Source: Harmothoe impar (Eukaryota; Annelida; Polychaeta; Phyllodocida; Polynoidae). Taken from it: 64,000 nucleotides of DNA. The position numbers and the translations under genes were made by a program. Numbering within the stretch: position 1 is the stretch's first letter; the number at the start of each line of letters is the position of its first letter. Location: assembly GCA_947462335.1 (NCBI GenBank), contig OX381705.1, forward strand, positions 992,001-1,056,000, in the 5' to 3' direction. Shown here in pieces: positions 1-64,000 of the stretch. The notes below the pieces were generated by a model. It ran no database searches, was not told the DNA's origin, and saw only the letters and a program-made list of their open reading frames with translations.

Positions 1-401
1 AAAATAATTATCTCCTTTTAAGAAAGGAAGATTATTAAACTTATCTGGATGACAAACGACTATTTTTTAGGAATGAATATTTTCTTAAAACAAGTGGTTT
101 GTCCTCCAGACGAGTTAAATAATCTTATTTTCCTGAAATGAGAATGTATTGGACCCTTTGTTGGATTACTAAATGGATGCAGCCCTGGCAAACAATATAT
201 TCAAGCGCTGTGTAATCCTAAAAGGTATAATTAAAAAGACAGAGCGCCCACGTATTGTACTACAAGACTGCACTGTGAGCCCCCTGGTGCCAATTATATA
301 CCTCATGTTTTAGACTCAAGACCCCCCCCCCCCCCCCCATTAGTCGCTAATCGAAAATAAAGGTATTTCTGGTGTTCTCTCTCCGAGAATATTAGCCATT
401 C

Positions 402-1003
402 AACCCTTTAAGGACTGCATAATGCATTAATGCATTATAAATGCCCATGGTAGGCATAATGCATGAATGCAGCCCTGGTGAGTAACCCGCCAGGGCTGCA
501 TTCAAGCATCATTCCAACCCTATGGGGTTCAGATTCTCCTGAATGGTCACCAATGCAGAGTCATTAATCCTCTATAAGGACCTTTGCCGCCATGATGCAT
601 TAACGCAGCCTGGCCGAATAAGTACTGCATCGGGGCATGCTGACCTTTCAGGATATCAACCCTATAGGGTCGGCATGGTGCGTGAATGCAGCATCGGCGA
701 GAGACTTGCCAGTGCTGCATTCATGCATCATGACTACCAGGGCATGATGCATGAATGCAGCCCTGGTGAGAGACTTGGCAGCGCTGCATTCATGCATCAT
801 GACTACCAGGGCATGATGCATGAATGCAGCCCTGGTGAGAGACTTGGCAGCGCTGCATTCATGCATCATGACTACCAGGGCATGATGCATGAATGCAGCC
901 CTGGTGAGAGACTTGGCAGCGCTGCATTCATGCATCATGACTACCAGGGTATGATGCATGAATGCAGCCCTGGTGAGAGACTTGGCAGTGCTGCATTCAT
1001 GCG
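402..1003. repeat. MITE-derived hairpin minisatellite, 69-bp unit
   Basis: The stretch opens with AACCCTTTAAGGAC, the terminal motif of a MITE family seen again at 2757, 9186 and 32515. From about 643 to 1003 it becomes a tandem array with a 69-bp period, about five units. Each unit is itself an inverted repeat: CATGATGCATGAATGCAG at one side and its reverse complement at the other. The unit length is divisible by three, so both strands stay open by chance; no coding role is inferred. Confidence 0.85.
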
Positions 1004-1509
1004 ATAGGGAAGAAATGTGAGAACTAAAAGCCAGCATCATCTATTAACTGAATAACAAATGGTGGGTTAATTATATAAAGAATAGCAAAGACCAGCATTG
1101 TGTTGAATCAATTTCGGAGACAATTTAATCCAGGTGATTTTATCTGCAAGTACGGGCGGAACCTTGGCATATTTTTCTAAGTAACATCTGGTGGGACCAA
1201 CTTTAACAAAGTGTTGATTTGCCAATATGTCCTAAACAATAATAATAGGAGTTTCCCTCTACGTATATAAATGGAGAGATCGGATCCTTATATTCCCCAT
1301 TTCGGATCCTTATATTGCCCCTTTTCTTTATCCTTTACTCAGAAAAAGAGGATGCTAATGGATTCATTTTAACCCTTTATAGCCGAGTGTAGGGGCTTAG
1401 TAGTCCCCGCACCTGAGAGGTAGGCCCGCAGGGTTGGCCCACTCAGGTAGTCACTGCGCCCCTGCCATACCGATCCAGTAACGTTGACACAGTCTATCTG
1501 ATAGGACAA
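1004..1509. other. Unannotated intergenic stretch
   Basis: I see no coding region, RNA gene or clear repeat structure here apart from short A/T-rich runs and a direct repeat of CGGATCCTTATATT near 1280-1315. Confidence 0.5.
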
Positions 1510-1585
1510 GGGGATGTAGCTCAGTGGTAGAGCAGTCGCTTGGGAAGCGGAAGGCCCAGGGTTTGGGTTCGAGTTCGAGTCTCCG
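1510..1585 (+). repeat. tRNA-like sequence (SINE head or pseudo-tRNA)
   Basis: GGGGATGTAGCTCAGTGG followed by GGGTTCGAGTTCGA gives near-consensus Pol III A and B boxes at tRNA spacing. The acceptor stem does not close properly and the anticodon stem is imperfect, so it reads as a tRNA-derived SINE head or tRNA pseudogene rather than a working tRNA. Confidence 0.6.
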
Positions 1586-1773
1586 AAAAAGTCATTTTCA
1601 GAGAAACCGTGTCCTTCACACTAGCATAAACTATGTAGCTGACGCCATGGCTGGCCAAACACCAGCTAAAGTAAACATAACACTAGTGGATCTAGCCAAG
1701 GGTCGGCACAGGGAAAGCCCCTGAAAAAAATGTCTATATTTTGATATTTCGGCCAGCCTTACCGATGTGTGTA

Positions 1774-1999
1774 TACCTTAAAACCTTGCGTAGAAGCTGC
1801 GGCTTGTACGTGAATCAGACTCAGCTTTCTTTTGATACCAAACATGCCTGTATAGGGTGCGGCTTATACAAGAGTTTTTATATATATAGTACAGTACCAA
1901 ATAAGGAATTCTCAGAGCCCCTCTGCGGCTTATATGATTTGTCTAAGTTAGGGGTGCGGCTAATACGCAAGTTAGGCTTTTACGTGAGGTTTTACGGTA
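1774..1999. mobile_element. MITE, TIR TACCGTAAAACCTCGCG family (diverged copy)
   Basis: The left end reads TACCTTAAAACCTTGCG and the right end is the reverse complement form, ending in GAGGTTTTACGGTA. Internal segments carry the family's GTATAAGCCGCACC and TTTGATACCAAACATGCC motifs. Related copies are at 2095-2643, 5483-5709 and 39094-40505. Confidence 0.75.
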
Positions 2000-2094
2000 G
2001 GTAACATATACAGACCATATAGGTATAGCTGCACTGAAGCCTTTAAGGACCGCATAGCACTGTAATAAACCATCCTATTTGTTGTCATGATATA

Positions 2095-2643
2095 TACTGT
2101 AAAACCTCGCATATAAACCTCATTCGTGTATAAGCTGCACCCCCACTCTATGCCGATCCTATAAGCCACACCAGAGATATGATTATGGTTACTTTAGTAC
2201 TGTACCATAATAGCAAAACTCACATATAAGCCGCACCCTGACTCTAGCCTGATCCGCTGATCTGATTTGCGTACTAGCCACAGCTTATGGCTGTGTCTCA
2301 CGACCTTGGGCCAATGTTTTTGTCTCTGACTGGGTGCCAGCTCTGACCGGGTGCCAGCTCTGACCGGGTGCCAGCTCTGACCGGCCTGAATAAAATCGGG
2401 TTATTTAGGGCAGATGTAGATAGAATTTGTCTGAAAAGGTTTATGGATGTTATAACGCTCTAAACTAGTCATTAGCTGTCCATTTTTATCATCATCTGCC
2501 CTAAATAACCCGTTTTTATTCAGGCCGGTCAGAGCTGGCACTCGGTCAGAGCTGGCACCCGGTCAGAGCTGGCACCCAGTCAGAGACAAAAACATTGGCC
2601 CAAGGTCGTGAGACACAGCCTTATACACAAGGTTTTTATGGTA
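2095..2643. mobile_element. MITE of the same family, split by a foldback element
   Basis: The left half (2095-2288) starts TACTGTAAAACCTCGCA. The matching right terminus, ACACAAGGTTTTTATGGTA, appears only after the 332-bp palindrome at 2289-2620. The palindrome is flanked by TTAT on both sides, which fits a target-site duplication inside the MITE. Confidence 0.75.
2289..2620. mobile_element. Foldback element with 17-bp tandem repeats in its arms
   Basis: A near-perfect inverted repeat. The left arm starts GGCTGTGTCTCACGACC and the right arm ends with its reverse complement. Each arm holds three to four copies of a 17-bp unit (GGGTGCCAGCTCTGACC) followed by a segment ending near GGGCAGATG, with a short unique centre. 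This is the architecture of foldback transposons such as FB/TU elements. No coding sequence is present. Confidence 0.8.
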
Positions 2644-2756
2644 TGAATACAATTTCATGTAGATTGCTCTGCACAGAAATAGTCTTGCAAAAGGTTGACA
2701 TTGCCGTTACTCACCACAGTGCATTGGTGCATCATGACAACAACATGAATCCAGTC

Positions 2757-3002
2757 AACCCTTTAAGGGCAGCATGATACCTTAATGCATCATGCCCTTG
2801 GTCGTCATGATGCATGAATGCAGCCCTGGCGAGTAACTTGCAAGTGCTGCATTCAAACATTATGCAGCCCTATGAGGTTGAGACAATACCAGACGGTCGG
2901 TATGATACACCAATGCAGCCCCAGCGAGTTTCTCCCCAGGGCTGCATTCATGCATCATGACGACAAATGTCATTTTTTAGCGACATCCGTCCTTAAAGGG
3001 TT
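2757..3002. mobile_element. MITE, TIR AACCCTTTAAGGAC family
   Basis: Begins AACCCTTTAAGGGCAGCATG and ends with the inverted form, CGACATCCGTCCTTAAAGGGTT. The interior carries the same ATGATGCATGAATGCAGCCC hairpin motif that is amplified at 643-1003. A terminal fragment of another copy lies directly after it, ending at 3029. Confidence 0.8.
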
Positions 3003-3029
3003 TAAGTCATGATGCGGTCCTTAAAGGGT

Positions 3030-3828
3030 TACACGGCAGATACCGCACCTGGCCATGAGTTCAGGCTATCAGTCAGACCTCCCAGATAAGGACCACTCAC
3101 CTGTGGTGCTACTGACCCCTACTACAGGCCTACCACATAGCTCTGATAACCTGTGTGACTTATTTTTTGAACAAATTTAAACTTTATTGCTTGAAAAAGG
3201 TTTTACAAGTTTGACGATGTTATTCCATGTATGTCCCATAATGTATAAACTCTTGTGTACACAACCAAACAATAATTGATCGTTATTTCGACCTGGTGTA
3301 CGTCAATATCTCCTTTCATATGAAAATACAATTAAATTACACACAGACATATTATGGTTAATAAATGCAAGCAAAGAAAGTTGTGGTAGGCTCGTCAGTA
3401 AACTGTTTTGTGAGCCATACCACATATGGTTGGTTATTCTAATAAATTCTTAGTTGACATAACATTTCTGTTTCGGTAAGATGACAGTGGAATCAGCATA
3501 TTTAACAATCCAGAAAATAACTTTAATATTTTAAAACCCCAATGTAAATTCTGGACCTTGTTCTTTACACAATGTCTTTGGAAATGGTGTCAATTAAGGT
3601 TTGACGTACCTCCTCCTTAAATTCCTCGGCTACTTGAATATTTCTTACTTCAACTTTTAAGGAATTCCATCTGCGCGCACATACTACAAGGGGAGATTTT
3701 TCAAAAGCTGCACAGTGTATGATTGGATAATGTAATAAAGGAGCTTGGTTTAACCTCGTTTGGCGTACTTGTTTCTTTAAATAAGCATCATTTTTAGTCC
3801 TTTTAAAGGCATATAAACTGACATGAAA
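3030..3828. other. Unannotated A/T-rich stretch
   Basis: No gene or RNA is supported. A single diverged copy of the 54-bp unit amplified downstream is visible at about 3122-3155 (AGGCCTACCACATAGCTCTG). Confidence 0.5.
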
Positions 3829-4386
3829 TTAATATAGGGCTTTAGTTCAGGCCTACCACATAGCTCTGATAACCTGTGTGACGTCATATAGGGCTTTAGT
3901 TAAGACCTACCACATAGCTCTGATAACCTGTGTGACGTCATATAGGGCTTTAGTACAGACCTACCACATAGCTCTGATAACCTGTGTGACGTCATATAGG
4001 GCTTAGTTCAGGCCTACCACAAAGCTCTGATAACCTGTGTGACGTCATATAGGGCTTTAGTACAGGCCTACCACATAGCTCTGATAACCTGTGTGACGTC
4101 ATATAGGGCTTAGTTCAGGCCTATCACACAGCTCTGATAACCTGTATGACGTCATGTAGGGCTTTAGTACAGGCCTACCACATAGCTCTGATAACCTGTG
4201 TGACGTCATATAGGGCTTTAGGTCAGGCTTACCACATAGCTCTGATAACCTGTGTGACATCATATAGGGCTTTAGGTCAGGCCTACCACATAGCTCTGAT
4301 AACCTGTGTGACGTCATATAAGCGCTTAGTACAGGCCTACCACATAGCTCTGATAGCCTGTGTGACGTCATATAGGGCTTAGTTCA
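3829..4386. repeat. 54-bp tandem array with TGACGTCA sites
   Basis: About ten units with a 53-54-bp period; the core is GGCCTACCACATAGCTCTGA followed by TAACCTGTGTGACGTCATAT. Nine of the ten units keep the full palindrome TGACGTCA (CRE/ATF-type consensus) and each also has a GATAA. One unit has TGACATCA. The array ends at an inserted element at 4387, and a further unit fragment resumes at 4895. Confidence 0.9.
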
Positions 4387-4894
4387 CACTGTTAGAAGTA
4401 AGTAGTGTTCCTGTACACCAAATACTGAGGGCAACTTTGGTTTCAGTAGATTGTGCTGTAGACCTACAGCAAGTGAGGGAAAAACGAATTTTGGGTGGAT
4501 GTAGGTGAAATAAGAGAAGTGGCTCCACCAAGGATTGAACTCACCACCTGTGGTGTTGGAGACAGGCGCTGATCCATCGCGCCATAGAGCCGGTGTTACA
4601 AATGGTCATATCGGGATATAAGCTACCTTTGCTATGTCTGTATTAAATGAGCTACAGCCTTGTTGCTAAAGATCCCTGATGAGAGGTGGCTAGACCTAGG
4701 ATCGATCCCACAACCTCTCATGTACATATTACAGGGAAAAGTACTGTAGATCTACAAGTCACTAACGTAACCTGCATCTACAGTAACAGAAGTGTACATG
4801 TACAGTAGAATTTGCTGTATTATTATTTACAGCTTATTAAAGTACTGTACATTTACAGCAAATTTTGCTGTTCACGAACAACAACTTTTTACAG
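4387..4894. mobile_element. CACTGT...ACAG MITE inserted into the 54-bp array
   Basis: The array reads TTAGTTCA before 4387 and TTCAGGCCTACC after 4894, so the insert is defined by the interrupted repeat. The ends are CACTGTTAGAAGTAAG and, inverted, CTGTAAAAAGTTG, resembling the TIRs at 44061 and 47024. The interior is rich in short palindromic TGTACATTTACAGCA-type motifs and holds a tRNA-like sequence on the minus strand. Confidence 0.65.
4521..4591 (-). repeat. tRNA-Arg-like SINE head
   Basis: Read on the minus strand, GGCTCTATGGCGCGATGG starts a 71-nt tRNA-like fold. The acceptor stem GGCTCTA pairs with TGGAGCC, the A box resembles tRNA-Arg(TCT), and the B box is GAGTTCAATCC. The anticodon arm is degraded, so I call it a tRNA-derived repeat, not a functional gene. 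Confidence 0.6.
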
Positions 4895-5482
4895 TTCAGG
4901 CCTACCACATAGCAGCATAACCTGGGTTACTACCCTATTAGGCCCTAGCGAGATACTTGTGGCGTCACCATGTGTTCCTCTGGTACCAATTGTATCCCCC
5001 TAGTCACCAGCAACCAGCTCAGCCATATCTCATGTTCGAGATTGGGGTACAAACAGGGTGTGAGTATTGTGAGTGGGTTGTACCTGGGCATTCCTTATGT
5101 CACCTGTCCCTCATAGAGTAGTAGTTAGCACGTCGGATTCATGATGCAGAGGACCTAAGCTCAAATCCCTGTCAAGTCATATCTTGGTGACCTTACCATG
5201 CATTTATATTTTTATATATCAAATATATTCTGCTTTCACTTGTAAAAGTGAGTAACAAATTTGAAGCTATATCAAAGAAATATCAATAGTGTTTGGACAA
5301 AATTTGTATTCCTATTTCCTCAAAGGAACTATATGTATAAATAAAAAAGGTATTGGTTGTTAATGGTATGACACTAAATTGCCCCAATATTATAGATATT
5401 TTTCAAAATTGTATAAAGATTTCTAGGGTCGGTCCTGTTTTGCTATACATAGGGGTCAGGTAACCCCAAGCACGTCTTTAAT
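4895..5482. other. Intergenic stretch with a tRNA-like fragment
   Basis: A partial 54-bp array unit occupies 4895-4925. Around 5100-5180 a plus-strand tRNA-like fragment is suggested by GTAGTAGTTAGCACGTCGG and the B-box-like AGCTCAAATCCCT. No coding region is supported. Confidence 0.4.
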
Positions 5483-5709
5483 TACTGTAAATTCCCGTGT
5501 ACTACCCGCGTCTCGCGTATAACCCGCACCCCCAACGCAGGAGAATCCTATAACCCGTTTTTGGATCTGAAAAATTTCTATTTTAGTACTGTGCTATAAT
5601 GATGAAAACCCTCGTATAACCCGCACCCTATATAGGCATGTCTGGTATCAAATGAAAGCTGAGTTTGGTTCGCCTGTAACCCGCGGGTAGTACGCGGGAA
5701 TTTACGGTA
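5483..5709. mobile_element. MITE, TACTGTAAATTCCCG... TIR
   Basis: The left end is TACTGTAAATTCCCGTGTAC and the right end is its inverted form, ending GTACGCGGGAATTTACGGTA. The interior keeps GTATAACCCGCACC and the TTTGATACCAGACATGCC segment (inverted) shared with the 1774 and 39094 elements, so this is a sub-family of the same transposon. Confidence 0.85.
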
Positions 5710-6390
5710 AATAAAAAGGGCCACTGACCATCAACATCGAATCAACATTGAGAACCATTTATCAATGTTGATTCATTGTTCTGTGCCCACTCGGTGGTAC
5801 AGGGCACAATAAACACTTGACAAACTAAAACCCACCACGACACAATCATAACCTGGGCCATGGTGGGTTACTGAAACCTGAAAGAAGACCTTTCCAATTT
5901 TAAAAAGGCCATAAAATCAGACATTGATACCTGTTTCATGTAATTAATCGATTATATAATCTGCTCTGCTTTGTATGTTGCTACCCCTCATCTCATCTCA
6001 TCCCCATGGATGTGACGACATAATGTAATCTCTTTTTTTTTACATTACACAGCTATTGGTGATATATCTATTTATATAAACGACATGACACACAACTATC
6101 TTCTACATCAAGACTTTGCAAAAGAAAGAGGTCTTGGTGGAAGAACAGCAATGCGCCAAATCCATGTAATTACGTTAAGTAATTAATTACCTAATAAAAC
6201 ACTTAAAAAAAATATAGTGCTGTATTAATTAAAGCATTAGGAAATGCCCTGGTGAGTAGGCTCGGCAGTACTGCCTAATATACATCTTTTTCCAAAAGAG
6301 GGTTGTGTTGTTTTGGAGATGTTCGAGGGTCAGACTGTATTTACCACTAATACCTGCCACTCACTACAACTAACCAGAACACAGAGCATT
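5710..6390. other. Unannotated intergenic stretch
   Basis: No supportable gene. A local inverted repeat built on ATCAACATTGAGAACC and the later TCAATGTTGATTC lies at about 5735-5780. Confidence 0.4.
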
Positions 6391-6644
6391 AGTCCGGACT
6401 CCACTAGGGCGGCACGGTGTCCTGCGAAACGGAGCGATCTTTTTTTATGTTTTGATTTGCACATTTCGCTTCATTTCGCCTCATTTCGCCTCAGTGTCGC
6501 CCTGAATATCGCCCTACTTCTGGCGATACTTAGGGCGACACTGCAGCGAAATGAAGCGAAATGAAGCGAAATGTGCAAATCAAAACATAAAAAAAGATCG
6601 CTCCGTTTCGCAGAACACTGTGCCGCCCTAGTGGAGTCTGGGCT
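6391..6644. mobile_element. Palindromic MITE, about 254 bp
   Basis: Almost the whole element is one inverted repeat. AGTCCGGACTCCACTAGGGC opens it and GTGGAGTCTGGGCT closes it, with arms containing GAAACGGAGCGATC and repeated ATTTCGCTTC blocks. The centre is GCCCTACTTCTGGCGATAC. Apparent open frames on both strands follow from the symmetry and are not coding. Confidence 0.85.
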
Positions 6645-6767
6645 ATACAGACAACCTCCACACCATGCACCTAACCACACCCAGCCCCCAACACACCACG
6701 CCCAAATGGGCCTAGACAAATTTATATCTAAAGAAAATGATCTGAAATCCTGGATCATTTTTCAAAG

Positions 6768-7010
6768 AGGAGTGTGGATTCGAACCCCACCAGGGCACAC
6801 TGGGTAGAACATATTTTTTGCATTGTTTATTTTATCCATTTGATGCATAGATACACCATAGATAACATAGGTATGTTACATATGTAAATAAGTACATGTA
6901 CATTATTTCAATTTAGATATCAGATATCAATAGTGTAACTAAATGAGCAAGAGTGGGATTCGAACCCATGATCTTCTGAGTACTGATACACATCAGCAGA
7001 GTATATAAGG
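6768..7010 (-). repeat. Two minus-strand tRNA-like SINE fragments
   Basis: Two exact or near-exact inverted B boxes occur: GGATTCGAACCCC near 6777 and GGGATTCGAACCC near 6956. Read on the minus strand they give GGTTCGAATCC, the Pol III consensus. Matching A boxes are weak, so these are probably degraded tRNA-derived SINEs. Confidence 0.5.
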
Positions 7011-7125
7011 TCCAGTGTAGGTATGGATCTATGAGTATACCACACTTGGTCATTAGAAATGACCTGACTGTATATGGGGTACAAAAGGTGAGGAAAACAC
7101 TCAATGTAGTGTGTGGCATAAGTTG

Positions 7126-7255
7126 GTTAAACCACTCCCAGACCGCTGTACTAAGGATAATGGCTTAGTCATGGCTGAGCACACTCGTCTGCGACTCGTG
7201 ATCAGCCTAGACTGTCGCCATTATCCTACGTACAGCGGCCTAGTAGTGGTTTAAC
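7126..7255. mobile_element. Palindromic MITE, about 130 bp
   Basis: GGTTAAACCACT followed by CGCTGTACTAAGGATAATGGC on the left is matched by GCCATTATCCTACGTACAGCG followed by AGTGGTTTAAC on the right. Confidence 0.7.
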
Positions 7256-7855
7256 TACTACGTAAACCCTGAGACTGTAAACGTACAGTCGAGCCCGAGA
7301 CTGAAACACACCCACCATAGACTCGGACCTATCACTGTATATAGTCAGTACATTTACAGCATCTATGCTGGACCAGTAGGACTTGGTTGACGAGGTGTGG
7401 GTTATACCCTTGCTTGACCGAATATGACACAAAACCAGAGGCAATTTTCCCTCCATGAATAATAAGAATTTGCGGAAAAACGCTCCCCTCCCGCTTGGGT
7501 ATCAATGCATAACTCCCTCGGTGACTTTGTCACTACGGTAGTGAGTTAAACATTTGGCTGGTTGAGGGTGAGAAAATGTCATCAAAAAGTGTACCCCCTT
7601 TTGCACCATCTATGTAGCTTTACAGTAGATTCTACCGTGTAACTAAACAATAAGACCGGACGGCTATTTAATAGTCAATAATAACCCGACTTTTCCTCAT
7701 CGTCCTCTCCTTCTCTAGTCCTTTGAGACCCATGCGCTTAAACGGGCCATTGCGGTATATTGTTTTGCCTCAGTCATTTTTTGATAGCATTTGGTCATAC
7801 CTGACCAATATCCCTATGACTAACCTGGACTGAGGGCTGATGAATTCATAGACAA

Positions 7856-7984
7856 TTGACATACATGTACATCATACTTCACGAGTTGAAGCTGGGTCAT
7901 ATCACACGATGCCGAAGGCTGAGCGTGATATGGCTCAGCTTCAACGAGTGATATATGATGTACATGTATGTTAATAAGTGGGGT
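7856..7984. mobile_element. Palindromic MITE, about 130 bp
   Basis: TTGACATACATGTACATCAT on the left matches ATGATGTACATGTATGTTAA on the right. The inner arms AGTTGAAGCTGGGTCATATC and GATATGGCTCAGCTTCAACG are also complementary. Confidence 0.75.
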
Positions 7985-8047
7985 TTTGTGTTTATTACAT
8001 AGCCCTACTTTCTTAAAATGAAGAAGATGAACAAATTTGTATGGCTA

Positions 8048-8119
8048 CACCATATTCCATGGGGGCATGGAGTACGGAGGTCCCATTGGCTTAGCATTGA
8101 CAAGGCCATACCACCATGG
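8048..8119. repeat. Dispersed repeat, copy 1
   Basis: About 70 bp containing CCATGGGGGCATGGAGTACG and GGCTTAGCATTGACAAGGCC. It recurs at 8840-8912 with over 90% identity by eye. Confidence 0.75.
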
Positions 8120-8140
8120 GATAATAACCCAAAACGACAT

Positions 8141-8263
8141 GGCAGTTGTACACGAGTCATTTTATTCAACGGTGGGTCAGTGGGACCCACAAGTGGCCTT
8201 ATAGGCCATGAGTGGGCCCCACTGGACCCACAAGTTGAATAAAATTACAAGTATGCAACTGGC
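8141..8263. mobile_element. Palindromic element, about 120 bp
   Basis: CAGTTGTACACGAGTCATTT and TATTCAAC on the left mirror GTTGAATAAAATTACAAG and CAACTG on the right. The centre is a GGTGGGTCAGTGGGACCCAC-type palindrome around TGGCCTTATAGGCCA. Confidence 0.65.
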
Positions 8264-8604
8264 GTGATGTTTTTGGATTTATTATACCTAACCTAACTCT
8301 ATTATTTTATTGGCATGACGAAAGATTGAGGCACTGAAACAGCATTAGAAATGATAAACAGGCCAGCTTGCATGGGTTTAGTTTCGATAGTCCTTTTTCT
8401 AAAGCTATTTTTTTAATAATAATACTGCGAATTGAATAATTATTGTACCACTGATAGACAGATATAGGCATGTAGTTTTCCATACTTTAGGTTATCTTAA
8501 CCAGAGGAAGGTGTGTGGTCAAGAAAATTCCCAAAAGATCAGCTACTTTGGAAAAGTTTTGTTTCACTTGTTGACTAAGAGCCAGAGCTATCTGGAGCCT
8601 TGTC

Positions 8605-8745
8605 ACTTGTACGCCACGCTCACGACGTGTACGCCACGCTCACGACGTGTACGCCACGCTCACGACCTGTACGCCACGCTCACGACGTGTACGCCACGCT
8701 CAAGACGTGTACCCCACTCTCAGATGTTGTACGCCACTCTCAGAG
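8605..8745. repeat. 20-bp minisatellite
   Basis: About seven tandem copies of TGTACGCCACGCTCACGACG with increasing divergence to the right. Confidence 0.9.
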
Positions 8746-8839
8746 CCTCGGAGTGGCGTACAACAGATTTTATGCTATAATTATGCTGTCCGCTGCCTCT
8801 ATACTTAAGACATAGAGATCCTGTACGCTTTGTTGTCCT

Positions 8840-8912
8840 ACACCGTACTCCATGGGGGCATGGAGTACGGAGGTCCCATAGGCTTAGCATTGACAAGGCC
8901 GTATCACCATGT
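8840..8912. repeat. Dispersed repeat, copy 2
   Basis: Second copy of the segment at 8048-8119, in the same orientation. Confidence 0.75.
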
Positions 8913-9185
8913 GAGAGTTTTATTTCTGTACACCTACCTTATATAGAGGCAAGTACCCACAGGTCACACAGTCCTGTGTCCAGGTAGCTGTAAGGTTCTT
9001 GTTGTGGTTAGATGTGTAAGTCCAGGTTGTGTTGGTAGCGGGAGTTCTTTACTGAATGTCCGAGTAACCCGCGTATAGTGAGGAGGTTAACGTTGGTATC
9101 TGTCTGTTATCGTGATGTGATTATGGTGCAGTATGGCGCGCCATGCTGGTGGAAACCCAGTCAGTGTACAGCGCTGTATAAGCCG

Positions 9186-9422
9186 TTATTAAAGGCCGCA
9201 TAATGCATTGATGCATCATACACCTGGTTGTCAGGATGCATGAATGTGAATTACTCACCAGTGCTGTACTTTAAGCATGATACCAACCCTTGTGCATTGA
9301 AACACCCCTGACACCTCAACATGATGCACCAATGCAGCACATCTGAGTTACTCACTAGAGCTGCATTGGTGTATCATGATGACAAACGTTACCTTTTAGC
9401 GGCATGCCATCCTTAAAGGGTT
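9186..9422. mobile_element. MITE, TIR AACCCTTTAAGGAC family (diverged)
   Basis: TTATTAAAGGCCGCATAATG on the left and GGCATGCCATCCTTAAAGGG on the right form diverged inverted termini. The interior has the GATGCATGAATG hairpin motif of the family. Confidence 0.7.
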
Positions 9423-9599
9423 AATATAGAGGTATATAGTGCTGAGTCTGTCTACCCACATCTCTCTGTGTTGCATCACGTTGTAGGTTTTTATACTGGT
9501 CCTGGGGGCCTTTTGTTCTCGTTGTAAGCTTATTCAATGCACCTCGAGGCATCCCATATCTGCCTCCTCCCCCTAACTACCAGCTCCTTGCCCATGTAT

Positions 9600-10122
9600 A
9601 CTTGCCTGCCTGCCTGCCTACCTACCTACCTGCCTACCCACCTACCTACTTGCCTACCTACCTGCTTACCTACCTGCCTACATACCTGCCTACCTACCTA
9701 CCTGCCTACCTACCTGCCTACCTACCTGCCTACATACCTGCCTACTTGCCTACCTACCTGCCTACCTGCCTACCTGCCTACCTGCCTACCTGCCTACCTG
9801 CCTACCTGCCTACCTACCTGCCTACCTACCTACCTACCTACCTACCTACCTGCATGCCTACCTGTTTGCCTACCTACCTCCTTACCTACCTGCCTACTTG
9901 CCTGCCTATCTACCTACCTGCCTACCTACCTACCTACCTACCTGCCTACCTACCTACCTGCCTGCCTACCTGCTTTCCTACTTGCCTGCCTACCTACCTG
10001 CCTACCTACCTGCCTGCCTACCTGCTTTCCTACTTGCCTGCCTGCCTACCTGCCTGCCTACCTGCTTTCCTAATTGCATGCCTACCTACTTGCCTACCTA
10101 CCTACCTGCCTGTACCTAGGCA
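9600..10122. repeat. (CCTG/CCTA)n tetranucleotide microsatellite
   Basis: About 520 bp of CCTACCTGCC-type repeats, open in all three plus-strand frames only because the repeat never spells a stop. It has no coding meaning. Confidence 0.97.
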
Positions 10123-10372
10123 GCCGTATTTGAAAAAATAACCATTGGTTGCACCACATCTTCCCAAACTGGTTCTCCATACACAACAAACAGACCAGAC
10201 TGCTATCTCCCAGTGGGGGGGGGGGGATGAGATAAGGCTGGTTGTAGCACCCAGTATTGCTATCAGTAGTAGCAGCCATGTGTTATGTGCATCATCTATA
10301 GTCTCCATGATATGAGGCAGCCCCGGCTACTGAGCGTCTAGTCTAGATAGTTCAATACGCAAATACTTGCCA

Positions 10373-10832
10373 GCTCTCCTAGGTGTGCGTACAAACGTTA
10401 AAAGCGCAATCTTAATTAAGGCATCTTAAAATGTCTTAATGTATACCGGCCCACCCTGCAAGTATGTTTACCTTTATAGTATGTACCCTGCACCCAGCTG
10501 AGACAATATAAACATCTAAAAGGGAAGAAAAGGAAGGGAAAAAAATGGGGGTTGGGGGGCAGAGCCCCCCATTACATACTAGATTTCTAGCCTATCCTAC
10601 CATGGACTGTGTAGGCACATCACTACTAGTGACACCATCTTCATTTGCTTAGAAACATTTTTAAGATAATTTAGGATAGGATTAAGATATGTTAAGATAA
10701 TTAAGACAATATCAATTCTGTGTGGCGCCCTCTAGGGAGTAGTGTCAGAATTACTTTTAAGACAATTAAGACCATCTTAATTCTCCGGGTAAGATTGCGC
10801 TCTTAACGTTTGTACACGCACCTTTGAGAACT
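10373..10832. mobile_element. TIR element, AGGTGCGTGTACAAACGTTA family, copy 1
   Basis: CTAGGTGTGCGTACAAACGT followed by TAAAAGCGCAATCTTA on the left is mirrored by TAAGATTGCGCTCTTAACGT and TTGTACACGCACCTTTGAG on the right. The interior has TTAAGAT-type simple repeats and GGGGCAGAGCCCCCC. A second copy lies at 16655-17320. Confidence 0.85.
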
Positions 10833-10937
10833 AGCCCGGGCGTGCGTCAAACACACCTACATAGGCAGCGGTCAGGCAAGAAGGATCGAACTGAAAATGG
10901 TGCATTGACGAAAAGCAAATATACTACATAGTCTTAA

Positions 10938-11314
10938 GGCCACTCAAAAAAAAATCTGGTTTCTCATCACCGCGCGCATCATGAAAATCATGATTTGAGG
11001 ACAACTTTTTTTTTCATTTTGTACAATTTTAATGAAGAAATGTGTTAAATATTGAGAAATATTGTCATATTTGGCATCATATTAAAGCTCATACTGTCAG
11101 TTATGCAGTGGCCTGGGAATATCTTTCATTTTCCAACTTCTGTAAATTCAATAAACACTTAAATACTAAAGTGTGAGATTTGTTCGTGAAAAGTTTACAC
11201 TTTCCTATACATTTTGGACCGTCAGTAAAAAAAAATTAAAATTAAAATAAAAAACGCCCTCGTCATATTTTTCAGTGCTTGGTGATGAGAACCAGATTTT
11301 TTTTTTGAGTGGCC
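10938..11314. mobile_element. TIR MITE, GGCCACTCAAAAAAAAATCTGG
   Basis: GGCCACTCAAAAA and ATCTGGTTTCTCATCACC on the left are mirrored by GGTGATGAGAACCAGATTTT and TTGAGTGGCC on the right. Fragments of the same terminus occur at about 11,880-11,920. Confidence 0.85.
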
Positions 11315-12060
11315 TAATACTGGTAGGCATATACTGCATAGTCTTAGGCATTTACCTTGTATTATTGATACAGATCTATCTGCCTAGATAGCTAGACAAT
11401 CTGTCCCACTAGAAAGTTTAGTAGATAAGCAGTTGGTGTGGGTTATGTTATAGTCATGTTATCAGTCTAACAAAGAAAACCTCCCAAAATAACCGGCATT
11501 GAGGGGGAGGGGGACAGGGCACACCATGTATAGCAACTATTACCCATTAAGCTTGTTTTGGGAGGGATTGTGTCGCTATATAGAGGTATAGAGCAGCATT
11601 AAGTAATATATAAGACTAGGCGGTAAATGCTTTTTGTCAACGCAGTTAGTTAGTCACAGCGTGCAGTCATCATTGCTTACCTCTTTTACTGAGGGGTAAA
11701 ATGTATTGGGAAATGTATACTTATACTTATATATATTCAAGTAGTTAGTTACCTCTCTGCATTACAGACAGTATAATCTTTAATTACAGACAGTATAAGC
11801 TTTTATTTGATACCAAATATTTGATTACCAAATATGCCAATATTTGACTACTTTTTGACTTTTTTTTCATTAAAAATCTTGCGCGCGGTGGTGAGAAACC
11901 AGAATTTTTTTAATGCCCTTATTTCAGGTTATTCATATTGTTTCATCATAGTACAGAAATCTTAGTTGACTTCCTGCATATAAAGCTGGCCACTTTTTCA
12001 GTTTAATGACTGTTTGTTTACGGTAACCCAATCACATATGTGATATACTAGCACTTTTAT
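11315..12060. other. Unannotated A/T-rich stretch
   Basis: No gene is supported. It includes a partial copy of the preceding element's terminus (GGTGGTGAGAAACCAGAATT at about 11,888). Confidence 0.45.
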
Positions 12061-12075
12061 GACCCTGCCTAAACA

Positions 12076-12313
12076 GGGCCGACCCTACGTTTTTTTATGC
12101 ACATGTGAAGACATTTTTATATTATTACAATTTTTTGGGGTCGATTTTAGGTTTACAAAAGTTTGAAAAAATCTTCCTATTTTTACACTTTTTTGGGGCA
12201 ATTTTAGAGGGAAAGTAAAAAAAATTTAAGGTTTAAAAGAAAGTCCGACCTACCGACCCTAGAGTTTTTTCCCATCTTACTTGAAACAAACCTTTTTTTT
12301 TCATTTGGCCTTA
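12076..12313. mobile_element. Partial MITE, AGGCCAAAAAAAAAGAAGGTTTG family
   Basis: Contains GGGCCGACCCTACG on the left and ACTTGAAACAAACCTTTTTT followed by TTGGCCTTA on the right. The same termini and the GTAGGGTCGGTAGGTCGG interior are seen in the fuller copy at 14891-15143. Confidence 0.6.
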
Positions 12314-12392
12314 CATATCAGGAAGGGGTTTCGCCACATAATATGGATCCCTGTGAGGCTGTGTGACACATACGGCGGGTCCGTAGTAGACG

Positions 12393-14376
12393 TGAGGAGG
12401 TGGTAGTGGAGGTGAGGAGGTGGTAGTGGAGGTGAGGAGGTAGTAGTGGATGTGAGGAGGTGGTAGTGGAGGTGAGGGGTAGTAGTGGAGGTGAGGAGGT
12501 GGTAGTGGATGTGAGGAGGTGGTAGTGGATGTGAGGAGGTGGTAGTGGATGTGAGGAGGTGGTAGTGGATGTGAGGAGGTGGTAGTGGATGTGAGGAGGT
12601 GGTAGTGGAGGTGAGGAGGTGGTAGTGGAGGTGAGGTGGTAGTAGTGGAGGTGAGGAGGTGGTAGTGGAGGTGAGGAGGTGGTAGTGGATGTGAGGAGGT
12701 GGTAGTGGACATGAGGAGGTAGTAGTGGACGTGAGGAGGTGGTAGTGGAGGTGAGGAGGTGGTAGTGGAGGTGAGGAGGTAGTAGTGGAGGTGAGGAGGT
12801 GGTAGTGGAGGTGAGGAGGTGGTAGTGGAGGTGAGGAGGTAGTAGTGGACGTGAGGAGGAGGTGGTAGTGGACGTGAGGAGGAGGTGGTAGTGGACGTGA
12901 GGAGGTGGTAGTGGACGTGAGGAGGAGGTGGTAGTGGACGTGAGGAGGAGGTAGCTGACGTGAGGAGGTAGTAGTGGAGGTGAGGAGGTGGTAGTGGATG
13001 TGAGGAGGTGGTAGTGGAGGTGAGGAGGTAGTAGTGGACATGAGGAAGTGGTAGTGGACGTGAGGAGGTAGCAGTGGACGTGAGGAAGTGGTAGTGGACG
13101 TGAGGAGGTAGTAGTGGACGTGAGGAGGTAGTGGTGGACATGAGGAAGTGGTAGTGGACGTGAGGAGGTAGTGGTGGACGTGAGGAGGTGGTAGTGGACG
13201 TGAGGAAGTGGTAGTGGACGTGAGGAGGTAGCAGTGGACGTGAGGAGGTGGTAGTGGACGTGAGGAGGAGGTGGTAGTGGACGTGAGGAGGAGGTGGTAG
13301 TGGACGTGAGGAGGAGGTAGCTGACGTGAGGAGGTAGTAGTGGAGGTGAGGAGGTGGTAGTGGAGGTGAGGAGGTGGTAGTGGAGGTGAGGAGGTAGTAG
13401 TGGACATGAGGAAGTGGTAGTGGACGTGAGGAGGTAGCAGTGGACGTGAGGAAGTGGTAGTGGACGTGAGGAGGTAGTAGTGGACGTGAGGAGGTAGTGG
13501 TGGACATGAGGAAGTGGTAGTGGACGTGAGGAGGTAGTGGTGGACGTGAGGAGGTGGTAGTGGACGTGAGGAAGTGGTAGTGGACGTGAGGAGGTAGCAG
13601 TGGACGTGAGGAGGTGGTAGTGGACGTGAGGAGGTAGTAGTGGACGTGAGGAGGTAGTGGTGGACATGAGGAAGTGGTAGTGGACGTAAGGAGGTAGTGG
13701 TGGACGAGAGGGGTGGTAGTGGACGTGAGGAGGTGGTAGTGGACGTGAGGAGGTGGTAGTGGACGTGAGGAGGTGGTAGTGGACGTGAGGAGGTAGTAGT
13801 GGACGTAAAGAGATGGTAGTGGACGTGAGGAGGTGGTAGTGGACGTGAGGAGGAGGTGGTAGTGGACGTGAGGAGGTGGTAGTGGACGTGAGGAGGAGGT
13901 GGTAGTGGACGTGAGGAGGAGGTGGTAGTGGACGTGAGGAGGTGGTAGTGGACGTGAGGAGGTGGTAGTGGACGTGAGGAGGTGGTAGTGGACGTGAGGA
14001 GGAGGTGGTAGTGGACGTGAGGAGGAGGTGGTAGTGGACGTGAGGAGGTGGTAGTGGAGGTGAGGAGGTGGTAGTGGACGTGAGGAGGTGGTAGTGGACG
14101 TGAGGAGGTGGTAGTGGACGTGAGGAGGTGGTAGTGGACGTGAGGAGGTGGTAGTGGAGGTGAGGAGGTGGTAGTGGACGTGAGGAGGTGGTAGTGGACG
14201 TGAGGAGGTGGTAGTGGACGTGAGGAGGTGGTAGTGGACGTGAGGAGGTGGTAGTGGACGTGAGGAGGTGGTAGTGGACGTGAGGAGGTGGTAGTGGACG
14301 TGAGGAGGTGGTAGTGGACGTGAGGAGGTGGTAGTGGACGTGAGGAGGTGGTAGTGGACGTGAGGAGGTGGTAGTG
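12393..14376. repeat. 2-kb minisatellite, 20/23-bp unit
   Basis: Roughly 100 tandem units of GTGGTAGTGGACGTGAGGAG, with 23-bp variants that add GAG and higher-order blocks of variant units (for example a block around 12,840-13,250 recurs around 13,260-13,640). It is strand-asymmetric, purine-rich on plus. The His/Pro/Thr-rich frames on the minus strand (up to 687 codons) come from repeat periodicity. The same unit occurs in the foldback element at 35,243-36,084. Confidence 0.95.
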
Positions 14377-14399
14377 ATCATTATCTACCCTCTACCAGT

Positions 14400-14890
14400 T
14401 TTGTCTACTAATTACTAGAAGTGATTAAAAACTTAAGTATGTTTACAGGAACGGAGACACTGCAATAAAGACTCGGGAGACTATATGCCTGTCTGTCTGT
14501 CTGTCTGCAGTGCGATATCCTGTGTCTATAATTGGTTTAGTTAGTACCACCACTCCACACCAGATGGGGTGAGGGAGCTGGTTTCCAGCCCAAGCTGTGA
14601 ACTGTCAGAGTCACTACCGGTACTGCTATTCCAATAGTTTACTAGTTAAAACTGCTCCCAAGATTAACATATATCTGTTTAGGAATTGAACACCATTATT
14701 GTAAACACTTCATGTATTACCCTATACCTATAAATTATATGAAATATATAAACAGTGCACTCTGTTTTATTCACTGGTGGCTGTTGTTAAAGATACATTG
14801 TCAACTAGATCGATGATTTTGTAATTGAGTAATTAATAACACCTTCATTAATATTATATATTTTGCTAATACATGGCATAATTCTTTTAA
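14400..14890. other. Unannotated stretch
   Basis: No gene is supported; a short (TGTC)n tract lies at about 14,489-14,508. Confidence 0.45.
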
Positions 14891-15143
14891 GGCCAAAAAA
14901 AAAGAAGGTTTGTTTCAGGTAACATGGCATGAAAATGTAGGGTCGGTAGGTCGGATTTTTTTTTTTTTAACTTTTTTTTTTAACATGAAAGTACTACCCA
15001 GCCTCTCCGAAGACCCGAAAATTGACCCAAAAAAGCTAAAAATAAGGAAAATTCTTCAAAATTGCATAGAAAAAACGTAGGGTCGGCCCTCTTTTGATAG
15101 GGTCGGTCGGGTGACCTGAAACAAACATTCTTTTTTTTTGGCC
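14891..15143. mobile_element. TIR MITE, AGGCCAAAAAAAAAGAAGG
   Basis: GGCCAAAAAAAAAGAAGG and TTTGTTTCAGGTAAC on the left mirror GACCTGAAACAAACATTC and TTTTTTTTTGGCC on the right. The interior has inverted GTAGGGTCGG motifs. Confidence 0.8.
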
Positions 15144-16457
15144 TAATCTCAGAGCTCCGTGTGTGCATATAATATCGATCTAGACATGGGTTGTACTTCT
15201 TTATGGCGGGAAATAAAAGCCCCTTTGCTACATGTGGATCCAACAGACCAAAACAGAACAGTGTAAACTTTGGGCAATGACCTGTCTGGTCACACGTGAT
15301 TGTTGTACGTACAATTGTTCAGAGGTGTCCGGGTCAGGGCATCAAGAAATGTACAAGGTACCTAATACTTAATCATATACACCAATAAATTGGTCTTTTG
15401 TTAGTAATATGTGATATTCACTAAGTCAACATGATATATGGGCCATATGTACAGCCTTTGTACCCATGTAGGGTGAAGTCACAACCATTTCTGAGAAAGA
15501 TATGAAAGTATTGACACTCTAAAGCATTTGTACATTTTTAGATGCAAGGGCAAGGGTTGACTTATGTGTTACCTAACAGGCTGCCAAGATCGTCAACAGA
15601 CCTAATAACTCCCGTAATAACTGCACTGACAGCAGACAATCAATGCCCTACACCTTGTTATGTTATCCGGTTTAGTGTCGGCTCTCCCTTATAGGCCTAT
15701 TTCTACAATGCTGCCTGCTCATTCTCACAGAAAATACACTGCATTTACAACTTGGGGAGAAGGTTTACAATAGCACTTCCAATATCTAAATGACCTTCAT
15801 GGAAAATGGGGATACTTTAGCTGATATTGTATCTTTAAATGTAAGTGGTCTCTGCTTGTCATCTGACAGATGAAATCAACAACACACAAACGCAGGTTCT
15901 ATGCATTTTTAAATTCAAAACGTATTTTATTATGCAGACTGATTTTACAAAATTTAGTACACATTCGAAAATGAGATGGATTTGATGATTTGGTGTCATT
16001 CTCATCAAGGTATGTTAATTGTTATAACCTGCTCTTCGTTATAACTGCATGTTATAGCGGGACGATCCTGGGTGAAGGCTCTGGTGTTTAATATACATTA
16101 AAGAATTCAAATGCAGTTTTTTATTTATATTTCTTTTTTATAAAAGTACAAACTTGTCTCCTCTGACACTTGACGACAAATAGTTCTTTAACACCTGCAT
16201 TTTGTATCAATACGCTGGTAACTCCACTCCACTACAAATAACCGGTACCCTGGTAGGGCTCCAGGCTGGGTCCAGTCTTCCTCCTGCCTCGATCCCTCCT
16301 TGGATAGTTCATCGTATCATGTGGATTTTGTATTAATACGCCAGTACCGCTTGAAAGGATCCACTACATGAGTGGTTCGTTGTCAAGGCCGTACAAGACA
16401 CCAACCCCGATGCAGTCCGCGCCCTCTAGTCGTGTGTCTGGGAGGCTGCACGGTTCA
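15144..16457. other. Unannotated stretch
   Basis: About 1.3 kb with no supportable gene, RNA or clear repeat. Confidence 0.45.
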
Positions 16458-16520
16458 CTCACACCGGACGTGACGTCACACACACCGGACGTGACGTCAC
16501 ACACACCGGACGTTGCCTCC
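16458..16520. repeat. Short 21-bp tandem repeat with TGACGTCA
   Basis: Three copies of CACCGGACGTGACGTCACA, the last degraded. Two carry the palindrome TGACGTCA, as in the unrelated array at 3829-4386. Confidence 0.8.
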
Positions 16521-16654
16521 ATGAGCAGCGTCCCCGGCAGGCCCTGTGCGTCATGCCCGACTGTAATGTAAAGACACATACCTTCTGTAATTTCCTGTAA
16601 TGTGCAATCACACTTATATTAAGGGATAGGCCCCTTGATATGGCAAATACGGGA

Positions 16655-17320
16655 TAGCTCAATCGTTAACAGCGCAATCTTAATCTTACATCTTAATCTT
16701 ACATCTTAATCTTACATCTTAATCTTACATTTTAAAATGTCTTAATCTACCCAGAAAGAAAAAAAAACGGGGGTTGGGGGGGCAGAGCCCCCCTTTGCAT
16801 ACTAGTCGACTAGCCTATCCTACAATGGACTGTGTTGTTTAAGATAGGATTAAGATAGGTTAAGATAAGATTAAGTCTGATTTTAAGATAATTAAGACAA
16901 TCCTAATTCTGCATTAAGGAAGATAAAGACTGATTTTAAGATAATTAAGACGATCTTAATTCTGTGTTAAGATTAGGGAGTGTTCATTCATTATTTACAG
17001 GGGGGGTGGCGAAAAAATTTCCGACCCATACTGAGGGGGGGGGGCGTAAATAATTCTGATCCCTCTTGAGGGGGGCGTAAAAGTTTAAGCCCCCTTTTAG
17101 CAAAAAAGCCAGCGCGTTACTAAAGTTCAAAGGGGGGGGGGGGCGAAATCTTTTCGGCGCCTCCGGCGAGGGGGGGCGCGAAACGTTACACCCCCTTTTT
17201 GAGGGGGGGGGGGCTTAAAAAGTTTTCACCTCTCCAAGCGAAATCCCACCACCCCCCCCCCTGTAATTGATAAATGAACACTCCCTTACGCTGTTAACGT
17301 TTGTCCGCGCACCTAGGAGA
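16655..17320. mobile_element. TIR element, AGGTGCG...AACGTTA family, copy 2, interrupted
   Basis: CGTTAACAGCGCAATCTTA on the left and CGCTGTTAACGTTTGTCCGC on the right match the termini at 10373-10832, and the GGGGCAGAGCCCCCC interior is shared. A G-rich MITE (16976-17285) sits inside the right terminus. Confidence 0.8.
16976..17285. mobile_element. G-rich GGGAGTG MITE nested in another element
   Basis: Starts GGGAGTGTTCATTCATTATT and ends with the inverted form, ATAAATGAACACTCCC. It is flanked by TTA on both sides (16973-16975 and 17286-17288). Removing the insert plus one TTA restores the host element's expected AAGATT(A/G)CGCTGTTAACG, which supports a 3-bp TTA duplication. Confidence 0.8.
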
Positions 17321-17960
17321 GATATCACAGGCGTGCCTGAGATGGGAGATGACTCTCTTTTCGGGGTGCAAAGGCTACGATTGTTATTTTTTAGTAAGGT
17401 ATAACTGAAGTTTCCTTCTTTATTATTGACAAACAAAGAACCATTCAAAATTCTGCGGGGGAAAAGTAGGAAGCCAGAGGTTAGTGCGTAATTATATATA
17501 TTGCAACATCATCGTTATAGTTCTATTACAAATATTCTAACTCTAGACACCTTAATAAAAATCAATGTAAGCCTTTGTTCCCCCAAATGAGAGTGACCTT
17601 GCCTTTATCCCATCCTCTATATACACAAAAACATACTAGTATATATTTGTATTTAAGTGAAATATACCCCATCAGCATTGACATATCCCTAAATTAGTTA
17701 CAATCCTCCTCACCAGATGGGATCACCTTCAAGTGTAAGTGTACAATGTAGCCCATAGAAGTGGCCCCTCTCGATATCTGGCTGGAGCGAGGGCCCATTA
17801 CAGCCCGGGGAAAGTTCACGTTCTTAGCCTACTCAGGGTGCCCCGCACGCCATTTGTTTCTTATATGACGTCATGATGGCGCGAAATATTGCATCCAATC
17901 AGTATGACCACAGAGGTCATGTGTGTAATGGTCCCCAGCTCCAGTCTAATATACAATATA
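17321..17960. other. Unannotated stretch
   Basis: No gene or repeat is supported. Confidence 0.4.
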
Positions 17961-18291
17961 TACCATATTCGACTTAATAAGCGCCCTCCCCCTAATATGC
18001 GCCCCCTTTTTCAGATTTCCCCCCTGAATTTTTTATGTGTTTCTACAATTATGTTACTGATTTTCTCACCTGTGTTAAACATGGAGCATTTCACACCCGT
18101 GCAGGTGTTAAGGCCAAGCCAAGTGTGAAGTAATATGGGTATATAAGAGGCCTTCTAGATGCCACTGAGGTCTGTATATGACAGCCATGGGGGGGGGGGG
18201 GGCGCTTATTAAAATGAATATTTGAGGCTGATTCTTTTCACTTAAAATAACATTTTAAGCGCCCAGAGCGCTTATTACGTCGAATACGGTA
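17961..18291. mobile_element. TIR MITE, TACCGTATTCGACGTAATAAGCGC family, copy 1
   Basis: TACCATATTCGACTTAATAA on the left and TTATTACGTCGAATACGGTA on the right are inverted copies; GCGCCC blocks adjoin both. Copy 2 lies at 27430-27574. Confidence 0.85.
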
Positions 18292-19181
18292 ACTGTGGTT
18301 TAAATGGGCCTGCCCTAACCACACAGTACGGCCACTACAGAGATAAGCTGATGTTGTGTCACAAAAATAATCATGCACACAAAAATAAAGAACCATGGTT
18401 ATAAGACACAATGGCTACATACCGTGGTTAGCGTCTGTGATGAGCACTTCTGTCTCGTTGTCTTCATCATTTGGTTTGCTCCACAGACACCCCATCTACA
18501 ATGTACATGACACATAAAAAGATACATATTGGACAGGGAGGAATGACCTCTCAATCTAACCTCAAAAACTATATCATAAATGTCCACCTTAAATAGCCAC
18601 CTTAAATAGCCATGCATGAATGCTGTCATGTGCATCTACAGAGTAAATGAAATACATTGTGGTTAGGATTAAAAGGGAATTTGACACTTGACTACTCTAT
18701 CATCGTATATCATACTTTGAATAACTAGGTGTAATGTGCATTTATATAATTATTGCAAAAGTGTATTGCAAAATGTAATGTGCAAATACAATTATTGCAA
18801 AATGCCTTAATTGTTAAAATCCCTTTCCCCTAAGGGGTTAAGATCCCCACAATCCACATATGGTTTTGTGCTTCCTTAATCCTTATAACGGGGGAGGGGA
18901 GGCGGGGGGGGGGGGGCGGGGGGGCGGGAGGGTCCTTAACTACTTAAACCCCGGGCCGCCGTATATAAAAGGCTGAGTACCTGTCATGCCTGCACTCCGA
19001 CTGTTACTGGAGGGGCAGCAAGATCTGCGCCTTTAACCTTATCAGTGTACGGATACCATTGCGTGAGTCATTGACTTAGACTGATCCGTCACTTTTGTAC
19101 AATACCAGAATAAAGCGCCGCCCCTGAGGCAGGGGTATGGGGAGGTGGGGGGAGGGTCGGACATCACCTCCGACATCTACA
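18292..19181. other. Unannotated stretch with a G-rich tract
   Basis: A GGGGGAGGGGAGGCGGGG-type tract lies at about 18,890-18,935. A TATATAAAAGG sequence at about 18,962 looks like a TATA box but no gene follows that I can support. Confidence 0.4.
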
Positions 19182-19445
19182 TAGCACAGCCTACGGGGTT
19201 GTACACTCCCACAGGGTCGTCATGATGCATGAATGAATCAAAGATGGAGACGCCCCTGGGGAGCAAACATACAAGGCAAGGCTGGAAGATGGACGACAAG
19301 GGAGCAGCAGTAGTTACCATTAACAAATGTAGTAAATATTGTAATTATAATAGTACTCACAGTCTGAAAGGTTACAGTTGAAGTGAGCCGTGATTGAAAC
19401 AAGCTACTACTAACACTTGGAGGCTTTCAACATTCATCTGGCTTA
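19182..19445. repeat. Local duplication, copy 1
   Basis: Shares CACAGCCTACGGGGTTG, CACAGGGTCGTCATGATGCA and GGGAGCAGCAGTAGTTACCA with 19901-20424 in the same order and orientation. The two copies differ by insertions. Confidence 0.8.
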
Positions 19446-19765
19446 GGGAGTGTTCATTTTTTAACAGCAGGGGGGTGTCGGTGGATTTTCGCGCTAGCCC
19501 GTCAGAATTTTTTTGTTCCCCCCCGCTAGAGGGGTCGAAATTTTTTCAGTCCCTCCCTCCAGGCAGGTTGAAATTGAGCGTGGCCGACCCCTTTAAGCTA
19601 TAGTGACATGCAGGCTTTTCCGCTAAAAAGGGGTGTAATTTTTTTGCCCCCCCCCCTCAGAAGGGGTCCACATTTTTTTGGTCCCCCCCTTCAAGGGGTG
19701 CAAACTTTTTTGGTCCCCCCCAAAATCCACCAACCCCCCCTGTTGTTAAAAAATTACCCACTCCC
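19446..19765. mobile_element. G-rich GGGAGTG MITE
   Basis: GGGAGTGTTCATTTTTTAAC at the left and the inverted GTTAAAAAATTACCCACTCC at the right, flanked by TTA on both sides. It is inserted into the duplicated block above. Confidence 0.8.
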
Positions 19766-19900
19766 TTACCTGACGCGAAACTGAGATAAGATATGATGGC
19801 CATACACCTTACTGTGACCTTATCAGTTGAATAAAAGAGTCTGATTGCGTGGATTGACTACGATGGAATAATGCATGAATTCATGTAAAATCATCATGCA

Positions 19901-20424
19901 CAGCCTACAGGGTTGATACACTCCCACAGGGTCGTCATGATGCATGAATGAATCAAAGATGGGGAGCTAACATAAGAGGTAGAGACAAGATAAGGCTGGA
20001 AGATGGAAGACCAAGGAGATATTAGTACCCATTGCCTATCAATTATGATTGATGGTAAAGTGAAGGTGATGATATGTGGTTACTAATTATCTGATAACTT
20101 ATGATACCTAGTTAGAGTATCTACTTGTGTTTTCATTGTTCTATATAATAGCTAAGTTGAGTGCTATGCGTATAATTAATGCTGGTGTCGAATATTTTCG
20201 AGCTGTATAAGTTCTTTTTGTACACCAGGATAAAATAAACGGGATAGATGTATTTACATCTTCTCATACTCAAAAAAAGGGAGCAGCAGTAGTTACCATT
20301 AACAAATGTAGTAAATATTGTGATGATAATCGTACTCACAGTTAGGTCTGAAAGGTTACAGTTGAAGTGAGCCGTGATTGAAACAAGCTAATAATGGCAT
20401 TTGGAGGTTTTCAACATCTTCCTA
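19901..20424. repeat. Local duplication, copy 2
   Basis: Direct duplicate of 19182-19445. Here an extra segment (about 20,020-20,275) separates the two conserved blocks, and no GGGAGTG MITE follows. Confidence 0.75.
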
Positions 20425-20682
20425 TAGTTATAAATCAGGCACTGAAAAGATAAGGGGTCTAAAGAAGTGTCACTACTGATGACATCTGTCGTCATTGTGC
20501 CGATACCTATCTCTACAGCTGTAGGTCATCATAGGGTCGTCATATGTGACGACACTATGTCGTTATTTTGATCACCCCTTTGACCCAGTTTGGAATTAGG
20601 GATGGGGTTGTCATTTATCAGTTCATGGCTAATTCATTTTCTGTATGATAGGCTATATGCATTTCGAATGGTTTTATGGCAA

Positions 20683-20849
20683 GGGCCGTCCATAAAGTAC
20701 TTCCCCCCTCCCCATTTTGAACCCCCCCTCACATCCCTTGTCACGCCTTTCCCCTTACCTTTATCATTGGGGACCAATACCCTCCCTCCCCCCGCCCCCC
20801 CCCCCCCCCCACACACACCTTCATGTGTGACATTCTTTATGGACGGCCC
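20683..20849. mobile_element. C-rich TIR MITE, GGGCCGTCCATAAAGTA
   Basis: GGGCCGTCCATAAAGTACTT on the left and ATTCTTTATGGACGGCCC on the right are inverted copies around a C-rich core. Confidence 0.8.
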
Positions 20850-20983
20850 CCAATGAGCCCCTCTTCCCACCATCATGGGTGTTTCATGTAATATAACAGG
20901 TCCAACTAGGCCCTATATTATTTATGGGCATATATATTATAATGTAAAAAGTATTTGCAATGTGTATCAATGATGTGCCTCTA

Positions 20984-21186
20984 CATGGGTAAAAATCGAC
21001 ACGGGCGACACGGCCCTTTTAGGCCATTTTAAAAATCGACAGACACAGGAAAAATAGGGATGAAAATCGACCCACTTGGATTTTTCTCTAAGTTATTATA
21101 TACCTAAAAATCGACACAGTGAGACAGCCCTTTTGCTTAAATCCGACACGGCGACACGGTCAACATTTTGGGTACCCATGTAGAAC
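20984..21186. repeat. Dispersed repeat with AATCGACAC motifs, copy 1
   Basis: Multiple AAAATCGACACGG-like motifs, ending GGGTACCCATGTAG. About 80-85% similar by eye to 33430-33645. Confidence 0.75.
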
Positions 21187-22374
21187 CATATGAATGTACA
21201 CATGAGTGTATAGTAAAGCCCCTAGTGGCTGAATATGGTGTAGAAATAACGACTATATATAGGTAGTCAATGTGATTACAGTAGATGGCCTTTCAGGCAG
21301 GTCACTCTGTAGTGACGACTTCCACATAACGTTAAGTATTCAGTGTACACACGGAGGTAGATGGGTGTCCATAGTGGGTTTGCCGGTTGTCGCGCATGCG
21401 CGAGTTACGAGGGACTTCCGGCCTGCTGCTGTGACTGTAAACCAGGCATTATCCACTGTAATACAGCCCTGTATTTATGCTGTATTTTTGCTCAAAATGG
21501 AGGAGTAATTGCGTGACAGTTATTGTAACTTCCTTACAAATATGCAAAGAATGAAATTCTATCTGGAAATGTTTTTTATTGGCCTTGATATTTTTCTACA
21601 GCTCTTGACAACTCGTGAGTCTGAGGCTGAAGGCTAGGCCCTAGCCTACTAGTACTAGCCTAGGCCATAGGCTTGGGAGTGATCATTTTTTAACAAGGGG
21701 GGGGGTTTGGGGGGCAAACAAATTTGGGCCATTTACAAGAACACCATGAAGGGCTACTCTCATAGAAATTGTAATAGTACTGTTTTTTTTAAAGTTAACC
21801 ATTCAAGGCTGACACTTCACACTAGCCTACCCTCACTGGCTTCAGTAGCTGTGAATACACATCCCTAGTACAAATGAAACCAGCACCTTTGGCACTGGTG
21901 GGGCAGTAAGGGAGTAAAAATTGAGACCCCTGTACACAAGTACAGAGATCTTCCCAAGCAAAATCCGAAGCAAAAATATCTACATTTACAGTACCAGTAC
22001 CCAGTAGTTCTAAAGTTAAACTTAGACTCGTAGGCCTATATAATAATACATGAAGGGAGTGGGGGGGGGGGGCAGTAAGCCTAGATGTAGCCCTAAACTT
22101 ATAATATAGGTCTAATATTATTTTGGACATTAGACCTAGATTTAGACCTAAACTTATAGTAGCCTATAGGCCTATTAAGGGAGTGTACATTTATTAGTTA
22201 CCGGGGGGGTGGTTGGTTGGGGGGTGTAAATATTTTTGACCCCTCCTGAGGGGGGGAATAAAAGATTCTGACCCCTGGATCAGGGGGGTGTGTAAAAAAT
22301 CTCACGCTCACCCCCCCCCCTTGTTAAAAAAATGATCACTCAAAATGATGACGTCAGGGTTACCGGAGGTTAGG

Positions 22375-22900
22375 ATCGGTCTACAAGTCTGACGTTAGGG
22401 TTGCGGGAGGTGCGGGTTTGTCTACGAGTCTGACGTTAGGGTTACGGGAGGTGCGGGTTTGTCTACGAGTCTGACGTAGGGTTACGGGAGGTGCGGGTTT
22501 GTCTACGAGTCTGACGTTAGGGTTGCAGGAGGTGCGGGTGGGTCTACGAGTCTGACGTTAGGGTTGCGGGAGGTGCGGGTTTGTCTACGAGTCTGACGTA
22601 GGGTTACGGGAGGTGCGGGTTTGTCTACGAGTCTGACGTTAGGGTTGCGGGAGGTGCGGGTTTGTCTACGAGTCTGACGTTAGGGTTGCGGGAGGTGCGG
22701 GTTTGTCTACGAGTCTGACGTAGGGTTACGGGAGGTGCGGGTTTGTCTCCGAGTCTGACGTTAGGGTTGCGGGAGGTGCGGGTGGGTCTACGAGTCTGAC
22801 GTTAGCGTTGAGGGAGGTGCGGGTGGGTCTACGAGTCTGACATTAGAGTTGCGGGAGGTGCGGGTTTGTCTACGAGTCTGACGTTAGGCTTGCGGGATCT
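22375..22900. repeat. 41-bp minisatellite, left foldback arm
   Basis: About 13 units built on GGGTTGCGGGAGGTGCGGGT and TTGTCTACGAGTCTGACGTT; some units lack one T and are 40 bp. Confidence 0.9.
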
Positions 22901-23399
22901 CTGGGCTGGTGGCAGGATCCCTGTAATTGATAAACACACCCTAACAAAGTTGAAAAGAGGTTATTTAAAGTTTTTCTCTGAACCTTTTTTTCAACCTTTT
23001 CTGAATGTTCAGAAAAAGTTCAAAAAAGGTTCATATGAAAACCTTTTTGTCTGAATTGTATGTGCTGCCCAGGTACACTGAAAACACAGACATATGTGAT
23101 AACTATATGATACTGTTTGATCTACGGGTTGTCCTTGCATAAAGATCATTGCTGATCATCATGTTGATCAGCATTATTCTAAAACTAGAGAGTTCTACTA
23201 TACAATGGTGTTACATATAGGCCTACTATTCCACCAAGTCATGTATTGATTAATATCTACCTTGACATTAATCATAGGGGCCATCCACTAATTACATACA
23301 CACAGTTTAGACACCCCCCCCCCCCACTAATGAAATAAATGGATGTCATGAAATTTACAGAGGAACATTTAGGGTTAATAGGTGGGTATCCTATTTCCA

Positions 23400-23880
23400 G
23401 TAACCCTAACGTCAGACTCGTAGACCCACCCGCACCTCCCGCAACCCAAACGTCAGACTCGTAGACAAACCCACACCTCCCGCAACCCTAACGCCAGACT
23501 CATAGACCCACCCGCACCTCCCGCAACCCTAACGTCAGACTCGTAGACAAACCCGTAGCCCTAACGTCAGACTCGTAGACCAACCCGCACCTCCCGCAAC
23601 CCTACGTCAGACTCGTAGACAAATCCGCACCTCCCGCAACCCTAACGTCAGACTCGTAGACAAACCCGTAGCCCTAACGTCAGACTCGTAGACCAACCCG
23701 CACCTCCCGCAACCCTACGTCAGACTCGTAGACAAATCCGCACCTCCCGCAACCCTAACGTCAGACTCGTAGACAAACCCGCACCTCCCGCAACCCTAAC
23801 GTCAGACTCGTAGACAAACCCGCACCTCCCGCAACCCTAACGTCAGACTCGTAGACAAACCGAACCTCCGGTAACCCTGA
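23400..23880. repeat. 41-bp minisatellite, right foldback arm (inverted)
   Basis: The same unit in reverse complement (AACGTCAGACTCGTAGACAA and CCCGCACCTCCCGCAACC), about 12-13 copies with truncated variants (AACCCGTAGCCCTAACG). Confidence 0.9.
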
Positions 23881-24282
23881 CATCATCATTTTGAGTGATC
23901 ATTTTTTAACAAGGGGGGTTGGGCGGGGTGAGCGTGAATTCTTCTTACACCCCCGCCCCTGGTCCAGGAGTCAGAATTTTTTATGCCTCCCCCTCCTCAG
24001 GAGGGGCAAAAATATTTACCCCCCCCAACCAACCACCCCTCCCGGTAACTAATAAATGTACACTCCCTTAATAGGCCTATAGGCAACTATAAGTTTAGGT
24101 CTAAATCTAGGTCTAATGTCCAAAATAATATTAGACCTATATTATAGGTTTAGGGCTACATCTAGGCTCACTGCCCCCCCCCCCCCCCACTCCCTTCACA
24201 TATCATTATATAGGCCTACAGGTCTAAGTTTAACTTTAGAACTAGCGGGTACCAGTATTGTAAATGTAGACATTTTTGCTTA

Positions 24283-24572
24283 GGGAGTGACCATTTTTTA
24301 ACAACAGGGGGGGGTGGTGGGTTTCCGCGCTGAGCGCGCGAAATTTTTTACCCCCCCCCCCCCGGTCAAGGGTGAAATTGTTTTACCCACCCCCCCTTAG
24401 GGTCGAAAATCGGCTCGCCCGCGGGCCCTTTGAAGCATAGTAACGCGCAGGCTTTTTGGCTCAAAACAGGTTAAATTTTTTGCCCCCCCCCGGTCAAGGG
24501 GTCCAAATTTTTTTGCCCCCCCCCCCCCAAACCCACCACCCCCCCCCCTGTTGATAATAAATGATCTCTCCC
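24283..24572. mobile_element. G-rich GGGAGTG MITE inside the foldback arm
   Basis: GGGAGTGACCATTTTTTAAC at the left, an inverted, diverged copy at the right ending CTCTCCC, with TTA on both flanks. It is absent from the corresponding position of the left arm, so it inserted after the arms formed. Confidence 0.75.
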
Positions 24573-25817
24573 TTAGGATTTTACTTGGGAAGATTTCTGT
24601 ACTTGGGTATCTTTGGGTAATTCTTAGGACCCCCCCCCCAACAGGGGTCTCAATTTTTACCCCCCCCCCCCCCCAGTAAAGGGGTCCAAATTTTTTACCC
24701 CCCCCCCCTCCGTTGTTAAAAAATGATCATTCCCTTACTGCCCCACCAGCAATTGCCACCGGTGCCAAAGGTGCTGGTTTTATTTGTACTAGGGATGTGT
24801 ATTCACAGCTACTGAAGCCAGTGAGGGAGGGTTGTGTGAAGTGTCAGCCTTGAATGAATAACTTTAAAAAACGGTACTATTACAATTTCTATGAGAGTAA
24901 CCCTTCATGGTGTTCATGTACATGGAATAACTAAAGAGAATTTAAACAGATAATAGATATAGGGGTCCTGGGACTAAAACTACAGTACAGCCACAGTGCA
25001 GGCAGCCTAGTCTAGAGTAGTAGGCCATGGCAATCTGTAAATATTTCATGCATGTACTATTAAAGATCAAAACATATTTTATAAAATTGCAGCCAGTCAA
25101 AGACTCTCTGGGTATTGAAGAATAAGTGTCAATAATTGTCATATTCTTTACTGCTCCATTCCTGTCCAAATACAGCATAAATATAGGAGTAGAATACACT
25201 GAACAACATGCTGTTAGCATCTGCGCCAGCTGGCCGGAAGTCCCTCGCAACTCGCGCATGCGCGACAACTGGAAAAGGGTCTATTAACTCAGTAGACCCT
25301 AACGGTACTAAGGCATAGGCCCTATTCAGGTTACAAACTCCCGCATTATCGCCCCCTGGCCAGGCAGTTTCCGGTTGTATTGGTGCAGGCTAGCCTAGGT
25401 CTACCTGCTGCCAACGCCCAGCCCCAGCCACGGTCTATTATACACTTGAAAGATATATAATTTGGGTTTGTAATGACATAAATACCGGGGTATATATACT
25501 ATCAGAAAGAAAATATTCAGTTTTCCAGATCCAGCACAGTGTTTTTATGTGACAATTTAGAATTAATGTATAAAAGTAAAGTAAATACAGATAGGTTCAA
25601 ACTCCAGATTGAGTGCAGTGTATACTAGCCTATAGACACATAGGATAGGACTAATATTCCGTAGCCTAGGCGTAGACATCAAACCTTACCTCTAGTGATG
25701 CAAATGTCAAAATAGACCTTGCATATGTGAATATACTGGCCATGGTTATATAGCCTCCATTGATCCATATGTATACTACATACATGTACTATGTTCAATA
25801 ATCCATGTCAATAATCC

Positions 25818-26072
25818 ATGCAACTTGCTGAGCACTGTTTCTGGGACTGTGTCACTCCACCCAGCTTACATGACCAACTGAAGACCCTGCACATGAATAC
25901 TTTGTTTGGCTTGTTAGATGCCACCCCTCCACCCCTGTACCAGGTGTGGCTCTCAGCCTCCACACCTCCAGGTGAGAAGTATCTACAGTGTGAGATGCTC
26001 CTGTCAGAGTTCCACCCACCTCCCCTTCACACCTCTGAACTGGATGTGGCACTGGTCACCATATCAAAGTGA
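25818..26072 (+). CDS. Possible 84-codon coding segment, left copy (unrecognised)
   Basis: An 84-codon open frame beginning MQLAEHCFWDC and ending TISK. It encodes an identical peptide to the inverted copy at 27,853-28,107. I recognise no domain. The identity extends beyond the frame, so it may reflect gene conversion or recent duplication rather than protein-level selection. Without an expressed transcript or homologue this is only a candidate exon. Confidence 0.2.
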   Translation: MQLAEHCFWDCVTPPSLHDQLKTLHMNTLFGLLDATPPPLYQVWLSASTPPGEKYLQCEMLLSEFHPPPLHTSELDVALVTISK

Positions 26073-26110
26073 TTCCACACTAAGCCCCTTCGTCAAACTT
26101 GTGGTAGAGG

Positions 26111-27306
26111 TGCACCTATGGGAGAGGAGCATTTGGAGATTGGGTTTAAAATAAGTTGAAAAACATTAAGTTTATATATTCAGATGGAACAGGTTTTACA
26201 TGATAAGTTGATTGGTTATTTATGGCTGACCTGAGGTAAAAATGTGGACGACTTGTGAATGAATTAGGTACATGTGTTCCCTAGGGAACCATAGATAAGC
26301 CTTTGTAATACCATTAATTATGACAAATTATGTCAAATGATCTTTCTCCCAATACCGATAGACAGTACATCAAATAGAACTGAGGCCACACTTTAAAAAA
26401 AAAGTCTGTTTCCTGTGGACCAGCCGGGTGAGATTTTTTTCAAGGCCACCCGGCCAGCAATTAAGAATTTTTTTTTTTGAGTAGGTCCAACAAGTAGCAA
26501 ACTTCCCCCCCCCCCCCCGCAAAATGTGCTAAGTATAGAAACCTATAATGCAGCAACAGCCTCATGATTGTATGGGTATTATATGGCCTGTGCAATAATA
26601 AGTGTCTGTTCTAAGTAAATGTAATATCCAGTGGTTTTATCTGAATACATAGTGCTGCTGCCATACATTCCCAAATGTGCCTCTCCCACATAAGGAAAAG
26701 TGGGGACAGAGGGGCATGGGCCACGAATTAGACTATGATGATACATCATGGTGAGAAAGTCGTAGGGTAGGCTTAATGCATGAATGCATCAGTGGTGAGT
26801 TACTTACAAGCGATAAGGCCAGATAAAAAAAAAGGTGGAGAATTTTGAAAGGCATACTATCTTGCTTAAAGTTTAATAGGCCATGAGAACTAACATTTGG
26901 GTTTACAGTCCACCGCCTGCATGCCTTTGAAGGGGGCCGCATGAAAAGTTCTTGATTAATGTAATTTTTTGTTATTGTCAGAATAAGACAAAAAGTGATA
27001 TTTTAGGGTTAAAAACTCTCGATCACAACCCCAAAATTTCCGAGATTTTTATAACAATGAAAAATCAATAATGAAAAAATGCAACATCTATTGTAAAAAG
27101 TCCTAGGATGGTAAACTCAGGGATGGTAAACTCATGGTGTGTTCCCATGGCCTTAGTATGCACCAACACATGTAATGATATGACGTTGTCCTGTACCTTT
27201 TTGTTGTTTGCTTGATCAAGTGTGTTCTAGGCTATATCACAACACTATCTACCTATCTATATATCTATATAATATATATCGATAGATCTATATATATAGC
27301 CTCCAT
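26111..27306. other. Spacer of the palindrome, mostly unannotated
   Basis: No gene is supported. It includes a weak inverted pair rich in A and T (26,395-26,485) and a partial GATGCATGAATG motif of the 402 family at about 26,770. Confidence 0.4.
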
Positions 27307-27332
27307 TGGTCCATGTGTATACTGCATACATG

Positions 27333-27338
27333 TATTAT

Positions 27339-27429
<91 letters not shown>
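27333..27429. repeat. (AT)n microsatellite
   Basis: About 97 bp of alternating A and T. Confidence 0.97.
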
Positions 27430-27433
<4 letters not shown>

Positions 27434-27574
27434 CTATTCGACGTAATAAGCGCCCTCCCCCTAATAAGCGCCCATAATAATTGGTGACAATTAAACTCTA
27501 GTCCTAAAAAAAATCTAAAAACGTCATTAAAATAATTTTATAGCACCCAGGGCGCTTATTACGTCGAATACAGT
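27430..27574. mobile_element. TIR MITE, TACCGTATTCGACGTAATAAGCGC family, copy 2
   Basis: TACCCTATTCGACGTAATAA on the left and TTATTACGTCGAATACAGTA on the right, 145 bp. It sits between two (AT)n tracts, so it probably inserted into one original microsatellite. Confidence 0.85.
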
Positions 27575-27579
27575 ATGTA

Positions 27580-27601
27580 TGTATATATATATATATATAT
27601 G

Positions 27602-27663
<62 letters not shown>

Positions 27664-27665
27664 TA
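27580..27665. repeat. (AT)n / (GTAT)n microsatellite
   Basis: Continuation of the A/T microsatellite to the right of the inserted MITE. Confidence 0.95.
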
Positions 27666-27852
27666 TATGAATATATAAATACATATACACACACACAGAT
27701 AGGCCTACTATAATCTGTTGTTTTCAGGTTACAACGATTTAACATTTTAATAGCATGTGGCCAACTAATTGTTTCAAAACATAATACCCCCTCCCCCCTC
27801 CCACAGGTGTGCCTCAGATCTCGACCTCAAAGGGGAGGCTAAGGGTAGGACA

Positions 27853-28107
27853 TCACTTTGATATGGTGACCAGTGCCACATCCAGTTCAGAGGTGTGAAG
27901 GGGAGGTGGGTGGAACTCTGACAGGAGCATCTCACACTGTAGATACTTCTCACCTGGAGGTGTGGAGGCTGAGAGCCACACCTGGTACAGGGGTGGAGGG
28001 GTGGCATCTAACAAGCCAAACAAAGTATTCATGTGCAGGGTCTTCAGTTGGTCATGTAAGCTGGGTGGAGTGACACAGTCCCAGAAACAGTGCTCAGCAA
28101 GTTGCAT
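27853..28107 (-). CDS. Possible 84-codon coding segment, right copy (unrecognised)
   Basis: Inverted twin of the segment at 25,818-26,072 with the same 84-residue translation. See the note on gene conversion there; function unknown. Confidence 0.2.
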   Translation of the reverse strand: MQLAEHCFWDCVTPPSLHDQLKTLHMNTLFGLLDATPPPLYQVWLSASTPPGEKYLQCEMLLSEFHPPPLHTSELDVALVTISK

Positions 28108-28679
28108 GGATTATTGACATGGATTATTGAACATAGTACATGTATGTAGTATACATATGGATCAATGGAGGCTATACAGCCATGCCCATGTACAGCAGGT
28201 GATGGACAGTATATTCACATAGGCCTATGTACTTACTATTTACCGGAGTTAACTAGAAGTAAGGTAGGTTGTGCTTGTGTGTATAGGCTACTTCACTATA
28301 TTGACTGTCCAAAAAAACTATGATACCTCATTTTCAACTGCCGACAGAACTATATATGTTACATATTTTAGATATCGTTCTGTATAGGTGGATAGATAAA
28401 ACAAATACCTTTCCAACAAGGTCTTGCTTAAGTCTGTGCGACCATTCAACCCAAAGAAATTGAGATCTTGAGAGAACGTGAGTGAGTGGGGTGGGGCAGG
28501 GAGGGCTAGACCGGAAACTGCCTGAGCGCGGGCATTATGGGAAACCTGAATACGGGGAATAGACTCGGAGCGAGATTAGCGTGGGTGTCCAAGTTAGGTG
28601 TCCATGGGGCTTTACTTAACCAGGTGGCGGTGCTGTTGTGGTCGGGCGACCAAGCCCTGTGTCTGGAATGATAAGGATA

Positions 28680-28815
28680 TGAATTCCTAAATCTGTATCT
28701 CTAGAGATAAGGATTTAGGAATTCCTAGGTCTTTATCTCTAGAGATACAGATTTAGGAATTGTGTGGTCGGTGCGTGGACCACACAATTCCTAAATCTGT
28801 ATCTCTAGAGATATT
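28680..28815. repeat. Compound palindrome
   Basis: Four alternating copies of GAATTCCTAAATCTGTATCT and its reverse complement around TCTCTAGAGA, plus GTGGTCGGTGCGTGGACCAC. It should be strongly cruciform-forming. Confidence 0.8.
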
Positions 28816-28846
28816 TAGTCTTTAAAATGCATCTATTTATTTGAAG

Positions 28847-28884
28847 TCTAGTGCCCTATGGACTGAGCTAACCGGGCCTGTGAG
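28847..28884 (-). repeat. tRNA-like 5' half
   Basis: The minus strand reads GCCCGGTTAGCTCAGTCCAT, matching the 5' part and A box of the tRNA-like heads at 29705 and 36625; no B box is seen. Confidence 0.4.
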
Positions 28885-29704
28885 TAAACATAGTCAATAC
28901 TGTATCTGTTCTGCTACCCACCAGGTGTCAAAGCTGGATACAGTAAGATTTTGTTTAAATAAAGATACTAGCGTAGCAAGTGCTTTGGTTTTGAAAGTAG
29001 TTTTCTTAGGGGCTATTCTACAGGAGGTGTTTATGCTGTTCCATAAGTCAATGCCTCGATACAGCGGACAACATAAGCAGTATAAACATGTATTATAATA
29101 TACTGTACCTCTGGACTGATGACCCTGGTATACAATTCACTATACTACAGTTAACACGCATGGCTGTAAAGCCGGCGCCGGTACCGTATCTAATGTTATC
29201 TCTATGCTCAACATTACTATGGCAATGAGTATGGTTGAAATAGCTGACTCTAATGAGCCATCATATACTATATCCATGATATATGTATATCTCTTCGTAA
29301 TTTGTGGCAGTAAAGACTCTATATTGTTATAATTATGTGACCTAATATTCAAGATTGTGAAAACATTGAGAGCTGCTCTATGAATGACGGTTTTCTGTTC
29401 TCTTTAATGCCTGTATTATCTTACATGTGAACAACCCTGTGTAATATCTGCAGAGATGCCTAACAACATCAAGGACATATGACTGTAACATCTCGTCATA
29501 TCATCTCACTTGAATTGTACTGTGTTTAGAAAATCATTCTATGAAATAAACACTTTATAAACTCAAAAATACTAAAGGCCCTGTGAAGCAATCCCCTACC
29601 TAATGTAATGGCTAATGAGGTACCTACTTCATCTTGACTCGGGTATTAGAATGGCATAGGCCTATACTTGGGTGTTAGCTTGATTAAGATTGTACCTTGA
29701 CCAC
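28885..29704. other. Unannotated stretch
   Basis: No gene or repeat is supported. Confidence 0.4.
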
Positions 29705-29776
29705 GCCCGGTTAGCTCAGTAGCTAGAGCAATGATCTTCATATCCACAGGGTCTGGGGTTCCCTTCTCAGTGCTGG
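29705..29776 (+). repeat. tRNA-like SINE head
   Basis: GCCCGGTTAGCTCAGTAGCT is a good A-box region; the B box, GGGGTTCCCTTCTC, is degraded. Confidence 0.5.
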
Positions 29777-31120
29777 CAATACTCTACTCATGTACATGGC
29801 AATTGAACATCACCAACAACAGAGAACAATTGTGAATTAAAGGATTGCGTTTTTGAAATAGAACTAAAAAAGTTTTGTTGATATTTTTGAAAAAAATGAA
29901 ATAGCTAGAATTATATTGGCATAAAACTAAACATGTTTCCATAATATTCTTTAGGTTTTCATCATTTATGTTAGGTTAGAACTATGTAAATTACGTAGAT
30001 AAACTTGAAAATAACGTTTACATCACGTTTATTTACGTTAATCAACGTTTATTCAGGTTTAATAACGTAAAAGAACCCTTATATGTTTATTTAACGTAGT
30101 ATAATTACGTAATTCAGACAAAGAAATGACGTGCATTGAACGTTAAATAACGTAAGTGTGTTTACTGGGTAAATGCCCCTCCATGCCAATCTCCAACCTC
30201 CCTCCCAAGATGGGTGACCCTCTCCCTGCTGATGTCCAACACTCCACTCAAGATGTGCAATTCCTGCCAATGTCCCGGAAAAGAGCAAGTAATGGTGGAC
30301 ACCTGGGAAATCGAGAGGACATGGGGAAAGCAATCACTACTTTGCCATGCATTGGCACTCATTGTGCAATGCTTAGATCTGAATATGATGCGGCCCTCAG
30401 CCTCCCCATCTTTTACTTCCTCTTCTTTTATTTTTTGGTACATCTACACAGTTGATGCCCGTGGTCAAACGTTCGCTGTATGACCCCCCCCCCCCCGCTG
30501 GATCAGCCAATGATTATGCGTGTAAAAGGCTCTTAGGGAACGTTCACAAATGATGTCAACGGCCAACATTTTTATAAAATAATTTGCCTAGAATAATGAC
30601 ATCTTGGAAAGATGCCAAGATATGTGACGTCATTTGTGAACATACTAGTAGATCCAACCGGGCTGCACCATCCACCCCCCCCCCCCCCCATCTGCACTCT
30701 CACCACCTCACCACCATTGTCATGGAATAAACGAGTTAAAGGTTATCTTTTTGTGAACTTAACCAGTTACCCTCCCGTAAGACGACATTGATTAGGCTCA
30801 GCTGACACATGTCCAGGCGGTGGCCCACTCTCAGTGATAAGGCTGCAGCGTAAAAAAGTGTATACCGAAATGGGTTCCAGACCCGCTACCCCGATTCCCT
30901 TCTACACATCTGTACGCTATGGAAGTAACGCCCCTCTCCTCCCTGGGTGCTTATGTAATCTATGGATGCCCGCTGAAAGGATAAATTAAAGGATGACTTA
31001 GAGATACAGTGTCACGTCCATATTATAATAAAACAGCTGCGCAGACTCAAGTTTCTGTGTGTGATGTTCCCTCAGAATGGTGAGATTCCATCTCGTGGGA
31101 GGCCTTATAGCCCTCCCTTA
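29777..31120. other. Mostly unannotated stretch
   Basis: About 1.3 kb. A cluster of AACGTTTA/TAAACGTT-type short repeats lies at 29,990-30,160 and C-rich tracts at 30,484 and 30,675. No gene is supported. Confidence 0.4.
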
Positions 31121-31290
31121 GGGAGTGATAATTTTATCAACAGGGGTGTTTCTTTCGCTCAAAAGAGATGAAATATGTTTGAGCCCCCCCCCCCCCCCCC
31201 CCACCCTCAAAAGCGGTCGAAATGTATTTGTCCCCCCCCCAAAAAAAAACACACACAAAAAACACACAAAAAAAACAATTCACCAACCCC
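31121..31290. mobile_element. G-rich GGGAGTG MITE, right end lost
   Basis: GGGAGTGATAATTTTATCAA follows TTA as in other copies. The C-rich interior is present but the right terminus is replaced by the 10-bp array. Confidence 0.6.
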
Positions 31291-31295
31291 GCCCT

Positions 31296-31487
31296 CAGTC
31301 TAAGTCACACTAAGTCACACTAAGTCACACTAAGATACACTAAGATACACTAAGATACACTAAGATACACTAAGATACACTAAGATACACTAAGATACAC
31401 TAAGATACACTAAGATACACTAAGATACACTAAGATACACTAAGATACACTAAGATACACTAAGATACACTAAGATAAACTAATAGA
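31296..31487. repeat. 10-bp tandem array
   Basis: About 19 copies of ACACTAAGAT, with ACACTAAGTC variants at the left end. Confidence 0.95.
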
Positions 31488-31550
31488 GGATGACTAATTG
31501 GATGACAGAGGCCCAACACTAGGATGTACGCATCGAACGTTCTACTATTC

Positions 31551-31708
31551 TATGCTATGCTATGCTATGCTATGCTATGCTATGCTATGCTATGCAATGC
31601 TATGCTATGCTATGCTATGCTATGCTATGCTATGCTATGCTATGCTATGCTATGCTATGCAATGCTATGCTATGCTATGCTATGCTATGCTATGCTATGC
31701 TATGCTAT
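31551..31708. repeat. (TATGC)n pentanucleotide microsatellite
   Basis: About 31 units of TATGC with two TGCAA variants. It is open in all plus frames, which is not a sign of coding. Confidence 0.97.
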
Positions 31709-31839
31709 ACCAAGTGCATATGTCTTGGGTCAATAGGCCACTGTATTTGGGTACGGCTATGCTTTTTCTCAAACGCGTCACCACAGGCCACATGTGGTCC
31801 CACATTATCTTTATTAATGACCACTAATAAATGAATCAC

Positions 31840-32514
31840 TGGGAGCGGGGGGGGGGGGCGGCTGGGGGGGGGGGGTTAGTGAAATCAGGCGCTGAGGCGC
31901 GAATAATTTGGTTATCAATGGGTTATTAAATTATTAATGAGGCAGTCGTATAAATTTCATAAAAAAAGAAGGAAAAAAGGGTTCTCTGCCTAGCCTGCAA
32001 CACATAGGGTAGATTCACTCAGAGACGGACACATACCTTAAGTCGGACACTTTTAGGCCTATATTTCATTATTAGGCCTACATCGTACTTATGTGTGTGA
32101 ATAGTAAAGTAAAGTTGAAGTGCTCCGCTTAACAATGCAATACACGCATGATGATACCTCTAAGTGCCCTTGTATTGTATGAAGTAGCTCATTTGGAAGC
32201 TGTAGATTTCTATGCAACGCGTGAACCACATACTGCGCAAATGTATGAATTGTATTCATGCATCATGCCGGCCATTGGGGAGTGTATCAACCCTGTAGGG
32301 TCGGCATAATGCACGAGTGTATAAATTTCCGACTCTTACTAAATCATTTGTGAGGTATGGTCGGTCCATTATTGAAACTGGATAACAGATGTTGAGAAAA
32401 TGTTGAGTGATATCAACGTTTCGACTTAATTTATTAGTCTTCTTCAGGACGTGCCTCAGAACTTCCTTGTTTACTCAACGGTTATTAGGGCATGTCCATT
32501 TCAACCATGTTGAC
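31840..32514. other. Intergenic stretch with a retroelement-like motif
   Basis: At 32,411-32,450 TATCAACGTTTCGACTTAAT and TCTTCTTCAGGAC resemble the conserved end segment often found near Penelope-like retroelements. The rest is unassigned. Confidence 0.3.
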
Positions 32515-32782
32515 AACCCTTTGAGGACGGATGTCAACTCGCCGGTGCTACAATGGTGCATCTGATCATGCTGACCCTTCTGGGGTGTCGGAACCCTGTA
32601 AGGTCGGCACGATGCTTGAATGCAACACTGGTGAGTTACTCGCCAGGGCTGCATTCATGCATCATGATGACCAAGGACATGATGCATTAAGGTTTATAAG
32701 ATTAAGGCTGGCATGATGCTTGAATGCAGCTATACTTCTACTTTTGCTGAAGGGGCAGAAAGACTACGGTCTTTAAAGGGTT
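32515..32782. mobile_element. MITE, TIR AACCCTTTAAGGAC family
   Basis: AACCCTTTGAGGACGG at the left, GTCTTTAAAGGGTT at the right, and the family's GCATGATGCTTGAATGCA motifs inside. Confidence 0.75.
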
Positions 32783-33429
32783 ACTTTGACGATACACTCT
32801 CCACCCACAGGTTTAGAGATGTACAGTCTGTGTCATGGAGAGTGATTATTACTCCCACGTGCCTCAGACCCGCTGAGCCTGCCCCCCCCCCCCCCCCACC
32901 CACCCTCACTATTTATCTTTGTGATATCACTATTACAAGCTAAGGTTCCGTTTCAGTTCATGTGGATGGCAAGGCTAATGTATCTACATCTAGGCCAGTG
33001 CCAACTTCAGTTAAAGAGAAACATTTTGAATTAATGTTGACGTCCTGGTTAGGCTCATATCTGATGATCCTGATGCTGATTCCGCCTTTTTTCTGATCCA
33101 GAATTCAATTCTGCCGCTTGGAATTTTGGTGATATGGAAAAGAAAACTTCTTTTTTTTTTCCCCTTGTCCGCCAAGATTTCTACAATATTCTAAAAGAAC
33201 GATCTCTGGAAAATGTCTCATTTGTTTTGGGTGAAAGCTGCCAATGATGAATTGTCTGAAGTGATCTCTCTTAGTATTCTTTGTTCCATGCCACAGAGAA
33301 ACTAAGTGACGCTAAGCAAAGCTTAGCCAACATATTATGGCAGGCCTGTGCGCCATACATTTCCCATTTGCCAACTGCCAGTTCGGGCTTAGTTTGACAT
33401 TTTTAGCAGCTCAATAATATATGGACCGG
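32783..33429. other. Unannotated stretch
   Basis: No supportable gene. Confidence 0.4.
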
Positions 33430-33645
33430 ATAATACAAGGGTAACAATCGACACTGGCAACACAGCGACACGGCCATTTTAGGCTCTTTTCAAAATCGGC
33501 GGACACAGGAAAATTGGGGACAAAAATCGACCGACAGGGATTTTTCTCTAAATTCTTATTTACCTCAAAATCGACACAGTGACACAGTCTTTCTGCTAAA
33601 AATCGACACAGCGACATGGTCAACATCGTGGGTACCCATGTAGAG
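33430..33645. repeat. Dispersed repeat with AATCGACAC motifs, copy 2
   Basis: Second copy of the repeat at 20984-21186, same orientation, ending GGGTACCCATGTAG. Confidence 0.75.
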
Positions 33646-33757
33646 GCACATACAACATGTGTCTGGACATGAGTGTAAAGTAAAGTACTTCACCCCCATT
33701 TAACACGTGACCAGGGCAAGATACAGTAAGATGTATAGTGTGCACCTTGTAGTCCAT

Positions 33758-34012
33758 CACAGAGAAAGGAAACAGAGTCAAAAGGGGGTCCTGGTCTTTA
33801 TGTTACTCCCTTAGGTGAGTCAGGGAGCTATGTGACTCTCGTATGTGACTCATTAGTCAATCGTGCCAGACGGACATAAGGCAGGCTAGTGACTCATGTG
33901 TGTCAGCCAAGGAGTCACCTAGGCTCCCTTAATCAGCCCGGGCTCCCCTCAAGAGGGGAGTCATTCTGGAGGCAACCTGGACTCCCTTTTGACTCCGTTT
34001 CTTTTCTCTGTG
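33758..34012. mobile_element. TIR MITE, CACAGAGAAA family, copy 1
   Basis: CACAGAGAAAGGAAACAGAG on the left and GACTCCGTTTCTTTTCTCTG on the right are inverted copies. The interior has AGTCACCTAGGCTCCCTTA-type palindromic blocks. Copy 2 is at 48560-48795, beside the Polinton. Confidence 0.85.
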
Positions 34013-34477
34013 GCACTGTAGCTGGAATCTAGATATGAAATTAGAAAGAAAATGAAATGATAATGCCTGGGTCAGGTACTGTATCAGGGAATGAAGATGC
34101 TACATTGTTATATACCTTAAGCAGAGAGGTACTGTATAGTCCTGCCTTAGGTTTAAGTTTACAAATACAAGTGGAAAATAAAATTGACTCCTCACCTCAG
34201 AATTCAAAACCGACCTAAGAGTGAGATGCAAACATCAGGACCTAAATCTGGACCTGTCCTGTAATGTCCACAATATAGAGACATTAGACATTGAGGGTGT
34301 TTAATATTTATTTGCCTGATTCCCCACTGTCCACATGGCTCTATTTGGCTGATTCAAGCATAATATACATAGGAAACACGCTTTTGTTTTTACCTGATCA
34401 AACTGTATGGACCTGTATGATCGGATCGTGAGAATTGACCAAAAGATTTAGTAGTGGGGCTCAAACTTAAGCAGTAA

Positions 34478-34707
34478 AGCCCAAAATCCGCTGCGGCAGG
34501 AACCTGCGGTAAAACGGTATTGCCCCTCTGCCGCAGCTATTTCGCCGCTATTTCACACTGCCGCGCAAATTTCGCCCCTCTAGCGCCATGGACTTTGGCG
34601 GCACAGGCGCGAAAAAGGCGTAGTAGGGCGAAATAGTGGCGAAATAGTGGCGGCAGAGGGGCAATAGCGTTTTAACGCAGGTTATTGTTGCGGTGGATTT
34701 AAGGCTT
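34478..34707. mobile_element. Palindromic MITE with CGCCACTATTTCGCC arms
   Basis: The left arm (AAATCCGCTGCGGCAGG, ACGGTATTGCCCCTCTGCCG, TATTTCGCCGCTATTTC) is mirrored by the right arm around TAGCGCCATGGACTTTGGCG. Confidence 0.75.
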
Positions 34708-34838
34708 ATCACCTGGTAACCAATCAGTGACACACCGGCCTTCCATACTGAAAGCTGCACACTGCCTGAGCCAGGTCAGACTTAGTCCAGGACCTAGTCA
34801 GCTATCTAGTCAGCTTGCCACTCACCGAGTGGGCATCA

Positions 34839-35018
34839 TGTCAAGTTCTATCCGTAAAAGGGCCAGTAATTGGCACCGTGACGATACTGCCTTGCTGCTG
34901 AAACTAGTATCATGGCACGGAGTAGAGAGCGCTTCACCTGACGACAAGCCTGCCATGTGCACTCCCAGGAATGAGATGCCCGGTCTGCGTGGTCAGAGCA
35001 TCAAAGATGGCGGATGGT
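34839..35018 (+). CDS. Possible first exon of an unrecognised gene
   Basis: A 60-codon open frame from ATG at 34,839 ends at a donor-like GGATG|GTAGGT at about 35,019. The N-terminal part, SIRKRASNWHRDDTALLLKL, has the charged, Trp-containing character of SANT/Myb-like first helices, but that is a weak resemblance. The 3' 55 bp, encoding EMPGLRGQSIKDGG, recur inverted at 38,840-38,895 with the reading frame preserved. Confidence 0.25.
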
Positions 35019-35242
35019 AGGTTGAATGGAGGCTTGTTTTTGCTAGTTTTAAGGGTGTTATGGAGGGTGGCAGGTTGTACAACTCAGTAGGTATGGCTTA
35101 AATATCAATACAAACAATCTGGATAGTATTTGCACTGAAATAGGAGGCTAAATTTACTGTATTGGGCATCCTAGAATCGATCAGTGATGCCCTTGCCACA
35201 TATCAAAGTATTTGTTGTGATGCCCGTAACACATTTCTATGA

Positions 35243-36084
35243 TGCCCTGTCCACGGGAAATTGGGTACCCGGAATACAGGCCCTCCTGACTGTAGGCCCC
35301 CAGCCCACAGGCCCACGGAACACAGGCCCCCTGCCCACAGGCCCTCCGGATCTGAGGCCCCCTGCCTTTAGGCCACCCTGACTACAGGCCCCCGGCCTGT
35401 AGGCACAAATCTCACATCCATATCATATGTCCAACCCTCTCTAATAAATCATGTGATGTCCAACCCCTTCCCTCACATCCAACCCCTTCTCTCACGTCCA
35501 ATCCCCTTCTCTCACGTCCAACCCCCTCCCTCACATCCAACTCCTCCCTCACATCCAACCCCTTCTCTCACGTCCAACCCCCTCCCTCACGTCCAACCCC
35601 CTCCCTCACGTCCAACCCCTTCCCTCATGTCCAATCCCTTCCCTCCCGTCCAACCCCCTCCCTCACGTCCAACCCTTTCCCTCACGTCCAACCCCATCCC
35701 TCACGTCCAACCCCTTGGTGGTGGACGTGAGGAAATGGTAGAAGGCGTGAGGAAGTGGTAGTGGATGTGAAGAAATGGTAGTGGACGTGAGAAAATGGTA
35801 GTGGACGTGAGGAAGGGGTAGTGGACGTGAGGAAGTGGTAGTGGACGTGAGGAAGGGGTAGTGGACGTGAGGAAATGGTGGTGGACGTGAGGAGGAGGTA
35901 GTGGACGTGAGGAGGTTGTGGCCTATAGCCAGGGGGCCTATGGCCAGGGGGCCTATGGCCAGGGTGCCAAAAGACCGGGGCCCTAAGATCCGGAGGGCCT
36001 AAGGACAGGGTGCCTGTGGTCAGGGGGGCCTGAAGGCAGGGTGCCTAAATACCAGGTGCCTAAAGTCCGTGTACTGGGAGCATG
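35243..36084. mobile_element. Foldback element with inverted minisatellite arrays
   Basis: The outer arms (35,250-35,405 and 35,925-36,075) are inverted copies made of 15-bp CAGGCCCCCTGCCCA-type units. The inner arms are tandem arrays of a 19/20-bp unit, CCTCACGTCCAACCCCCTC on the left, switching at about 35,715 to its inverse, GTGGACGTGAGGAAATGGTA, on the right. The right-arm unit is the one expanded at 12,393-14,376. Confidence 0.85.
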
Positions 36085-36624
36085 AGCAGATGAGTCTAGC
36101 TCATGGTTATGATTTGGAATAGCCCTTCTCTTGAATGTAATTATCTTCTCATCAATATTTATGATGCACTTGCAGCCCATGTAGATTTTTCTCTGCATAG
36201 CTTTGCAGCTCACCTCCATGACAAAAATCTCAATTTTCCATGACATTCATAACATTTTTGTGGAAGTCGGGGGGCTTGGTTTCCCCCCCCCCCCCCAAGA
36301 AAAGTTCCCCAAAGACAGTCCGAGCCTCTACGATCTACTGATTATGACAAACAAGATGTATGAATAGGTGACCACAACTTCTCATACCATACTGTTGTGT
36401 ACAAGCGCCCCTGCAACTTGCACTGTTAGGAGTAAGTGCTGTAGCTGCACAGTATAAAAGGATGTACTTTTGGTTTCCAGTAGTTTATACTGTACAGCTA
36501 CACTACAGTAGGAACTATAGTTCCAACAGTAACCCATATTGTCCCTGTTTAAGGTATTATATACTGTAGGTGTCTACAGTAGTTTATGCCATTATTTTAG
36601 ACTAGCTCTCAGACAAAAGAAGTT

Positions 36625-36696
36625 AGCACCTATGGGAATCGAACTACCTACCTTCCGATCCAAGGTCCATTGCTCTACTAACTGAGCTAGCGGGGC
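36625..36696 (-). repeat. tRNA-Lys-like SINE head
   Basis: The minus strand reads GCCCCGCTAGCTCAGTTAGT then TAGAGCAATGGACC and the B box AGTTCGATTCCC. This resembles an animal tRNA-Lys 5' region, with a degraded 3' acceptor. Confidence 0.6.
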
Positions 36697-37984
36697 TGGC
36701 CGTATATAGTCATGGTCAGAATAAGCTTTTCGATTCATATGCACTGCAAGAAGTTACTGTATTTAAACAGCACAATGTGCTGTACATTTACAGCACTTTT
36801 TGCTGTAGTTGGTATTACAGCACTATTTGCTGTATAATTACAGCATTATGTACTGTGAATTGGGTCTCCGGCACTGTTGCTGTATATTTACAGTACATTT
36901 TGCTGTAGATTTCCGCCGCTAGGTGGCAGCAGTAGACCATTTCTGTATTAATTATTCCACCCAACCCTTTCCCGAGTCAAATAAAACCTCACAAACTCTC
37001 AAGACATCATAGAATAAGAATGGATGAGAGAGACTGAATGCAGTTATCATAAAGTGTAGTGATATTTGCATAATTGTGTTGAATAATACAAAAAAACAGC
37101 AAAAGTATAGAATAGACACCACATTGGTGGGAAAAGTTAAATGCTTAAGTGCCCGGCCTGGGGAAAAGCTGGTATCACATACGGTTCAGCTGTATTGAAG
37201 CAGGATTAAACCATTACATTGTGTAGTGTGTATTATCCTAGCTGAGATTGAACTATTATGCAGGAAAGTACTCTCCATGCATGTGTATTAATTGATATAA
37301 ATTGATGAGAACAACAATACGAAACCTACAGTAGAAGTTGCTGTACATTTACAGCACCCAGTTGCTGTACACGTACAGCAAAATCTACTGGAACAAAAGT
37401 TGCCAGCAACTTTTGCTGTAGATGTACAGTAGAAGTTGCTGTATATTTACAGTAGAAGTTGTTGTATAATTACAGTAGAAGTTGCTGTAAATTTACAGCA
37501 AGTCAGTTGCTGTACACCTACAGCAAAATCTACTGGAACAAAAGTTGCCAGCAACTTTTGCTGTAGGTGTACAGTACTTACTTCTTACAGTGTGACACCA
37601 GGGAGTTGGAGAATGGGAAAGAGAGCTAGGGAGAGGCATGAGGAGAAGGGGAGAGAGAGAGCTTGTAGGTGTATAAGCTATATAAATAGATAGATAGAGA
37701 AGGGGGAACCCAGTAGCATGAACATAATTACTTTATAAGAGCCACATGGATTTTGATAATCATAAAGTTAGACCATAGATCTATCTCAAACAATCTCAAA
37801 ACTAGGGACCTTTAGAAACGATGACATAGTTCATTATACACAGATGTAGTCTATGCTTCTAGCATTGCTTAAGTCCACGTTTAATGAGCTAAGTCAGGTT
37901 TGCTAAAGGTCCCTAGCATCTCTTTCTTACCTGCTCCCTCATTCATAGGAATCAGCAGGCTTTTCATCATAGGACCATACAACC

Positions 37985-38057
37985 GTCCAGCTAGCTCAGA
38001 TAGCAGAGCATTGGACTGTGGGTCTGAAGGTTGATGGTTCTAATCCCAGTGAAGTTT
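37985..38057 (+). repeat. tRNA-like SINE head
   Basis: GTCCAGCTAGCTCAGATAGC then AGAGCATTGGACTGTG and the B box TGGTTCTAATCCC. Same family as 36,625, opposite strand. Confidence 0.6.
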
Positions 38058-38334
38058 CTCAAATGTAATGCATTATGTCAAACGGTGTTGAAACATATTC
38101 AGGGGTGTTTTATACCTGGTTCATATCAATGCCCTGTTATACTACAGCAATTGGGTAACAGTAGATTATATTGTGGACTGCAACAGTACTGACTACTGTA
38201 GTAAGTCTATGTGTGTTTACAGTAGGTGAGTCTGTTCAGGAACAGTCTGTGATACTGGAAACCAAAAATACCTCCTTTTATACTGTAAATCTACAATGGA
38301 TTTAGCTGTGCAGCTACACTAACTTCTGACAGTG

Positions 38335-39093
38335 TGCAGTGTATAGTGAGTTCTGAAATAATCAATTTCAGGCATACAATTATCTGCACTATACTACTAG
38401 CTACCTAGAAATTATATGAGGCTACCTTAGTTTAGTATTTTAAAGTGATTGTATAAAGGAATCTATTTGCATTTCCCTTATCTTACATGATTATTGTATA
38501 AAAATCAATGGGAATAGTATGGAGGCAAAAAAACACAGAAATCTGATTTTTGGACCAATTTCAGTAACACTTACATACATGTATATACACCAAAAGAACT
38601 GTGGTACGGGGCATCACTTTCACGCACTGACAATGTGTTACGGGCATCAGTGGCAGTGTGTTACGGGCATCACCATGAAATTGCAAAATCCATATTTCTC
38701 ACTAATCTGTGGGGTTTACATTGAAAAATGAATGGTTATAGCCTTGTTAATTCCTTATGATCATCATGTGTAAGTTTAAGCATCCACAAGTCACTAGAAA
38801 TAAGGCAATCTTGCCTTCTCTGTTGGAGCAATAATAACAACTCCACCATCTATGATGCTCTGACCGCGCAGACCGGGCATCTCATTCCTGGGAGTGATGT
38901 GGGCCGCTATACATGGGGACTTTACGAGGTTAGTGTTATACATGTACCTTCACTACTAGCTGCCACTGTAGGCCCGGATGTTTACTTACACTGTTATATG
39001 AGTAGTCTACTGATGGGTTAGACATAAGGAGTGGTAATTCGTATGGCCCTAGACCCCTAAATTTGGCACTATGATATGGGCCGTTTTGGGACT
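38335..39093. other. Mostly unannotated stretch
   Basis: It contains the 55-bp inverted match to the candidate exon at 34,959-35,012 (here 38,840-38,895). Otherwise nothing is supported. Confidence 0.4.
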
Positions 39094-40505
39094 TACCGTA
39101 AAACCTCGCGTATAAGGCTCACTCTCACCAAATCAGTGCAACTAAAAAAGTGACGTACATGATCGGCGGACGTACATGATCGGCGGACGTACATGATCGG
39201 CAGAGTCCAAAATCCGTTTTTTACCCCCTGCACTACGATGTTTAACTCTCCCAACCATACCTACAGGCTGTAATGTATCTTTGGGGAGTTTATTAGAAAA
39301 AAAAACCTCCCAAAATATTTATAGGGGCCGGAGGGGGGGGGCTCAATGTGTAACCGATCATGTACGTCACATGACGTACATGATCGGCTTGGAATGTCAT
39401 GTAAAATTTCCTATTTACCCACTGCTTGACCTGTCTATGATTACACATATTTAGACCTACATCATATGTACACCTCACTATGATTGATTTATGTTTTAAA
39501 TATGGTCAGAAAAGGTAATTAAAGCAGTCAATAAATAATGGCCGATCATGTACGTCACATGACGTACATGATCGGTATTGAAATGTCATGTAAAATACTT
39601 TTACTAGACTCATCTACACATTTAAACCATTTGAAATACCAAGACAGACATTATATGTACACCTTGGTAAGGTTTATAAATGTTTTATTATGGTCAGAAA
39701 GAGTAGGGCAGTCAATAATCACCGATCATGTACGTCACCGATCATGTACGTCACATGACGTACATGATCGGCATTGAAATGTCATTTAAAATACTCTTAC
39801 TAGAATCATTTACACATTTAAACCATTTTAAATACCAATACAGACATTATATGAACACCTTGGTAAGGTTTACTTATGTTATATGATGATCAGAAAGACT
39901 GGGGCAGTCAATAATCACCGATCATGTACGTCACCGATCATGTACGTCACCGATCATGTACGTCACCGATCATGTACGTCCGCCGATCATGTACGTCCGC
40001 CGATCATGTACGTCACTTTTTTAGTTGCACTGATTTGGTGAGAGTGAGTCATAAGCCTAACTTGCGTATAAGCCGCACCCCGACTTTGGGCCGATTCTAT
40101 AAGCCTCACTGACGATCTGATTACAGTCAATTTAGTACTGTAGTATACTTGCAAAAACTCTCGTATAAGCCGCACCCTATATGGGGGTCTAGATGGGGGG
40201 CCCCCCCATGTCGCATGTCGAATTTAAGAAATGGCCATGTCATGTCACTTAAAATTTCCATGTCCCATGTCGCCCCTAAGAACCTGCCATGTCCCATTTC
40301 GATTTTAAGAAATTCCCCATGTCATGTCACTAAAATTTTCCCTCATGTCACTAAGCTCCATGTCGCATGTCGATTTTAAGAAATGGCCATGTCGCCATGT
40401 CGATTTTAGCCATCTACCCCCATCTATATAGGCATGTTTGGTATCAAATGAAAGCTGGTTCTGGTTCGAGTACAAGCCGCGGCTTCTACGCGAGGTTTTA
40501 CGGTA
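39094..40505. mobile_element. TACCGTAAAACCTCGCG MITE with two nested inserts
   Basis: The left terminus is TACCGTAAAACCTCGCGTAT and the right terminus, ACGCGAGGTTTTACGGTA, lies 1.4 kb away. A foldback element (39,119-40,047) separates them, and a second G/C-ended insert (about 40,181-40,430, TATGGGGGTCTAGATGG to CCATCTACCCCCATCTATA) carries tandem CATGTCGCATGTCGATTTTA motifs. Confidence 0.8.
39119..40047. mobile_element. Foldback element with GATCATGTACGTCAC tandem repeats
   Basis: TCACTCTCACCAAATCAGTG and AACTAAAAAAGTGACGTACA on the left are mirrored exactly at the right end. Both arms hold 15-17-bp tandem units of GTACATGATCGGCGGAC or its inverse. The interior contains three diverged direct repeats of about 180 bp, each bounded by palindromic GATCATGTACGTCACATGAC blocks. 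Confidence 0.85.
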
Positions 40506-40599
40506 GTGACATGGGACAGGGGTAAATATTAGATAGAGACATGGGCATTTCTTCAAATCAACACGGGACATTGGACCCCCCCCCCTCCCATCACGGGCC

Positions 40600-40832
40600 C
40601 CATTTGTTAGTAACAGGGATGGGGGAGATAAGGTGGGTAAGGTGGATTTTTGTGCAAGCGCATGATTTATTCAGTGTCACCCCCCCCCCCCCCGCCCTTT
40701 GTAAAAGTTGTCCAAATTGACCCCTTTGAGCTATAGTAATGCGTAGGTTTTTGCTTCACATTTTTTCTGGTCCAACTTTTTTCACCCCTCCCGAAATCCA
40801 CCACCCCCTTGTTAAACGTGACCACTCCTAAT
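40600..40832. mobile_element. G-rich GGGAGTG-type MITE, diverged
   Basis: TTGTTAGTAACAGGGATGGG at the left and CCACCCCCTTGTTAAACGTG followed by ACCACTCC at the right form diverged termini. Confidence 0.55.
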
Positions 40833-41015
40833 GTATAACCTTTCGCATTACCATGACTGTGTCCAGGATCACTGAGTACATGTTTCTGCTCTCAGAATTG
40901 ACAAATTTATTATTGCATTGTTCCTGAATTATTTTTTTTTTAATGTTTTTTTTTTTTAAATGATTTGAAAAATTAAAATGATAATTTAGAAAGAAAATTG
41001 AAACTATAGAAATAG

Positions 41016-41600
41016 AAATTGAAAATGGATGCTGTCGACTGTCAATTCATTTAAATTTGCAGTTGACAGCACCCATTTTCAAGCCTCTTTTTTTTAACAG
41101 TCCAAATAGAAAATAAAATTCCAAATGGCTGCTGTCAACTGTCAACTTATTCAGAACAGCTTCTGACAAGTATATTTGGAGTAGGTCAAATTTCCTAAAA
41201 ATGTCCAATTTGCAAAAAGGGAAATTTTCCCTAAAATGGCCGACTTCATGAGAACAAAGTTCAAGATGACAAAAGTGATTTTTGCCAAAATGACTGGCTC
41301 AGGCGAGAAAGAAATAGTTAATTGCAATTTTGAACTTTTTTCTCGGCAAGTCAGCCATTTTAGCAAAGATCTTTCTTTTTTTTTAAAGATTTTAAATGTT
41401 TTGGACATTTTTAGGAAATGTCAGTCCCAAAGATACCTGTAACAATGTGTTCTGAAGAAGTCGACAGTTGATAGCAACAATTAAAAAAAAAGAAACTCTG
41501 GAATTTATTTGGACTGTTCAAAAAATATTGAACATGGGTGCTGTCAACTATAAATTTATATGAATTGACAGTCAATAGCACCCATTTTCGTGTATTTGTT
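41016..41600. repeat. Cluster of imperfect palindromes
   Basis: Three related inverted repeats share AAATGG(A/G)TGCTGTC and GACAGCACCCATTTT: 41,018-41,090, 41,120-41,165 (one arm) and 41,530-41,592. They probably derive from one A/T-rich transposon family. Confidence 0.55.
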
Positions 41601-41916
41601 TCCAAAATCTTGTTTTACTCCAATGTTTTTGTTTTTTTCAACTTTTTTTTTTCTTCAAAATATTCATTTTTATTTTTCAAGAACGTTACCCCATTGAAGT
41701 TGTTTGCTAGAACTTAACCATATATCTGAAACTGAAGACCCCCGGACAAGCACCCCCCCCCCCCGCCCAAAAAGAAATGAAATAAAATAAAGTCGAATTA
41801 GATTAACCAGAAAAAATAATGATAAAAAATGACACGACCTTCTGGGCCTTGCTTTTCACACTGCAAAGCAGACTATTTTTCCTTAATCATGACCCCTATG
41901 TATGTAACTTCTACAG

Positions 41917-41981
41917 AAAATGCAGGCAGAAACGAGACATTAAAGCGCTGAAGAAGAAACTACAGAATTGTCGTCCTCAGA
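41917..41981 (+). CDS. Host gene candidate, exon A
   Basis: Acceptor CTTCTACAG precedes 41,917 and donor A|GTAAGT follows 41,981. The frame encodes KCRQKRDIKALKKKLQNC, a basic, helix-forming segment that could be a short coiled coil or a basic DNA-binding region. It leaves one base over, matching the phase that exon B needs. Upstream exons must exist but I could not identify them. Confidence 0.45.
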
Positions 41982-42192
41982 GTAAGTGGTTTATTTTTCT
42001 TTTAATCTTTTATTGGCGTAAAAGAAATCTTGTTTATATAGAAAGCTGTTCCTTTTGGCCTAACCTACAGCTAATTTAGAATCAATATTCAGTGAAAATG
42101 TTGTTGGTGTTAGTGGAGGCAAATACATTGACATTAGAAGGGGTAGTGCTGTATACATTCAGAATTCAATATCTGGCACTAGCAATTACATC

Positions 42193-42684
42193 TTTATTAT
42201 ACCTAGCATATGATAGTCCTATCTCTTAACCACTGAAACCAATACATCCACCGCAGTGGCGTATTGCGCCAATACGCCCACTGGGTGGACGTATTGAGAA
42301 ATGTCACGTGACCAGCTATTGACCAATCACAGTACAGCTATGCTGAAGCCGATTTTTATCAAAATGCTTCTCGATTGCTGATTGATATCACGATTTTTGA
42401 TAAGTATCTAGCATATTTCTGAAGGTTTAATGGTTGAAAATGGTAGGGAGCACATGCGAGCATGCATATAGAACTTTATAGCATGTAAATCGGACCAGAA
42501 TTGAGTTTTTTGACAAAAAAAAACAACGGAGACATCCAGCAGCCATCAGGAAAACTAAACGATCGTCAATGGCAATCGTCTCTAAATAGGCCCTATAATC
42601 ATAAATTTCTTGTGACTTAAATATCAATACTATCAAGTTTCATTGGTTAGAGAGATAGGACTATCATATGCTAGGTATAATAAA
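42193..42684. mobile_element. TIR MITE, TTTATTATACCTAGCATATG
   Basis: About 40-bp termini, TTTATTATACCTAGCATATG and TAGTCCTATCTCT on the left, mirrored at the right. The element lies in the intron between exons A and B. Confidence 0.85.
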
Positions 42685-42689
42685 ACAAA

Positions 42690-42799
42690 TACATAACTCG
42701 TGAGCATATCCCAGCTTGCATGCCCACTTGTGGCCCTTATAAAGGGCCTAGCGTGGGCATACTGCTGCCATATGCCCACACGTTATGTATTTGGTTAGT
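42690..42799. repeat. Short palindrome
   Basis: ACATAACTCGTGAGCATATC and TGCCCACTTGTGGCCC on the left mirror GGGCCTAGCGTGGGCATACT and CACACGTTATGT on the right. Confidence 0.65.
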
Positions 42800-43026
42800 A
42801 TGTCATGCTAGGCCTAATCATATTTCCGCATCCTGAACGCCGAACACCTTGTCTGAGAAAAATCGGCTTATAGAAAAAACATTTGAAAAACATTTTCACC
42901 ATAATCTCGTCTAATAAAACCCAGCCGAGAAAAAACAAAACAAAATAAATTTTGTCTTATCGTCTAGGTTTTACGGTAGTCAATTACTAAACATTGAATA
43001 TTTTTGTCATCCCTTTCTCTCTACAG

Positions 43027-43077
43027 AAAGAATATACCAGAGTAATACGCCTCAATCACACCCCTCAATGACGCATG
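43027..43077 (+). CDS. Host gene candidate, exon B
   Basis: Acceptor TCTCTCTACAG, donor G|GTAGGT. Only one frame is open across these 51 bases (RIYQSNTPQSHPSMTH), and it is the one that takes one base from exon A. It again leaves one base over for exon C. The phase agreement supports the model; transcript evidence would settle it. Confidence 0.45.
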
Positions 43078-44060
43078 GTAGGTATACACATTACTCGAGG
43101 TCACAAACAGAATCCTTTAACCTTTTTCTGACTTTGAAAAGAAAATCCTCATTTGTGGTCAATGTTTCTTCCTCTTTAGGTGCTGTATCTATGTTTTAGT
43201 GTTAATATTGATGTACTCTAGACTTGTCTCTAGACTTGAAATGGTGCCTTCTCACACATTTTGGGACAAATTAATGACTCTGGTCTGTGTCTATAGCCTT
43301 AATCATTTGGCTTGGAAAATTGCCCACTTCTCTCTTTCTTCCCCCTTTTCTCATCGTCTCTTCTCTACCCCCCCCCCTTTTTTTTGGGGGGGGGGGGCAA
43401 AATCCCCCCCCCCCGAATCCGCCAATGGAGTATCATGCTGTCGGGCCAAAACCATTAAACCCCCTAGAGTGTAAAGTCTTGTGATATTGCTTGTATAATT
43501 TTTGTCAAGCGACCACAACTTTCGATTATACACAAGTTAAAAACATCATACATGTTATGAAGGTCGGACTTTATAATCCTCGATACCTACTTGGCCCATT
43601 GGCCAGTAGGGTAGCTATCCCATCCGAACAAGCAAAAGCAAGGAGCCATATGGGAATTAAGCAGGTTTCTGTAATTTCAAATCATACAAAAATGTGTTGT
43701 TTACATGTTTAATAGATAAACGAGCTACACAGTTATTTAGTTGCTCTCCGTAATTATCACGGATAAAGAGAGTTTGATATGTAATCTCATGACAAGCCAA
43801 AGGTATCCTTACCGTCATATTGCAAGACTGTACTTTTTACAGTCAAAAGATAAATAGTTGCTTGCTCTTTCATTCTCTACACAAAAGCAGTTCACAAAAG
43901 GAATTTCTTAAATAATAGTGTGGTCAATTGCACGCTTTCACATTTGTAAGAGGGAAATCTGTCAGCAAATATCGGAATAGCTTACAGTACATGAAATTAG
44001 AGCTCTCCGTAGGTTTTCCCAAACACAGACCTAAAAATCAGGTATTTTTGCCTTTTATTG

Positions 44061-44242
44061 CACTGTAAAAAGTTATTGTATGCGTACAGTAGATTCTACT
44101 GTAGGTGTACAATTTATTGCAGGTAAATAGTAGAATCTACTGTAAATCTAGAGTAGATTCTACTGACAACCCATTCTACACTAGATTCTACTGTAGATTT
44201 ACACTGGATTCTACGGTATACCTACACTAACTATTTACAGTG
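44061..44242. mobile_element. TIR MITE, CACTGTAAAAAGTT, copy 1
   Basis: CACTGTAAAAAGTTATTG at the left and TAACTATTTACAGTG at the right. The interior is repeated AGTAGATTCTACTGTA. It lies just before exon C. Confidence 0.8.
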
Positions 44243-44312
44243 TGCATGAGCTTACCTGAACCTTTCTACTCTTAGTTTTTAATACCAGTATCTTATACTC
44301 ATTCCCTTATAG

Positions 44313-45686
44313 ATAGCCACGTTGGTCCACCCTCTCCCTTGTCGATGACATCTGTAGACAGCCTAACAGTTGCTGATGCCGCAGACGCAATCATGGGGAC
44401 CGACTTCGGTCTTCCAGACATTAGTGCTTCTGTGAACCAGTCATTAATTCTTCAAAAAATTAGAAAAAATCTCCGAGACAATCTCAGCATGATAGATCAG
44501 CTACTTGGTGAGGAAGGAGGCTTCAATACTCCCAGCACCTACATACCCGAGACACAACCTTCAATAGCTGCATCAGACGCGGACATGTCTCTACAATTTA
44601 GACACCCCGTTTCCTGTGCGCCCGATGCACAAGCTGCAGATTCCGGTTACACAACCTACATGACGCTACAACCTGCCACTTGCCACACACACATGGCAGA
44701 GCCACACACCAACCAAACTGTTCCCAAGGCCTACCTGTACCAAGCACAACCTGAGCACACTACTGTACCAAGCACCTTCTTCACACAGGAGGCACACAAT
44801 GGACATGCTGCTGTCAGTATAGGCAAGCCCCGCGTAGAACCTGCTTCTGACATCTTAATGCACCCGCAGCCATCTGATGATGACTTCAAGAACTACTTCT
44901 TTGATGCACAACCTCCCAATGACGATGACGACATTGACAATGATGACGACAATGACAACAAAGATGACAACAACGACAATGATGAAGAAGAAGACGATGA
45001 AGTAGTTTTAAAGTCAGGAGGGCTTTGTCACAGGAAGGGCGAACCCCCCAGACAGACCCATTGTGTGGCAGACCCATTGGTGCAGGGCCCTACAAATGCT
45101 GCCCCCAACACGCCCGCTGTGTGTGAGGCACAACTTCAGCGAGCTGCTCCGAGCACCGACATGTCAGCGACAGAATCTACCCATGCTGCTCCCTGCTCTG
45201 ACACCTCCATGCCCCAGTCATATCCTGCAACTGTTCCCACCCCTAGCAAGTCTGAGACTGGTAAAGGCCCGCAAACTTTTTCGGATGATGGTACTGAGCA
45301 ATATCAAAAATTGTTGATCATTCCGACTCAATTGGGTCGCCGACGTCTCCGCAGACGACACGTTTCCCTTGGCCCCTTACATGGTGGCCTTAAGCTCACC
45401 TCCATTACGTCACCATCACAGATGGGCACCACGTCACCGCGCCCTGCTCCCTCTGTTAATGGCAGCCAGGTACAAACAGTGGACTGTACTGACCCCACCA
45501 GTAGAAAGGTTCTGGACGATGATATCATTATTTTATCATCTAGAGCTCAGTTAAGTGCGATAAGCCACAAAGAGAAAAGTAAAGATGTCAACTATGTCTC
45601 TCACATGGCTCTGGTAACAATGGAGTGTCAAAAAAATGTCACAAGGGGCGTGGCAAGCAGTTTCAAAGGGGGGGGGAACGGGGGTT
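44313..45686 (+). CDS. Host gene candidate, large acidic exon C (runs into gap)
   Basis: Acceptor TTCCCTTATAG at 44,312. The frame continues from exon B as DSHVGPPSPLSMTSVDS and stays open for over 450 codons to the N run. The product has a helical N-terminal part (QSLILQKIRKNLRDNLSMID), a Thr/Pro/Gln-rich middle and a long Asp/Asn/Glu tract (about 44,920-45,005), followed by a basic RRRLRRRHVS motif. I do not recognise the family. The true exon end may be a donor before the gap; codons read across the Ns are meaningless. Confidence 0.5.
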
Positions 45687-45886
45687 NNNNNNNNNNNNNN
45701 NNNNNNNNNNNNNNNNNNNNNNNNNNNNNNNNNNNNNNNNNNNNNNNNNNNNNNNNNNNNNNNNNNNNNNNNNNNNNNNNNNNNNNNNNNNNNNNNNNNN
45801 NNNNNNNNNNNNNNNNNNNNNNNNNNNNNNNNNNNNNNNNNNNNNNNNNNNNNNNNNNNNNNNNNNNNNNNNNNNNNNNNNNNNNN
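45687..45886. other. Assembly gap
   Basis: A run of 200 Ns. Its round size suggests a scaffold gap of unknown true length, so any frame across it is unreliable. Confidence 0.98.
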
Positions 45887-47023
45887 AGCTCCCGTGTGGC
45901 CAGCCTACTAACCACCGTGGCAGTCCCAGTCATTCATAGTGCTTGCCCTCCCCCCCCCCCTAGCCTGTACTTGGCCCGTAGTAGGTATCGTTCCGTCACA
46001 GGGCTGTTTGAGACTACCCCCGTGCCCCCCCCCCGTCCCCACTGGCAACTACATGTATGCAAGCCCACCCCCCACACCTTACTGAGCCTATACCGATGTT
46101 GCAGGTTCCTTAGTAGGGGGCACCATTGCTTGATCTGGTAACTGGCGAGATAAGCGCTGATACAGCCATCACAATGGGTACAGGCTGTTACATAATGCAT
46201 TCTAAGAATTCCGCAGTGAAGGCCAGGGAGTTATCTCATTGGTTGATAATGCAACCAGCTACACGCCTATAGCCCGAGGAGAGTCAATCAAAACATCAAC
46301 AATGGGTTTACATATTCATACACCAGTGCTAAGGCCGGAAGCAAGCTGATACACGAATTTCAAATAACCCTGATACGAGTTGAAATTACCGGAAGTGGAC
46401 TGATACGGTTCTCCTGCTGTAAGCCAATGGCTTACTATATTTAACAAAACACATTTGATAATAATGGAATAATATTGGACATTATAAAATCGACGCATTT
46501 CTCAGCTAATAATAATTGTTATCATTAATCAACTGACGATGGAAATTTACTTCTATTTTGAAATTAATTTTGAGTATTAATCCTCCGTGAAAATGAGATC
46601 AGAATTAGAATTAATAATCACTATTAATTGTAAATACAATTGAAGATTGTAATTTAAAAGACGTGTTCTGGTGGTTAAATTACAAGAAATGTATTATCAA
46701 CGCAATGATTAATTTTGATTAAATATGGATGTCGGACGGTGAGTCGAGTGGGTACTAAAATACCTTATCTTCCTGTTAGTTGAATTCTTTAAGGGCTGGA
46801 TATCGTCTTTCACTGAATTCTAAATTCTACCTAATGATATTCAAAAGCTACCATGGGGACAATTACATGTCATCCTTAGGTACTATTACAGCTCAGAGCT
46901 GGGACCCCATGCGGCCCTGCCATGGGGCTTTACACTGTAAGGTTGTAAGATTGTAAAAAAATGGTTTTCAAGCAGCAATCACGTTTTACACTGCGGTTTT
47001 CAAAGGTTAAAAACAACCAAGTA
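45887..47023. other. Unannotated stretch after the gap
   Basis: No gene can be supported. C-rich tracts lie at about 45,950 and 46,027. Confidence 0.4.
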
Positions 47024-47180
47024 CACTGTAAAAAGTTGGTTGCCAATTTTGTAGGTGTACAGGTCATTGTAGGTAAAGAGTAAATATACAGTAGATTCTA
47101 CTGTAAATCTATTCTACAGTAGATTATACTGTAGATCTAGAGTAGAATCTGCTGTGTACCTACACTAACTATTTACAGTG
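47024..47180. mobile_element. TIR MITE, CACTGTAAAAAGTT, copy 2
   Basis: CACTGTAAAAAGTTGGTTGC at the left, CTAACTATTTACAGTG at the right, with CAGTAGATTCTACTGTA blocks inside. Confidence 0.8.
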
Positions 47181-47192
47181 TATGTACACGCA

Positions 47193-47194
47193 TA

Positions 47195-47258
<64 letters not shown>

Positions 47259-47261
47259 TGC

Positions 47262-47350
<89 letters not shown>
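47193..47350. repeat. (AT)n microsatellite
   Basis: About 150 bp of alternating A and T with GCATGCAT and GTAT interruptions. Confidence 0.97.
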
Positions 47351-47351
<1 letters not shown>

Positions 47352-48559
47352 CAGATGGAAAATTTAACGTCAGACTCATTTATTGTCATCAGATGATTTA
47401 CAAATACAGTACTCCAAAACTACTTTGTTATACCATGATGGAACTGTGATCATATATAAAGCGGATATCCAGGGTGATAGTTGATATTGTAACAGTATAA
47501 TAGGGGCTTACACTGTGACACAATGTGTAACCAGTGTTGGCATGCTGGTCCCTTCAATAAGCACCTCATGGTGGTACATTTGTACACAGACAGTGTTTTG
47601 CCAAGCATTGACTTCCGCGGAACATCTACACAGATAATCATTAAACTCCAGAACTTATGGTTAGTTAATACTATCAGGAATAGTCAGTAGTGACCCACCC
47701 TGCTTAGTTATTCCATTCCTCTTACAGTCTTTGCAAAAACCTTTTCATCCCACAAAACATTCGGTCCTGCGAATTTGCTATGTTGAAGGACAGGCTACAT
47801 TTTTGGAGGTCCGGATAGCCACATATCTGATGTTTTCTGCATTTTAAGTATAAAAGAGTTATGTCTATTAAAAATACAATTTATTTGTAATCATTTATGG
47901 CCAAATCAGGATACATACATAGTGTTACACTATATATTAACAAACATATTTCAGCTTTAGAAGCCCAACTGAATTCTTATAGTTCAGAAAAGCCCAACAT
48001 GTGACTGTACATTCGGTCCTGCTACACTTGTAAATCTGCTGGACTGGTGGCAATTCAGAAGGACATTGCCACTGTCCTGCATGTTTTTGCAAAGATTGCT
48101 CTTAGTAACATGCTTTAGCCATATTTCATTTTGGCTGAATCATTCTTGAATATCAGTTTGTCATTTTGACCAATGTCCCTATGACTAAGCCACCACAGAC
48201 TAAAGCCCAGAGCATTTAGACTATCAGTGCATGTGCCAACAGTATAGCTTACATATGATGTACACCCTTTAAGGGCTGCCGCTGAAAGCTTTAGATTCAT
48301 GCACCAAAGCAGTGCCGGCGTGTTATTTGTATGGAGTTACATTGGCCTAAATTTTAGCACGAGCACACTTAAACATCAGTCAGTCTAGCGTCTTCAAGAT
48401 TGAGAGTGGATAAATTTTATCCTCTTGTAAATTGATCAAAATAGTGGCTGCTGGCCGAGGATCGCCGGTCCCTCATCGGCTTGACGCCTGACTGCAGCGG
48501 CATGTGTTTGATATCATTAGAGATATTATTGCTACCATTCAGGCAAATTGAACACCATA
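47351..48559. other. Unannotated stretch
   Basis: No gene is supported. The motif ATTCGGTCCTGC recurs at about 47,758 and 48,010. Confidence 0.4.
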
Positions 48560-48795
48560 CACAGAGAAAAAGAGTCCAGGTCGCCTAAGGGAGCCTAGGT
48601 GACTCTCTGGCTGACCTAAGGGAGTCACCTGGGGGAGTAATATAGCTCTCTGGGTCATATGACTCCCCCGGGTGACTCCCTTAGGTCAGCCAGAGAGTCA
48701 CCTTGGCCCCCTTAGGCGACATGGACTCTCCTAAACAGGGGAATCATTCTGCAGGCAGCCTGGACTCCCTTTTGACGCTGTTTCTTCTCTCTGTG
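48560..48795. mobile_element. TIR MITE, CACAGAGAAA family, copy 2
   Basis: CACAGAGAAAAAGAGTCC at the left and GTTTCTTCTCTCTGTG at the right, with the AGTCACCT blocks of the 33,758 copy. It is the last recognisable host repeat before the Polinton. Confidence 0.8.
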
Positions 48796-49141
48796 TTAGT
48801 AGTATATAGGAGCATATTCAGCGCGTAGTAAACGGGTGCATCTAGGTCAGTTGACACTTGCAGAACGGAAGTGACCTCTGTCAACCAATCAGAAGCTTCT
48901 AAATGACAGGAAGTGACGTCATCAGAGGTCATGACATACTTTACAAGCTTCTGATTGGCTAGTACAATGTCAACATGACCTACTTCACTTGTACACGTGT
49001 TGAAGACCACGTGCTTATAATAAATGTCAACAATGACACGTGTTTAAGACCACGTGGTTGAAATAAATGTCAACAATGACATTGAGTAATGCCGTCACAT
49101 GCTAAAGACAAACACAAGGCAAGAAATATTATTTTGGTTAC
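48796..49141. other. Left flank or terminal region of the Polinton
   Basis: Holds an inverted pair, CCAATCAGAAGCTT and AAGCTTCTGATTGG (about 48,885-48,958), a TGACGTCA, and a 43-bp tandem duplication (48,993-49,079) with ACACGTGTT and ACCACGTG. The left terminal inverted repeat probably lies here. It cannot be delimited because the right end is outside the window. Confidence 0.4.
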
Positions 49142-49147
49142 TTTATT
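49142..49147 (-). terminator. Poly(A) signal of the 3'-most minus-strand gene
   Basis: On the minus strand the stop TGA of the 333-codon frame overlaps AATAAA by one base (TGAATAAA), giving an extremely short 3' untranslated region. Confidence 0.6.
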
Positions 49148-50085
49148 CACATTTTATACTTTGTACAGTTCTTGCACACAAACAAGTCATGACCATTCCC
49201 TGCAATGTTACACATGATGCAGAAAGAACGATTGGTTGTGAAACCTTTCTGGCCTTTCCAAGAAACACCTCGAGTATTCCAAGTACTCACCCAACCAGTC
49301 CCCATCTTCACAATTTTAGATAGTTTCACATCAAACAATGACTGAGCTAGAAAGTATTCGCGATTGTTTCTCACACCTGGAGTCAGGGCATTCAAGTAAT
49401 CAGTTTTGAAACTGACTTCATACGAGAAATGTTGTAACACAGCTGTGAGAGACAAAGCTTTCAACTCTAGAGTAGCTTGCAGACACGTGAAACACACATT
49501 GTAAGCGATATCTGAAGGGTTCATCGGAACATTACACCTACAGAATGCGCCTATAATAGGTGATTCACGTAACACTTCGTTAAACTCCATGAAGCTCTTG
49601 AAACTCCCTAGAGTGTATCTAGCATAGTGTCTGGGGCAAGTCAGAGAGTTATGCATTTGATACACAGCAATGGTGAAATCTGCAACGAATATAGGCAGAT
49701 TCAATGTGGATTGCTCTATACACTGAGTGTATGCATCCCAGAAAGCTTCATGGAAATCTCTGTACACATGTATACTGGAAAAACAGCGCTCAACAACATC
49801 AGGTAAGGTTCCTCTAAAATAGCTAATATTATTTACAGGTATGAACTCCCAGAAGAAATGACCTCTACAACCACAAGTCAAAGCTGTGTCGAAGTTACGA
49901 GGTGACACTGGTTTTACATGAGTTGTAATGCGTGGGGGTGTATGAACATTTTTCTCACTTTCACGTGGTGAGAGAGTTGGTGGTGAAGCATCAAGTCTAG
50001 AACTACAACTACCATATATAGAACTGTACATACTGACAGAGTCAAGGATATCGTCTATTTTTGACGTCAACTTGCTGTCAGCCAT
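49147..50085 (-). CDS. Polinton orphan protein, Cys-rich
   Basis: I start it at the ATG at 50,085 (MADSKL...), giving 312 residues; an in-frame ATG at 50,148 would add 21 residues. I do not recognise the family. The first 70 residues are Ser/Pro-rich and likely disordered. The rest is compact, with paired cysteines (CGCRGHFF, CRCN, CFTC) and a C-terminal CIMC...H...CKNC arrangement typical of a small zinc-binding module. It is the outermost gene on this side of the element, next to the terminus, and shares the minus strand with the polymerase. It could be a DNA- or terminus-binding factor, but that is a guess from position. The poly(A) signal overlaps its stop codon. Confidence 0.7.
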   Translation of the reverse strand: MADSKLTSKIDDILDSVSMYSSIYGSCSSRLDASPPTLSPRESEKNVHTPPRITTHVKPVSPRNFDTALTCGCRGHFFWEFIPVNNISYFRGTLPDVVERCFSSIHVYRDFHEAFWDAYTQCIEQSTLNLPIFVADFTIAVYQMHNSLTCPRHYARYTLGSFKSFMEFNEVLRESPIIGAFCRCNVPMNPSDIAYNVCFTCLQATLELKALSLTAVLQHFSYEVSFKTDYLNALTPGVRNNREYFLAQSLFDVKLSKIVKMGTGWVSTWNTRGVSWKGQKGFTTNRSFCIMCNIAGNGHDLFVCKNCTKYKM

Positions 50086-50148
50086 TGTATATATTTTCTT
50101 GACACTAATCAGAAAAAAATAATCTTCTCTGATGAATTTGACGGACAA

Positions 50149-50627
50149 AGAGAGTTTAGTAAAGTAGTCTGAAATCAGTCAGTGGCGTCTTTGTAACAAC
50201 TCTCTTTTCACGCCTGCTTTTTATTTTTTGGTGTGATACAGTTCACTTTTTTTTTGTTATTTTACGAGCTTTTTTTTAGCGATATAGTTCACTAGGAGAG
50301 AAATTGAGGTGAAACATTCGGAGAGAAATTGGATAATTTCCTCGAATGTTCAACTATAATTTCTCTCTCTTTCTCTTTATAGAAGCTGTATTATTTACAT
50401 TTTTATGAAAATTTTTCATGAAAATTTTTCTCTTTTCTTCTTTTTTTTTTACTATATAGTTAGTACTACTTAATTTCCAATTATGGAAATTTTTTCTTTT
50501 TCTTCACAGAAAATTTTCCCTTTTCTTTAACTATTTTCTCTTTTCTTTTTTACTGTAGGAAAATACTGTTAGTTTTTTTACTTTTTTTGAGTGATACAAC
50601 TCACTTGTCTTTTGTCACACACAAACA

Positions 50628-50670
<43 letters not shown>

Positions 50671-50684
50671 ACAGAAAGAGAGAG
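50149..50684. other. Intergenic region within the Polinton, (CA)n tract
   Basis: Pyrimidine-rich spacer with the repeated motif GTGATACA(G/A)(T/C)TCACT (about 50,231 and 50,591) and a (CA)n microsatellite at about 50,618-50,672. It is the downstream region of the polymerase gene. No gene is seen. Confidence 0.5.
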
Positions 50685-53600
50685 TCATATATCTAAAGGT
50701 TCAGTGCTGACACCATCTTCACATACTATTCTCTTAATGTACTGGTAATTTAGACCTTGCTTGTTCTGAGAGTATGTAGTGACGTGATGGTCTATAACTC
50801 TGAAACCTCTGTTTGTCACTACATGAGTCTTTTCTGTTTTCAAAACGTTCTGATAATTTGTCTCAGTAAGATTATTCTGCCTCTGGATAACTCCTTTGCA
50901 ACTAGTCTTATTCCCTGTCTCACTGACACACATGTAACATTTAGGGTTCAAAGATGTCATAGCGTCTCCTTCCCACTCTATCTTGAACAGACCTGGAGTT
51001 CGCTTGTCAAACACCAGGCGGCGATAGCAACACGGTGGTTGTACCCATGGGTAGTTGTGTGTTCTGCATTGAATGTACGTCTCTCTATGTTCAGGATTAT
51101 CACAAGATTCAGAAGGTAACCACTTGTGACGCTCTCTGAAGTATTGCTCACGCATATCAGGTTTGACAGCTTCGTCTAAATTCTTTTTAGACAATGCAAA
51201 ATAAAAACTGTCAGTGTCCATTTCACACATTTCAAAGTCTTTTGAGTCAATGAACTTCAACAAGAAGTCGTAGTAGAACGCTAACATTTTCAGTTTAGCA
51301 TACTGGTATACCATGAACCCAATCTGAACAGGTAAGTCGTATGTGATACTAGTCGGGAGAGATGACATTTCTACAGTGTTCTCACTGATGTCATGCACTT
51401 GTTGTACTGACCAGTGCAGACAATGTCGACTAGCAAAATCTGGACTTACATATTTAGTATTCAAGAAATTCTGCTTGTTACATATAGTCTTACCATATGA
51501 ACTGTTACCTAACAGTTTATACAAGTCAGACAAGATCTTGCAGTCAACATTCTCATCTCCTTTCCGTCTAGCTGCTGTCACTTCTTGCACAAAAGGTCTG
51601 AAAGTTTCTTCAGGTGTGTATTGAACTAACAAGTGCACTTTGCTAACTACTAAACCTTTCTCTAGATACCACTTAAGTAACGGAGTACCTAGTAGAAGAC
51701 CTGATCCATGGAAACTACCTATCAACTGTCTCTGAGGTTGGCGCAGTTTCCCTACACTTTCTAGATAACTTTTCATATGATCACCTACATCTTCTTTGCT
51801 GACAAGAATGTTCTTGAAAACTGGTGTCATTTCAGCAAAATATGGTTTGAGATGTTCAGGTGTGTGAATATCTACTTGAATCAACCCAAACACTGAACCA
51901 CTTTTCACGCCTTCTATTATCTCAGCTTGACTCATCTTACCAGCTGAAGACGGTCTATTAACACTCCATTCCGGTTTCAGTTTCAAACACTGAGTGTTTT
52001 TTCGTAATTTGATCCACTGACATTCATATTGTTCTACTACTGTGTAACCTAAACTTTTCAGATACAGAGTTACAGCAGCTGTTTTAGTAGAACGCTCTTC
52101 TATCCATTCCCGACCCTTCGTACTAGTCATCAATGTCTTGTTGATCTGACATGTATGACCATGCCAATAGCAACCGTGGAACTGGTATATCAATTTACGA
52201 TCAGGGACTATCCCATCTACTCTTATACGCTGACTACCTACACTGACTTCACCATAGTTGTATTGATGTAAAATAGGTACTTTGTCTACTATAGCTCTGT
52301 AACGGAGCCATTCTACAGCTGAGTAACTGATTTGCTGACTGAGAACAGGTTTGAAATCATCTTCGTGACGTCTCACTACATAGAAACCTGTACAATGAGC
52401 TTCACCCATACATTTCAAGTACAAACTATTTGCATCTACTCCTAAAATGTGATCACACTTCTTACTATCAACTCCATACTTACGCTCTCTTATTCTAGTT
52501 ATACCACTACGATGGTGTCTGTGGAATATTATAGCAGGTCCACCAACTAAATTCTTTCTCAGTAAGTTGTGGACTTCTTTTTCATGATGTGAAAAGAGAA
52601 CATAAGGTGTCGCATTCAACTCAGTGTTCTGAAAGAGGAACTTCAAAGTCAAACCTGGAAGTGTCAAACCATCTTTGAACATGTCGACACTCCTTTCTAT
52701 GAAGAACTTGCTATGTTCATTTATAGCTCTGACAAATGGAGCTACATCTAAATTGTTATAGTACACTAAGTAGTCTTTCATTGTTTTCATTTTTTCTTTC
52801 ACCCACACTTCTTTACAGCTTCTATACTCAGCTTGAGTTATACCTTTCCCAGTCAGAGAGCTATAGAAACTTCTCCTAGGTGGGAGAGTTGTGTTATCTA
52901 ATTTTCGAACATTGTCCATCCACTCATAAGGAAAAAAACCTTTCTCTGTGTCTTTCAAAAAAGCTTTCAAATAACTAGCGTAATTATAACCTGGAGCTAG
53001 ATAGTTCACCATGTCTAAGAAGACTAAGTGCTCAGTGTATACAGCAATGTACTGGTTGCACCTTTTAATAGTCGTCATAGGTTTCTTTTCTCTTTCTGAG
53101 AAGAAAGTGTGGAAGCTTCTCTTTATTAGATTTAAGTCATATCGACCTGAGTTAAAACCTACTACAGGTACTCTGTTCATATAAGCTGTCAGAGCTTGTT
53201 TAGCTCTGACGACAGGTGATAAATTATACTTACTTTTCTCTAACTTAGCAGCTTTCAAAGCTGCACTCTCTAACCTTTCCTCTTCAGCTTGCAGAGCATC
53301 TAGCTGATCTGTCACTACTTTAAAACGCTCTCTGACACATTCACCTATTTCACAAGCTAACATATCTATGTACCCTAATACACGACTGACTAAGTCATCA
53401 TTTTCCCTGTTACTCTCTCTGACAAAACACACTGGTTCTGTATACCCTGGAAAGTCACTAGCTACACTAGCTGACAGTGGTACATGATCTAACTCAAAAG
53501 TTGTGTTACAACTTTTCTCACCGTTCTTTACAAAATAACTTTCAAAGTCGAAAGCAATCTTATATGGGTATATCTTTAAGTGAGCAGGTGTATGTACACC

Positions 53601-54767
53601 TAACTCACTCAACTTCTGAAATATAGTTCTACTAGGTTTGTACACACCCCCTTTGTATATAAATCGTACTTTAGTACAGTCTTTTGTTACAGCAGTGTGT
53701 CTCTTCAAGTTGTAATTAGAAGAGAATGCTTTGTAACATTTTTCACAACTGTACACGCGACCATATTTACACATGTCTACTATCAGACTCAAGTGGTTGC
53801 GGTACATGTTGAGATTCAAGACTTTCTTGCTACTACAAAGCTTGCTACGCACTACAGTCACTTTATTAGTACTAGACAGCTTGAACACTCGTATGTCTAT
53901 TTTGAATACTTTCTCTAATCTATCTAAATCACTTAAGAGAATACCTTTGAACTTTTTCTGACAAGTGTCTGGATAAGCTTCTTTGAAAAGCTCTACAGTT
54001 CTATCTAATGTTTTATACAAGTGGTGTGACAAGCATCTAAAGAAACACAAGTTGTCTCTGTACACTCTCTTACTGTAAGAGTCTCGGTGGAAGTGTAACA
54101 TACCTCTTTTCCTGAAACTAGGAGGGACACTCTCTAACTTACCTAAGAACACATTTGTAGGTCTAATATAAGTCAGATTCACATTCACATTACCTACTAC
54201 TTTCCACTTTGTGTCAGGTCTACTTGTGTCAACTTTCACTTTACTTTTCAATAGATCTATGCAACTTTCAAAGCTCTCAGAGTTCTTAACTAAGAAGTAA
54301 GGGTCTTGATGGTCTTCACTGTCATAAAAAACTGAAGAGTTGTTAGCTGAAGCATGAAAATACATGACTCTTTGCTCAGCGTCTTCAGTGCAAGTCAAAA
54401 TTCGACCAAAAGACACAGCTACTCTATAACTGTATAACTGGTTCTCATGTATAGCTCTGAGAGCTGTCACTATCTCACTCACTCCTTGATCAGATTCAAA
54501 AGTAGTTAATCTGACGTTATATATAGCTTGTACACAACCTAACACAACTAAACCTTGACCTATCGATCTGAAATTTGATTTGTAATATTCTAAGAAAAGA
54601 GAGTTTTTCTCAATCTCTTCAGGTAAAACTGTTTCACTAGAGAAGACTTCTCTCAAGCAAGTCTCTGAAGTACACAAGTTCTTACTACTGTTATGTATAG
54701 TAACTTGTCTAGGAATTCTAGGTGCATTACACCGAATACAACTGATAGTATTCACGTGTCTATGCAT
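50685..54767 (-). CDS. Protein-primed DNA polymerase B (Polinton POLB) with OTU-like region and zinc finger
   Basis: This 1360-residue protein would replicate the element from a protein primer at its termini. The 3'-5' exonuclease motifs are ExoI AFDFES (D407, E409), ExoII VGFNSGRYDLN (about 536-546) and ExoIII YYNNLD (about 669-674). The polymerase motifs are A, GVDANSLY (D778), B, LLGNSSYGKT (about 1086-1095), and C, EMDTDS (D1184, D1186). Between A and B lies the insert with FHGCYWHGH (about 863-871), seen in long invertebrate protein-primed polymerases. Upstream, DNLCFFRCL (D238, C241) and NHLSLI (H325) fit an OTU-type cysteine protease core, followed by a Cys/His finger (C341, C344, H357, C364). 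All motifs are intact, so the enzyme looks functional. It lies on the opposite strand to the integrase module. Confidence 0.95.
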   Translation of the reverse strand: MHRHVNTISCIRCNAPRIPRQVTIHNSSKNLCTSETCLREVFSSETVLPEEIEKNSLFLEYYKSNFRSIGQGLVVLGCVQAIYNVRLTTFESDQGVSEIVTALRAIHENQLYSYRVAVSFGRILTCTEDAEQRVMYFHASANNSSVFYDSEDHQDPYFLVKNSESFESCIDLLKSKVKVDTSRPDTKWKVVGNVNVNLTYIRPTNVFLGKLESVPPSFRKRGMLHFHRDSYSKRVYRDNLCFFRCLSHHLYKTLDRTVELFKEAYPDTCQKKFKGILLSDLDRLEKVFKIDIRVFKLSSTNKVTVVRSKLCSSKKVLNLNMYRNHLSLIVDMCKYGRVYSCEKCYKAFSSNYNLKRHTAVTKDCTKVRFIYKGGVYKPSRTIFQKLSELGVHTPAHLKIYPYKIAFDFESYFVKNGEKSCNTTFELDHVPLSASVASDFPGYTEPVCFVRESNRENDDLVSRVLGYIDMLACEIGECVRERFKVVTDQLDALQAEEERLESAALKAAKLEKSKYNLSPVVRAKQALTAYMNRVPVVGFNSGRYDLNLIKRSFHTFFSEREKKPMTTIKRCNQYIAVYTEHLVFLDMVNYLAPGYNYASYLKAFLKDTEKGFFPYEWMDNVRKLDNTTLPPRRSFYSSLTGKGITQAEYRSCKEVWVKEKMKTMKDYLVYYNNLDVAPFVRAINEHSKFFIERSVDMFKDGLTLPGLTLKFLFQNTELNATPYVLFSHHEKEVHNLLRKNLVGGPAIIFHRHHRSGITRIRERKYGVDSKKCDHILGVDANSLYLKCMGEAHCTGFYVVRRHEDDFKPVLSQQISYSAVEWLRYRAIVDKVPILHQYNYGEVSVGSQRIRVDGIVPDRKLIYQFHGCYWHGHTCQINKTLMTSTKGREWIEERSTKTAAVTLYLKSLGYTVVEQYECQWIKLRKNTQCLKLKPEWSVNRPSSAGKMSQAEIIEGVKSGSVFGLIQVDIHTPEHLKPYFAEMTPVFKNILVSKEDVGDHMKSYLESVGKLRQPQRQLIGSFHGSGLLLGTPLLKWYLEKGLVVSKVHLLVQYTPEETFRPFVQEVTAARRKGDENVDCKILSDLYKLLGNSSYGKTICNKQNFLNTKYVSPDFASRHCLHWSVQQVHDISENTVEMSSLPTSITYDLPVQIGFMVYQYAKLKMLAFYYDFLLKFIDSKDFEMCEMDTDSFYFALSKKNLDEAVKPDMREQYFRERHKWLPSESCDNPEHRETYIQCRTHNYPWVQPPCCYRRLVFDKRTPGLFKIEWEGDAMTSLNPKCYMCVSETGNKTSCKGVIQRQNNLTETNYQNVLKTEKTHVVTNRGFRVIDHHVTTYSQNKQGLNYQYIKRIVCEDGVSTEPLDI

Positions 54768-54850
54768 TTTAAAAACTCTTCAGATATACACTCTCTCCTT
54801 CTTTTTTTCTTTCCTTTTTTCCACTAAAACATACTCACTAACAAACAGGC

Positions 54851-54883
<33 letters not shown>

Positions 54884-54965
54884 CATAATGCAAAGAATTT
54901 ACAGCCTTATCAATACAGTGTTGAGGAACCTTACAACTGATGTAATTTAATTGTTGAGCACTCAC
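54768..54965. promoter_or_regulatory. Spacer upstream of the polymerase, (CAGA)n tract
   Basis: About 200 bp between the 511-residue gene and the polymerase, with a (CAGA)n run at 54,846-54,882. A donor-like AG|GTGAGT overlaps the stop of the upstream gene. I see no clear TATA box, so the polymerase could be read from its own weak promoter or from a shared transcript. Confidence 0.35.
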
Positions 54966-56501
54966 CTAGACAGTCTCATCGCAAGTGGTAACACTTCTGT
55001 AAAAGTTCTTGTCACTCTCCAGCATCGGCCCAACACGTTCTAGTATGTCTTTGATCGTGTTGACAGTCACCGTGTACCCACAGTGTATTGGACTTGTTGT
55101 TGCTCGACCTGCCGGCAGTGCTTTATCCATTTCTTCCACGTACGACGACGTTCCGATGTGGATCTTAGGTTGGCCCCTGTAGAGGTTGACTAAGATACCT
55201 GTGTGCTTGACAGGGTTGTCTAAGTAGTTCAGATAGTTCTGGACTGCTGGCGCTCCTTTCTTAGCTTCTTCTTTAATCCTGTCATAGTTCTCTATGATAG
55301 ATTTGCTCTGGTAGAAGAGCCCTCTGAAGTCGTTTGCCCGTAAGTTGACGCGCCTCTCGTAAGGCTTGTTCAAATATTGCCTTATTGAGACGCCACTGAT
55401 GAAGGGGAGCTTGTATACTTCAAGCAGCGTGCATGTATCTCCAGGTGGGTAGAATAGTTGGTCAGGAACAATGCTACCTTCAGCTTGTTGAGATGGGAAT
55501 CCAAACCGACTAGGCCACTTCTCACCAGTCAAAGGGACTATGCGGAAGTTAGCCAGCTTAGACCCAACTTTCTTGGATCCATTCCTCGGCGGAAGCGGTG
55601 TCACAACAGCAGTAGCAACCGTAGATTGGGAAGTAACACTTCCCACACCAGCCTTTGCAGCACGTGCAGCAGCTGCAGCTACAGTAGCCACACTCTTGGT
55701 GTACTTTCGCTTCTTTTTTTTTTCAACAACTGCTTCTGGCTGGATCTGTGGAGATGGACTTCTTTTAGTAGCAGTCGTCACGCCCTTGGGAGGATTCACT
55801 TCACCACTTGTGTCACCTACTACTCTTGAGTAGTACTCATCCGTGACTACTGTAGCTTCTCCGTTGATGACGACAACAGTGTCAGTCAAGCTAGGAGTGA
55901 TGACGGCCCCAGCACTATCCCTCACTACAATGTCGGCTGGTACAGCTGTAGTGACAGGTGAGGCAGGTGGCGCGCAGCGTCCTTCAGCTTCAGCTCTCTG
56001 GAACCACTCATCTAGTACTTCATTCAAGTCGTGCCCGATGATTTCACCTTCTTCTACTTCGTCCTCTGTCAAGTCGATGACGATTGGTGTACTAGGTCGA
56101 AGAAGTATCTCATCACCAGTCAAGTCGATGATGACTGGAGGAGTAGCGGCAGTGGGAAGAGCTCCATTGCCTCGGCCCACGGGCATGACCTGTGACAGGG
56201 TCTGGTAAGTGAGGACATCTTGGGGCGGTTCAGGGTTGCTGAAGCTTGTAGAGCTCAAAGCTGGAGCTGACGTAGATACATCACGGTCCAGTACGCCAGT
56301 GGAAGGAGCCAGCATGCAGTCCAGATCGTGATGTAACCCCAAGATAGCTGCACTCTGCTCTTCAGGTGTACTTGGACGATGAATCCACTGTACTTCATTG
56401 CTCACTGTAGGAGGTATCTCCACAGAAACGTCCAGAACTAAGTTCTTGCTCTTAGCGACTTTAGAACTCTTCTTAGAGCTCTTGTTGCCAGCAGACCGCA
56501 T
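54966..56501 (-). CDS. Polinton protein with two SUMO-interaction motifs
   Basis: A 511-residue protein that I do not recognise as a whole. Residues about 122-131 (VIIDLTGDE) and 140-148 (IVIDLTEDE) are two textbook SUMO-interaction motifs: a hydrophobic core followed by acidic residues, 17 residues apart. Similar tandem motifs give poly-SUMO binding in proteins such as the RNF4 class of ubiquitin ligases. No RING is visible here. A basic KKKKRKYTK stretch (about 261-269) is a likely nuclear localisation signal, followed by an Ala-rich helix. The C-terminal about 200 residues (from FRIVPLTGEKW) look globular. It diverges from the 230-residue gene across a 740-bp spacer. A role at SUMO-rich nuclear bodies or as a DNA-binding terminal-protein-like factor is inference. 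Confidence 0.8.
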   Translation of the reverse strand: MRSAGNKSSKKSSKVAKSKNLVLDVSVEIPPTVSNEVQWIHRPSTPEEQSAAILGLHHDLDCMLAPSTGVLDRDVSTSAPALSSTSFSNPEPPQDVLTYQTLSQVMPVGRGNGALPTAATPPVIIDLTGDEILLRPSTPIVIDLTEDEVEEGEIIGHDLNEVLDEWFQRAEAEGRCAPPASPVTTAVPADIVVRDSAGAVITPSLTDTVVVINGEATVVTDEYYSRVVGDTSGEVNPPKGVTTATKRSPSPQIQPEAVVEKKKKRKYTKSVATVAAAAARAAKAGVGSVTSQSTVATAVVTPLPPRNGSKKVGSKLANFRIVPLTGEKWPSRFGFPSQQAEGSIVPDQLFYPPGDTCTLLEVYKLPFISGVSIRQYLNKPYERRVNLRANDFRGLFYQSKSIIENYDRIKEEAKKGAPAVQNYLNYLDNPVKHTGILVNLYRGQPKIHIGTSSYVEEMDKALPAGRATTSPIHCGYTVTVNTIKDILERVGPMLESDKNFYRSVTTCDETV

Positions 56502-57242
56502 CCTAAACTAAAACAGTTAGTTTGTAGAAGTTGAAAGGTAGAGGCAGCGTGTAGAGTGGCAAGTGTAGAGTAGAGTAGTCGTCACAGTTGAGCAGCTCAG
56601 GAGCGGTTTGATTTCAACTGAGCAAATCAAGGGGTATATATACTAATTTTACTGACAACGATTGTCAAACGTTGTCACACGTTTGTTGAACGACAATAGA
56701 CGAACATTTGACGTCTGACATTTTTTTCATATTTCATCTCTAATTGTTATTGTACGACAATTATACGCACATGTCACTATAGTAAAGCACTAGGCTGAGT
56801 TTGGATACAATGTATCTTTATCAACCACACTACATAAATAAGCACGGGATAACCCATAACAGACTGGTGCTTCTGCGGAGAGTAAAACAAAAAGTTGAAA
56901 AACAACAGTTGGAAATGTGAACTCTATTCAGATAGCACAGTGGCTGTCAGCTGGATAGGGCGTTGCAACATAAAAGGAACGTTCATGAATGTTGTATCTT
57001 ATACTACACTTTTCAAGATGAAAAAATATAAATACAATCTAAATTTTTTTTTTAACTTATTATATGATTGACAAGTTTGAAGGTGAAGTTTACATTTTCT
57101 TCTTGACGTTTGTTTGAAAGATTTTCGTTCAAGTGAGTTAATTTGTGAACACTACTTTTCTAGAGAGGGTGGGGGAAACGATTAGTGTACGTTGAAAACA
57201 ACCGGCTGTGATCAGATTCAAACTGAGCAGCTCTGAGACAAC
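56502..57242. promoter_or_regulatory. Divergent promoter region
   Basis: This 740-bp spacer separates the minus-strand and plus-strand blocks. TATATATA at 56,635-56,642 is placed to drive the minus-strand gene (about 130 bp before its start). The two sides share GATT(T)CAA(A)CTGAGCA and GAGCAGCTC motifs (56,590-56,625 and 57,210-57,236), which could be common binding sites. The middle has ACGTTTG/CAAACGTT-type inverted motifs at 56,660-56,715. Confidence 0.5.
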
Positions 57243-57935
57243 ATGTCCAGTGCAGCTTGTACACCTCTACCGATTTCACTCAGCACTAAACACAGGCGGT
57301 CAGTTTGGGAGTTCATTTCAGACGTCAAGAGTGGAGTAGAGACTGGTGAGGAAAAGCAGTTGTTCAGATATTGTCCTGAAGAGTACATCAGAGATAGTTA
57401 CATACCTCCAAATTTAGATTTTTCAAATTGTTTTCTGCATAACAACACGACTCCTATAAATGCTAGTAGTCCTTCTCTCAAGAAGTTCATAACTAGTTCT
57501 ACTGGGAAAGCTACTCAATCTGAAGTAGTGAGTAACGTGTTACTGCTAGTTTCTAAGTTACAACACAGTGTAACTTCTCATAGTGTAGTAGCTTCAGCTA
57601 TCAACTTTCAAAAATGTAGGACGAAACCCTACTTCAAAATTAATCAGCTTGAATCACACCAGCTGGGAAATTCCGTGTTCATCTCTACGAGTATGGTACA
57701 TGGCTTAATCAAGCACACAGTATCAGCTCCTGACAAGATAACACGTGCTAAATACTCTTCAGATCGGTTTCTGTATGAAAGAGCATACAAGACTGAGATT
57801 GGACACAATGCAAACGGGTGTTGTCACGTTGTAAGAGTAGTTGTACAACGTTGTCAAAACCCTACTCTACTGTGCCAAGGAGTCTTGTATGAACTGGTGA
57901 CAGCCTTTCCAACTCAATCCTTCTCCCCTAACTGA
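57243..57935 (+). CDS. Polinton orphan protein, 230 residues
   Basis: First gene of the plus-strand block. I do not recognise it. It starts at the first ATG after the shared promoter motif. The sequence is Ser/Thr-rich without a signal peptide or membrane segment. The C-terminal half (about residues 130-225) has a regular pattern of hydrophobic strands, including CHVVRVVVQRCQN and LLCQGVLYELV, suggesting a compact beta-rich domain. A poly(A) signal AATAAA follows at 57,980, so it is probably transcribed alone. It is not a protease, capsid or ATPase by any motif I can see. Confidence 0.7.
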   Translation: MSSAACTPLPISLSTKHRRSVWEFISDVKSGVETGEEKQLFRYCPEEYIRDSYIPPNLDFSNCFLHNNTTPINASSPSLKKFITSSTGKATQSEVVSNVLLLVSKLQHSVTSHSVVASAINFQKCRTKPYFKINQLESHQLGNSVFISTSMVHGLIKHTVSAPDKITRAKYSSDRFLYERAYKTEIGHNANGCCHVVRVVVQRCQNPTLLCQGVLYELVTAFPTQSFSPN

Positions 57936-58191
57936 TGAAAAAAAACTTTGACCAATAGTCTATTAGATGCTTCACAAAAAATAAAAAAAGTGAAAAAAGT
58001 ATAGGTGTACTAACAAACTAACTCTGGTCTCTCATATATTGAGAGACCCCCCTTCAAACTGGCACTCTACTTCTTAAAAATTTTACATGCACACTGTGTT
58101 TTAAACGGTTAGTTGTCAAGTCATAAATCACTCAGAGTATATAGGGTCGTGTAAGTGCACTCACTCATTCAAACGACCTTTCAACGTCATC
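57936..58191. promoter_or_regulatory. Poly(A) signal and next promoter
   Basis: AATAAA at 57,980-57,985 ends the preceding gene. TATATAG at 58,138-58,144 lies 48 bp before the next start codon, a sensible TATA-to-ATG distance for a short leader. Confidence 0.5.
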
Positions 58192-58845
58192 ATGAAGACA
58201 GCTCACGACCTCTACACGCTAGTTAAGGCTAGATACCCTGAAGACGAGTTAGTATTACAGTATGTGTGTGAAAGAAAAGAGTCTGTCACATGCACTGTAA
58301 AAACTTTACAGTACATTTTCAATCATTTCAAACAGACTTTAGAGCATAGGAAATGGTTGTATTACACTTGGGTTCTGCTAAGTGATAGCTTCAATGAGAG
58401 TGAAGCTAAATGTATAGACAAGTTGATAATGAAGCACGACTTGTCTAAGTTTTCAGCTGTAGAAGCTGTTGGATACGGGTGGAAGTTTGGCCGCCTTAAG
58501 AGTTCAAAACCTCTCAAGAACTCTGACCACCTTGCAATGTGGGAATCAGCGCTGAAACATCACTACGCAAACAACCCTCATCATCCTCAGTACCACTCTA
58601 ATCAAGACATGCCGACACATTACTTGTTAGAGAGTATCATAGACATGCTAGGTTGTCGGCTTCAAAGGAACTTAGCAGGTCGTTCAGATTTGAAAGTAGA
58701 AGACATTTTCAAAATCCCAGATACGTATCTAGAACGTTACACTGAAGCAGACAGATACAGAGTTAAAACTTATTTAAGTCAGTGGGAGCGTGATATTACA
58801 ACGTCCTCTCATCGTAGTGGTTTAGCGCTCAGAATGTTATTGTAA
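58192..58845 (+). CDS. DUF5662/HD-like putative phosphohydrolase
   Basis: 217 residues. The pattern KHDLSKFSAVE (H82, D83, K86, E91), then W117, HHYANNPHH (about 123-131), MP (140-141) and E147...D151 matches what I recall of the DUF5662 family, found mainly in bacteria and phages, whose conserved His/Asp set resembles an HD-type metal hydrolase. H51 could complete the H...HD...D signature. A nucleotide or nucleoside phosphohydrolase role is plausible but unproven. The gene has its own TATA-like box and is followed by a G-rich spacer. Its presence in an animal-genome element suggests transfer from a phage or bacterial source. Confidence 0.65.
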   Translation: MKTAHDLYTLVKARYPEDELVLQYVCERKESVTCTVKTLQYIFNHFKQTLEHRKWLYYTWVLLSDSFNESEAKCIDKLIMKHDLSKFSAVEAVGYGWKFGRLKSSKPLKNSDHLAMWESALKHHYANNPHHPQYHSNQDMPTHYLLESIIDMLGCRLQRNLAGRSDLKVEDIFKIPDTYLERYTEADRYRVKTYLSQWERDITTSSHRSGLALRMLL

Positions 58846-59130
58846 ACACTCTGATAAAAAAGTGAAACGTTAGTGCATCGTATAGAGTTGGGTGGGGTGG
58901 GGGGTGTGTATAGTATTAGCATAGGGTGTATGGGGTGGGGAGCACCCCTCTAGTGTGAAATGGATAGGGGGCGAGGAGTTCGAACTCAGAACGTTTTGCA
59001 TACTCTTTACACGATTTCCCTACGTATTCTAGTCTAAAGAGCTATATAAAAGCTCCCCCTAACCTACAACACCCCATACAACGCTCTACCTACCTACCTG
59101 CCTGTCTACTCCTTCACACACTCGCTCATC
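58846..59130 (+). promoter_or_regulatory. G-rich spacer with TATA promoter
   Basis: GGGTGGGG-type tracts (58,890-58,945) are followed by TATATAAAA at 59,043-59,051, 80 bp before the death-domain gene. This is the clearest TATA box in the element and probably drives the compact gene cluster downstream. Confidence 0.6.
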
Positions 59131-59817
59131 ATGGCAGATTTCAATTTGGTAGTACCTGTATCATCATTCTTCAAAGGAGAGCCGTTAGGATACTTACCAG
59201 ACGCTATGCTACTGAAAATAAGTAGTAAGTTGCCGACATCAGATTACATACGGTTAGGTTCATACCTCAAAGTGAACTTGAAGGACATGGGATATCTCAG
59301 TTGTGAGAGAAGTGTCATAACTCAAGCTAGAGAAATGTTCACTACTTGGTACCAGAAAAGTTGTACTACTAGGTGGGAAGAACTAGCAGACGCTTTGGAG
59401 GAATCTTACCGTATGGACCTCATCCAATTCTCACGTGAGTACATGGACAAGCATGACATGTGGGATGGCTTAGAGAGTGGAGACATGGAGTGGAAAGTGG
59501 AGAAATATTTCTCTCTTTTGTCTGAGCTCTGCCCTAGAGACTGGAAGACCATAGGGATCTACTTAGGGTTGACTTCTCATGAAATAGCTTTCATCTCTCA
59601 ACCTGTGCCTTCTGACAGAACTGTCAAGAACCCTGTCTATGAAGTGCTGAGAGCTTGGAAGTACAACGAGACGTCTGAGCCTATAGCTCTGATGAAAGTG
59701 TTGCAAGACGACATGGGTCGCAGCGACGTCGCAATGTATGTTCAAGGGTTGTATGCAGCTGTACCCAAAGCCATAAAAGTGAGCTGTGTCACTCCAGTGT
59801 TGACCACTCTCGTCTGA
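59131..59817 (+). CDS. Tandem death-domain protein
   Basis: 228 residues made almost entirely of two death-fold modules. Module 1 (about 24-104) shows LLKISSKLPTSDYIRLGSYL, then the helix-4/5 pattern AREMFTTWYQK and RWEELADALEESYRMDL. Module 2 (about 122-210) shows CPRDWKTIGIYLGLTSHEI, VLRAWKYNE and IALMKVLQDDMGRSDVA. This W-x-x-L/I-G-x-x-L, then L-x-x-W, then L-x-x-x-L spacing is the death-domain signature of apoptosis and innate-immune adaptors. No protease, kinase or membrane part is present, so it would act only by protein-protein contacts, either assembling or blocking host death-domain complexes. A clear TATA box precedes it and the ATPase gene starts 13 bp after its stop. Capture from a host gene is likely. 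Confidence 0.75.
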   Translation: MADFNLVVPVSSFFKGEPLGYLPDAMLLKISSKLPTSDYIRLGSYLKVNLKDMGYLSCERSVITQAREMFTTWYQKSCTTRWEELADALEESYRMDLIQFSREYMDKHDMWDGLESGDMEWKVEKYFSLLSELCPRDWKTIGIYLGLTSHEIAFISQPVPSDRTVKNPVYEVLRAWKYNETSEPIALMKVLQDDMGRSDVAMYVQGLYAAVPKAIKVSCVTPVLTTLV

Positions 59818-59830
59818 TCACTGCACTAAG

Positions 59831-60520
59831 ATGGACGTCTCTACCGCTGTGGAATCTGTTGAATTCGATCCTAGACTACAGTCACCTTTCACTATGCTAA
59901 TAGCTGGACCTACATCCTGTGGTAAGAGTCGTCTAGTATTCGAAGTGATAAATAACGTGAAGACTCTCGTCACACCTGAAGTACACGATATAACTTACTG
60001 CTACAGCCAGTGGCAACCAGAGTTTGAAAAGTTGAAAAGTGCAGGTGTGAAATTCAACGAAGGTCTTCTTACAAGGGATGAACTTTTCAACTCTAGTCGA
60101 GATACTAGTAAACACTCGATGCTCATCATAGACGACTTGTTAGACCCAGAATATGCACCTATAGCTAAAGACCTCTTCATCAAAGGTTCTCATCATATGA
60201 ACATGAATGTAATATTCATTACTCAGAACTTATTCTTTGCTAACAAAGACTTCAGGACTCTCAGTTTGAACAGTCATTATCTAGTTATTTTTAAAAACCC
60301 TCGAGATATGAGTCAGATAAGTTATATATCTAGACAAGCTTTCCCAGCGCAACCATCTTTCTTGACTCAGGTATATAACAAAGAGACTACAGCTAAACAC
60401 TCATACATAGTGTTGGACTGTAAGCAGAGCACACCTGACAACTTGCGAGTGAGGAACAGTATAACAACACCTTGGAACAGCGTAGTATTCATTCCTACTG
60501 GGAAAAAGCAGAAGAAATGA
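59831..60520 (+). CDS. A32-type genome-packaging ATPase (Polinton ATP)
   Basis: 229 residues of the FtsK/HerA-superfamily packaging ATPase found in Polintons, poxvirus-like viruses and virophages. The Walker A motif is GPTSCGKS (26-33), Walker B MLIIDD (97-102, with D101/D102), and the downstream polar motif is FITQN (129-133). It would pump element DNA into preformed capsids. All catalytic motifs are intact and the length is typical. Its TGA stop overlaps the ATG of the next gene as ATGA. Confidence 0.93.
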   Translation: MDVSTAVESVEFDPRLQSPFTMLIAGPTSCGKSRLVFEVINNVKTLVTPEVHDITYCYSQWQPEFEKLKSAGVKFNEGLLTRDELFNSSRDTSKHSMLIIDDLLDPEYAPIAKDLFIKGSHHMNMNVIFITQNLFFANKDFRTLSLNSHYLVIFKNPRDMSQISYISRQAFPAQPSFLTQVYNKETTAKHSYIVLDCKQSTPDNLRVRNSITTPWNSVVFIPTGKKQKK

Positions 60521-60927
60521 AGGGGAGTACTAAGAGTAAGCGTGCTAAGAGTCTTAAGCGCCGTCAGAGAAGTGCTTACTACCAAAAGTTAGTTTCTTTA
60601 CGTCGGCATTACTCTCTGTTGAAACATATAGCTAAATGTAGTAGTACAGACTGTCAACATTTAGTGAGAGGTCTCAGTGAAGAAGTGATCAGACTAATGA
60701 GTGTCATATGTGTCAATGTAATGAACAAAACCTTGACACCGAACTACCTTCACGCAGTCAAGAAGTTATCGCCGTACAAGAAACAGCTGAGAGCTATAAC
60801 AAAACCTAAGATTACTGTCATAGCTAAGAGACGAATACTACAGCAGGACGGTGGCTTCATAGGTGCACTACTGGGTGTAGCACTACCTCTTATTACTAGT
60901 CTCATAGGATCAGCTGTCAAACGGTAG
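60517..60927 (+). CDS. Basic protein with Gly-rich hydrophobic tail (candidate membrane-active virion peptide)
   Basis: I choose the ATG at 60,517, overlapping the ATPase stop, giving 136 residues; the frame is open further upstream (60,472) inside the ATPase gene. The N-terminus is strongly basic (KSKRAKSLKRRQR) and the middle is helical. The C-terminus, GGFIGALLGVALPLITSLIG, is a Gly-rich amphipathic or hydrophobic segment. Short proteins with such tails occur in Polintons and adintoviruses and have been compared with adenovirus pVI/pX-type membrane-active or core proteins. The assignment rests on composition and position. Confidence 0.6.
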   Translation: MKGSTKSKRAKSLKRRQRSAYYQKLVSLRRHYSLLKHIAKCSSTDCQHLVRGLSEEVIRLMSVICVNVMNKTLTPNYLHAVKKLSPYKKQLRAITKPKITVIAKRRILQQDGGFIGALLGVALPLITSLIGSAVKR

Positions 60928-60929
60928 TC

Positions 60930-61958
60930 ATGTCTTACACACGTATGGCTTTAGTGAGACCTGATTTAGTAGGTAAAAGCGACACCCCCATTTCTTCTAC
61001 TACTAACACTGACCCGCTACCTAGTGCAACACTCGCGTCTTCTGCTCCAGCTGTGCTACCAGACCCTCAAACTCAGTTCTATGAGAGTCAACTAGTCAGA
61101 GAAAAACTATCCCCACACAGTAGTCTAGTGGAGATATTGAGTCACTTACAGAAAGAAGCAACTAGAGTATTGAATGACTCTCAGTTGAACACTAGTGAGA
61201 GACTCAGTAGATACAACCAGCTCATGACTAAATCTTCTATACTATACAAAAAAGCTAAAATTGTGAGTCGAGCTGCTTCTTCTATGAACCCTAGAAATAT
61301 TACTCAACAACGTCACAAAAGAGGTAGGAGAGGGGAAGAAGCAGACGATGAAGCTACTTCAGGCGATGATGACGATATGTTTTCTACTACTAGTCATCAA
61401 ACTCCAACTCCAAGTTTACCTGGTGCTAGTGGAGACGATGAATATGAGTCTCAAGAAGAAGAAGAAAGAGAAGAAGAAGACACAGGACCTATAGGTAGAC
61501 AAGGTGTCATGGTGATGGATGCTTTAATTCAAAGGCGTGTACCTACTACTTATCAGAAGACTGCTATGAATCTGTATAGACACTTAGCAGACTCTGACAA
61601 AGGTAGAGGTACTATCAACTGGACTCCTAGTGGTGAACTAGTAGTGCACGGGCGGCGTATACAAGGGAGTAACATCATTGATCTACTAGGTGATGCAGCT
61701 CGGAAAAATAGTCTAACTAAGAAGCAACCTCCTATAGGACAAAAGTACTTCATCGCAGCTGTTAAAAGGTTGAACCCAGACCTCAAGTTCGTCAGAAACA
61801 AAGAATCTTTCAAGAGTGTTAGTTCTATGACTGGCTCCCCCTTCAGAAGACGTTCATATAGTGTAACACCAAAGCGTAAACGTAAAGCTAATACTGCACA
61901 GAGTGGTACTGGTATAACATCTCGTCAACTAGCAAAGTTATGGCGGACAAAGCTTTGA
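60930..61958 (+). CDS. Conserved Polinton-type protein of unknown role
   Basis: 342 residues, starting 2 bp after the previous stop. The N-terminal third is Ser/Pro-rich and the middle (about 125-185) is a highly acidic and basic low-complexity region (EEEEREEEDTG). A globular domain at about 200-290 (TYQKTAMNLYRHLADS, INWTPSGELVVHGRRIQGSN, IIDLLGDAA) resembles a domain I recall from many animal Polinton-like and cnidarian/arthropod transposon proteins that lie just upstream of an integrase; its function is not established. The C-terminus is Arg/Lys-rich (TPKRKRK), suggesting DNA contact or a virion core role. It overlaps the integrase start by 19 bp. Confidence 0.6.
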   Translation: MSYTRMALVRPDLVGKSDTPISSTTNTDPLPSATLASSAPAVLPDPQTQFYESQLVREKLSPHSSLVEILSHLQKEATRVLNDSQLNTSERLSRYNQLMTKSSILYKKAKIVSRAASSMNPRNITQQRHKRGRRGEEADDEATSGDDDDMFSTTSHQTPTPSLPGASGDDEYESQEEEEREEEDTGPIGRQGVMVMDALIQRRVPTTYQKTAMNLYRHLADSDKGRGTINWTPSGELVVHGRRIQGSNIIDLLGDAARKNSLTKKQPPIGQKYFIAAVKRLNPDLKFVRNKESFKSVSSMTGSPFRRRSYSVTPKRKRKANTAQSGTGITSRQLAKLWRTKL

Positions 61959-63022
61959 AGAAAGCTGTAGTAGATCGCTATACTTCAGTCAGAGAACCTG
62001 GAAGTTTCACTAGCGTGAGTAAATTGCGACACCATCACTTTAAGAAGACTGACTTAAAAAACATTGCTGAAGCTTTAGAAGATGTGGATGCTTACACTAG
62101 ACACAAACCTTACAAGAGACGGTTCACAAGACACAAGACTCAGACTTGGGGTATAGATAGACAATGGCAGTTAGATCTTATTGACATGAGAGAGTCTTCA
62201 CGTGAGAACAAAGGGTACCAGTATATTTTAGCTGGTATAGATGTCTTCTCAAGATATGGCTTTGCTCAACCTGTCAAGAGTAAGAAAGCTGTAGATGTAT
62301 TAGAAGCTTACAAGAAAATGACTGAGAGTAGACAACCTGTTAAAATCCAGACTGACAAAGGAAAAGAATTTTTGAACCAAACTTTCAGAAGTCATCTAGA
62401 AGAAAGGGGTGTAAAATTGTTCACTGGAGAGAACGATGACGTGAAATGTGCTATAGCTGAACGATTTAACGCCACACTGCAAGGTAAGCTGTGGCGTTGC
62501 TTTGCTTACTTCAACAACTACAAGTGGACAGGTATACTTCAAGATCTAGTCCACTCTTACAATAGTACTGTGCATAAGACACTAGGTGCAGCTCCAGTCG
62601 ACATCACAGACAAGAACTCTGATGCTCTGTTCTACAGGCTATATGAACAACCACCAGACAAGAGGACTGTGCCCAAGTTACTTTTGAAGAAAGGTTCTAA
62701 AGTGCGCATGCTTGCTAAGAAGCGCGCTTTCAACAGAGGTTACGAACCTAACTGGACTGAAGAAGTATACACTATAGATTCTGTCAAACCTAAAGGATAC
62801 CAACTGAAAGATGAACTAGGAGAAGAGATAAAAGGAACTTTCTACCAGCCTGAAGTTCAAAAGGTCCATGTCCGTCAAGGGAAGAGGTACGACATAGAGG
62901 AAGTAGTGAAGTACAGAGGCTCAGGTCGTAAGCGTCAAGCATACGTCAAGTGGAAAGGTTACGGGGATAAGTTCAACACGTGGGAACCTGCTAACAACGT
63001 GAAAAAATGGCGTTCACAATGA
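61940..63022 (+). CDS. Retroviral-type integrase with C-terminal chromodomain (Polinton INT)
   Basis: 360 residues. The core (about 70-230) carries the D,D35E triad: D79 in WQLDLIDM, D139 in IQTDKGKEF and E174 in AIAERFNATL. After an SH3-like region (about 245-310) comes a chromodomain (about 317-354) with YDIEEVVKYRG, YVKWKGYGD and TWEP. That is the usual Polinton arrangement and would steer insertion toward chromatin marks such as methylated histone H3. The N-terminal zinc-binding part found in retroviruses is not evident. The triad is intact, so the enzyme should be active. It starts inside the preceding gene and overlaps the next by 16 bp. Confidence 0.95.
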   Translation: MADKALKKAVVDRYTSVREPGSFTSVSKLRHHHFKKTDLKNIAEALEDVDAYTRHKPYKRRFTRHKTQTWGIDRQWQLDLIDMRESSRENKGYQYILAGIDVFSRYGFAQPVKSKKAVDVLEAYKKMTESRQPVKIQTDKGKEFLNQTFRSHLEERGVKLFTGENDDVKCAIAERFNATLQGKLWRCFAYFNNYKWTGILQDLVHSYNSTVHKTLGAAPVDITDKNSDALFYRLYEQPPDKRTVPKLLLKKGSKVRMLAKKRAFNRGYEPNWTEEVYTIDSVKPKGYQLKDELGEEIKGTFYQPEVQKVHVRQGKRYDIEEVVKYRGSGRKRQAYVKWKGYGDKFNTWEPANNVKKWRSQ

Positions 63023-64000
63023 CACTACCTAGCAACTCGTCTATGAAAGTTTTCCCAGACAACACTCTGACAACTTACAACACATTGTTACCTGAGTATG
63101 TATCTTCTAGTACTCCAATGGAGTGTGCTCTGCAAGAAATAACGTGTCCTACTAGTTGGTACAACGTAGAATGTGAGACATTGTTGTTCATAGAAGGTGA
63201 AACAGACTCAACTATACCCAAGAGCGTCATGAGTGCTAAAAGACTACAAGAAGCACTACATAAGCGAAGCTCAGACTTTTTTCCTTACACAGCGAACGAT
63301 CCTGTGTTGAATAGGAAAAGTTCAAGTATACACGACAGCGTAGCTAAGAAGTGTCTACAGCGAGGTGTAGAGATCAAACGCTCTAAACAAGTACCAGTAC
63401 GACAACCTACAGCGAGACTTAGTGTAGAATCAGACCCAAGCTCTGGAGAAGTAGCGCGACCTGCGCCGCTACCTAGTGTCGAATCGGACAGCGAAACCGA
63501 AACTGAACCAGACCCTTTAGCAGAAGTGCCGCCATCTGGTGCAGACAGTATCACTTACAGAATAGTACGCGGTTTGAACCCTGAGAACCGTGCGAGTGCA
63601 GCAGTCTCAGCTGTGAGAGATTCACTCAACTTAAATTACACAGAAAAAGCAGCATTCATAAACGGGCTTACTACTAGAGAGTCAGAAGTTTTGACTGAGG
63701 AAGAACTCAGAGTAGTGAAAATAGAATTAAAGTTGAAGTATTTAGATAAACTAGTCAACACTTTTCAATTCCCAGCAGTCCGGACATATACAGCTTTCTC
63801 TCTGCAAGGTGTATATCTACAAGACAACAGTGACTTCATAAATTATCTGAACAAGTGTATTAACAGGAAACACCCTAGTATCATCAAGAAACTGAGGACA
63901 CACCACAAGAACAATAAATCTAACGTGTTCACATACAACAGGTATACAATGAAGTGTATTGTAGCTCTACCCCCTGATGTTGTGATACAACTACCAGTTA
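63007..64000 (+). CDS. Conserved Polinton structural-type protein, 5' part
   Basis: A frame of 331 codons that runs off the window without a stop; it starts at ATG 63,007, inside the end of the integrase gene. The N-terminus (TLPSNSSMKVFPDNTLTTYN followed by LPEY... and ALQEITCPTSWYNVE) matches a segment I recall from many animal Polinton proteins, in which a beta-rich N-terminal domain begins almost identically. Residues about 125-180 are Ser/Glu/Pro-rich. The remainder is mixed alpha/beta. Its place after the integrase suggests a virion component (possibly penton or minor capsid), but I cannot assign it firmly. Confidence 0.65.
   Translation, partial: MAFTMTLPSNSSMKVFPDNTLTTYNTLLPEYVSSSTPMECALQEITCPTSWYNVECETLLFIEGETDSTIPKSVMSAKRLQEALHKRSSDFFPYTANDPVLNRKSSSIHDSVAKKCLQRGVEIKRSKQVPVRQPTARLSVESDPSSGEVARPAPLPSVESDSETETEPDPLAEVPPSGADSITYRIVRGLNPENRASAAVSAVRDSLNLNYTEKAAFINGLTTRESEVLTEEELRVVKIELKLKYLDKLVNTFQFPAVRTYTAFSLQGVYLQDNSDFINYLNKCINRKHPSIIKKLRTHHKNNKSNVFTYNRYTMKCIVALPPDVVIQLPV

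Follow-up and report, generated by a model that had tools for sequence, protein, structure and literature searches.

A 64,000-nucleotide stretch of DNA (the window) contains most of a complete Polinton/Maverick, an element of the adintovirus-like kind that is recently active and virus-like. On the best reading its architecture is ordinary and its cargo is unusual, namely a gene encoding a protein made only of death domains and, less surely, a protein with SUMO-interacting motifs (SIMs). The assignment as a recently active Polinton is based on terminal inverted repeats, 6-bp duplications, genes for polymerase, integrase and protease, and many near-identical copies. The element measures 18,484 bp, from window position 48798 to window-equivalent 67281, with its right 3.3 kb lying beyond the window's end (64000) in the sequence L009, where position 4281 corresponds to window-equivalent 67281. 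The left end is marked by two features:

48792 to 48797, no strand, left target-site duplication TGTGTT, 6 bp, with an identical hexamer directly past the right end (L009 4282-4287)
48798 to 49102, plus strand, left terminal inverted repeat region, which starts AGTAGT and has two blocks matching the right end (blastn)

The first block aligns 48798-48996 with L009 4281-4074 (86% over 212 columns) and the second 49065-49102 with L009 4028-3990 (92% over 39 columns), both by blastn. The element therefore has the AGT-type terminal inverted repeats and 6-bp target duplication of Polintons/Mavericks. An initial annotation of the window had placed an intact Polinton at 49142 to 64000; the element is indeed complete, but that start lay 344 bases late and that end was merely the window's edge.

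Both terminal regions contain CACGTG E-box palindromes at 14-bp spacing (window 48994-49056 and L009 4035-4068), four in two pairs on the left and three on the right, which are possibly promoter or origin sites. This hexamer occurs 16 times in the window versus 8.7 expected, a count reached in none of 100 shuffles, and three times in L009, a count reached in 18 of 200. The left E-boxes fall within a 43-bp tandem direct repeat in the left terminal region (window 48993-49078, 91% identical). Just outside the left end, a 73-bp inverted repeat with a 13-base loop (window 48571-48729, 93% complementary) resembles a hairpin or MITE belonging to the host side.

A search of the genome (1.51 Gb, 736 contigs) revealed 196 candidate copies of segment 55000-56000, the best 40 of which are each ~100% identical, and 3691 candidate copies of the death-domain gene, the best 150 of which are 96-100% identical with 149 lacking internal stops; both sets are best-scoring matches, silent on decayed copies and on total number. 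Ten further plus-strand copies were examined for their ends. Both were found in eight, with perfect 6-bp duplications that all differ, and in the remaining two the left end was not found within the stretch examined. Different perfect duplications around near-identical copies indicate that the family spread recently by integration. Among eight young copies, the window's included, the SIM gene is open with both motifs in all eight, and the polymerase N-terminus is open in seven. Ten older copies, hand-picked and with aligned pieces 94-98.7% identical, all retain a pair of SIM-like motifs in the same position, seven with an unbroken one-frame match to the SIM gene. The Cys and His motifs of the polymerase's OTU-like region are kept in nine of these (in the tenth, L057, the OTU stretch is unmatched), and in five the polymerase N-terminus is interrupted by stops or a frame break, or lacks a part. 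In the other copies examined, the same genes stand at the same positions, as the initial annotation had proposed to check. The possibility of a chimeric or misassembled locus was rejected on this ground and because copies have their own target duplications. Two copies of the death-domain gene (G000 C12:34476199 and C12:34484833) lie on the same strand just 8.6 kb apart; this spacing is less than one element length, so the insertion looks rearranged or duplicated. Relatives sought in viral contigs with integrase, death-domain, polymerase and SIM-protein queries yielded none that could be confirmed.

The leftward genes are a 333-aa ORF, a family B DNA polymerase (PolB) and the 511-aa SIM-motif protein. 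Rightward, in order, lie a 230-aa ORF, a DUF5662 protein, the tandem death-domain protein, an ATPase, a basic protein, a 342-aa ORF and an integrase with chromodomain, followed by a penton-like gene, a 163-aa basic protein, a 437-aa putative major capsid gene, an adenain-like protease and the right terminal repeat. Apart from the three proteins treated below, the window holds the following genes:

49147 to 50148, minus strand, 333-aa ORF with a TTG start as listed and a Cys-rich C-terminus, with no significant Pfam or PHROGs match
57243 to 57935, plus strand, 230-aa ORF, from the ORF list and scanned with Pfam and PHROGs
58192 to 58845, plus strand, DUF5662 protein, 217 aa (Pfam PF18907, E 1.4e-21)
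59831 to 60520, plus strand, packaging-type ATPase with P-loop GPTSCGKS, named by motif (by eye) and position
60517 to 60927, plus strand, basic protein with a hydrophobic C-terminus, within ORF 60472-60927, its ATG chosen by eye
60930 to 61958, plus strand, 342-aa ORF, from the ORF list and scanned with Pfam and PHROGs
61940 to 63022, plus strand, DDE (rve) integrase with C-terminal chromodomain (Pfam rve E 1.7e-10 and Chromo E 9.2e-09, both above cut-off)
63007 to 64000, continuing to window-equivalent 64356 (L009 7-1356), plus strand, penton/minor-capsid-like gene, 449 aa, named by position only

The integrase matches bear out the chromodomain integrase of the initial annotation, and supply both the retrovirus-like integrase of Polintons/Mavericks and the C-terminal chromodomain of adintoviruses. 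The protease, at L009 3179-3625, matches Peptidase_C5 (E 2.5e-05, 24.5 bits versus a cut-off of 21.3), as expected of a Polinton/Maverick. For the ATPase, the P-loop is present and the Pfam scores all fall below cut-off (Pox_A32 E 0.057, Adeno_IVa2 E 0.045, AAA_14 E 0.0047). The basic protein at 60517 to 60927 had no significant match in Pfam or PHROGs, and the 449-aa penton-like and 437-aa putative major capsid ORFs, which lie where a penton and a double jelly-roll major capsid gene would be expected and are named by position, had none in Pfam; a PDB sequence search with the latter also gave nothing significant. A PHROGs scan of eight proteins of the element likewise returned nothing significant. 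The DUF5662 protein, from a family of unknown function, belongs to the element's gene set.

The gene that sets this element apart encodes a protein of 228 residues:

59131 to 59817, plus strand, tandem death-domain protein, 228 aa (Pfam Death E 1.7e-13, 50.9 bits)
59212 to 59439, plus strand, death domain 1, residues about 28-103 (this half alone: Pfam Death E 7.9e-05, 23.2 bits)
59512 to 59742, plus strand, death domain 2, residues 128-204, the best-scoring stretch of the whole protein (this half alone: Pfam Death E 1.3e-07, 32.1 bits)

The whole protein and each half alone exceed the curated cut-off for Pfam Death (PF00531), 22.6 bits, and eight relatives, 54-97% identical, also match Death, so the tandem death-domain protein described initially stands. 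Its predicted structure comprises two sets of helices, and a Foldseek search with the model gave no match at E<=0.001. A protein of two death domains is an unusual cargo for a Polinton; we found no report of a death-domain protein in Polintons in the open literature searched.

The simplest reading of a protein consisting only of death domains is a probable decoy for host death-domain signalling, to which we give about even odds, the domain type and viral precedent being what suggests it. Such a protein would join host death-domain assemblies (FADD, death-receptor or similar) by homotypic contact, and these assemblies would be capped or starved by it. Cell death or inflammatory signalling would then be delayed while the Polinton replicates, in a mode that could resemble that of viral CARD-only or tandem-DED proteins. 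An adaptor could have this shape as well, two death domains without an enzyme; FADD is an adaptor with two death folds. The protein might accordingly work in the opposite sense, as an activator that nucleates host death-domain complexes and switches on a pro-survival or NF-kB-type programme used by the promoters of this element. We regard this as unlikely, although the present data favour neither activator nor decoy. Within the rightward cluster, only 13 bases separate the stop codon of the gene from the start of the ATPase, a position that could reflect a death-fold protein turned structural or packaging part. That each half alone still exceeds the Pfam cut-off speaks against such a change of use but is nonetheless compatible with it, and we consider it quite improbable. 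The decoy remains our preferred reading in what follows.

The second candidate for a host-directed gene is the SIM-motif protein:

54966 to 56501, minus strand, 511-aa SIM-motif protein, with a poorly conserved N-terminal part that holds the SIM-like motifs and a strongly conserved C-terminal ~190 aa
56118 to 56132, minus strand, SIM-like motif IIDLT, residues 124-128 (motif scoring)
56067 to 56081, minus strand, SIM-like motif VIDLT with an acidic tail, residues 141-145 (motif scoring)

SUMO-interacting motifs consist of a hydrophobic core with an acidic flank. Both motifs here fit that consensus, with two acidic residues in the eight positions after IIDLT and six after VIDLT, and the pair exceeds chance (none of 20000 composition shuffles of the N-terminal part). 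At least one scored SIM-like motif occurs in 7 of 10 aligned proteins within an otherwise poorly conserved region, a count that includes the window protein and to which P0009, at 98% identity, adds little. Two of the nine homologs (P0011 and P0013) have no scored motif despite N-termini that are present, and P0015 is missing most of the SIM-motif region. The two SUMO-interaction motifs of the initial annotation are thus supported at the level of sequence, conserved enough to be credible as motifs, and are putative SUMO-binding sites. The C-terminal ~190 residues gave no match to a known family at a useful level in searches that included Pfam and PDB. A PC4-like C-terminus is a weak lead: the score was reached by none of 200 shuffles for residues 428-505 and by 69 of 200 for residues 345-415. 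The corresponding hhalign probabilities were 8% and 0.3%, with 2.3% for the whole and 0.5% between the two pieces, and PC4 was not matched in Pfam or PDB. The predicted structure (mean pLDDT 39.7) was unusable. A basic stretch, EKKKKRKYTKS, resembles by eye a nuclear localisation signal; with this stretch and its conserved C-terminal domain, the protein probably binds SUMO-modified nuclear proteins near replicating DNA.

The third proposed module lies within the polymerase:

50685 to 54767, minus strand, family B DNA polymerase of the protein-primed type, 1360 aa (DNA_pol_B_2 in aligned members, motifs by eye)
53733 to 54155, minus strand, OTU-like (D2/vOTU) region of PolB with Cys241 and His325 (conserved Cys/His motif, weak PDB profile match)
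51993 to 52223, minus strand, Vsr-endonuclease-like stretch in PolB, residues 849-925 (PDB and Pfam matches)

Pfam DNA_pol_B_2 matches 16 of 30 aligned polymerases (29 of 42 homologs found, plus the window PolB). The window PolB itself has no such match at E<=5; its family B motifs are readable by eye. As judged from sequence, the element therefore has the protein-primed family B polymerase of Polintons/Mavericks that was first proposed. In the N-terminal region, Asp238, Leu240, Cys241, Phe243, Arg244, Cys245 and His325 are invariant in all 30 aligned polymerases (motif Asp-x-Leu-Cys plus His). Pfam OTU did not match the window PolB at E<=5 and was absent among the 25 of 38 Pfam families listed for the 30 polymerases. 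A 13-segment profile of the region searched against PDB gave a best E of 0.9, to a chain named RNA-directed RNA polymerase, with which it shares the pattern D-x-x-C-F-F-x-C; such chains are viral OTU domains. The N-terminal OTU-like domain of adintovirus PolB is thus recognizable by motif, with no significant profile match to OTU.

This domain had been offered as a module acting on host ubiquitin. The motif is real, but its reading as a host-signalling accessory was rejected: a D2 vOTU-like cysteine protease is a domain of Polinton polymerases with a proposed role in terminal-protein release (PMC11071308), and an OTU-like domain is among the features that define adintovirus PolB (PMC11071296). 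As it is already published in both settings, the domain is neither new nor evidence for interference with host ubiquitin. As part of a replication enzyme it probably separates polymerase and terminal protein by cleavage, a role that has been put forward in the literature for other Polintons. The Vsr-like stretch matches PDB 1odg, 1vsr and 1cw0 (E 5.1e-4 to 7.4e-4) and Pfam Vsr (E 0.0013, below the family cut-off), and 15 of 30 aligned polymerases match Vsr at E<=1; inserted homing endonucleases are described in Polinton polymerases in a preprint (PMC11071308). One of the 30 scanned polymerases, the homolog P0058, matches a NADAR domain (E 9.1e-10), and PF08719 is precomputed for it.

The initial annotation had joined the death, SUMO and OTU genes into one set with a joint action on host defence or on nuclear bodies. 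The features do share copies, with the SIM-gene segment and the death gene on the same strand at a fixed spacing of 4131-4140 bases in all 40 best-scoring copies, and SIM motifs occurring alongside the OTU-like part at seven of eight young loci and nine of ten older ones. Any recent family, however, would show fixed spacing, the OTU-like domain is a general feature of Polinton PolB to which terminal-protein cleavage is attributed, and the motif-less P0011 and P0013 also weigh against a set. We find such a three-part set very doubtful. Death-domain cargo and SIM-like motifs survive from the original proposal, whereas the OTU-like domain is a replication part. Since the latter belongs to PolB, at most two of the three modules are candidate host-pathway genes, their working as a set is conjectural, and the three-part proposal as a whole is only partly supported.

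On a further-reaching reading, which we hold to be somewhat less likely than not, this Polinton lineage, seen in this large genome and in related contigs beyond it, has kept a tandem death-domain gene open through many transpositions and conserved it in relatives as distant as 54% identity. The lineage would pair a virus-style inhibitor made only of tandem death domains with a SUMO-binding nuclear protein, giving an animal-type Polinton the means by which a larger DNA virus delays the death of its host cell. Particles of Polintons in multicellular hosts have not been observed, according to PMC8097293. For the question of whether such Polintons still behave as viruses, it matters that a death-domain-only gene, open in 149 of the best-scoring 150 copies, is what one would expect an infecting agent to carry against its host, and not a silent transposon; at 228 aa its product is a small, testable protein.

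The element closely resembles vertebrate Mavericks as described in PMC8097293, which share 5'-(AGT)2//(ACT)2-3' ends, 6-bp target duplications and a size range (12.7-24.6 kb) that includes 18,484 bp. Genes for a polymerase, an integrase and a protease are also common to both, as are those for an ATPase (here named by motif and position) and a capsid (here named by position), and accessory ORFs are reported there. In contrast to vertebrate Mavericks, the polymerase and integrase clusters here are divergent (as that source says for cane-toad elements), the ATPase sits in the integrase cluster, and the element has a death-domain gene; neither death nor apoptosis occurs as a word in the main text of PMC8097293. 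Adintoviruses likewise combine PolB bearing an N-terminal OTU-like domain, an rve integrase with C-terminal chromodomain and an adenain-like protease, but death, apoptosis, SUMO and DUF5662 do not occur in the main text of PMC11071296. Ginger1 transposases (PMC2836005, in part) also belong to a DDE-integrase element with an OTU (or Ulp1) protease domain; there OTU is fused to the transposase and here to the polymerase. Burro, a group of giant Gypsy-like retrotransposons of planarians, offers another large mobile element with extra apoptosis and ubiquitin domains (BIR, BCL2-like, TRAF-type MATH and Ubi2/SUMO-like), but is an LTR retrotransposon with other domains and no death domain noted in the excerpted PMC6431247. 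The iridovirus CARD protein is only 91 aa long, has a CARD and comes from another virus group, but it too is a virus-encoded death-fold protein, reported in the available part of PMC4457926 to inhibit apoptosis.
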